Shown piece by piece: positions 1 through 34,349 of a DNA stretch of 34,349 nucleotides. The stretch is from contig JAFAKN010000410.1 in NCBI GenBank assembly GCA_019235415.1, positions 1 to 34,349 on the forward strand, given 5' to 3'. The translations under genes and the position numbers were made by a program. The first letter of the stretch is position 1. Every line of letters starts with the position of its first letter. The notes beneath the pieces are model-generated. The model was given only the letters and a program-made list of their open reading frames with translations. It ran no database searches and was not told the DNA's origin. This DNA comes from Alphaproteobacteria bacterium. Its GTDB lineage: Bacteria > Pseudomonadota > Alphaproteobacteria > Reyranellales > Reyranellaceae.

Positions 1-1
1 A

Positions 2-655
2 GCAGGCGGCGGCGCCGGAGCGGGAGGCGGCAACGCAGGCGGCAACGGAAACGGAGGGGGTGGCGGCGCTGGAGCCGGAGGCGGCGGCAACGCAGGCGGC
101 AACGGAAATGGTGGCGGCGGCGGTGCCAGTGGCGGCGGCTCGGCAGGGGGAGGTAGCTCTGGAGTTGGCGGTGGTGCCAGTGGCGGCGGCTCGGCGGGGG
201 GAGGCAGCTCTGGAGTTGGCGGCGGTGCCAGTGGCGGCGGCTCGGCAGGGGGAGGCAGCTCTGGAGTTGGCGGTGGCGCCGCGGGCGGCGCTGCGACAGG
301 CGTGGGCGCCGGCGGCGTCGGCGCGGCCGGCGGCGCTTCCCCCGCCGGCAGCTCGGGTGCGGTGAGCACGGGCAACGGCAGTGCAAGCCAGGGCTTTGGA
401 GGCGGGGGTGGAACCGGCGCGTCGAACCTCGGTTCGCCGAGCGCCTCGGGCGTGGGAGCGGCCGGTGTTGGCAGCGGCGCAGCCGCAGCGGGAGGCGGCG
501 GCACGGCTGCTGGAGGCTTCGAATCGCAACGGCGCGACTTGGCGAGGCCCTTCTCGACGCGCGCCATCTATTTTCGGCGTGAGCTGTTCAGGAGCAAGGC
601 CGACTGCTTGACCGCGGCCTATACCCAGCACCTGCCGCTCGAGGTGTGCCGTTGA
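2..655 (+). CDS. Glycine-rich repeat protein, C-terminal part (5' end outside window)
   Basis: The frame is open from base 2 to the TGA at 653-655, so the gene starts upstream of the window. The first ~175 residues are almost only Gly, Ala, Ser and Asn, with two longer imperfect units (about 2-118) and then three 17-residue units starting GASGGGSAGGG. The low-complexity stretch ends in a compositionally normal tail of about 45 residues (FESQRRDLARPF..., YFRRELFRSKADCL, ending PLEVCR) with two Cys. That tail looks like the conserved, folded part. The stop overlaps the start of the TonB-like gene, so the two are probably co-translated. The role is unknown; a surface or periplasmic partner of the TonB-like protein is only inference. 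Length, signal peptide and N-terminal domain cannot be seen. Confidence 0.7.
   Translation, partial: AGGGAGAGGGNAGGNGNGGGGGAGAGGGGNAGGNGNGGGGGASGGGSAGGGSSGVGGGASGGGSAGGGSSGVGGGASGGGSAGGGSSGVGGGAAGGAATGVGAGGVGAAGGASPAGSSGAVSTGNGSASQGFGGGGGTGASNLGSPSASGVGAAGVGSGAAAAGGGGTAAGGFESQRRDLARPFSTRAIYFRRELFRSKADCLTAAYTQHLPLEVCR
122..274. repeat. Three tandem 51-bp coding repeats
   Basis: Units at 122-172, 173-223 and 224-274 are 51 bp each and differ at only a few positions, mostly synonymous (e.g. ggt/ggc, gca/gcg). Each encodes the same 17 residues (GASGGGSAGGGSSGVGG). The in-frame unit length means copy number can change without a frameshift. Confidence 0.9.
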
Positions 656-1596
656 GCGCCGATGGCCGCCTGTTTCCGGTTGCCCTGCTGACATCCGCCG
701 TCCTGCATGTCGGTATCGTCCTGGCGGTGCTGCCCGATGCGCCGCTGGAGCCCGCCAACATCAGCCAGCAGGCGATCGAGGTCACGCTCGAGCCGCCGGC
801 GCGCCCGACCGAAGGGCCAGCTCCGGCGGCGCCAACCGGCGCGGCCGAACAGGCCGCACGAAACCTCGATCCAGGTTCGGCTGAGCCGGAGGAGACTGCG
901 CCGCAGCTTGGTCGTCCCGACGCAGCAGCCGCGCCGCCGCCCGTGCCGCGCGAACCGGACATCGCGCAAATGCTTCCCGCAACGGAGCCGCCGCCCGCGG
1001 TCGAAGCCCTCGAGTTCGCCCGCAACGCGCCGGCGGCCGGGCCCGGCCCGCGGCTGGAGGACAGCTTGCCTGCGCTGGACGCGCCGCCGCGCGTCACCGG
1101 CCGCGAGTTCGCGATGACCGCGCCGCCCGCCACGCCCAAGGCGCCCATCGTCGAGCAACGCGCGCAGGCGCCGGCGCCGCCACAACCGGTTCGCCAGGCC
1201 AAGCCGAGGCGCGCGCCGCAACAAGAGCCCGCCGACGATTCCCAGAGCCGTGCCTGGCATTCCGCCTCGCCTGCCAACAAGGCGGTCAACGAGTTCAGCG
1301 ATCGGCGCGCCCAGCAAGACTATCTCTGGCAGATCGTGCGCAAGCTGTCTGCTGGCCGCTTCTATCAGTCCGCCGGTCAGCAGAGCGAGCAGGGTGTCGT
1401 GGTCGCGCGCATCACGCTTGCCCGCGACGGCCGCTTGATCGACTGCGGCGTCGCCCGCTCCAGCGGCTTTGCCGACCTCGACCACAACGTCATCGAGACC
1501 ATCCGGCGCGCGTCGCCCTTCCCGCCGTTTCCCAGCGACGCCGCCGTCGACAGCGCAACATTCATCGTGCCAATCACCTACACGCAGGACCGGTGA
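652..1596 (+). CDS. TonB-like energy-transducing protein
   Basis: The protein has the TonB layout. There is a short cytoplasmic N-terminus and one membrane segment (about residues 8-26, LFPVALLTSAVLHVGIVLAVL region). A long Pro/Ala/Glu-rich periplasmic spacer follows (about 30-200). The C-terminal domain (about 215-314) carries the TonB/TolA-type pattern VVVARITLARDGRL...SSGFADLD...RASPFPPFP. Such proteins couple inner-membrane energy to outer-membrane transport. No exbB/exbD or receptor gene lies in the window. The start is uncertain: TTG 652 has GAGG (641-644) seven bases upstream and overlaps the previous stop as TTGA; GTG 646 is in frame two codons earlier but too close to that GAGG. The family is clear; the transport partner is not. 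Confidence 0.85.
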   Translation: MSADGRLFPVALLTSAVLHVGIVLAVLPDAPLEPANISQQAIEVTLEPPARPTEGPAPAAPTGAAEQAARNLDPGSAEPEETAPQLGRPDAAAAPPPVPREPDIAQMLPATEPPPAVEALEFARNAPAAGPGPRLEDSLPALDAPPRVTGREFAMTAPPATPKAPIVEQRAQAPAPPQPVRQAKPRRAPQQEPADDSQSRAWHSASPANKAVNEFSDRRAQQDYLWQIVRKLSAGRFYQSAGQQSEQGVVVARITLARDGRLIDCGVARSSGFADLDHNVIETIRRASPFPPFPSDAAVDSATFIVPITYTQDR

Positions 1597-1624
1597 GCAA
1601 GCGTCGGGCCGGAGTGAACGGCCT

Positions 1625-1990
1625 TTATCGGCGCACCGACATCGCGGCGCGATGCGACAGCACGTATTGGGTGGCGGCTTCCTGGCTGTTCTGCTGGATC
1701 TGGCGCGCGATCTCCGACTCGCGGTAGCCGTCAGGTCCGGCAATCGCCCGGATCAGCGCGTCGTTCTGCGGACTGCAGGCGGCCACCACGGCCCGGCCGA
1801 CGGTCGCGGCATCGGAGCGATAGTCGTCGAGCCGGATCGCATTCTGGGCCAGGCAGGCGTCGCGCTGGTCGCGCAACTGCGTCACCTCTGCGGGAGACGC
1901 CGTGCCATAGGCGACTGCGCACCCCCCGAGCGTCGCGAGCAGAGCGAGAAGCGAACCAACCTTCAGCGTCGGGCCAATGCGTACGCGCAT
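1625..1990 (-). CDS. Small lipoprotein, unknown function
   Basis: The 121-residue product starts with a basic n-region, a hydrophobic core (VGSLLALLATLGG) and a lipobox LGGC with the modified Cys at residue 24, so it should be a lipid-anchored envelope protein. The remainder is polar and helical-looking with one further Cys (ACSPQND). ATG 1990 is preferred because GAGG lies six bases upstream; ATG 2002 is in frame but has no Shine-Dalgarno. It converges on the TonB-like gene with 28 bases between the stops. I do not recognise the family. Confidence 0.75.
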   Translation of the reverse strand: MRVRIGPTLKVGSLLALLATLGGCAVAYGTASPAEVTQLRDQRDACLAQNAIRLDDYRSDAATVGRAVVAACSPQNDALIRAIAGPDGYRESEIARQIQQNSQEAATQYVLSHRAAMSVRR

Positions 1991-2089
1991 GACATGCCTC
2001 ATCCGGGCGGGGGGTGCCGTTTAGCCGGCCGCCGCGCCAGCCTTGGCGAATACAATAGCGCAGTTGTCGAGCAAATGGGCCGGGAGGGG

Positions 2090-2107
2090 ATGTGGCCGAG
2101 GCCACAT
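2090..2107. promoter_or_regulatory. 18-bp perfect palindrome in divergent intergenic region
   Basis: ATGTGGCC-GA-GGCCACAT is an exact 8-2-8 inverted repeat, followed at 2111-2118 by the 8-bp palindrome TGGGCCCA. It lies between the minus-strand lipoprotein (start 1990) and the plus-strand secreted protein (start 2274). There is no T-run, so it looks more like a protein-binding site than a terminator. No regulator can be named. Confidence 0.35.
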
Positions 2108-2273
2108 ATCTGGGCCCACTGCGCGTGCAGCTGGGCCGCTTTGCGGCGCTCCTCGCCCGGGACGTCGCCCCGTCGCCCCGCTCGCGAGCGAACCTGCGCG
2201 CACATGTGCACAGAGGCGCAACTACCGCTCGCATCATCCGTTCGTTGAAAGCGTGCCGCAACGGAGCCTGACG

Positions 2274-2615
2274 ATGCTGCGGACAACCGTCCTGGGTGGC
2301 CTGCTACTTGCTCTCAGCAGTCCCTACGCGCTGTCGCAAAGCGCTTCTGTGCCCGACCATGCGAACGGTGCTGCCGCGGTGCGCCATGTCGGCAGCCGGG
2401 CCGACTTCCCTGCCGCCGGCGACAGCGAACCGACACTGGCCTTCACTGGCAGACGCCGACACGTGGTCCTGCTGCTGGAGGACCTGGAGCTCGGCCCCCG
2501 CGGCAATGCCGGGGTGGACTGCAGCGGAGAGGCACCCTTCGAGCTGATCTTCGGCTGTCAGACCGACGATCGTGACTTCGATCCGGGGCTGCGCCACTAC
2601 ACGCCGGACCGGTAG
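2274..2615 (+). CDS. Small secreted protein, unknown function
   Basis: This is a 113-residue product. A signal peptide is visible at residues 1 to about 22 (MLRTTVLGGLLLALSSPYALS), followed by a mature part of about 90 residues with two Cys (DCSGE, FGCQTDD) that could form a disulfide. ATG 2274 has GGAG at 2262-2265, eight bases upstream, and is preferred over earlier in-frame starts because it begins exactly at the signal peptide. No domain is recognised. The 2616-2887 stretch after it has no convincing gene or strong hairpin. Confidence 0.6.
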   Translation: MLRTTVLGGLLLALSSPYALSQSASVPDHANGAAAVRHVGSRADFPAAGDSEPTLAFTGRRRHVVLLLEDLELGPRGNAGVDCSGEAPFELIFGCQTDDRDFDPGLRHYTPDR

Positions 2616-2887
2616 CTAAGGACGGCACGCCGAACAAGAGCCCGTGGCCATTGCGATATTGGCGTTTCCGCTGTTGATTTGAAATGGAGCTCACCATCTC
2701 GCAACAGGCCACGATCGCGTCGGTCCGACCTACAACGCCGTTCCAAACCTCAAGAGATGGGAAACTCAAGGCTGGGGTACATGCCCGGCAGCCGGCAAGG
2801 AGACCATGGCCATGCAACAGTGGGCAATCCGTGGGGCCTGAAAGAGCCGGGCGCGGTCCAGTCGGTGCGGCGCCCGCAGGGTATTGA

Positions 2888-3778
2888 TCACCTGGCCACT
2901 TCACCGATTTCCCGCGTCAGCCAGGTCTTGAACGACTGCATGGCCGGCGTCGGCCGCTTCGACCGCAGCGACGTCAGCCAGTAGGCGCCCAGCACGACTT
3001 CGGTATCGAACGGCTGCATCAGCCTCTTGCGGCGGATCTCCTCGGCGAACATCCGCGCGGGCAGCAAGGCGACGCCGGCGCCCTGCGTGGCGGCCTGCGC
3101 CATCGTGATCGAGGAATCGAAGATCGGCCCCTTGATGTGGGGAAGGGGGCATCGCGCCGTCTCGAACCACCTCGCCCATTCGTCTGGCCGGTAGGACCGC
3201 AGCAGCGTCACCTGTTTCAGGTCGGCCGGCCTGCGCAGCTTCGGGGCGAGCGCCGGTGCGCAGAGCGGCGTCAGCGGCGGCGTAAGAAGATGCGTCGATT
3301 GCGTGGCATGCCAGGATCCGTCGCCGAACCGGATGGCGTAGTCCAGCCCTTCACCGGCGATATCGACCCGGTTGTTATTGGTCAGGATGCGTACGTCGAT
3401 TCGCGGATGAGCCTTGGCGAAGGAGGCGAGGTGCGGCAGCAGCCAACCGGTCGCGAAAGTGCCGACGACGCCAACGGTCACGGCGTGGGTGAAGTCGCCG
3501 TCCTTGAAGCGTTCCAGGGTTTCCTTCAGGCGGCCGAACGTCTCGGCCACGGCCGGCAGCAGCGCCTGGCCTTCGTCGGTCAGGGCAAGGCCGCGCGGCA
3601 GCCGGCGGAACAGCTCCGCACCGAGGCTGCCTTCCAGGGCCTTGACCTGCTGGCTGACGGCGGCCTGGGTCACGCGTAGTTCGAGGCCGGCGCGCGTGAA
3701 GCTGAGATGCCGCGCGGAGGCTTCGAACGCCCGCAGGGCGTTAAGAGGGAGTTGCGACAGACGCAGCGAGCGGCTCAT
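2888..3778 (-). CDS. LysR-type transcriptional regulator (GcvA/AmpR-like)
   Basis: This 296-residue LysR-family regulator has a winged helix-turn-helix at about residues 7-66 (LNALRAFEASARHLSFTRAG...VTQAAVSQQVKALE), followed by a periplasmic-binding-protein-like effector domain. The N-terminal wording is that of the GcvA/AmpR branch. ATG 3778 is chosen because GGAG precedes it and the family motif begins a few residues later; the frame stays open upstream but would run into the divergent beta-lactamase. Its divergent arrangement with a class A beta-lactamase is the classical AmpR-bla layout, so it probably regulates that gene and itself from the shared 97-bp gap. The ligand is unknown. Confidence 0.9.
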   Translation of the reverse strand: MSRSLRLSQLPLNALRAFEASARHLSFTRAGLELRVTQAAVSQQVKALEGSLGAELFRRLPRGLALTDEGQALLPAVAETFGRLKETLERFKDGDFTHAVTVGVVGTFATGWLLPHLASFAKAHPRIDVRILTNNNRVDIAGEGLDYAIRFGDGSWHATQSTHLLTPPLTPLCAPALAPKLRRPADLKQVTLLRSYRPDEWARWFETARCPLPHIKGPIFDSSITMAQAATQGAGVALLPARMFAEEIRRKRLMQPFDTEVVLGAYWLTSLRSKRPTPAMQSFKTWLTREIGEVAR

Positions 3779-3803
3779 TGATCGCTCCAAGCTTGCCTTA
3801 TGC

Positions 3804-3817
3804 CTCGTCTCACGAGA
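3804..3817. promoter_or_regulatory. Candidate LysR-type operator (T-N11-A dyad)
   Basis: CTCGT-CTC-ACGAG (3804-3816) is a perfect 5-3-5 dyad lying inside a T-N11-A arrangement (T3805, A3817). It sits between the divergent regulator and beta-lactamase starts, where a LysR-type protein would bind. No good sigma-70 boxes are obvious in the gap. Confidence 0.4.
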
Positions 3818-3875
3818 CATTGATTGTCGGCGCAACGAGGTGATGCGAATCGTCCGCGTGACGGAGGACGATCGC

Positions 3876-4757
3876 ATGATTGGCAGACGGAAATACCTTT
3901 TGGCGACATCGCCGGTCTTGACCGGACTTCCCCTTTGGGGCGCGACCAAGGCGGCATTCGCCGACGGCGCGCAGGTTGGCGAGCTGCGGCGCCTCGAAAG
4001 CGAAAGCGGCGGTCGCCTGGGCGTGACGCTGCTCGACACGAAGGACCGTTCCCGCTCCGGCTATCGCAACGACCAGCGCTTTCCCATGTGCAGCACCTTC
4101 AAGGCCGTGCTCGCCGCGGCGGTGCTGCGTCGCGTCGACGACGGGCAGGAACAGCTCGCGCGGCGCGTTCGTTTCGGCGCCGAGGCGATCCTCGCCTATG
4201 CGCCAGTGACCAAGAGCCACGTCGGCAGCGAGGGCATGTCGATCGCCGAGCTGTGCGATGCGGCCGTGACGCTCAGCGACAACACGGCGGCCAATCTTCT
4301 GCTGGCGTCGATCGGTGGCCCGGCGGCGCTGACCACCTTCCTGAGGGCGATCGGCGACGGCGTGACCCGCCTCGATCGCATCGAGCCCGAGCTCAACGAG
4401 GCGTTACCGGGAGATCCACGCGATACGACGACTCCTGACGCGATGGCGTCCACGCTGAGCGCCGTGGCGGTGGGCGAAGCGCTGTCGTCGGCATCGCGGA
4501 CACAGCTCGTTGCCTGGCTCGTCGCCAACAAGACCGGCGATGCGCGCCTGCGCGCCGGACTGCCATCCTCCTGGCGGGTCGGCGACAAGACAGGCACCGG
4601 CGCGCGCGGCACGTCGAACGATATCGCCGTGATCTGGCCGGACAATCGCGCTCCATTGGTCGTGGCCGCCTACCTGACGGGCGCAACGGTCGATCCGGCG
4701 CGGCAGAATGCGGTGTTGGCGGCCGTAGGCCGCGCCATCGCAGCAGCCGCGACCTGA
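3876..4757 (+). CDS. bla: Class A beta-lactamase
   Basis: This is a 293-residue serine beta-lactamase with every class A motif in place: S73-T-F-K76 (Ambler 70-73) preceded by Cys, S134-D-N136 (Ambler 130-132), the omega-loop R168-I-E170-P-E-L-N174 (Ambler 164-170, general base Glu166) and K238-T-G240 (Ambler 234-236) followed by Thr. It hydrolyses beta-lactams in the periplasm. The N-terminus carries a twin-arginine-like pattern (GRRKYLLA) and a hydrophobic stretch ending near AFA-DG, so Tat export is likely. ATG 3876 has GGAGG at 3863-3867, eight bases upstream; ATG 3843 is an in-frame alternative with poorer context. The spectrum cannot be read from sequence. It is likely controlled by the divergent LysR-type gene and is probably an intrinsic chromosomal enzyme, since no mobile element is nearby. 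Confidence 0.95.
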   Translation: MIGRRKYLLATSPVLTGLPLWGATKAAFADGAQVGELRRLESESGGRLGVTLLDTKDRSRSGYRNDQRFPMCSTFKAVLAAAVLRRVDDGQEQLARRVRFGAEAILAYAPVTKSHVGSEGMSIAELCDAAVTLSDNTAANLLLASIGGPAALTTFLRAIGDGVTRLDRIEPELNEALPGDPRDTTTPDAMASTLSAVAVGEALSSASRTQLVAWLVANKTGDARLRAGLPSSWRVGDKTGTGARGTSNDIAVIWPDNRAPLVVAAYLTGATVDPARQNAVLAAVGRAIAAAAT

Positions 4758-4775
4758 TCTCCCGATGCGGTCGCC

Positions 4776-5174
4776 CTACCTCGCGAGCGCGACGCAGTCG
4801 ATCTCCATGTCGAATGGACCGAACCAGCCGGCCTGGCACAGGAAAATCCGTGCCGGCTTGTAGGCTTCGAAGTACTCGGCATAGACCGTGTTGATCACCG
4901 AGAAGTAGGACGGGTTCGAGCAATAGACGTTGCATTTCACGACCCGGTCGAGGCCCGAGCCTGCCGCCTCGAGGCAGGCTTTCAGATGCTCCAGGATACG
5001 GCGCGCTTGCTGGTCGATCGGCAGGATATCGTAACCGCCGGTCTCCGGATTGATGGGCGCCAGGCCCGAGACATAGACCCAGTCGCCGGCGCGAACGACT
5101 GGCGAAAACGGCACGGAAATGCGCTCGGCGAACTTGGCAAACGCCGGCACGACAGGTTTTGTCATCTCGATCAT
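4776..5174 (-). CDS. Rid-family (RidA/YjgF/UK114) protein
   Basis: A 132-residue protein of the YjgF/YER057c/UK114 superfamily. The pattern GDWVYVSGLAP, ...QARRILEHLKACLEAAGSGLDRVVKCNVY... and the C-terminal PARIF...MEIDCVAL fit the trimeric Rid fold, with Arg in the PAR motif matching the RidA active-site Arg. RidA enzymes hydrolyse reactive enamines and imines made by PLP enzymes; other Rid subfamilies serve specific catabolic pathways. This one has an unusual segment (CQAGWFGPFD) where RidA has VEVARLP, so it is probably not housekeeping RidA. ATG 5174 has AGGAG about eight bases upstream. A 24-bp palindrome lies 40 bases before the start. Confidence 0.88.
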   Translation of the reverse strand: MIEMTKPVVPAFAKFAERISVPFSPVVRAGDWVYVSGLAPINPETGGYDILPIDQQARRILEHLKACLEAAGSGLDRVVKCNVYCSNPSYFSVINTVYAEYFEAYKPARIFLCQAGWFGPFDMEIDCVALAR

Positions 5175-5213
5175 TGCGGGCTCTCCTTTGCTTGCCTCCA
5201 AGCTAGGGGAACC

Positions 5214-5237
5214 CTCCTGACAACGTGTTGTCAGGAG
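5214..5237. promoter_or_regulatory. 24-bp perfect palindrome upstream of the Rid gene
   Basis: The half-site CTCCTGACAAC (5214-5224) is followed by a GT centre (5225-5226) and its exact complement GTTGTCAGGAG (5227-5237). It lies between the stop of the LVIVD gene (5284) and the Rid start (5174), both on the minus strand. An 11-bp stem with a 2-base centre and no T-run argues for an operator for a dimeric regulator (TetR, GntR or MarR type) rather than a terminator. The inner TTGTCA also resembles a -35 box reading toward the Rid gene, so a bound regulator could block transcription. Confidence 0.6.
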
Positions 5238-5283
5238 TGAAGGCGGCGCAGATCGGGTCGAGCGGCTTGGTGGTGGAGGAGTG

Positions 5284-6408
5284 CTACACGCGCTCGAGGA
5301 TCGACAGGCCTCGATTGCGATCGATCAGGTAGATCAAGCCTCGATGGTCGACGTAGACGTCGTTGCTGCAGACGCGCTGGGCTCCCGCCGGCACGTCCGG
5401 CATCCACCAGGCGGCCTGCTTCATCGACAGCGGATTGGCGATGTCGATCACCCTGAGCCCGTTGGCGAACCAGGCGGCGGGAACCTCGTTGCCGATGATC
5501 GTTTCGACGGGCTGATGGCACGCCGTCATCAAGGGCGTCTCGGTCCCGACCAACTCCGGCAACTGAAAGCAGCTGACCGGTATCGGGCGGGTCTCGTCGG
5601 TGATGTTCACCATCCAAAGCGCCGCCGGCAGCTCCGGCGAGAGCTTGGGATCCAGGGGCTGCACGTGCTCGTCGGCGACCAGCATCCAGCGATGGCCGGC
5701 GATCGGCACGTCGATCGGAACCAGGCTGTGCGTGGGCCAGCCGAACGGCGGACTCCAGTCGAGGTGAGCGATCAGCTTCGGCTTGGTCATGTCGCTGATG
5801 TCGAGGATGACGCCGCCGCCGTACCAGTAGCTGACATACAAACGATCGCCGCGCCGGATCGGATGGTGACAGCGGTGGTTCTTCGCCTTCCAACTCGGTG
5901 TTTCGCCACCCGCGGTCCACTGCCCTTCCATCCACCAGCGGCCGACCTCTTGCGGCCTGGACGGGTCCTTCAGGTCCAGGATCATGACGATGGTGCCGAC
6001 ATAACCCTCTTGCTCCGTGGAGATGTAGGCGTAGCGGCCATCGAACGTGAAACGGTGCACACCCATTCCGGCGCACTGCCAATGGCAGATGTCGCGCGGA
6101 TCGTTCGGTCGGCTGACGTCGAAGATGCGCAGCCCGACGAAATCATCAGCCGGCTTGTCGCCCCGCGTGCGCTCGCGATTCACCACCATGACGTCGTTCG
6201 CCACCCGAACCTTGTGGGAATGCAGCCCCGGCGGAATGTCGATCGAGGCGACGACCTTCGGATGCGCCGGATCTGCGACGTCCAGGACCGAAGTCCCGTG
6301 CGGCGGCTGCATGTGGCCGACATAGGCGTAGTTGCCGTCCAGGACGACCTGGCCGCCGCCGGCGATATCGATCCACGCGACCTCGCGAATGCCGGAACCC
6401 TGACCCAT
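5284..6408 (-). CDS. LVIVD-repeat beta-propeller protein
   Basis: The 374-residue protein is built from repeated blades with the pattern 'AYVG...SVLDVADPAHPKVVA', 'VGLRIFDVSRPNDPRDI', 'IVMILDLKDPSRPQEVG', 'GVILDISDMTKPKLIA' and 'GLRVIDIANP', which is the LVIVD repeat. These proteins fold as beta-propellers; their biochemical role is mostly unknown. Several conserved His (HMQPPHG, HSHKV, NHRCHH) could bind metal, but that is inference. There is no signal peptide. ATG 6408 is preceded by AAGGGGG. The Rid gene follows on the same strand after 109 bases containing the palindrome. Confidence 0.85.
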   Translation of the reverse strand: MGQGSGIREVAWIDIAGGGQVVLDGNYAYVGHMQPPHGTSVLDVADPAHPKVVASIDIPPGLHSHKVRVANDVMVVNRERTRGDKPADDFVGLRIFDVSRPNDPRDICHWQCAGMGVHRFTFDGRYAYISTEQEGYVGTIVMILDLKDPSRPQEVGRWWMEGQWTAGGETPSWKAKNHRCHHPIRRGDRLYVSYWYGGGVILDISDMTKPKLIAHLDWSPPFGWPTHSLVPIDVPIAGHRWMLVADEHVQPLDPKLSPELPAALWMVNITDETRPIPVSCFQLPELVGTETPLMTACHQPVETIIGNEVPAAWFANGLRVIDIANPLSMKQAAWWMPDVPAGAQRVCSNDVYVDHRGLIYLIDRNRGLSILERV

Positions 6409-6524
6409 GGTGTTTCCCCCTTCAGAGACTTAGCGGCCAGCCCGTTGGCCCGTCACCGGAACTTGGTTCCACCATCCGCTGCGTGTCAACGACGTGCCAA
6501 CATCGTTCACCCGCTAGTGCTACC

Positions 6525-6758
6525 TCAATCGGCTTTAGCCAGGCGCAGGAAACCCTGTTTTTCGAAATCCTGAATGCACTGTGATTCGAGCTGAGCACTG
6601 GCCGATGCCCGTAGCGCATAGAATGGATAGGGGCCGCAGGTTACCTCCTGGCCGGTCTGCGGGTTCCTGAGATGGACGGTGTCGGTTCGAGCGCAGGCGG
6701 CCAGGGCGAGGCCGAGCACCAGCACGATAATAAAAAGGGCGACACTTCGTGTGTTCAT
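6525..6758 (-). CDS. Small lipoprotein, unknown function
   Basis: A 77-residue product with a hydrophobic N-terminus (VALFIIVLVLGLALA) and lipobox LAAC (Cys22). The short mature domain contains HLRNPQTGQEVTCGPYPF and ends in a Cys-containing helix (SQCIQDFEKQGFLRL); two mature Cys could pair. I recall similar tiny lipoproteins in alphaproteobacteria but no function. The flanking gaps (6409-6524 and 6759-6924) contain no further gene I can support. Confidence 0.7.
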   Translation of the reverse strand: MNTRSVALFIIVLVLGLALAACARTDTVHLRNPQTGQEVTCGPYPFYALRASASAQLESQCIQDFEKQGFLRLAKAD

Positions 6759-6924
6759 GTTGGTTCTCTCAAGGTTGCGTCATGCGAACCATTGGAGTGT
6801 CATCCCTTTTGGTATTCTGTCGATTTCAAGCGGCGGTCAGATTGTAACGCTGCATATTCCAGGAGTAGGGAGCTTACCGAAGATTACAACTTTCTCCCGG
6901 AAAGGTTGTCGTCGGGAATAGGCC

Positions 6925-8361
6925 TTAAAGTGGCAGCTTTACTCGAGCGCGGAAGCCGCCGCCCGCACGGTTCGCCAACGTTACGTCTCCGCCATGCTCT
7001 CGCGCGATGGTTCGCGCGACGCTGAGGCCGAGACCGACGCCGCCCGCGTCGCGGTTGCGCGAGCGATCCAACTGGTAGAAGGGCGCAAATACCTTTTCAT
7101 GCTCATCGATCGGAATGCCCGGCCCGTCGTCATCGATGGTGACGACGACACCTCCCGGCTTGCGTGCGAGATCGACGCGGGCGGTGCCACCGTATCTGAC
7201 GGCGTTGTCGACGAGATTGGCGACGATACGGCACACCGCGGTCGGCCGACAGCAGATGTTGACGCCGCGTGGCCCCGAGTAGGTGACCGAAGCTCCCGCG
7301 TCGACCGCATCCTCGCAGATATCCTCGATCAGGATGCCGAGATCGAGCAACCGGCGTGGCTCGCGCTTCACGTCATCCCGCGCAAAATCGAGCGTGGCGT
7401 CGATCATGGTATTCATCGCTTCGAGGTCGCCAAACATCTTTCGTTGCTGCTCCTCGTCATCGATGAACTCGGCCCTCAATCGCAACCGGTTGAGCGGCGT
7501 GCGCAAATCGTGTGACATCACTGCCAGCATCGTCGTCCGATCCTCGACAAAACGTCGCAGCCTTTCCTGCATGCGGTTGAAGGCGCGTGTCGCCGCACGC
7601 AGCTCGTGTGGTCCAAGCTCCGGCAGCGGCGGCGCGCTGCTGTCGACGCCAAGCCGCTCCGCCGCCGCTGCAAAATTCCGAATCGGAGCAGCAAGCCGTC
7701 GCGCAGCGAGCACGGACAGCAGCCCGATCAATACGAAGAGCGGACTTACCACGAGCATGAGACGCGGTAGGGAGACCGCGGGGGTCGCATAGTCTGGAAC
7801 CGTGATAACGAGCCACCGCCCGTCCGGCAAAGAAATCTCCACGAGCAAGGCGCACGGTTGCGGCGCGTCTCCTGGGCTCCTAGTCGCGGCACTGCCGCCT
7901 GCACAGGTCCGCCGGTCGGTGGTGACGATGACGCTGCGGTCCGGGGCATCGAGCTCGAATTCGATTAGACGACGGAGAAGATCGAGATGGTCGTCGCGAC
8001 CATCGTTCAGTCCGCCGAATGGTGCCCCGACCAGAGCGAGCTGCAAGTTGGGCCGGGTGGCAGTCGCGACAATATTCGCCAAGTCACCCTCCGGCGCGGA
8101 TGCCATCAGTTTTGCGGCCGCGGCGATGCGAGTTGCGAGGATCTCCGGACTGGCGCCTGTCGAAAAGATGAAGATGGGCTCTCGGCGGCTATTGAAGATG
8201 AAGCCCCCCGAACGCGAAAGAATGACGTGAGTGCCAGGGCGCGACGCAAAATACGCGACGCTGAAGCCGAGAACGACTTCCAGCGCGAGGCCGAGGATTA
8301 TGGCAAGGATGATGGTGAGCGCCATTCGAGCGGCTATCGTGTTGAGACACCAGGGCCTCAT
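6925..8361 (-). CDS. Sensor histidine kinase, partner of the response regulator
   Basis: A 478-residue membrane kinase. TM1 is at about residues 15-38, then a periplasmic sensor region of about 155 residues (roughly 42-198, with two Cys), TM2 at about 200-220, a HAMP linker (about 220-275), the DHp box with phospho-acceptor H284 (MSHDLRTPLNRLRL), and the ATPase domain with N-box (NLVDNAVRYGG), G1 (DDGPGIP, about 411-417) and G2 (GVGLGL, about 441-446). It should autophosphorylate on H284 and pass phosphate to the adjacent regulator. Start ATG 8361 overlaps the regulator's TGA as ATGA, so the two are translationally coupled. The signal sensed is unknown. Confidence 0.95.
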   Translation of the reverse strand: MRPWCLNTIAARMALTIILAIILGLALEVVLGFSVAYFASRPGTHVILSRSGGFIFNSRREPIFIFSTGASPEILATRIAAAAKLMASAPEGDLANIVATATRPNLQLALVGAPFGGLNDGRDDHLDLLRRLIEFELDAPDRSVIVTTDRRTCAGGSAATRSPGDAPQPCALLVEISLPDGRWLVITVPDYATPAVSLPRLMLVVSPLFVLIGLLSVLAARRLAAPIRNFAAAAERLGVDSSAPPLPELGPHELRAATRAFNRMQERLRRFVEDRTTMLAVMSHDLRTPLNRLRLRAEFIDDEEQQRKMFGDLEAMNTMIDATLDFARDDVKREPRRLLDLGILIEDICEDAVDAGASVTYSGPRGVNICCRPTAVCRIVANLVDNAVRYGGTARVDLARKPGGVVVTIDDDGPGIPIDEHEKVFAPFYQLDRSRNRDAGGVGLGLSVARTIAREHGGDVTLANRAGGGFRARVKLPL

Positions 8362-9080
8362 GAATCCTCCCCAATGACGCGAACGGCTACGGAAAGGACA
8401 TAACCTCCGTTTCGCACGGTCCTGATCAAGGCCGGTTCCTTCGGATCGGCCTCGATTTTTCGGCGCAGGCGGCTTATCAGAATGTCGATGCTGCGGTCGA
8501 AGCTGCTGGCGGACCGACCTCGCGCGAGGTCGAGCAACTGATCGCGCGTCAGAACGCGCTGCGGTCGCTCTGCGAGCGCCAAAAGCAGCTCGAACTCACT
8601 GGCACGCAAGGAAACGAGAGCGCTATCCGGCGACACAAGCTGACGCTGCGTCACGTCAAGGCGCCATCCGGCAAATTCCAGGACGCGATTTCGCGAGGTG
8701 TCGAGGTTGATTTCGGGTGCGCCAGCCCGGCGGAGGACAGCGCGAATCCGGGCGAGCAGTTCGCGCGGGTTGGCAGCCTTGGGAAGGTAATCATCGGCAC
8801 CCATTTCGAGGCCGATGATCCGGTCTGTCTCCTCGCCGATTGCGGTGAGCATGATGATCGGAACAGTGCTCTCCGCCCGCAACCGTCGGCACAAGCTCAA
8901 GCCATCTTCGCCCGGTAGCATGAGATCAAGAATGATGAGATTGACTCGAGATGTTTCCAATGCCCGCATCATGGCTCGGCCGTCGGAGGCGACCGAGACG
9001 CGATAGCCGTGCCGCGTCAAGAGTTTCGACAAAAGATTGCAGGTCTCTCGGTCGTCGTCGACGACCAGGAGATGCGGCAT
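8358..9080 (-). CDS. OmpR-family response regulator
   Basis: A 240-residue response regulator. The receiver domain (about 3-115) has acidic pocket D8-D9-D10, phospho-acceptor D52 (LIILDLMLPGEDG), T79 and K101. The C-terminal winged helix (about 140-235) reads SLRASEFELLLALAERP...LTRDQLLDLARGR...RSIDILISRLRRKIE, typical of OmpR/PhoB. ATG 9080 starts right at the receiver; ATG 9152 would add 24 residues with no domain, and neither start has a strong Shine-Dalgarno. First gene of a two-gene operon with the kinase. The 284-base gap to the divergent methyltransferase should contain its promoter; I see no clear operator there. Confidence 0.93.
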   Translation of the reverse strand: MPHLLVVDDDRETCNLLSKLLTRHGYRVSVASDGRAMMRALETSRVNLIILDLMLPGEDGLSLCRRLRAESTVPIIMLTAIGEETDRIIGLEMGADDYLPKAANPRELLARIRAVLRRAGAPEINLDTSRNRVLEFAGWRLDVTQRQLVSPDSALVSLRASEFELLLALAERPQRVLTRDQLLDLARGRSASSFDRSIDILISRLRRKIEADPKEPALIRTVRNGGYVLSVAVRVIGEDS

Positions 9081-9364
9081 CGCGCGAGCGGAACCGGACG
9101 ATCCGATGCCGACGTTGGACTTCGATGATGGAGACAACGTTCCTTCGCCCATACAGCAAGGTTAGCGGATGCGACGCCGGAAGCAGCGACCGAAAAGTGT
9201 ATTCTTGTGTAACTTCTGGCCCGCGCCCCATTGACGGGAGCAGTGCGCAGGCTGTCGTCGAGGCCTTACAGCGAAGCTGCTGTGAAATGCGATGGAATGC
9301 CGTCCAAACTCGGCAACTTCCGGGGCGGGAGGGCATTGAGCCCTTACGACGTCCACAAGAAGCC

Positions 9365-10054
9365 ATGGCTGAACCGCTTTTCGATTCGTACGCCACCGCG
9401 TACGATCAGGCGCTTGCGAGGTCTCTTGCAGCGTCAGGTGAAGGCCGCGACTACTTCGCGCGCGGTCGGATTGGTTGGCTGTCACGCCGCCTGGGTGAGC
9501 TTCATTTCAAGCCCGCGAGCGTGCTCGATTTTGGCTGCGGCGACGGCTTCACCGTGCCTTTGCTCAGGGAAGGCCTCGGCGCGCGCACGGCAGTTGGTGT
9601 CGATGTTTCCGACGAATCGCTTGCAGTCGCGCGAGAACGCCACGCCAGCGAAAGCACAACGTATACGCACCTCGATGTCTACTGGCCAGCGGGAGACCAA
9701 GACCTCGCATACTGCAACGGCGTGTTCCACCATATCCCGCTTGCCGAGCGCGCACGTGCCGTCGCGATAGTGCGCGAGTCACTGAAGCCCAATGGCTTGT
9801 TCTCGCTGTGGGAAAACAATCCGTGGAATCCCGCTACCCTCTACGTGATGTCGCAGTGCGAGTTCGACAAGGATGCGATCACGCTATCGGCGCCTGAGAC
9901 GCGAAAGTTGCTGCGTGCGGGTGGCTTCGAGATCGTCTGCACCGACTTCCGCTTCATCTTTCCGCGTGCCCTGCGGATGATCCGCAAACTCGAGGATTTG
10001 CTGTTCCGTGCGCCGCTCGGTACCCAGTATCAAGTGCTCGCGCGCCGCGCTTAG
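9365..10054 (+). CDS. Class I SAM-dependent methyltransferase
   Basis: A 229-residue protein with the Rossmann SAM-binding motif I VLDFGCGDG (residues 53-61), an acidic motif II (VGVDVSDESL) and the post-motif DLAYCNGVFHHIPLAER, typical of small-molecule class I methyltransferases (Methyltransf_11/12 type). The substrate cannot be assigned. ATG 9365 fits the domain start; only a weak purine run precedes it. It stands alone between the divergent two-component genes and the tRNA gene. Confidence 0.88.
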   Translation: MAEPLFDSYATAYDQALARSLAASGEGRDYFARGRIGWLSRRLGELHFKPASVLDFGCGDGFTVPLLREGLGARTAVGVDVSDESLAVARERHASESTTYTHLDVYWPAGDQDLAYCNGVFHHIPLAERARAVAIVRESLKPNGLFSLWENNPWNPATLYVMSQCEFDKDAITLSAPETRKLLRAGGFEIVCTDFRFIFPRALRMIRKLEDLLFRAPLGTQYQVLARRA

Positions 10055-10112
10055 CCCCGTGTCGCTGCGCTGGTGGGCCTGGAACGCAGTCCGTCTAAGC
10101 GCTTGAAATTGC

Positions 10113-10189
<77 letters not shown>

Positions 10190-10200
10190 GCGACGGCCGG

Positions 10201-10229
10201 ACCATAACGGAGGCGACCGGTCCGCGCAA
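10201..10229 (-). promoter_or_regulatory. Candidate sigma-70 promoter of tRNA-Arg
   Basis: On the minus strand TTGCGC (10229-10224) and TATGGT (10206-10201) are separated by 17 bases and end 11 bases before the tRNA 5' end, which fits -35 and -10 boxes. Confidence 0.45.
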
Positions 10230-10251
10230 CGGAGGGCGGGGCCAGCTGCGC

Positions 10252-11754
10252 TCACACCCGCCTTTCCGCGTCGCGCGCAAAAGTGGCTGCGGCGCGGTTG
10301 ACCAGCGCCTTGCGATCGATCTTGTTGGTGCCGGCCAGCGGCAACTCGTCGACGAACCAGACGGCGCGCGGATGGGCATAGGCCGGCCCATTGTCTAGCG
10401 CGAAGCGGCGCAGGGCGTCCTCGCTCGGCCGCACACCCGGGCGCGGCACCACGAAGGCGACCGGCAGCTGGTACTTGATCTCGTCCCGCACCGGCACGAC
10501 GCAAACTTGCGCCACATCCGGATGGCGGCCCAAGAGTTTCTCGACCTCGCCGGGATAGACGTTCTCGCCGCCGCATTGGAACATGTCGTCGGCGCGCCCC
10601 ACGAAAAAGTAGAACCCGCGGGCGTCGCGGCGCATGACGTCGCCGGTGTCGTACCAACCGTCGATCAGGCGCTTCTTCGTGTCGGCCTCGCGATTCAGGT
10701 AGCCGGTCATCAGGGCAGGCGTGCGGATGTGCAGCACGCCCTGGTCGGCGTCGCCATCGACCAGTCTGAGCTCGAGGCCCTTGCGCGGATAGCCGAGGGC
10801 GCCGGCGGGCTTTGCAATACCGTCGGGATGAGGGCCGAAGGCGATCGGTCCGGATTCGGTCGTGCCCCAGCTGTTGGCAGTTTCTGCCTTGGGGAACAGC
10901 CGGTGCATTTGCTCGAAGAACTCGGGCGTCGAGGGCGCCGAGCCGGTGACTGCGATCGTTACGCAGCTCAAGTCGGCCTCGGCGAGCGCCTCGGTCTCGC
11001 GCATCACCAGCGCCAGCATGGTCGGCACCGAGGTCACCATGTCGATGCGCAGCCGGTCGATGGCACGGATATAGCCCTTGGCCGTGAAGCCGGTCATCAG
11101 CACGATCGTGCCGCCGTTCAGCATGACGAGCTTGGCGCTGAACAGGCCGTTCATGTGGAACAACGGCGCGGCGATGATCGCCTTCCGGCCTTCGATACCG
11201 GGCCGCTGCTCGGGCGTCGCGGTCGTCGCCCAGATGTAGCCGCCGTGCGTCAGCGGCACGCCTTTGGGCAGGCCGGTCGAGCCCGAGGTGTAGAGAACCA
11301 TAGCCACTTCCTCGGGCTTCATGTCGACCGCCTGGAACGGCCCGGGGTCGATCAGCGCGTCAAGCTCTTCGAGGTGCACCGTCGGCACGAGCTCGCTCAC
11401 CAGCGGCGCTCGCTCGGCGTCCGCTACGGCGAGCTTGACGGTCGAGTCCGTCATGATGTGCGCCACCGTCTCGCGCGGCAGCTTGTGATTGACGCAGACC
11501 GACACCAGGCCGGCAGCCATGGTTGCCATGTAGAGCAGCAGGTAGTCGGCGCTGTTGGCAGCCACGATGGCGACCGCCTCGCCACGCCGCAGACCGTGCT
11601 TCAGAAGGCCACGGGCGAGGTTGGCGATCCGCCGGCGGCCCTCACCGTAGCTCAGCCGCAACTCCTCGTCGCCCGCGGGCGAGAGCTGGATGATCAGCGG
11701 CCGGTCGTCGGGCGCGGTGGGGTCGAGAATTGCCGCAAGGTTTTTCAGACTCAA
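10252..11754 (-). CDS. AMP-dependent acyl-CoA synthetase/ligase
   Basis: A 500-residue ANL-superfamily adenylating enzyme. It has the P-loop TSGSTGLPKG (about 156-165), the A5 motif NSWGTTESG (about 294-302), YDTGD (about 368-372) and the C-terminal catalytic Lys motif GTNKIDRK (K478). It should activate a carboxylic acid through an acyl-AMP to a CoA thioester; the acid is not predictable. The start is TTG 11754, preceded by GGAGAG, and overlaps the stop of the upstream SDR gene as TTGA, indicating translational coupling. With the SDR it forms a two-gene unit that probably handles the same acyl substrate. Confidence 0.92.
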   Translation of the reverse strand: MSLKNLAAILDPTAPDDRPLIIQLSPAGDEELRLSYGEGRRRIANLARGLLKHGLRRGEAVAIVAANSADYLLLYMATMAAGLVSVCVNHKLPRETVAHIMTDSTVKLAVADAERAPLVSELVPTVHLEELDALIDPGPFQAVDMKPEEVAMVLYTSGSTGLPKGVPLTHGGYIWATTATPEQRPGIEGRKAIIAAPLFHMNGLFSAKLVMLNGGTIVLMTGFTAKGYIRAIDRLRIDMVTSVPTMLALVMRETEALAEADLSCVTIAVTGSAPSTPEFFEQMHRLFPKAETANSWGTTESGPIAFGPHPDGIAKPAGALGYPRKGLELRLVDGDADQGVLHIRTPALMTGYLNREADTKKRLIDGWYDTGDVMRRDARGFYFFVGRADDMFQCGGENVYPGEVEKLLGRHPDVAQVCVVPVRDEIKYQLPVAFVVPRPGVRPSEDALRRFALDNGPAYAHPRAVWFVDELPLAGTNKIDRKALVNRAAATFARDAERRV

Positions 11755-12497
11755 GGCGCTCTCCGATGAAACTGCGACCCGCCGTAGGACTGGTCGGTCG
11801 GCACGATCTCCATGTAGCTCACGTCCATGCGCTGCGGCGCGCCGAGAACGAACATGACGGCCTCGGCCACGTCGTCAGGCTGCAGGCTGTCGAAGCCCTC
11901 GTAGAAGCGGCGCCGGCCTTCCTCCGGATCGTCGAGCAACGCCAGATGCGCGCCGGTCTCGACACGGCCGGGCGCAATCTCGCTCACCCGCACGCCGCTG
12001 CCGTGCAGGTCGAGCCGGAGCGTGTGGCTGAGGTTGTGAATCGCCGCCTTGGTCATGGCGTAGACCGGCATGCCGGGCAGCGTCCAGGCACCCGCCATCG
12101 AGCCCAGGTTGACGATGTGACCTTGCCCGCGCGCCTTCATGCCGGGCACCGTGGCCGCCAGGCAATTGAGCGCGCCCTTGATGTTGACCTCCATCAGCGC
12201 GTCGATCTCGTCCGGTGCCGCGTCCCACGCAGCGCTCGAGTGCGCCAGGGCCGAGGCGTTGTTGACCAGGATGTCGGCGTTGAGGCCGGGCAGGGCGCTC
12301 ATCACCGCGTCGCGTCGCGAGATGTCGAGCGCAAAGGGCTGGCAGCCGGTCTCGCCGGCCAGCGCCGTCAGGTCGTCGGCCGAGCGCGCGATCGCGAACA
12401 CGTCGATCCCGCTGGTGCAGAGCTGACGCACGATCGCCGCGCCGATGCCGCGGCTGGCGCCGGTCACGATGGCCGAACGATAGCGATCGAGGGACAT
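11751..12497 (-). CDS. Short-chain dehydrogenase/reductase (SDR)
   Basis: A 248-residue classical SDR: cofactor motif TGASRGIG (residues 12-19), NNAS (79-82), and catalytic S133, Y146-xxx-K150 (YAMTK). It is an NAD(P)-dependent oxidoreductase acting on an alcohol or ketone; the substrate is unknown. ATG 12497 has a very strong GAGGAGGAG just upstream. It is the first gene of the unit with the acyl-CoA ligase. Confidence 0.93.
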   Translation of the reverse strand: MSLDRYRSAIVTGASRGIGAAIVRQLCTSGIDVFAIARSADDLTALAGETGCQPFALDISRRDAVMSALPGLNADILVNNASALAHSSAAWDAAPDEIDALMEVNIKGALNCLAATVPGMKARGQGHIVNLGSMAGAWTLPGMPVYAMTKAAIHNLSHTLRLDLHGSGVRVSEIAPGRVETGAHLALLDDPEEGRRRFYEGFDSLQPDDVAEAVMFVLGAPQRMDVSYMEIVPTDQSYGGSQFHRRAP

Positions 12498-12575
12498 GTC
12501 TCCTCCTCTGGCCTCCTTCTTTTGCAAGCGCCTGCGGTCGCGCCTACTGTCTCCATAGCGCAACGGGGGCAGGCC

Positions 12576-12953
12576 ATGGCGAAGAAAGTCTTTCCCGACG
12601 GCACCGAGATCGTGCCGTTTTACGTCCGTACCATCCGCAGCGGGCCGTTCGTGTTCGTGTCGGGAACCACCTCGCTCGATGCCAAAGGCAAGGTGCGCGG
12701 CAAGGACGCCGCCGAGCAGACCACGGTCACCATGCGCAAGATCGAGGCGGCGCTGAAGTCGGCCGGTGCTCGCCTGGCGGATCTGACGCGGCTTGCGATC
12801 TTCGTCACCGACATCCGCGACATGGGCGCCGTCAGCACGGCGCTCGCGAAAGCGCTCAAGGGTACGACGGTCACCTCGACGCTGGTCGCGGTCAGCGCGC
12901 TGGCCGTGCCGAGCCTCCTCGTCGAGATCGAAGCAACGGCTGTCGTCGAGTAA
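12576..12953 (+). CDS. Rid-family (RidA-like) protein, second copy
   Basis: A 125-residue YjgF/UK114-superfamily protein (FVFVSGTTSLDAKGKV..., TVTMRKIEAALKSAGARLADLTRLAIFVTDI, VSALAVPSLLVEIEATAVVE). The Arg found in the PAR motif of true RidA is missing: the C-terminal strand reads VSALAVPSLLVEI. Canonical imine deaminase activity is therefore doubtful and it belongs to another Rid subgroup. ATG 12576 follows GGGGGCAGG. It is divergent from the SDR (78-bp gap) and may act on intermediates of the same pathway. It is clearly different from the Rid protein at 4776-5174. Confidence 0.85.
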   Translation: MAKKVFPDGTEIVPFYVRTIRSGPFVFVSGTTSLDAKGKVRGKDAAEQTTVTMRKIEAALKSAGARLADLTRLAIFVTDIRDMGAVSTALAKALKGTTVTSTLVAVSALAVPSLLVEIEATAVVE

Positions 12954-12955
12954 CG

Positions 12956-13255
12956 TCAGGCCGGTGGGTAAGGCGTGCGGTTGCGCCGCAGAAGCTCCTC
13001 CAGAGTGGCAATGCCTTGGGCGTAGCGACCTTTCTGGCAGTCCAGGCCGGCGCCCACGCGTTCGAGGTCCGGGCCGCCCGACCCCTCGCTGCGCCGCGTG
13101 TTGTACTGGTCGAAGATGGCGCCGAGCTCTGCGCAACGAGCGGCCAGCTTGGGGTCTGTCCGTTGAGCCTCTGTGGTCGGCGCCGACGGAGACGCTGTCT
13201 CCGTGCAGCACGCCAACGTCGTTAGCAGCATCAGGCAGACGAGCCGCCGGCTCAT
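12956..13255 (-). CDS. Small putative lipoprotein, unknown function
   Basis: Start ATG 13255 gives 99 residues with a hydrophobic N-terminus MSRRLVCLMLLTTLACC (lipid-modified Cys probably 16). A mature domain reads RCAELGAIFDQY...RRSEGSGGPD, GAGLDCQKGRYAQGI, LEELLRRNR. The spaced Cys and the RYA(Q/E)GI pattern look conserved rather than random, so I take it as a real small family. ATG 13279 is an in-frame alternative. Only two bases separate its stop from that of the convergent Rid gene. Function unknown. Confidence 0.7.
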   Translation of the reverse strand: MSRRLVCLMLLTTLACCTETASPSAPTTEAQRTDPKLAARCAELGAIFDQYNTRRSEGSGGPDLERVGAGLDCQKGRYAQGIATLEELLRRNRTPYPPA

Positions 13256-13357
13256 CGCGTTTCTCTCTTTCGGGGCCATTGTGGGCGAAGACTATACGGC
13301 GACTATACGACCCTGGGCGCGCGATGTAGTGTCGGTCGCGAACATCGGGGAGCAGGC

Positions 13358-13666
13358 ATGACGGCCCAATCGGCTATTCGCTGGGGAATGGCTTACGGCA
13401 TCGCGGCTTTGGCCGTGGCATGCAGCGATCCCAAGAGCTCGCCCGGCCGGGACGAGGAAACCCGCAGCACCGCAACCACGGTCACCTGGTCCGACGGCAA
13501 GCCGGCCATATCCATCCAGTGCGATACGCCGGGCGGCTGCCAGACGCGCGCCATGGCGATGTGCAACGGCGGCAATTACACCGTGATCACCATGACCAAC
13601 ATGCCGACGCGTGGCGACATGACGCAGGTGCGCGGCCCGGCCTCGACCGTGGTCCGCTGCAGTTAG
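13358..13666 (+). CDS. Small lipoprotein, unknown function
   Basis: A 102-residue product with a hydrophobic N-terminus, a Cys at residue 22 (IAALAVACSDP) and a mature part with four Cys (IQCDTPGGCQTRAMAMCNGGNY..., final VVRCS), suggesting two disulfides in the periplasm. ATG 13358 has GGGGAG six bases upstream. Its TAG (13664-13666) is directly adjacent to the convergent hydrolase stop. No family recognised. Confidence 0.75.
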   Translation: MTAQSAIRWGMAYGIAALAVACSDPKSSPGRDEETRSTATTVTWSDGKPAISIQCDTPGGCQTRAMAMCNGGNYTVITMTNMPTRGDMTQVRGPASTVVRCS

Positions 13667-14713
13667 CTACTCCGGCCGGCCGCGCTTGGAACCCCACAGG
13701 GCGGCGATCTCCGGCTGGGATTGCTGCGCGTCGGCGCCCGACGGCAGCGCGGCCCGGTGATCGTCCATCCACGCAACCACGTCCGCCGCGACCTTGGAGC
13801 CTTCCTTGTCGCGCATCAGCATGTGATAGCCGTTCTTGTAGAACGCCAGCTTGGAGTCCTGGCGCGGCGGCATCACTTCGATCGCCGCCTTCACCGGCCC
13901 CTGCGGCACGATCTTGTCCCCCATTCCGTGCATCATGATGTAGGGCTTGTCGATGCGCGGGGCGGCGGCGCAGGCATCGTCCATCAGGTCGACCAGCCCA
14001 TAGGCCATGTCGAGGCGGGCGTTGCGCAGCCACATCTTGTCCTTGCGGATCTTGTCGATGGTCTTGGGATTGTCGGTCGGCTGGAAATCGATCGAGGTCG
14101 GCCCGTCGGGAAACCACGGGATGGTATGCGCGCCGAACCACAGCGCACCGCTCAACACGGGTCCGAACGTCTTGCGCGAGCGCAACGCCGGCGCCACCAG
14201 GATCAGCCCATCGACGTCGGCGCCTTGATCGGCGGCCACCAGCGCGACGGCGCCGCCCATGCTTTCCCCTGCGAGGTAGATCGGCACGTCGGGATACTTC
14301 TTGCGCAGCAGCACGGCCATCGTTCTGGCGTCGTCCGCCAGCGCCTGGGTGCCCGCCCAGCGGCCGCGCGTCGGGCTGCCGCCGAAGCCTCGCTGGTCAT
14401 AGGCGTAGGTCGTGATGCCGTCCTTCGCCCAGACCTTGGCCGGCTCCTCGAACCCGTTGCGATAGTCGCCGAAGCCGTGCAGGGCGAGGACGATGGCCTG
14501 TGGCGGTCCGTTTGCCGCAGGCCATTCGGCGAGCGGTAGCGCCGTGCCGTCGGCTGCGACATAACGGTCCGCGGTAAGCGACGGCGTGCCGACCGGCTTG
14601 CCCGCCGGAATGACCGTGGGATCGCACGCCGAGAGCATGACCGGCAACAGGGCGGCGGCTATCATCAGTCGCCGCGAGAGGAGGGAGTTCGTGACCGAGC
14701 CTTTTGAAGTCAT
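13667..14713 (-). CDS. Alpha/beta hydrolase (monoacylglycerol-lipase-like), lipid-anchored
   Basis: A 348-residue serine hydrolase with a complete catalytic set: oxyanion motif [10 protein letters not shown] (about 77-86), nucleophile S151 in GESMGG, D266 (HGMGDKIV) and H297 (NGYHMLM). The layout matches the lysophospholipase/monoacylglycerol lipase (Hydrolase_4) family. An N-terminal hydrophobic segment with lipobox MLSAC (Cys30) suggests a lipoprotein in the envelope. The start is uncertain: ATG 14713 (GTG 14716 one codon earlier) overlaps the divergent zinc-finger gene by 23 bases and has no clear Shine-Dalgarno, while ATG 14665 would avoid the overlap and still keep a short signal peptide. 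Confidence 0.88.
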
Positions 14714-14882
14714 CACCGTCGATACTGACCGCGTCGCCTGCGATGGCGGTGGCGGCCCACTAGGGCACCCTAAAGTCTATCTCAGCCTGGGCAAAGAAGG
14801 GCGCATCGAATGCCCCTATTGCAGCCGGCTCTACGTGCTGCGCGACGGCGCCCGGCCGGCGGCCGGCGCGCACGCGCATTGA
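14691..14882 (+). CDS. Zinc-finger (zf-CHCC) domain protein
   Basis: A 63-residue protein. The pattern [17 protein letters not shown] followed by [14 protein letters not shown] gives the C...H...CxxC zinc ligands of the zf-CHCC family, related to the bacterial homologues of complex I subunit NDUFS6. GTG 14691 is supported by a strong GGAGG just upstream. It starts a plus-strand run with the MaoC-like and crotonase genes (10-base gap, then a 1-base gap), so all three are probably one transcript. The exact role is unknown. Confidence 0.85.
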
Positions 14883-14892
14883 AGGATCGGCC

Positions 14893-15351
14893 GTGAAGCA
14901 GCTCGGCGAAGGCTGGAACTGGCGCGAGCTCGAGATCGGCGACCGCTTCAAGACGTTCGGCCGCACGCTTTTCGAAGCCGACCTTCTGAACTTCGTGACG
15001 CTCTGCGGCTTTTCCGAGGAGTTGTTCACCAACAAGGAATACATCGAGCACCACGCCCCGATGCGCGGCGGCCATCCCGTACCGGGTGCTTTGGTCTTTT
15101 CCATGGCAGAGGGGCTGGTGATCCCGACCACCTTGCAGGGCTCGGGGCTCGCCTTCCTGTCGATGGGCTTCGACATCAAGGGCCCGACCTACGTCGGTGA
15201 CACGATTCACGTCGAAATCGAGGTCAGCGAGATCAAGCCGACGTCCAAGGATCCGTCACGCGCCCTGGTGCGGACGACCAATACCGTCAAGACGCAAAGA
15301 GGCCAGACAGTGCTGGTCTATACGCCGTTGCGCATGATGCAGGGGCGCTGA
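14893..15351 (+). CDS. MaoC-like hot-dog dehydratase
   Basis: A 152-residue hot-dog-fold protein of the MaoC/(R)-enoyl-CoA hydratase type: FKTFGRTLFEADLLNFVTLCG..., with the segment HHAPMRGGHPVPGALVFSMAEGL and the strand FDIKGPTYVGDTIHVEIEV. The motif places it in the MaoC dehydratase family, which hydrates or dehydrates acyl-CoA esters. GTG 14893 is the start, with GAAGGA upstream. One base separates its stop from the crotonase start, which suggests that the two act on the same acyl-CoA. Confidence 0.88.
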   Translation: MKQLGEGWNWRELEIGDRFKTFGRTLFEADLLNFVTLCGFSEELFTNKEYIEHHAPMRGGHPVPGALVFSMAEGLVIPTTLQGSGLAFLSMGFDIKGPTYVGDTIHVEIEVSEIKPTSKDPSRALVRTTNTVKTQRGQTVLVYTPLRMMQGR

Positions 15352-15352
15352 G

Positions 15353-16129
15353 ATGCCCAAGGTCGTCGTCGAGCGGGAAGGGTCGATCACGATCGTTGCG
15401 ATCGATCGATTCGCCGAAGCGCGCAATGCCGTCGATCCCGAGACCGCCGTCCTGCTGCGCGAGGCGTTCCTGGCGTTCGACGCCGACGAGAGCCAGTCGG
15501 TCGCCATCCTCACCGGACGCGGCGGCACCTTCTGTGCGGGCTACGATCTCAAGGTGGCGGCCGACGCCGGAAGGCCCAATCGACACAACCCCGAAGGGCC
15601 GGGGCCGATGGGGCCGACGCGCCATCTTCTTGCCAAGCCGGTGATCGCCGCCGTCGAGGGCTACGCGGTCGCGGGCGGCCTCGAGCTCGCTCTGTGGTGC
15701 GACCTGCGGGTCGCGTCGACGACGGCCAAGTTCGGCGTGTTCTGCCGACGCTGGGGCGTGCCGTTGGTCGACGGCGGCACCGTGCGGCTGCCGCGGCTGA
15801 TCGGCCACAGCCGTGCCCTCGACATGATCCTGACCGGCCGGGAAGTGGGCGCCGAAGAGGCCTATATGTGGGGTCTCGCCAACCGTCTGGTGCCGGAAGG
15901 ACAGGCGCTCGCCGAGGCGAAGGTCTTGGCTCAGCAACTCACCCGCTTCCCGCAAACATGCCTGCGGTCGGACCGTCGCTCGTCCTACGAGCAATGGGAG
16001 TTCGACGTGGCAGTGGCCCTGGTCAACGAGGCCCATCGCGGGGCCCCTGCCTTGGCGACCGAAGCGCGCGCCGGCGCGGCTCGCTTCGCCGGCGGCAAAG
16101 GCCGTGGCGGCAGCTTTGGGGATCTATAA
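15353..16129 (+). CDS. Crotonase (enoyl-CoA hydratase/isomerase) family protein
   Basis: A 258-residue crotonase-fold protein. The first oxyanion-hole segment is FCAGYDL (about 60-66), the second is VEGYAVAGGLELALWCD (about 101-117). The position that carries the first catalytic Glu in classical enoyl-CoA hydratase (PE..LG) reads KFGVFCRRWGVPLVDGG, and the second Glu region reads GGTVRLPR. It is therefore unlikely to be a standard hydratase, though acyl-CoA binding is expected. A paralogue with the same features lies at 20843-21610. It is translated right behind the MaoC-like gene. Confidence 0.9.
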   Translation: MPKVVVEREGSITIVAIDRFAEARNAVDPETAVLLREAFLAFDADESQSVAILTGRGGTFCAGYDLKVAADAGRPNRHNPEGPGPMGPTRHLLAKPVIAAVEGYAVAGGLELALWCDLRVASTTAKFGVFCRRWGVPLVDGGTVRLPRLIGHSRALDMILTGREVGAEEAYMWGLANRLVPEGQALAEAKVLAQQLTRFPQTCLRSDRRSSYEQWEFDVAVALVNEAHRGAPALATEARAGAARFAGGKGRGGSFGDL

Positions 16130-16322
16130 CGTCGTGCAAGCACTGCTGGCACAAGGATTTGGTGGCTTTCCAAATCGCGATGCCACATGGCTCGCGCGAA
16201 ACCGCCCATCATTTATGCTAAAGAGATAGTAAGTTTTGCTGTACATTCTGAAGAATTAGTCGTAGAGTGCACGAGGATGGCAAGCCTCGTTGGAGACCGC
16301 ACTCATGTTCAAATAAGACCCG

Positions 16323-16982
16323 ATGCTCGTTTCTTCGGCTTTCGAGTGGCTTTCCGGTGTCAATCGGACGGACCCCATGTCGCCAGGTCCGATACTCATG
16401 GACCCAGGCGGCGATGACACGTCGCCAAGCCAGACAGGGCAAGGAGGACTGCGATTTGACAGATCGCTGGGTAACGTCGTCGTCCTGCCTGACGGTTCGG
16501 ACATTCCCGATCCTGACTCCCTGCTCATGGCGCCTGTAGCGGACTTGAGTGCGGTGGCGGCAGCCGGTCGACAGGTTGGATCAACGTACCTTTCGATGTT
16601 GGAGAATCCGGAGGGTGGTGCGGCTGCTTTCCCCTATCTGGCGACCATGCTCGGCGTCAACGTGGGTCACGCAGGCCAATTCGACTATCAACGGCGCGGC
16701 AATAGGATCAGCGAGACGGACTGGTGGCATTCACCAAAGGTCAGTGTGTTCGTCTCGCTACCTGGGGGAAGCAAGCGGACTCGGATCTTTCAGTACAGTC
16801 GCGGACATGATCCGGGTCCGGTTATTACTCCCCTTGATGCTCATACCATCCAAATATCGTTACAGAGAGTTAACTCAATAACCTGCCGCAATGAGAAATG
16901 GGGCAAATTGATCATCGAGTACGATATTGGCAGCATCAAATACCCAGGGCTTCACGATCCGCCACCGCAGTGCGAGCGCTGA
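16323..16982 (+). CDS. Unrecognised protein in lower-GC patch
   Basis: An open frame of 219 residues with no stop and a normal amino-acid mix. The first ~75 residues are Pro/Gly/Asp-rich, and the rest looks globular (PYLATMLGVNVGHAG, ISETDWWHSPKVSVFVSLPGG, KWGKLIIEYDIGSI). No family, signal peptide or membrane segment is evident. Base composition, with many A/T third positions (tct, att, gga), is unlike the neighbouring genes, which suggests recent acquisition. ATG 16323 has no clear Shine-Dalgarno; later in-frame ATGs (16377, 16398) are alternatives. The 193 bases before it are also AT-richer and hold no gene I can support. Confidence 0.55.
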   Translation: MLVSSAFEWLSGVNRTDPMSPGPILMDPGGDDTSPSQTGQGGLRFDRSLGNVVVLPDGSDIPDPDSLLMAPVADLSAVAAAGRQVGSTYLSMLENPEGGAAAFPYLATMLGVNVGHAGQFDYQRRGNRISETDWWHSPKVSVFVSLPGGSKRTRIFQYSRGHDPGPVITPLDAHTIQISLQRVNSITCRNEKWGKLIIEYDIGSIKYPGLHDPPPQCER

Positions 16983-16991
16983 CAAGAGCGC

Positions 16992-17155
16992 CTACGGCAC
17001 AAGCGCGGCCTTGGCGACCACGGTGCGCCGCTCGATGAGGCGGAAGCCGTCGACCCAATCGGTGAGGTCCAAGGTGCCGGCGACGGTGGCGCGCAGCTTG
17101 TCTTCGGTGAGCCAGCTCCCATCGCCTTGCCGACTTCGATGGCCGTGAGGCCGGA
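16992..17155 (-). pseudogene. Deletion remnant of an NADPH:quinone oxidoreductase gene
   Basis: On the minus strand 17155 to ~17117 encodes SGLTAIEVGKAMG, identical to residues 152-164 of the intact oxidoreductase at 17616-18638. It is joined out of frame to a segment (~17116-16992) reading WLTEDKLRATVAGTLDLTDW... through ...VVAKAALVP-stop, which matches residues 301-340 of the same protein with scattered changes. About 135 codons between the two segments are missing, and nothing of residues 1-151 is left. It is a decayed tandem copy, not a gene. Confidence 0.85.
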
Positions 17156-17182
17156 GCGACAGCTTCCGCGACCCTCTGAAGC

Positions 17183-17551
17183 TCACGCGGGCCGCGCTGC
17201 TGCAGCTGGCCGACTGGCTGTCGCAAAGGGACCCTCGTCGGCCGCTGTGGCTGAAGATCGGTGCACGGGTCTCGCAACCATCAGCGAGCCGAACGCCACC
17301 ACCTTCCCCTTGTCGAAGGTCATGCTGAAGCGGGCGTAGTCGTTGCTTACCCAGGTGTCGACTTCGAGAGTGCCGGACCAGTCGAAGCGGCGTTCGGTCT
17401 GCTCGGTGCAGGTCCGCCGCCACAGCTGGCCCTCTTGATCGACGCGGAGGAAATGTTCGGCGTACCCTCCGAACTGGGGAGTGGTGCAGTTGTCTCGCGA
17501 GATCGCATCCAGCGCCGTTGGCAAGCGGCAGTCAAAGGCCATGCGGTCCAT
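17183..17551 (-). CDS. Small hypothetical protein between the two oxidoreductase copies
   Basis: A 122-residue frame. The first ~90 residues look like a folded protein (CRLPTALDAISRDNC, QFGGYAEHFLRVDQEG, LWRRTCTEQTERRFDWSG, YARFSMTFDKGKVVAFG), with three Cys in the N-terminal half. The last ~30 residues (after GSLMVAR) are Ala/Pro/Arg-rich and may be read-through into scar sequence next to the pseudogene, so the original C-terminus could be lost. No signal peptide and no recognisable family; no clear ribosome-binding site at ATG 17551. Moderately likely to be real, possibly truncated. Confidence 0.5.
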   Translation of the reverse strand: MDRMAFDCRLPTALDAISRDNCTTPQFGGYAEHFLRVDQEGQLWRRTCTEQTERRFDWSGTLEVDTWVSNDYARFSMTFDKGKVVAFGSLMVARPVHRSSATAADEGPFATASRPAAAARPA

Positions 17552-17615
17552 GCGTCGACGTCTATCATGCGACGCAGCACAAGGCTGTGGGCGATGTCAC
17601 ATCCGCGGCGACTTC

Positions 17616-18638
17616 CTAGGGCACCAGCACGGCCTTGCCGACCACGGTGCGCTGTTCGATCAGCCGGAAGCCGTCGATCCAGTCGGCAAGGTCGAAGGTG
17701 CCGGCGATGGTGGCGCGTAGCTTGTCCTCGGTGAACCAGCGGATCAGCACGTCTTGCGCCTCCCTCACCATCGCGCGGCGCCGCGCCAGGGACGCGGCTT
17801 CACGCGGGGTCGGCGCCGACTTGCCGCCCCAGCCGTTGTAGTAGCCGTAGTAGAAGCCGATCACCGTCACGTTCTTGACCAGCAGGATGTTGGCCGGGAT
17901 CTGCGGGATGGTGCCGCTGGCGAAGCCCATCGGGATAAGGCGGCCTTCCGGGGCGATGCAGCGCAGAGAGATGTCGAAGGCCGAGCCGCCCACCGGATCG
18001 TAGATCACATCGGCACCGCGGCCGTCGGTCAGCTCCAGCACGCGCGCCCGCAGGTCCTCGCGGCGGTAGTCGATCAGGTGATCGGCGCCGTGCTCCAGCG
18101 CCGCCTTGAGCTTGTCGTTGCCACCCGCCGAGGCGATCACGATGGCGCCCATCGCCTTGCCGACCTCGATGGCGGTGAGACCCGAGCCGCCGCCCGCGCC
18201 GTGCACCAGCAGCACCTCGCGGGGCTGCATGTCGGCCTTCCACTTCAGCGCGCCGTAGGCCGTCGGATAGAGCGTCGGGAAATTCGTCGCCTGGGCGTAG
18301 GGCATCGTTTCGGGGATCGGGATGGCGTTGACGGCGAGCGCGGTGGCGTATTCGGCATAAGCGCCTTGGCTGACGCCCACCGCGATGCGATCTCCCACAG
18401 CCACGTTAGTGACGCCGGGGCCGAGCTTCATCACGTGTCCGGCCAGCTCGTTGCCCGGTACGTAGGGCAGGTTCGGCTTGTTCTGATGCTTGCCCTGTAC
18501 GCCCAGCATCGCAGCGAAGCTCACACCCGCGGCGCCGACGCGAACCAGGACCTCGCCTGCCTTGGGTTCAGGTATTGGCACATCCTCGATTTTCAGATCG
18601 TCGATGAGACCATAGGCGTGACACACGAGCGCGCGCAT
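17616..18638 (-). CDS. NADPH:quinone oxidoreductase (zinc-independent MDR family)
   Basis: A 340-residue medium-chain reductase of the quinone oxidoreductase (QOR/zeta-crystallin) type. The GroES-like N-terminal domain contains PYVPGNELAGHV (about 58-69) and GVSQGAYAEYA. The Rossmann domain has VHGAGGGSGLTAIEVGKAMGA (about 145-165) and YDPVGGSAFD. No structural-zinc Cys cluster is present. It probably reduces quinones or enoyl/enone substrates with NADPH in the cytosol. ATG 18638 is chosen because MRALVCHAYG is the usual family start; it lies 71 bases inside the upstream RnfD-like frame on the same strand, an unusually long overlap. A broken copy lies downstream at 16992-17155. Confidence 0.93.
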   Translation of the reverse strand: MRALVCHAYGLIDDLKIEDVPIPEPKAGEVLVRVGAAGVSFAAMLGVQGKHQNKPNLPYVPGNELAGHVMKLGPGVTNVAVGDRIAVGVSQGAYAEYATALAVNAIPIPETMPYAQATNFPTLYPTAYGALKWKADMQPREVLLVHGAGGGSGLTAIEVGKAMGAIVIASAGGNDKLKAALEHGADHLIDYRREDLRARVLELTDGRGADVIYDPVGGSAFDISLRCIAPEGRLIPMGFASGTIPQIPANILLVKNVTVIGFYYGYYNGWGGKSAPTPREAASLARRRAMVREAQDVLIRWFTEDKLRATIAGTFDLADWIDGFRLIEQRTVVGKAVLVP

Positions 18639-19479
18639 GAAGTTCCCTGGCGATGGACGCGACAGGGGCCGCCATGGTCGCTGGCTGCAGTCGCCACTGA
18701 TGCTTGGCTCCCGGTCGCAACCAGTCGAGCAAAGGCACCAGAGGCGAGAGCAGGAACAGCGCCCACACCGGCCCTCCATTGCGATACCAGACGAATTGCC
18801 AGCTGAAGGCAAGTGCCGCAACGAGCGCCGCATAGAGCCAGCGCATGCGCCGGTCGTTGGGCGTGGTCATCGGATCGGTGATCATGAAGAACGTGAACAG
18901 CAGCAGGCCGCCCGAGCTCAGCTGGTGGAGCAGGACGGCCCAACGCTGATCGAGCCACAGCACACGTCCCAGCAGCAGGGCGCCGTAGCAGGCGAGAAAG
19001 GCCCAGGCGATATCGAAGCGCTTGGCCGAAAGCGTGACGGTCACGCCCAGCGCCACGAACCACATGCCGGCAACGATGTCCGATCCCCATTGGCCGGGCG
19101 ACAGCCAGGCTCCAGGCAGGAACACCACGGCGACGATCACCCCGAGATTGGCCGGGTTGAAGACGTGCTTGCCGCGGATGCGCACGACGAACTTGGCGCT
19201 GATGGCGAACGCGGCGACCAGCGGATGGACCCAGAGCGTGTCGGCCCGCACCAGCACGGAGAGTCCGATGCCCGTGACGATGGCGCTGAGGTAGCCGACA
19301 TCTTTTAGCCCGAGCACGCGCATCCAGGCCCATTGGGCGGCGATGGCGCCGGCAAAGCACAGAGCCGACTGTTCCCAGCGAAGCTCGAAGTCGCGGAGAA
19401 GCGACCCGAACAGCAATAGGCCGCCGACGGCACCGATCTGCAGCCAGCGCGCGTCGAGACTGGCTGGAGCGGCACGCAC
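18568..19479 (-). CDS. RnfD/NqrB-like (UnbU-type) membrane protein
   Basis: A 303-residue polytopic membrane protein with about eight to nine hydrophobic segments. The stretches GKHVFNPANLGVIVAVVF and SSGGLLLFTFFMITDPMTTP are those of the RnfD/NqrB/UnbU group, which in Rnf and Nqr bind flavin and pass electrons across the membrane. No S/T-G-A-T flavinylation motif is visible, and no other rnf or nqr gene is nearby, so it is not part of a normal Rnf complex. The start is GTG 19479, one base after the stop of the DUF2330 gene, so the two are coupled. The last ~25 residues (RARVSRLWSHRR...) overlap the start of the oxidoreductase and look non-native; a lost stop codon is possible. Confidence 0.8.
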   Translation of the reverse strand: MRAAPASLDARWLQIGAVGGLLLFGSLLRDFELRWEQSALCFAGAIAAQWAWMRVLGLKDVGYLSAIVTGIGLSVLVRADTLWVHPLVAAFAISAKFVVRIRGKHVFNPANLGVIVAVVFLPGAWLSPGQWGSDIVAGMWFVALGVTVTLSAKRFDIAWAFLACYGALLLGRVLWLDQRWAVLLHQLSSGGLLLFTFFMITDPMTTPNDRRMRWLYAALVAALAFSWQFVWYRNGGPVWALFLLSPLVPLLDWLRPGAKHQWRLQPATMAAPVASIARELHARARVSRLWSHRRSENRGCANT

Positions 19480-19480
19480 C

Positions 19481-20776
19481 CTATGGCACCTGCTTGTCCG
19501 CCGGCTTCAGCACCGAGCGTTTGGGCAGCCAGGCGCGGATATCGCTGAGGTTCCACCCGGTGAGTCGTGCCAGCGCGCGCGCCTCCTGGTCCTCGCGCTG
19601 GCTGACCTCTTGGAAGTAGGTCGCGGCGGCCTCGCACTGGAGTGGGCTGCCGCTCCAGGGATGCCGCAGGATGTACCGGGCCTGAAAATTGTCCCGATCG
19701 CCCGTCTCCTGAAGCATGAGGTCTTCCGGGAAGCTCTCGGGCGTGTAGCGAAGGTGCAGCCGGGTAACGATGACCGAGGCGTTGCGAACCCTCGCGCCCC
19801 GACCGTCGGCGATCCAGCCGGCGCCTGCGGCGGCGATTTCGTTGTCGGTCGGCGGAGGGGCGGCGCACGGGTCGCACCAGCTCGAGTCCCAGGCGTATTC
19901 GGTGAAAACCGTGCGGTAGTTGTCCGCCTTGGCCAGGCGCACGAACATGGTCTTGTAGAAGTTCTTGAAGATCGCCTGGTCGCGGACATAGACCGGAAGC
20001 GCCACGTCGGTCGGCATCTTGACCGTGCGATAGTTCGACGCCTCGACCCGTCCGCTTCTGGTCAGGGTGTAGACGATCAGGTCCTGCGGGCCCTTGGCGT
20101 TCAACATGCCGAGCCGCATGGGCAGCATGAACTTCTCGCTGTCGAACGAGAATTGCAGGGGGCTGAGAAATTGCGTGCCGCCCTTTGCGTGCTCCTTGAG
20201 GTTGACCTTGGCGACGAAGAACTTCATGCCCTGCCGCACGTAGGGCCGCAGCGCCGCGCTCGCGCCTTTGGGGATGTTGTAGCCGTTCCGCGTCAGCCAG
20301 GTTTCGAGCGCGTCCGACTCCTGGGCGGACAGGATGACGATGTCGTATTCGCCGACGGTGAAGAATGCCTCGACCTTCACCAAAGGCGCGACCGCGGTGC
20401 CGGCCCTGGCGACGGCGGCGACCGGTGCCGGAGGTGGAGGAGGAATTCTCTCTACGCAGGGATCGTCGTCGCGGTATTCAACCAGGCGAGGGGCGGTGTA
20501 GCTGTCCAGGTGCTCGAAGATCTTCTGGTCGAGCACCTTGACGTCGTTCTTCTTGAGAACCACCGGCACGGGGACGACCAAGGCGAATTCCGTCGGTTCG
20601 CCACGATAGTCGTTGCGCATCGAGATTGTCGTTCGCTGCCCGTCGCGTGCGAGAATGATCTGGCTGGATTCGTTGAACAGCGAGGAGTCGGCCTTGCCGA
20701 CATAGAAGCCGCAGAACGCCTGTGCCTGCAGCGGCGCGACCAGCAACGCCAAGAGTGCAAGAACCCACTTCGGCAT
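19481..20776 (-). CDS. DUF2330 domain protein, secreted
   Basis: A 431-residue protein with a clear signal peptide (MPKWVLALLALLVAPLQAQA, cleavage before FCGFYVG). The body shows the DUF2330 pattern: SSQIILARDGQRTTISMRNDY, FALVVPVPVVLKKNDVKVL, a Pro-rich linker (PPPPPAPVA, about 112-120), then FFTVGEYDIVILSAQES and LRPYVRQGMKFFVAKVN. The function of DUF2330 is unknown. ATG 20776 has a strong GGGGAGG. Only one base separates it from the RnfD-like gene, so the secreted protein and the membrane protein are very likely partners. Confidence 0.88.
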   Translation of the reverse strand: MPKWVLALLALLVAPLQAQAFCGFYVGKADSSLFNESSQIILARDGQRTTISMRNDYRGEPTEFALVVPVPVVLKKNDVKVLDQKIFEHLDSYTAPRLVEYRDDDPCVERIPPPPPAPVAAVARAGTAVAPLVKVEAFFTVGEYDIVILSAQESDALETWLTRNGYNIPKGASAALRPYVRQGMKFFVAKVNLKEHAKGGTQFLSPLQFSFDSEKFMLPMRLGMLNAKGPQDLIVYTLTRSGRVEASNYRTVKMPTDVALPVYVRDQAIFKNFYKTMFVRLAKADNYRTVFTEYAWDSSWCDPCAAPPPTDNEIAAAGAGWIADGRGARVRNASVIVTRLHLRYTPESFPEDLMLQETGDRDNFQARYILRHPWSGSPLQCEAAATYFQEVSQREDQEARALARLTGWNLSDIRAWLPKRSVLKPADKQVP

Positions 20777-20842
20777 CTCGACCTCCCCGGTCTAGATGCA
20801 ACCATCGCGGGCGAAGAAGGCGGATCCGCGGCGGGTTGTCGA

Positions 20843-21610
20843 CTATCTCGGGAACTTGCCGTGTCGCCCTTCGCCCTCGGCGAAGCGCGCCGCGCCAGTC
20901 TGCGCCTCCCGCCGGCGCGCCGCCAGCGACAACTCCATCTCCCGCTGTACTGCCGACCGCTGGTCGCGGTCGAAGCTTTCATAAGCCGACTGTCGATCCG
21001 ATGTCATCGCGACGGGCGGGAAGTTCGCGATCTCAGCGGCAAGCTTCTCGGCCGCCCCGCGAGTCGTACCGCGCGCCACCTTGCGGGTCGCAAGCCCGAT
21101 GGCGATGGCTTCGTCGGCGCCGACCGCGCGGCCGGTCAGCAGCATGTCCAGCGCCCGACCCTGTCCCACGATGCGCGGCAGCCGCACCGTCGTGCCGTCG
21201 CTCATCGGCACGCCCCAGCGGCGCGAGAAGACGCCGAACACCGCCGTCTCGTCGACGATGCGGATGTCGCAGAAGAGCGCCACGCCGAGCCCACCGGCGC
21301 AGGCATGGCCTTCGATGGCGGCGATGATGGGCTTCGCGAGCGGCTCCCTCAGCGGGCCGTCGTCGCTGCCCGCCCACGGGAAGTAATCGGTGCCGCCACC
21401 CAATTCCTTGAGGTCGGCGCCGGCGCAGAATGCCCCACCGGCGCCTGTAAGGACGGCGACGCGCGCCGCGTGGTCGGCTTCGAATCCCTTCAGCGCCGCC
21501 GCCAGCGCATGAGCCGCCTCGTTGTCGAGCGCATTGCGGACCTCGGGCCGGTTCAGCACGATCGTCGTGACCGATCCGACGGTCTGCAGAAGGATCTTGG
21601 GTTCTGCCAT
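20843..21610 (-). CDS. Crotonase (enoyl-CoA hydratase/isomerase) family protein, second copy
   Basis: A 255-residue crotonase with FCAGADLKELGGG and the second oxyanion segment IEGHACAGGLGVALFCD. It shares with the protein at 15353-16129 the unusual active-site region VFGVFSRRWGVPMSDGTTVRLPR and the ending GAARFAEGEGRHGKF, so the two are paralogues of one subfamily that lacks the classical first catalytic Glu. Acyl-CoA is the expected ligand; the reaction is uncertain. ATG 21610 has a weak AGAAG upstream. It precedes the DUF2330 gene on the same strand after 66 bases. Confidence 0.9.
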   Translation of the reverse strand: MAEPKILLQTVGSVTTIVLNRPEVRNALDNEAAHALAAALKGFEADHAARVAVLTGAGGAFCAGADLKELGGGTDYFPWAGSDDGPLREPLAKPIIAAIEGHACAGGLGVALFCDIRIVDETAVFGVFSRRWGVPMSDGTTVRLPRIVGQGRALDMLLTGRAVGADEAIAIGLATRKVARGTTRGAAEKLAAEIANFPPVAMTSDRQSAYESFDRDQRSAVQREMELSLAARRREAQTGAARFAEGEGRHGKFPR

Positions 21611-21680
21611 GAAGCGCTTCTAGCGGACCTTGGCGGCCGCGTCTTCCGGGTCGATTTCGACGGCGACGCCACCGGTGCTC

Positions 21681-22154
21681 TCAGGACAATGTCGGCCACG
21701 CGTACGGCACGTCGGCCGAGTCGATGGGCTTGCGGTCCGATTCGGCGGGATCGTTCGGCAGGTCCGAGCAGTTCGCGATGATCGACGTGCCGGGTGCCAG
21801 CCCCTGCACGCCGTACCACAGGAACGGCGGGATGGTGAGCAAGGCGTAGTCGCCTTCGCTCTCGCCGAGCCGATATTCTTCGAGCTTGCCGAAGCTCGCG
21901 CTGCCCGCACGGTCATCGTAGATGACGACCCGGATGGCTCCCGATGGGACCGCGTAGTTGAGCGTCTTCTCGCGGTGTCGGTACCAGCCCTTCACCTTGC
22001 CGAAATGCACGCCCGAGAAATAGATCTCGCCGAAGGCGGCAAAGTGCGGGTCGTCACGCCGCAGCATGTGCATTGTCCGGCCGCGCTCGTCCACGAACTG
22101 GCGCAGCGCATGGCGGACGACGCCGTCAATCACGACCGGCGGCTTTCCAGGCAT
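21681..22154 (-). CDS. RmlC-like cupin (sugar-nucleotide 3,5-epimerase relative)
   Basis: A 157-residue cupin of the dTDP-4-dehydrorhamnose 3,5-epimerase superfamily (FGEIYFSGVHFGKVKGWYRH, LNYAVPSGAIRVVIYDDR, IPPFLWYGVQGLAPGTSIIANCSD). In true RmlC the catalytic His is in RGLH; here the aligned stretch reads KGWY-R-H, so the His is shifted or lost and the reaction may differ. As last gene after rfbF and rfbG it should act on the CDP-4-keto-6-deoxyhexose they make, comparable to the RmlC-like 5-epimerase of CDP-ascarylose pathways. ATG 22154 overlaps rfbG by 29 bases; GTG 22133 is a possible shorter start. Confidence 0.82.
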   Translation of the reverse strand: MPGKPPVVIDGVVRHALRQFVDERGRTMHMLRRDDPHFAAFGEIYFSGVHFGKVKGWYRHREKTLNYAVPSGAIRVVIYDDRAGSASFGKLEEYRLGESEGDYALLTIPPFLWYGVQGLAPGTSIIANCSDLPNDPAESDRKPIDSADVPYAWPTLS

Positions 22155-23205
22155 GGTTGTACTTTTCGATCTGCGACTCGGTCAGCGCTGCGATCTCGGC
22201 CCCTTCCACGTAGCGCCGGTACCAGCCCACGGTCTCGCCGATCGAATCAGGGTAGTTCCAGGTCGGGCTCCAATGCAGGTAGTGACTCGCCCGGTCGCAA
22301 TTGAGCTGCAGCCAGTGATCCTCGTGCGGCGCATTGGGATCGCGCTGGATGTTCACCTTGCCGCTTCCCCACAGGCGGATGACGTCCTGCACCACCTCGC
22401 CGACATTCTTGTTGGCGCTGTTGTTGGGGCCGAAATTCCAGCTCTTGCAGAACTCGGCGCCCTTGCCGCCGCCAAGATGCCGTCCCAGATGGAGATAGCC
22501 GCCCAGCGGCTCGAGCACGTGCTGCCACGGGCGCGTCGACTCCGGATGGTGGATCTCGATCGACTCCTTCTTGCGCAGGGCCCGGATGCAATCGGGGATC
22601 AGCCGGTCCTTCGCCCAATCTCCGCCGCCGATGACGTTGCCGGCGCGGGTCGAGGCTGCCTTCAGTCGATCGATCTTGGAAAGGAACGACGTCCAGTAGG
22701 CGTCGAACACGAGCTCGGCGCAGCCCTTGGAGGCGCTGTAGGGATCACGCCCGCCCAGCGCGTCGGTCTCGCGATAGCCCCACTCCCAGTCGACGTTGCG
22801 GTAGCACTTGTCCGACGTGATGTAGACCAAGGTGCCGACACTCTCGACCTTGCGGACCGCCTCGCAGACGTTCACGCCGCCCATCACGTTGGTGCCGAAG
22901 GTGCCGCTGGGATCGCGATAGGCTTCGCGCACCAGCGCCTGCGCGGCGAGATGGAACACGATGTCTGGCTTGGCTTCGGCCATCGTGCGCGCGAGGCGCT
23001 CGGCATCGCGCACGTCGCCTTCAACGTGCCGGATCTTCTTGGCCAGCCCGAGCAATTCGAAATGGCTTTCGTCGTAGGCCGGCGGCAGGGCATATCCAGT
23101 CACCTCCGCGCCCAGCTTGAGCAGCCACGTCGACAGCCACGAGCCCTTGAAGCCGGTATGGCCAGTCACGAAGACTTTCTTGCCTTGATAATAATTTCCG
23201 AACAT
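22126..23205 (-). CDS. rfbG: CDP-glucose 4,6-dehydratase
   Basis: A 359-residue extended SDR. The NAD motif is TGHTGFKGSW (14-23), then HLAAQALVREAYRDP, SDKCY (131-135) and the catalytic Y156-xxx-K160 (DPYSASKG). The wording TGHTGFKGSWL and YITSDKCYRN is that of CDP-glucose 4,6-dehydratase rather than the dTDP enzyme. It converts CDP-glucose to CDP-4-keto-6-deoxyglucose. It follows rfbF by 24 bases, giving the complete entry to CDP-deoxysugars. Confidence 0.95.
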   Translation of the reverse strand: MFGNYYQGKKVFVTGHTGFKGSWLSTWLLKLGAEVTGYALPPAYDESHFELLGLAKKIRHVEGDVRDAERLARTMAEAKPDIVFHLAAQALVREAYRDPSGTFGTNVMGGVNVCEAVRKVESVGTLVYITSDKCYRNVDWEWGYRETDALGGRDPYSASKGCAELVFDAYWTSFLSKIDRLKAASTRAGNVIGGGDWAKDRLIPDCIRALRKKESIEIHHPESTRPWQHVLEPLGGYLHLGRHLGGGKGAEFCKSWNFGPNNSANKNVGEVVQDVIRLWGSGKVNIQRDPNAPHEDHWLQLNCDRASHYLHWSPTWNYPDSIGETVGWYRRYVEGAEIAALTESQIEKYNHAWKAAGRD

Positions 23206-23229
23206 GGGTCTCTCGCTCTGGCAGTGCGG

Positions 23230-24036
23230 TCACGCGTTGAGGTTTTGCGACGGCGGGGGCGTCAGCTTGTCGAGTCGCCAGGGCGCCTTGTCCGTGTCCC
23301 ACATCTTGTTCAGGTCCTCCACGTCCTTCTTCATGTCCATGCACTTCCAGAAGCCGTCGTGGCGATAGGCCATGAGCTGGCCATCCTTGGCGGCCTGCTC
23401 CAGGGGCTCGCGTTCCAGCACCGTGCTGCTCGACTCGATGTATTTCAGGAAAGCCGGTTCCATCACGAAGAACCCGCCGTTGATCCAGCCTTCGCTGTCG
23501 ATGGGCTTCTCGCGGAACGCGTTCACCTGATTGTTGACGCCGGTCTCGACCACGCCGAACCGTGCCGACGGCCGTGCCAACGTCATGGTGACGAGCTTGC
23601 CGTGCGACTTGTGGAACTCGACCAGCTTGGGGATGTCGACGTTGCTGACGCCGTCACCGTAGGTGCACATGAAGGTCTCGTACTTCAGGATCGGCGCCAG
23701 GCGCCGCAGCCGTCCACCGGTCATCGTGTTCAGCCCGGTGTTCATCAGCATCACCTTCCAATCGAGGATGGGACGGTTGATGGTCGATTTCTCGCCGGTC
23801 GTCATGTCGATCGAGAAGTCGGAGTGGAGCGTGTAGTAGTTGAGGAAGTACGACTTGACGGTGTCGGCCTTGTAACCCAGCGCGAGCACGAAGTCCTTGT
23901 AGCCATAGTGGGCGTAGATCCCCATGATGTGCATCAGCATCGGCGTGCCGCCGATCGGTACCATGGGCTTGGGAATGTCGTCGGTATATTCCGACAGTCT
24001 CGTGCCGAAGCCACCGGCCAGGATCACGGTCTTCAT
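23230..24036 (-). CDS. rfbF: Glucose-1-phosphate cytidylyltransferase
   Basis: A 268-residue nucleotidyltransferase. The signature ILAGGFGTRLSEYTDDIPKP (5-24) contains the nucleotide-binding G-G-x-G-T-R-L. The product also has MGIYAHYGYKDFVLALGYK, the cytidylyltransferase insert LHSDFSIDM...., TYGDGVSN, and the C-terminal WKCMDMKKDVEDLNKMW. It makes CDP-glucose from CTP and glucose 1-phosphate. ATG 24036 has GGGGAG upstream and lies two bases after the MFS stop. An in-frame extension upstream of 24036 is antisense-like noise inside the MFS gene. Confidence 0.95.
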   Translation of the reverse strand: MKTVILAGGFGTRLSEYTDDIPKPMVPIGGTPMLMHIMGIYAHYGYKDFVLALGYKADTVKSYFLNYYTLHSDFSIDMTTGEKSTINRPILDWKVMLMNTGLNTMTGGRLRRLAPILKYETFMCTYGDGVSNVDIPKLVEFHKSHGKLVTMTLARPSARFGVVETGVNNQVNAFREKPIDSEGWINGGFFVMEPAFLKYIESSSTVLEREPLEQAAKDGQLMAYRHDGFWKCMDMKKDVEDLNKMWDTDKAPWRLDKLTPPPSQNLNA

Positions 24037-24038
24037 CG

Positions 24039-25334
24039 TCAAGCTCCCCGCTGGGTTGAAGATCTGAGGATTTGCAGCCCGAAGACGAGCGCACTGAGCG
24101 TCATCAGGGCAAGCGCTACGAAGATCGGCGAGCCGGCGGCGAGCTCTTCGAGGCCGCCGCCGAGAACAGAAATCGAGCCGAACGACAGCGAGTTGATGGC
24201 CGCGGTTATGCCCATTACCTCGCCCTTGGTCTCCTCTGTCGCCGTATCGGTGAACAGGATGATGAGCGCCCCGTAGCTCACGGCCGTTGCCACGGAGATC
24301 GGCAGGATGACCACCCATTGCACGCTCATCGAGGGAGCAAGGGCGCTCACGGCGATCAGCGCGGCGGTGGCCACCAGGCTCCAGAACGTGATCGCGCGCG
24401 TCGAGAAGAACTTGGTGAGGAGCGGCATGGCGACGGCGAAGCTCAGGCAGAACCCGACGCCCATGACCGACATGAAGTAGCTGGCCACCCTGCCGCTCGC
24501 GGAATAGCGGTCGAGCAGGAACACCGGAATGAAGTAGAAGTAGGCGCCCCAGGCGAGCTCCTGCAGGAGGAAGACCCACGAGACGTCGCGCAATGCGCCC
24601 GGCCTGGAGAAGGCCGACACGAAGCTCCTGACGCCGCTCAGCAGGGTGAACGGGGCAGCGGCCGCTACGCGCCGACCGCGATCGTGGAACAGCCAGGCCA
24701 GCATCAGCACGTTGATGGCCGCCACCAGTGCCGTGACATAGAGCGGTGTCAGCAGACTGAACCACGGCATGATCTCGGCATCCGACAAAAAGCCGCTGAG
24801 CGCCGGACCGAGGACGAAGCCCGAAGACGAGCACAAAAGGCCCATGCTCAGCCAGAAATCCTTATGCCTGGGCGGGCTGGCATCGACGAGGGCGGCCAGC
24901 GAAACGGCCTGGCTTGCTGCCGTGGCGCCACCGACGAACCGGCCCACCATAAGCAGGGCGACCGATCCCAGGGCAAAGGCGGCAGAGATCGTGATGTAGC
25001 TTGCGACTATGCCGACGGCGCATACCAGCAGGATGGTCTTGCGCCCGAGGCGATCGGAAAGCTGGCCGAGAATCGGCGCGCCCACGAACGTCATGATCGG
25101 ATAGATTCCCGTGCCGATGCCGTACACGAGGGGGCGCTGGGTGGGCGAGAGCCCCACCTGGATGGCGGCGCCCGAGCCCTCGGCCAAGGCCGACGCAAGC
25201 AGGGGCGTCAGCATGGCAAAGCCAACGGCATCGACGAGAATCAAGAGCAGCAGCGGCGACGCGACGAACAGCGTCGAGCGCGAGGCTTGACCGGAGGCCG
25301 CCGCCGAGGCCGGCGCCTCAGAACTTCTTGCCAC
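24039..25334 (-). CDS. MFS transporter (Tet/TCR-like) inside the CDP-sugar operon
   Basis: A 431-residue major facilitator with about 12 hydrophobic segments and motif A GQLSDRLGRKTILL between TM2 and TM3, as in proton-driven drug exporters of the Tet group. GTG 25334 overlaps the last 17 bases of the glycosyltransferase gene, and the stop is two bases before rfbF, so it is embedded in the operon. Cargo is unknown: export of a small glycoside or precursor made by the neighbours is possible. An MFS gene is not a usual component of CDP-sugar loci. Confidence 0.9.
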   Translation of the reverse strand: MARSSEAPASAAASGQASRSTLFVASPLLLLILVDAVGFAMLTPLLASALAEGSGAAIQVGLSPTQRPLVYGIGTGIYPIMTFVGAPILGQLSDRLGRKTILLVCAVGIVASYITISAAFALGSVALLMVGRFVGGATAASQAVSLAALVDASPPRHKDFWLSMGLLCSSSGFVLGPALSGFLSDAEIMPWFSLLTPLYVTALVAAINVLMLAWLFHDRGRRVAAAAPFTLLSGVRSFVSAFSRPGALRDVSWVFLLQELAWGAYFYFIPVFLLDRYSASGRVASYFMSVMGVGFCLSFAVAMPLLTKFFSTRAITFWSLVATAALIAVSALAPSMSVQWVVILPISVATAVSYGALIILFTDTATEETKGEVMGITAAINSLSFGSISVLGGGLEELAAGSPIFVALALMTLSALVFGLQILRSSTQRGA

Positions 25335-26292
25335 CGCGGCCCTGCCAGTCGCTCAGCTGCTCCGGTTCGACCGACTGCACTGTCGTCTCGTAGGAGCCTT
25401 CCCGGTACTTCAGGTTCATCAGCGCGGAGTCGCCGTCGGTCGTGTAGACCGTTCCCGCCTTCTTGTCCTTGAAGTCGTCCGAGGAGCGGTGGATCACGCC
25501 GATCGGGCTGTACGGGAGATAAGGCTCGACGAGGCGATCCTTCGACCGATCGAGCAGCGGCATGCTTTGATGGCACAGCCAGTTGCAGGTCGCAGGCAGG
25601 AACTGGATGTTCTTGCGGTCCGGCTCGGCGAAGTGGAACTGGTCGGGGTGCTCGAAGACGGCAAGGTTGAGCGCTGCCTGCTCGATGCAGTGATGGTGGC
25701 TCTTCTGCAGCGACACCTCGATGTTCTTGCGCCACAGCTCCCAGATCGGCGAGTCCTTGGGCATGGCGAACACGCCGGCGTTCAGGATGGGGTAGTAGGA
25801 GTACTTCTTGACGTAGTCCTCGCCCCACGTGCCGCGGTAGAGCTCGACGATGAACTCGCGGAACTCATGGCTCGCCGTGTAGTTCGCGGTGTAGGCCCGA
25901 TGGATTTCCGGCGTGATGGCGAGCGCTGCGGTCTCGGCCGCCTTCAGGTAGGCCTCGATCGCCCACCATTCCTGCACCCATGCGTCGGCATCGAGATGCA
26001 GGTAGATGTCGTAGCCTGGGAAGTATCGCGGGATGAGCGGCTTGGCGAGGATGGCGCGGAAGGGGTCACGCATGCCGTCCGTTTCCGTGAGGCCATATTC
26101 CCACTTCGGCGCCACGATCTGGCTGACATAGCCGCCCAGCCAGGTCTTCTGCTCGTCGGTGAGCCCGAGATCGTAGAGGCAGATATCGATGTCCTTGCTC
26201 TGCGGCTTGTCGCGAACGGACAGGACCATGCCCTGGATGAAATGGAAGTACTCGGCGGATGAAGCGCTAGCGATCGCGATCTTATTGGCCAC
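25318..26292 (-). CDS. GT8-like glycosyltransferase
   Basis: A 324-residue GT-A-type protein. The metal-binding DxD is D101-A-D103 in YDIYLHLDADAWVQ, followed by ILNAGVFAMPKDSPIWELW and a late His-containing motif GVIHRSSDD, as in family 8-like glycosyltransferases. No signal peptide or membrane segment, so it should be cytosolic and use a sugar nucleotide. ATG 26292 has GGGGAGAG eight bases upstream. As first gene of the CDP-sugar operon it may transfer the sugar made by rfbF/rfbG; donor and acceptor are not readable from sequence. Confidence 0.8.
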   Translation of the reverse strand: MANKIAIASASSAEYFHFIQGMVLSVRDKPQSKDIDICLYDLGLTDEQKTWLGGYVSQIVAPKWEYGLTETDGMRDPFRAILAKPLIPRYFPGYDIYLHLDADAWVQEWWAIEAYLKAAETAALAITPEIHRAYTANYTASHEFREFIVELYRGTWGEDYVKKYSYYPILNAGVFAMPKDSPIWELWRKNIEVSLQKSHHHCIEQAALNLAVFEHPDQFHFAEPDRKNIQFLPATCNWLCHQSMPLLDRSKDRLVEPYLPYSPIGVIHRSSDDFKDKKAGTVYTTDGDSALMNLKYREGSYETTVQSVEPEQLSDWQGRGGKKF

Positions 26293-26693
26293 GAGATCTC
26301 TCCCCGAAAAATTGGTGCTGCCATTCGCGGCTCAGGCAATCATCGTACCGACTCGATTCAGTCCGGGGCACAGTGGGGAGCGAAGCTTTCGCGTGCTTGC
26401 GCAATAAGAAGTGCCTCGTCATGCAACCGCGTCTCGTTCGATCCACATCGCCGGCTGCAATAGAACGCCCCGCATACCTTTCGAACTCTGTAGCAAGTAG
26501 GCAACGATGCGCAAGCAAATATTCGATGATGCTCTTTGCGCGCGAGTCTGCGGTTGAGTTTGCAGTAAACGCCCCGTACAAAGTTGAGCCGCGGTCACGA
26601 GTCTTTAAGGACATGGCACCGCCAGTCGGGGGAATGATTCAGTTTTCGATGATCGTGCCGCCCGCGGTGCAGTGGACGGCGTTCCTCGCGAGG
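26293..26693. other. Regulatory gap between the CDP-sugar operon and the sugar-uptake operon
   Basis: About 400 bases between two divergent operons, AT-richer than its surroundings. The porin reading frame is open through part of it (ATG 26613, 26634, 26649), but the sequence lacks signal-peptide or domain character there. I see no RNA gene or long palindrome. A possible plus-strand promoter is listed separately. Confidence 0.5.
26554..26582 (+). promoter_or_regulatory. Candidate promoter of the sugar-uptake operon
   Basis: TTGAGT (26554-26559) and TACAAA (26577-26582) with a 17-base spacer, each matching four of six consensus bases, upstream of all plausible porin starts. A weak prediction. 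Confidence 0.3.
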
Positions 26694-28103
26694 ATGGATC
26701 GGAAAGGCCGCGGCGCTGCGTTGGCTGCGGCGTTCCTCTGTCTCGTGGCGCGCTGGCGGGCGGTCGAGCCTCGCTACAACTCAGAGTCGACGCGTCGTTG
26801 CATTGATTGGCTCTGGGCCGTCGTCGCCATGGTGCTCGCGGTGTCGCTTGCCACTGCGACCCACGCCGATGACGTGCCGAAGCACCAAGTACCGTGGCTG
26901 CTCGGGGACCTCAGCGGCTACCGAACCACGCTCCTCGAGAAAGGCATCGACATCCAGCTCGTGTACGTCACGGAGTCGGCTTACAACGCCGTCGGCGGCA
27001 CAGGCCAGCTCGCCGATTACACGGGCCAGGTCACCGTCGGCACCACGTTCGACCTCGAGCGCATCTTGGGGATGCACGATGCGACGTTCGAGGTCACCTA
27101 CACCGAACGTGCCGGCCGCAACCTCTCGGACGATGCGAACCTCGGGACCTTTCAGCTCGTACAGGAGGTGTGGGGCCGCGGTCAGACCGTGCGATTGACC
27201 CAGATGTTCTTCGAGCAGAAGTACTTCGACAAGATTGTAAGCTGGAAAGCAGGCCGCACCTCGATGGGCAGCGACTTCGCGGTCTTTCCTTGCGATTTCC
27301 AGAACCTGACCTTTTGCGGCTCGCAGCCCGGCAACGTGGTCGGCGGCTACATTTTCAACTGGCCGATCAGCCAGTGGGGCAGCCGCGTGAAGGTGAACCT
27401 CGACGGCTTCGGCTACTATCAGGTCGGCGTCTACGACCAGAACCAGCAGTATCTCGGCTATGACAACAAGCTCTGGCCAGTTTGGTACTGGGGGTCGACC
27501 GGCGTGCTCGTCCCGGTGGAAGTCGCCTGGGAGCCGAATTTCTTCGGCAAGCTCGATGGCAGCTACAAGTTCGGCGGATGGTATTCGTCCGGTCAGCAGC
27601 CCGACGCGATTTACGATAAGTTCGGCAACCCGTTCGCGATTTCCGGGCAGCTGCCCGCGATTCGCGCGGGCCTTTACGGCGGCTATGTGTCCTTCCAGCA
27701 GCAGATCACCCGCACCAGCGCGGAGGATCCGAAACGGGGCTTGCGACTGTTCTTCAATGCCGCCTTTGCCGACACCACGACGTCGTCGACGGACCGGCAG
27801 ATCGCAGGCGGCTTCTGGTACACCGGGCCGTTCGCGGCGCGCCCCGACGACGTCATCGCCTTCGCCATGGGCACGACCCACCAGAACGAGCGCATAACGC
27901 AGGTCGCCAGTCTGGAGAACCTGTTGGGACTGGGCCCCGTGCCGGTCAAGGATTCCGAGTACGTGTTCGAGTTGGACTACACCTTCGTGCCGAAGCCCGG
28001 TCTCATCATTCGGCCGAACCTCCAATACGTCTACAGCCCGGGCGGCAACTACGCGACCAAGGACGTCTTCGTCCTGGGCTTGAAGACGATCATCAGCTTC
28101 TGA
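26694..28103 (+). CDS. OprB-like carbohydrate-selective porin
   Basis: The mature part (from about DDVPKHQVPWLLGD) is an outer-membrane beta-barrel: alternating aromatic strands, ITRTSAEDPKRGLRLFFNAAF, GTTHQN, FELDYTFVPKPGLIIRPNLQYV and a C-terminal Phe (KTIISF) used in barrel assembly. This matches the OprB carbohydrate porin family (usual length about 430-470 residues), which lets sugars through the outer membrane. A signal peptide is visible at WAVVAMVLAVSLATATHA. The start is uncertain: ATG 26694 gives 469 residues with a long n-region, and no candidate start has a well-spaced Shine-Dalgarno. It is followed after seven bases by a sugar transporter and then a sugar kinase. Confidence 0.88.
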   Translation: MDRKGRGAALAAAFLCLVARWRAVEPRYNSESTRRCIDWLWAVVAMVLAVSLATATHADDVPKHQVPWLLGDLSGYRTTLLEKGIDIQLVYVTESAYNAVGGTGQLADYTGQVTVGTTFDLERILGMHDATFEVTYTERAGRNLSDDANLGTFQLVQEVWGRGQTVRLTQMFFEQKYFDKIVSWKAGRTSMGSDFAVFPCDFQNLTFCGSQPGNVVGGYIFNWPISQWGSRVKVNLDGFGYYQVGVYDQNQQYLGYDNKLWPVWYWGSTGVLVPVEVAWEPNFFGKLDGSYKFGGWYSSGQQPDAIYDKFGNPFAISGQLPAIRAGLYGGYVSFQQQITRTSAEDPKRGLRLFFNAAFADTTTSSTDRQIAGGFWYTGPFAARPDDVIAFAMGTTHQNERITQVASLENLLGLGPVPVKDSEYVFELDYTFVPKPGLIIRPNLQYVYSPGGNYATKDVFVLGLKTIISF

Positions 28104-28110
28104 GGTCGAC

Positions 28111-29484
28111 ATGATCTACTTCCTGGCATTCGTCGCAGCGATCGCGGGCTTCCTGTTCGGCTACGACGAGGGCGTGATCGCCGTCGCCGGTCCGCTGCTC
28201 GAGAGCGATTTTCCGATGAGCCCGGCGGTGCGCGGCTTCATGACCGCCGCGGTGCCGTTGGGCGCGCTCGTGGCCGCCAGCATGGCGGGTCCCATCGCCG
28301 ATCGAATCGGGCGTCGCAGGCTGCTGATGGGCGCTGCGGCGTTGTTCAGCGTCGGTGCCCTGGTGGCGGCTGCCATCACCGCCATCTGGATGCTGATCGC
28401 GGCGCGACTGGTGTTGGGAGTGGCGATCGGCATGGCCGCTGTCGCGGCACCGCTCTACATCGCCGAAGCCGCGCCGGTCGCCAAGCGCGGCGGCATGGTC
28501 GCGACCTACCAGCTCGCGATCACGATCGGCATCCTGGGCTCGTACCTGACCGGTCTGGTGATCACCGGCAACGGCATGTGGCGGCTGATGTTCGGCCTCG
28601 GCGCCGTGCCCGGCCTGCTGTTCCTGGTCGGCCTGGCCTTCCTGCCGGAATCGCCGCGTTGGCTCGCCCTGAAGCGTTCGCCGGAAGCTGCCCGGGCGAG
28701 CCTGCGCAGGGTGCGCGATCGGCTGTGGGACGTCGATGGCGAGCTGGCCGACATGGTTCGCACCGCTCAGGCCGACACGGGACGCAAGGCAGGATTCGGC
28801 GCGTTGTTCCAGCCAGCCGTGCGGCCGGCGCTGATCGTTGGCGTCGGGCTGTTTTTCCTGCAGCAGCTGAGCGGCATCAACGCCGTGATCTACTACGCGC
28901 CGGAGATCTTCGACCACGCCGGCTTCGACAGCGCCTCGACGCAGATACTGGCCACGGTCGGCATCGGGACCGTGAACTTCCTCACGACGATCGTCGCCAT
29001 GTTCCTGATCGACCGGATCGGACGGCGGCGGCTGCTGGTGCTGGGCTTTGCCGGAACGGCAGCCACGATGTTCATCATCGCCCTGGCGGTGGTGAATGCG
29101 AGCCTCGTTCCGTCGTGGCTCGTGATCGTAATGCTGCTGCTCTATATCGCCTCGTTCGCCATCAGCGTTGGCCCGCTGCCGCACGTGATGATGTCCGAGA
29201 TCTTCCCGCTGCACGTGCGCGGCCCCGGAATGAGCATGGCATCGATCAGCAACTGGGGCTTCAACTTCGTGGTGGTGTTCGCCTTCCCGGTCATGCTGGC
29301 GGGACCGGGTCTCGCCTTCACCTTCACTGTCTTTGCGGTGATCTGCGTCGGCGGCATCGTGTTCACGTTGCTGCGTGTTCCCGAGACGACCGGACATTCG
29401 CTCGAGGCCATCGAGAAGCACCTCAACTCGGGCCTGCCGCTGGTGGCGCTGGGCCGCGAGGCTGTGGCCGCCTACAAGAAATGA
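28111..29484 (+). CDS. Sugar-porter family MFS transporter
   Basis: A 457-residue, 12-TM transporter with sugar-porter signatures: GFLFGYDEGVIAVAGPLL (TM1), DRIGRRRLLM, PESPRWLAL after TM6, FFLQQLSGINAVIYYAPEIF (TM7, hexose-binding Gln-Gln) and VPETTGHSLEAIE at the C-terminus. It is a proton-coupled or facilitative hexose or pentose importer of the XylE/GalP type in the inner membrane. ATG 28111 follows a GAGG. It lies between an OprB-like porin and a ROK kinase, so the three form an uptake and phosphorylation route. Confidence 0.94.
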   Translation: MIYFLAFVAAIAGFLFGYDEGVIAVAGPLLESDFPMSPAVRGFMTAAVPLGALVAASMAGPIADRIGRRRLLMGAAALFSVGALVAAAITAIWMLIAARLVLGVAIGMAAVAAPLYIAEAAPVAKRGGMVATYQLAITIGILGSYLTGLVITGNGMWRLMFGLGAVPGLLFLVGLAFLPESPRWLALKRSPEAARASLRRVRDRLWDVDGELADMVRTAQADTGRKAGFGALFQPAVRPALIVGVGLFFLQQLSGINAVIYYAPEIFDHAGFDSASTQILATVGIGTVNFLTTIVAMFLIDRIGRRRLLVLGFAGTAATMFIIALAVVNASLVPSWLVIVMLLLYIASFAISVGPLPHVMMSEIFPLHVRGPGMSMASISNWGFNFVVVFAFPVMLAGPGLAFTFTVFAVICVGGIVFTLLRVPETTGHSLEAIEKHLNSGLPLVALGREAVAAYKK

Positions 29485-29510
29485 CTGGGAAGCGCACCGA
29501 GGCCGCCGAA

Positions 29511-30221
29511 ATGAGTATCGCGATGGACGAAAAGCTGACCCTGGCGATCGACATTGGCGGCACCGGCCTGAAGGCTTCCGTCATCGACGAGGCGAGCAAA
29601 ATGCGGACCGACCGGGTGCGGATCGAGACTCCGGTGGGCGCCCCTCCGGAACGCATCGTCGATATGCTCGCAGGGATGGTCGCCCCGCTCGGGACGTTTC
29701 ACCGCGTCTCCGTCGGGTTTCCCGGCGTGGTGCGGCAGGGCCGAGTGTTGACCGCGCCGAACCTGGGGAACGACAGCTGGAAGGGCTTCGACATCGCTAC
29801 CGCGCTGTCGGCGGCGCTCGGCAAGCCGGTCCGCGTGGCTAACGATGCCGACATGCAGGGGTTCGGGGTGATCGCCGGCGAGGGCGTCGAGATGGTGGTC
29901 ACCCTCGGCACCGGCTTCGGCACTGCACTTTATGTCGACGGCCGCATCGGCCCGCACCTCGAGCTTTCCCATCATCTGTTCCGCCATGGCGAGACGTATG
30001 ACGAGCAGCTCGGCAATGCGGCGCGCAAGGCCATCGGCGGCAGCCGATGGAACAGGCGGGTAAAGAAGGCGATCGCCAGCCTGCGGAACCTGACCCGCTT
30101 CGACCACCTCTATATCGGCGGCGGAAATGCCAAGAAGATCGCCTTCCCACTCGAGCCGGATGTGACGATTGTTTCGAACGAGGCGGGAATGAAAGGCGGC
30201 ATCGCGCTCTGGCGCGACTGA
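29511..30221 (+). CDS. ROK-family sugar kinase (glucokinase-like)
   Basis: A 236-residue sugar kinase of the ROK/polyphosphate-glucokinase type: phosphate motif DIGGTGLKAS (about 14-23), sugar-binding NDAD with catalytic Asp (about 111-114), LGTGFGTALYVDG (about 132-144) and IGGGNAKK. The Cys-rich zinc motif (CxCGxxGC) of classical ROK proteins is absent, as in polyphosphate glucokinases, so the donor could be ATP or polyphosphate. ATG 29511 has GAGG eight bases upstream; ATG 29481 overlaps the transporter stop as ATGA but lacks a Shine-Dalgarno. It probably phosphorylates the imported sugar. Confidence 0.88.
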   Translation: MSIAMDEKLTLAIDIGGTGLKASVIDEASKMRTDRVRIETPVGAPPERIVDMLAGMVAPLGTFHRVSVGFPGVVRQGRVLTAPNLGNDSWKGFDIATALSAALGKPVRVANDADMQGFGVIAGEGVEMVVTLGTGFGTALYVDGRIGPHLELSHHLFRHGETYDEQLGNAARKAIGGSRWNRRVKKAIASLRNLTRFDHLYIGGGNAKKIAFPLEPDVTIVSNEAGMKGGIALWRD

Positions 30222-30231
30222 CAGCCGAGCA

Positions 30232-30477
30232 TCATCGGCCTGGCATCGGCGGAAACTCGGCGTTCGGCGGCGGAAACTTGACTTCGTCGGCGCCCGGACC
30301 GGCGTACCACCGGTACGCGTTCTTGTCGCTGTCTTGGATTGGGTTTTGGACCGCCGTGGCGGCCTTGTCGGTCGGGCTGGCCGGCGGCTTGGTGCGGGAA
30401 TCGCCCTGACCGGTCGCGCAACCGGCTGCAACAAGTCCCAGGAAAACAATCAGAGGCGGTTTGGTCATAAGACGCAC
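30232..30477 (-). CDS. Small lipoprotein, unknown function
   Basis: An 81-residue product with hydrophobic core LIVFLGLV and lipobox AAGC (Cys20). The mature part is short, polar and Pro-rich, with NAYRWYAGPGADEVKFPPP and the ending FPPMPGR. GTG 30477 is chosen because AGGAGG lies four to five bases upstream; ATG 30468 is the alternative. It converges on the ROK kinase with a 10-base gap. Function unknown. Confidence 0.65.
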   Translation of the reverse strand: MRLMTKPPLIVFLGLVAAGCATGQGDSRTKPPASPTDKAATAVQNPIQDSDKNAYRWYAGPGADEVKFPPPNAEFPPMPGR

Positions 30478-30582
30478 GGACCCTCCTGGAGCCCTTCGAG
30501 TTCCAATATAGGCGGCCCCCTCGTAGGCCGCCATGCTACTTTGGGATGGTCACAGCGAACCTTTTGATTAGACAGCTGCGTC

Positions 30583-31170
30583 TCACAGCAATCGCAAGAG
30601 ATCGTCGGGAAGCTCACCCCGTCGCCTGCGCGTTTCGATCGCCAGGAGGACGGCAACGCCGCCGACATGCTTGATGTCGCCCGACAAGGCCATGGTGACC
30701 GCCTCGGAGAAGGGCACTCGCCGCGGCACGATCAGCTCCTCATCGTCGGGCTGCGGATCTCCCTGTCGGAGCCCCCACGCAACGAAGCCGTGAAGCCATT
30801 CGTCGCTGTTCCCGGGGGAGACGGCCGTCGCCAAGACCTGCAGCCAGCGGTCGGCGGTAAATCCGGTTTCTTCCCGCAGCTCGCGCTTCGCGCTCTCCTC
30901 GACGGGGTCGCTGAGACTTGCGGCGCCGGCCGGGATTTCCCAGGTGAAACCGTCGTGAACATATCTGTATTGGCCGACCAATGTCGTGCAGCCTTCATCG
31001 TCGATCGGAATTACGGCGACGCCGGCATACTTGGCCCGGATCGAGGTATAGGCCCGCTCCGGGCGCTGGCCATGACGCACGACATCGGAACGCACGGCAA
31101 AATACGGACCGTCGAATACGACGCGGACGCTCATGGTTCGCCATGGATTGCCAAAATCGTCGCCTGTCAC
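30583..31170 (-). CDS. Nudix hydrolase (ADP-ribose-pyrophosphatase-like)
   Basis: A 195-residue protein with a Nudix box at about residues 82-104: G-x5-D-x7-RELREETGF, where the first acidic residue is Asp instead of the usual Glu. The preceding VGQYRYVHDGFTWEIPAG is typical of the ADP-ribose/NDP-sugar pyrophosphatase branch. It should cleave a nucleoside diphosphate linked to X, with Mg2+. ATG 31170 overlaps the stop of rfbC as ATGA, so it is co-translated with a sugar-nucleotide gene; an NDP-sugar substrate is a reasonable inference. Confidence 0.92.
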   Translation of the reverse strand: MTGDDFGNPWRTMSVRVVFDGPYFAVRSDVVRHGQRPERAYTSIRAKYAGVAVIPIDDEGCTTLVGQYRYVHDGFTWEIPAGAASLSDPVEESAKRELREETGFTADRWLQVLATAVSPGNSDEWLHGFVAWGLRQGDPQPDDEELIVPRRVPFSEAVTMALSGDIKHVGGVAVLLAIETRRRRGELPDDLLRLL

Positions 31171-31754
31171 GTTGCCGTTCCTCCTGCGCGGGGTACCGTC
31201 ATCCGTCGCTGCACCTCGCCTTCGATTTCTTCAAAAAGCGGAAGGCATCGGTCCTTTTCCGATATGACAGCCACCGGTAGCGGCCATTCGAGGCCAAGCT
31301 TCGGGTCGTCATATCTCAGCCCGCCTTCTTCTCGCGGTTCGTAAAATTCGCCGACCAGATAGCTGGTGTCCGTGCCATCCTCGAGCACCTGGTAGGCATG
31401 CGCGAAGCGTTCCGGCACATAAAGCGCCCGCATATTCTCCTCGTTCAGCTCGACGCGGACATGCTGCAGGTAGGTTGGACTTTCCGGCCTCAGATCCACG
31501 ATGAAATCGACGATCGCGCCTCTCGTACAGCGTATGAGCTTGGTCTCCGCGACGGGAGGAAACTGGAAGTGCAGGCCCCGCAGGGTGCCTTTGTAGAGAT
31601 TGCAGGCGATATTGGCCTGCGCGACGGCGCTGTTGAGGCCGTGTTCCTCGAATTCCCTTCGGCAGAATGCTCTGGCGAAAAAGCCACGGTCATCACTCTT
31701 GCGGTCGAGATCGACGAGAAACGCGCCTTTGAGTTTGGTTTCCGTAAATATCAT
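31167..31754 (-). CDS. rfbC: dTDP-4-dehydrorhamnose 3,5-epimerase (RmlC family)
   Basis: A 195-residue RmlC enzyme. The start MIFTETKLKGAFLVDLD, DDRGFFARAFC, the active-site RGLHFQ (His62), VDFIVDLRPESPTY and VPERFAHAYQVLED are all canonical. It epimerises C3 and C5 of dTDP-4-keto-6-deoxyglucose on the way to dTDP-L-rhamnose, or a related NDP-sugar. ATG 31754 is chosen by family alignment; GTG 31793 would add 13 residues. No rmlA, rmlB or rmlD gene is in the window, so the rest of the pathway would be elsewhere. Confidence 0.92.
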   Translation of the reverse strand: MIFTETKLKGAFLVDLDRKSDDRGFFARAFCRREFEEHGLNSAVAQANIACNLYKGTLRGLHFQFPPVAETKLIRCTRGAIVDFIVDLRPESPTYLQHVRVELNEENMRALYVPERFAHAYQVLEDGTDTSYLVGEFYEPREEGGLRYDDPKLGLEWPLPVAVISEKDRCLPLFEEIEGEVQRRMTVPRAGGTAT

Positions 31755-31893
31755 CTGTGGGGTTGCCAATTTTCGTACGTTGCTCGATGTCACATTGGCG
31801 AGCCATTACCCGACGCTTCCCGCCTTCGACCTCGCGGTCGTGCGTGTCGAGAGCGGGCTGCGCCTGCACCCACCGTCTTCGAATTGCATCGTT

Positions 31894-32268
31894 CTAGCGG
31901 AGCTTTGCCAAGTCATCCTCGAGATCGGTGTTCGATTGGAGGGGGGTGCGGAAGTACCACCAGTTCTTTCGCGGCGTCCATTTCTCCTTGTGTGCGGTGC
32001 GCTTCCCCCAGACGCAGTGCTTGAACGCGCGCGTGCCTTCCTGGAATGCCTGGTCCGCCGCTTCCAGCTTCACGGCCAGTTCGCCCAGCTCTTCGCGGCC
32101 GAACATCGGCAGCGCCTCGAGGATCAGCTCGCGCACGTCGACGTCGTTCAGCCAGTTGTCGAGGTCCAGGCCATAGCCGTTGCGCTGCAGGTCGAGGGCG
32201 AACTCCGCCCACTGCTCGATCAGCTCACTGAGCTCGCCGACGTCGGGCGGACCAGGCGGTGGCTTCAT
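31894..32268 (-). CDS. Acidic small protein, candidate immunity protein
   Basis: A 124-residue cytosolic-looking protein without signal peptide or membrane segment. The first ~80 residues are strongly acidic and helical (ELSELIEQWAEFALDL, LDLDNWLNDVDVRELILEAL, REELGELAVKLEAADQAF), and the C-terminal part is basic and aromatic (WTPRKNWWYFRTP). ATG 32268 overlaps the stop of the upstream toxin-like gene as ATGA. Coupling, size and acidity fit an immunity protein for that nuclease-like domain; this is inference, as I do not recognise the family itself. Confidence 0.75.
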   Translation of the reverse strand: MKPPPGPPDVGELSELIEQWAEFALDLQRNGYGLDLDNWLNDVDVRELILEALPMFGREELGELAVKLEAADQAFQEGTRAFKHCVWGKRTAHKEKWTPRKNWWYFRTPLQSNTDLEDDLAKLR

Positions 32269-32717
32269 TCGAAACGCTCCGCTTGGCGGTGGAAATAGCG
32301 CTCGCCGTCGTTGGGCCTGAAGTAGGTGCGGATGATACCGTCGGGATTGTAGGCGACGAAGGCGCCGGTCTCGCGGTCGTAGCGCGTCACCACGCCATCG
32401 CCGCGCACGTTCTGGAGGATCGGCCCGCCGGCCGGCGCATCGCGCAGCGCTTGTGCCTGCTCGAGATACTGCTGCTTCGTGATGCGCCCGAACTCAGGCC
32501 CATGCTTCTCGTAGTGCTCGTCGAGGCGCCGCTCGCTGGCAAAGCCGACAGCGGCGCCCCAGCCGCGGCCTTGCGATTGCGTGAGCTCGACGGACGGTGG
32601 GCGCGCGGCTTGACGGGCGCCACGTTCGCTTACGTGGCTCCAGAATAAAAAGAACGCAACCGCCCCTAGGGCCGCCGCCAGCAGGCGTCGCCAAGGCAGG
32701 CGCCGGTAAGCCGTCAT
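32265..32717 (-). CDS. Membrane-anchored protein with polymorphic-toxin (BECR-type) nuclease-like domain
   Basis: A 150-residue protein: basic N-terminus and one hydrophobic segment (about 11-28, RLLAAALGAVAFFLFWS), a linker, then a ~85-residue C-terminal domain. That domain reads LDEHYEKHGPEFG (about 65-77), QYLEQAQALRDAP, GVVTRYDRETGAFVAYNPDG and IIRTYFRP (about 128-135). This order (HxxxHG.FG ... RYD..T..F.V...DG.IRT.F.P) is one I know from C-terminal toxin domains of Rhs and CdiA proteins, assigned to the barnase/EndoU/colicin/RelE (BECR) RNase fold. Here it is freestanding and carries its own membrane or signal segment. ATG 32717 lies four bases past the puuD stop; ATG 32753 is an alternative. 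Confidence 0.75.
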   Translation of the reverse strand: MTAYRRLPWRRLLAAALGAVAFFLFWSHVSERGARQAARPPSVELTQSQGRGWGAAVGFASERRLDEHYEKHGPEFGRITKQQYLEQAQALRDAPAGGPILQNVRGDGVVTRYDRETGAFVAYNPDGIIRTYFRPNDGERYFHRQAERFE

Positions 32718-32721
32718 GCCG

Positions 32722-33909
32722 TCATTGTGCCCCCCCTGCGAACCAGCGCGCAATCATCTGCCTCTCGCTGTCGCTGATGTGCGTCAGGTTGCCCGGCGGC
32801 ATGACGCGCGAGACGACGGCCTGCTGGTTGATGGCAGCCGCCATGGCGCGGATTTGCGATGGCGTCTCCAGGATCACCCCTTTGGGCGGCGCGGCAATCC
32901 CCTCCTGGGTGGGTGTCGTGGCATGGCAAGGCACGCACTTGGCCTGGATGATCGGCTGGATCTGCTCGAACGCGACCGGCCCTCCGCCGAGATCGACTGG
33001 GCGCGGCAAGGCGAGCAGGGCGGTGATCGCCAGAAGCACCAGACCAGCCGCCAGGACGAGCGGATCAGCGGCATCCTTGTGGCGCTGCACGAACCACACG
33101 CGGATCAGCGCACCGGCCGCCGAGATCAGGATCAGCAGCACCCAGTTCCACGGATGCCCGTAGAGTCCCGCGTAGTGGTTGCTGATCATCGTGAACAGCA
33201 CCGGCAGCGTGAAATAGGTGTTGTGCACCGAACGCTGCCGGCCGCTGAGGCCGAATCGCGGATCGGGCTTGCGGCCTTCCTCCTTGGCGCGCACCAGCTC
33301 GCGCTGCCCCGGGATGATCACGAAGTAGACGTTCAGCACCATGATGGTGCCGAGCATGGCGCCGAAATGCAGATAGGCGCCGCGGCCCGAGAAGAGATGG
33401 CAGAGCGCCCAGGCGGCAATCGCGCAATAGAGGAACAAGAGGCCGCCCAGCACGGCATCGTCCTCGCCGAACGCCGAGCGGCACAGCCCGTCGTAGACCA
33501 GCCAGCCCAGCACCAGGAAGCCGAGCCCGATGGCGATCGCCTGCGGCCGGCTGAGCGGCATCACCGACGGATCGATCAGCGCGATGTCGGCACCGTAGTA
33601 GTAAACCAGGCAGAGAAGCAGGAAGCCGGTGATCAGGGTGGAATAGGCTTCCCACTTGAACCAGTGCAGCTCGGGCGGCAGCTTCTCGGGCGCCAGCACG
33701 AACTTCTTGGCGGTGTAGAAGCCGCCGCCATGCACGGCCCACAGCTCGCCGCCGATGCCCTTGGCGCGGTCCGCCGGATCGATCGGCGGCCTGAGGTGAT
33801 TGTCCAGCCAGATGAAGTAGAACGAGGCGCCGATCCAGGCGATCCCGACGATCAGGTGCGACCAGCGCAACAAAAGATTGAGCCAGTCCGTAACGAAAGC
33901 GACGTCCAT
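32722..33909 (-). CDS. puuD: Urate hydroxylase PuuD
   Basis: A 395-residue membrane protein with eight to nine TM segments (N-terminal WLNLLLRWSHLIVGIAWIGASFYFIWLDNHL, the PuuD hallmark) and a C-terminal cytochrome c domain with haem motif C325-V-P-C328-H329 and Met-containing MPPGNLT. PuuD oxidises urate to 5-hydroxyisourate and feeds electrons to the respiratory chain, replacing soluble uricase. The length and fused cytochrome c domain are normal for alphaproteobacterial PuuD. It is preceded by the fhs 3' end (55-base gap) and followed closely by the toxin-like gene, all on the minus strand. Confidence 0.96.
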   Translation of the reverse strand: MDVAFVTDWLNLLLRWSHLIVGIAWIGASFYFIWLDNHLRPPIDPADRAKGIGGELWAVHGGGFYTAKKFVLAPEKLPPELHWFKWEAYSTLITGFLLLCLVYYYGADIALIDPSVMPLSRPQAIAIGLGFLVLGWLVYDGLCRSAFGEDDAVLGGLLFLYCAIAAWALCHLFSGRGAYLHFGAMLGTIMVLNVYFVIIPGQRELVRAKEEGRKPDPRFGLSGRQRSVHNTYFTLPVLFTMISNHYAGLYGHPWNWVLLILISAAGALIRVWFVQRHKDAADPLVLAAGLVLLAITALLALPRPVDLGGGPVAFEQIQPIIQAKCVPCHATTPTQEGIAAPPKGVILETPSQIRAMAAAINQQAVVSRVMPPGNLTHISDSERQMIARWFAGGAQ

Positions 33910-33964
33910 GCCTTCTCGTAGCGCCTGGGCACGACTCGCCTCAAGCGATCTGTCGCGACAACTG

Positions 33965-34349
33965 CTAGAAGAGGCCGACGATCCTGCCGTCCGGGCCGAT
34001 GTCGATGCTGTTGGCGGCGGGCACCTTGGGCAGACCGGGCATGGTCATGATGTCGCCGCAGACCGCCACCACGAACTCGGCGCCGGCGGAGAGCCGGACT
34101 TCGCGGACCGTCACGACGTGGTCGTTGGGCGCGCCTTTGGCGTCGGGGTTGGTCGAGAAGCTGTACTGCGTCTTGGCGATGCACACCGGCACCCGGCCGT
34201 AGCCCATGGCCTCGAACTGCGCGAGCTGCTCGCGCACCGGACGGGCGACGTCGATGTCGCGGGCGCGATAGATCTCGCGGGCGATGGTGCGGATCTTCTC
34301 GAGGAGCGGCAGCTCGTCGGGATAGAGCAGCTTCATGCGGCTCTTGCCC
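33965..34349 (-). CDS. fhs: Formate-tetrahydrofolate ligase, C-terminal part (5' end outside window)
   Basis: The frame runs off the window end. The visible 127 codons match the C-terminus of Fhs: [52 protein letters not shown] and the terminal GLF. Fhs makes 10-formyl-tetrahydrofolate from formate, ATP and THF. The gene continues upstream on the minus strand, and an internal ATG at 34336 is not the start. The adjacency to puuD may link one-carbon supply with purine turnover. Confidence 0.95.

Follow-up and report, generated by a model that had tools for sequence, protein, structure and literature searches.

The window studied here, 34,349 nucleotides of an alphaproteobacterial contig (JAFAKN010000410.1), carries a gene for an exported DUF2330 protein (D) beside a gene for a membrane protein resembling RnfD and NqrB (M). 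What does an RnfD/NqrB-like protein do next to a single exported partner, outside any Rnf or Nqr operon? A sequence-only reading of this DNA had proposed a two-part envelope system, possibly one in which electrons pass to or through D.

Gene layout and recurrence of the pair

The ORFs confirm that the two genes lie one base apart, the single base 19480 separating the stop codon of D from the GTG of M (Table 1). At its 3′ end the M gene overlaps the next gene (17616–18638) by 71 bases. By eye, the ribosome-site-like GGGGAGGT is seen upstream of the D start codon and AGGTG upstream of that of M. A promoter and terminator scan of the locus gave no signal exceeding that of shuffles. PADLOC returned no defence-system match, and a defence-system reading of the pair was dropped on that account.

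Table 1. Positions of the two genes and of the protein segments discussed in the text
Feature	Position	Strand	Basis
DUF2330 protein (D), exported, 431 aa, ATG start	19481..20776	-	ORF list; PF10092 E 1e-83; model pLDDT 84.6
RnfD/NqrB-like membrane protein (M), 303 aa, GTG start, short-linker type	18568..19479	-	ORF list; PF03116 E 1.3e-15; model pLDDT 90.9; RnfD fold Z 25.2
D predicted signal peptide, residues 1-20, cleavage AQA/FCG	20717..20776	-	by eye; F21, C22, G23 in 87/87
D residues 103-133, conserved [DN]PC then hypervariable loop	20378..20470	-	73 sequences; pLDDT <50 at 110-131
D WCDPC, residues 300-304, with two of the five invariant cysteines	19865..19879	-	alignment
M HVFNPAN, residues 105-111, place of NqrB riboflavin site	19147..19167	-	alignment; ligand list PMC10643135
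M SPGQWG, residues 127-132, within short linker; RnfD/NqrB FMN-bearing loop at this place	19084..19101	-	alignment
M FFMITDPMTTP, residues 197-207; Asp202 at place of NqrB Asp346	18859..18891	-	alignment

No other Rnf or Nqr subunit was found among the ten window proteins scanned with Pfam, in agreement with the earlier placement of M outside such operons. M is the sole PF03116 protein above the cut-off in the genome, two other places falling below it; PF03116 is its only Pfam match, the PF00175 reductase domain being absent. No match to ApbE (PF02424) was found in the genome (96.9% complete, 768 contigs). Constant company of rnfABCGE genes did not come up, as the genome shows neither a second RnfD/NqrB protein nor ApbE.

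Among the best 80 of 91 confirmed DUF2330 places, 72 have an RnfD-like gene directly beside DUF2330 and in the same orientation; as the search started from two DUF2330 proteins that are themselves paired, it is biased to the paired subfamily. The remaining eight comprise seven genomes without M at E<=0.001 and one with M fragments at contig ends. Locus L006, the same place as L061, was excluded from the counts. A survey starting from M in three phyla found DUF2330 beside 26/29 high-scoring M relatives and beside 0/43 low-scoring ones, the division at 220 bits having been chosen after the scores were seen (gap 223 to 168) and the low-scoring set including L202, which is of half length and lies at the end of its contig. 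Two centre genomes with the pair (L096, L105) are outside the 26/29 and inside the 28/31 of the Fisher test. M and D form a conserved module, present in several phyla, and are paired far more often than by chance. Cultured environmental bacteria with the pair include Hellea balneolensis (L035), Litorimonas cladophorae (L062) and Amphiplicatus metriothermophilus (L019). The neighbourhood survey that the sequence-only reading had proposed thus shows a pairing that is not unique to this genome.

A single ORF spans both M and D in eight genomes. In seven linkers of such ORFs, and in that of L049, an internal Met and a signal-like segment are retained, at which translation of D may also begin or D may be cleaved off; this weakens these ORFs as proof of permanent fusion. 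Ten of the largest neighbour clusters over the DUF2330-found loci were checked, among the top 45 listed. They were M-D frames, local synteny of two alphaproteobacterial groups, or genes at inconsistent places, and a common third component was discarded. Across phyla the pair has no recurrent neighbour that is a donor, a reductase domain or a redox gene, either in these clusters or among those genes of 21 diverse loci that were read. By eye, the synteny of Parvularculaceae-type loci includes pgsA-like, uvrC and histidine kinase genes, and that of Robiginitomaculaceae-type loci gyrA, ssb and a SodC-like gene. Loci L032 and L050 resemble one contig split over two bins, which makes MAG labels unsafe.

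Predicted fold and putative flavin site of the membrane protein

M is predicted to have the RnfD/NqrB fold. Its model superposes on RnfD (8rbq_D) at 3.2 Å over 248 residues, and RnfD/NqrB structures score Z 21–25 against it; a profile search against solved chains reached E 3.9e-18 with 8ahx_D. The same fold is seen, at Z 10–13, in transporters of urea and ammonium. Absence from a fold list was given no weight as evidence.

The linker between the helix halves is 35–41 aa long in 66 aligned M sequences versus 74–112 aa in five local RnfD/NqrB proteins. This alignment omits L049, where M and D are one ORF, and the partial or short copies L010, L024, L034, L059, L060 and L067. The S/T-G-A-T flavinylation motif, already reported missing from M, is absent throughout: [ST]GA[ST] occurs in 0/66 aligned M relatives, window included, and in 0/73 aligned DUF2330 relatives, with an imperfect control in which it is exact in 3/5 local long proteins (AGAT in L113, none seen in L119). 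With no ApbE in the genome, flavinylation of D or M via the known motif was rejected.

The riboflavin ligands of NqrB were taken from PMC10643135, and the register to the V. cholerae protein was inferred from how the motifs are spaced in local NqrB proteins instead of from the V. cholerae sequence. In this register, five of the seven ligand positions are retained in most M: Asn203, Asp346 and Phe342 as N108, D202 and F198 (66/66 each), Ala205 as A110 (56/66) and Gly198 as G103 (46/66). The position of Asn200 is His (His105) in 66/66 and that of Thr162 varies. Lys96, His105, Asn108, Phe198 and Asp202 are invariant in the 66 sequences. No cysteine is conserved in M, the best column holding 24/66. 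The structural model, suggested earlier as a check for flavin pockets, supports an RnfD fold; in the alignment most riboflavin-site positions are retained and the FMN-bearing linker is gone.

Compared with RnfD/NqrB of Rnf and Na+-NQR, M shares the fold, the NP and TDP motifs and most riboflavin-site positions; the FMN-bearing linker is theirs only, the partner of M is DUF2330, and its genome has no second RnfD/NqrB or ApbE match. On sequence comparison M groups with short-linker UnbU and Nqr/Rnf-like proteins. The earlier comparison with UnbU was apt, as UnbU (enediyne-type clusters, FG-GAP/UnbV neighbour) is a stand-alone, short-linker RnfD-like protein with HxxNP beside an exported partner. 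Unlike UnbU, M is paired with DUF2330 instead of UnbV and belongs to a separate high-scoring group, a tree split that is weakly supported (80/9). In the three-phylum survey a UnbV-like query matched at 35/43 low-scoring and 0/29 high-scoring M loci, UnbV and ApbE each having been sought with one query protein named by eye. M-UnbV fusions also occur among M relatives. UnbV is not known to be redox-active.

Other short-linker relatives have redox neighbours: FMN-binding and ApbE genes adjoin L088 and, by eye, L176 and L177, and a redoxin (thioredoxin-like) gene adjoins L089. Nqr/Rnf-like two-subunit complexes (PMC8238504, PMC11334425) resemble M-D in joining a membrane domain without flavinylation site to one extracytosolic partner, and the local example L088 has the short linker and HxxNP motif of M. 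Unlike these complexes, M-D has no PF00175 domain, FMN-binding partner or ApbE. A related subunit was modelled with an apparent non-covalent flavin site (PMC11334425).

The DUF2330 protein and its P35/P49-like predicted fold

D matches PF10092 at 281.2 bits against a gathering score of 24.7, and its model is partly disordered within residues 103–133. The signal peptide claimed earlier is supported by eye, and the predicted cleavage leaves Cys22 as mature residue 2. Conservation was read from 87 copies of at least 400 aa, 73 of which were aligned. Exactly five cysteines from residue 16 onward are present in 67/73; the number being odd, at least one may be unpaired. DUF2330 proteins that lack an RnfD-like neighbour conserve the five to the same degree; the cysteines are thus no special feature of the pair and were rejected as acceptors peculiar to M. 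Columns 103–137 are 35–45 aa long over the 73 sequences and hypervariable, with no fixed residue seen by eye after PC; a TonB-box-like [IV][IV]VT in this loop was set aside, occurring in just 4/73. DUF2330 is found in 169/282 sampled genomes of one phylum (the phylum of a Deltaproteobacteria MAG, taken here as Myxococcota) and is named in no paper of the literature library searched.

An unexpected result, not foreseen by the sequence-only reading, is that D is predicted to fold like the baculovirus P35/P49 caspase inhibitors. The D model aligns with P35 (1i3s_B) at 4.6 Å over 220/281 residues with Z 10.3, only moderately above the 7–8 described by the tool as typical of unmatched models, the D model exceeding 400 residues. 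All four P35 entries top the structure list (Z 9.2–10.3; next fold 6.3). Foldseek gave E 2.4e-4 to P35 with low TM-scores (0.25/0.37). The top three matches in a viral model library were an apoptotic suppressor (taken to be P49), p49 and P35. A profile of the 73 DUF2330 sequences found 0 matches at E<=1 among all PDB chain sequences, though P35 entries are in the PDB, and a sequence link to a solved protein was discarded. The loop and Cys22 of D follow a similar sequence order to the loop and C2 of P35, a comparison by order only. Unlike P35/P49, D is bacterial and exported and has five cysteines. The shared fold shows no function for D.

Possible roles of the pair

Our tentative reading, held at somewhat below even confidence, is that M-D is a two-component envelope module in which M serves as a transmembrane electron conduit to D via a non-covalent flavin. 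M would sit in the inner membrane, hold one flavin at the old riboflavin site, be reduced by the quinol pool or by a donor in the cytoplasm, and pass the electrons directly to D docked on its periplasmic face. The likeliest use would be setting the redox state of the D cysteines, while the predicted fold of D may point to binding or trapping another protein. Of the system proposed earlier, the module stands as real; electron transfer to or through D is plausible from context, namely the ApbE, FMN-binding and redoxin neighbours of relatives and the related subunit modelled with a non-covalent flavin (PMC11334425). The conservation of the D cysteines without M speaks against a cysteine acceptor peculiar to the pair. 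Against the conduit are the lack of a recurrent donor, reductase domain or redox gene, the lack of a conserved cysteine in M, the loss of the Asn200 and Thr162 ligands, the equal conservation of D cysteines without M together with the seven genomes where D was found and M was not, and the UnbV neighbours of most low-scoring short-linker relatives.

In a somewhat less probable alternative, M is a redox-dead RnfD relative that serves its exported partners, DUF2330 or UnbV, as a dock at the membrane, a chaperone or a gate for their release. Flavin chemistry would have been lost with the FMN loop, and conserved residues would merely hold the fold. The motif missing from every aligned M, the genome without ApbE match, the prevalence of UnbV beside low-scoring loci, the M-D ORFs and M-UnbV fusions, and the fold shared with transporters are consistent with this. 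However, the five invariant residues suggest a retained pocket, and some short-linker relatives lie beside ApbE, FMN-binding or redoxin genes.

An improbable role for D is that of a P35/P49-type trap for proteases in the envelope: a cysteine protease would cut the variable loop, the N-terminal cysteine would block release of the enzyme, and M would hold the trap at the membrane or keep that thiol reduced. P35 itself acts through cleavage of its loop at D87 and its C2 (PMC7863939) and also inhibits a bacterial protease, gingipain-K (PMC3375223). The structural and viral-library matches, the near-constant length of the hypervariable loop and the conserved Cys22 favour such a trap; the low TM-scores, the modest Z for a large model, the missing sequence match and the lack of a fixed loop residue speak against it, and a common fold alone is no proof of function. 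Less probable still is a combination in which D is an exported bacterial branch of the P35/P49 fold, a thiol-armed envelope trap whose N-terminal cysteine is recharged by the flavin conduit of M. D would then be a suicide inhibitor maintained by redox chemistry, and the viral caspase inhibitors might have a cellular relative in it. A small-solute or cation channel with D as exported regulator or binding partner, suggested by the transporter fold, is the least credible role for M, as RnfD/NqrB structures score far higher and RnfD/NqrB motifs are retained.

If the conduit and module reading is true, the RnfD/NqrB fold would have become a module of the inner membrane whose exported partner can be exchanged, the partners being DUF2330, UnbV, FMN-binding proteins and a redoxin. 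The P35-like predicted fold gives a structural lead for DUF2330. The P35/P49 viral inhibitor family has no known origin, and the likeness, if real, would provide it with a candidate bacterial relative.

A conserved gene pair

The genes of the exported DUF2330 protein (D, 431 aa) and the RnfD/NqrB-like membrane protein (M, 303 aa) lie on the minus strand with one base between them, as had been described from the sequence alone.

Features of the window at and around the D–M gene pair
Feature	Coordinates	Strand	Database match
DUF2330 protein (D)	19481-20776	-	Pfam PF10092, 1e-83
RnfD/NqrB-like membrane protein (M)	18568-19479	-	Pfam PF03116, 1.3e-15
Zinc-type oxidoreductase gene	17616-18638	-	
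ORF, truncated tandem copy of the oxidoreductase gene	16992-17423	-	
Deoxysugar genes	21681-24834	-	

M was the sole PF03116 protein above cut-off in the window's genome (96.9% complete), in which the flavin transferase ApbE had 0 matches; a second RnfD/NqrB protein or ApbE flavinylation is therefore not expected. The oxidoreductase gene begins inside the 3′ end of M, with an overlap of 71 bases (18568-18638), and a three-gene operon with M and D is possible. The end of the truncated copy repeats the C-terminus of the oxidoreductase (TEDKLRAT..., by eye). The deoxysugar genes upstream of the pair include a weak match to a dTDP-sugar isomerase, a match to GDP-mannose dehydratase and, by eye, a nucleotidyltransferase.

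DUF2330 is rare near the window's organism, being present in 2 of 398 genomes of its phylum (own genome counted) and, among 101 relatives, in its own genome only. A pattern-based scan of an 84,980-species collection with two DUF2330 seeds was carried out and the best 80 of 91 confirmed loci were surveyed. M adjoins D on the same strand in 72 of these best 80, mostly at 70 bases or less and often overlapping. The coupling proposed in the sequence-only reading is thus not unique to this genome; the D–M pairing is real and widespread. One of the eight unpaired loci, L057, is cut by a contig edge, and M fragments lie at contig edges in its genome; M sought at E≤0.001 in the other seven genomes was not found.

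Of the 72 paired loci, 71 have M ahead of D. D comes first in L007, from a MAG labelled Rhodocyclaceae, and likewise in the window; the L007 contig ends within M. In the tree of M the window joins L007 (support 98/94), and MAGs labelled Elusimicrobia and FW305 come next (100/99); a single group of M adjoining D was weakly supported (80/9). This grouping of the window's M with Rhodocyclaceae-, Elusimicrobia- and FW305-labelled MAGs suggests that the pair was transferred laterally, and the pair is apparently mobile. Three tandem D copies stand behind a single M gene in L032, L039 and L050; L032 and L050 resemble one contig placed in two bins. At 14 loci of one alphaproteobacterial group (L012, L018, L023, L029 and L035 included) a SodC-like secreted protein, recognized by eye, is encoded 1-4 kb beyond DUF2330 on the other strand.

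Loci chosen by the membrane protein

To obtain loci chosen independently of D, an M profile was searched at E≤1e-20 in three phyla, those of the Thermoanaerobaculia, Deltaproteobacteria and Flavobacteriales MAGs, named from the loci giving the centres (genomes whose phyla were sampled). Matches were present in 29/247, 22/264 and 21/345 genomes respectively, two centres included. The 72 new loci fell into 29 at ≥220 bits and 43 at 66-168 bits, and D adjoins M on the same strand in 26/29 of the high-scoring vs 0/43 of the low-scoring loci. Addition of the two centre genomes gave 28/31 vs 0/43 (p = 2e-17, for related genomes that are not independent and a score split fixed after the scores were seen). 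As for the three exceptions, L186 has D on another contig (L131) of the same genome, G589; in L193, M ends ~84 bases from the contig end, on the side where D is expected; and D is absent from the flanks of L162. The neighbours in the 43 low-scoring loci were an UnbV-like FG-GAP protein in 35, an ApbE-like protein in two, L176 and L177, and neither in 6.

A single ORF spans M and D in eight genomes, and in L197, L198 and L199 one spans an RnfD-like domain and FG-GAP/UnbV-type repeats. Since the M–D linkers (seven examined and L049) keep a signal-like stretch ending FCG and an internal Met, the M–D ORFs may stem from read-through instead of being permanent fusions.

The exported protein and its predicted fold

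Cysteines 22, 107, 301, 304 and 381 of D are invariant in 87/87 copies, and a count from residue 16 on gives exactly five cysteines in 67 of the 73 aligned copies. The five persist as well in those DUF2330 proteins of the phylum of G498 (a Deltaproteobacteria MAG; phylum taken as Myxococcota) that lack an M neighbour within 1.5 kb, the exceptions being truncated rows and Cys381 in two L149 copies, and are therefore a property of DUF2330 at large. DUF2330 occurs in 169/282 genomes of that phylum, often in several copies. L133-L150 form a lower-scoring DUF2330 group with no M within 1.5 kb, several of them tandem or multi-copy and often with longer C-termini. On a plasmid of Deinococcus sp. QL22 (L087 3854-5223), DUF2330 is split across several frames and apparently broken. 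No paper naming DUF2330 was found in the literature searched.

The predicted model of D (pLDDT 84.6) matched baculovirus P35 at Foldseek E 2.4e-4. A second aligner gave Z 10.3 (4.6 Å, 220/281 residues; model 36-359 on P35 12-299) and ranked all four P35 entries first, with the next fold at Z 6.3. In a viral model library the top three were the nucleopolyhedrovirus apoptotic suppressor (which we take to be P49), p49 and P35, the next match being at E 0.2. TM-scores against P35 were low (0.25/0.37), and DUF2330 had no sequence match to solved PDB chains.

P35 is described as being cleaved at Asp87 in a flexible loop, upon which Cys2 traps the protease (PMC7863939), and as inhibiting also gingipain-K, a bacterial protease (PMC3375223). 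In the D model, helix 84-94 and strand 97-102 are followed by an invariant PC; columns 103-137 hold a stretch of 35-45 residues, steady in length and not in sequence. Cys22 would become residue 2 once the predicted signal is cleaved. The loop stretch and the N-terminal Cys appear to parallel P35 in sequence order. Judged from the model, D may be a bacterial representative of the P35-type fold, with a role as protease trap no more than a lead. The available text of the literature on UnbU (the RnfD-like protein of enediyne-type clusters, where UnbV is its neighbour), and on P35 with bacterial terms, gave no account of a link to DUF2330.

The membrane protein and possible electron transfer

The predicted model of M (pLDDT 90.9) matched RnfD (8rbq_D) at Z 25.2 (3.2 Å, 248 residues), with ammonium and urea transporters well under it at Z 10-13, and a profile of 66 M matched RnfD in the PDB at 3.9e-18. 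This profile match is in two segments, of which the first is weak (9.3 bits); it breaks off at RnfD 142 to resume at 210, leaving unmatched the part that joins the two helix halves. The linker of Clostridium RnfD is described as residues 140-190, bearing Thr153 with FMN (PMC9588780). When aligned locally, the 66 M have a linker of 35-41 residues. It spans 34-44 residues in eight further short-linker proteins and 74-112 residues in the five RnfD/NqrB proteins aligned. The lack of a flavinylation motif reported earlier for the window's protein holds across the set, as [ST]GA[ST] occurs in 0/66 M; in the control it was exact in 3/5 long RnfD/NqrB proteins, L113 having AGAT and L119 none seen. M is an RnfD without the loop, of UnbU or Nqr/Rnf-like type.

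The riboflavin ligands given for NqrB are Gly198, Asn200, Thr162, Asp346, Ala205, Phe342 and Asn203 (PMC10643135). With M put in register by motif spacing in the local alignment, Asn108, Asp202 and Phe198 are each kept in 66/66, Ala110 in 56/66 and Gly103 in 46/66; the Asn200 position is His105 in 66/66 and the Thr162 position is variable. Since these positions are mostly kept and that of Asn200 has become His, M likely retains a flavin pocket in altered form.

Partners of short-linker relatives vary. In Mesorhizobium the protein occurs with ApbE and an FMN-binding protein, with a fused reductase domain by eye. L176 and L177 (Thermoanaerobaculia phylum) have short-linker RnfD-like proteins beside an ApbE-like gene and, by eye, an FMN-binding protein; unlike published Nqr/Rnf-like systems, the L177 protein (295 aa) is without a fused reductase domain. 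On a Metabacillus plasmid (L089 4246-5633) the gene of an apparently membrane-anchored redoxin (CxxC = CQAC) overlaps that of a 265-aa short-linker RnfD-like protein by 4 bases. UnbV-like proteins accompany short-linker proteins in the enediyne-type cluster and elsewhere; UnbV, which adjoins more of the low-scoring relatives than any other partner, is not known as a redox protein. No recurrent electron donor was found beside the pair across phyla in the neighbour clusters of the loci examined. For Nqr/Rnf-like systems, a membrane domain is described that lacks a flavinylation site and has an apparent non-covalent flavin site near its partner (PMC11334425). Because of the analogy with these systems, electron transfer by M is the best but unproven reading, in which M would be an electron conduit serving D.
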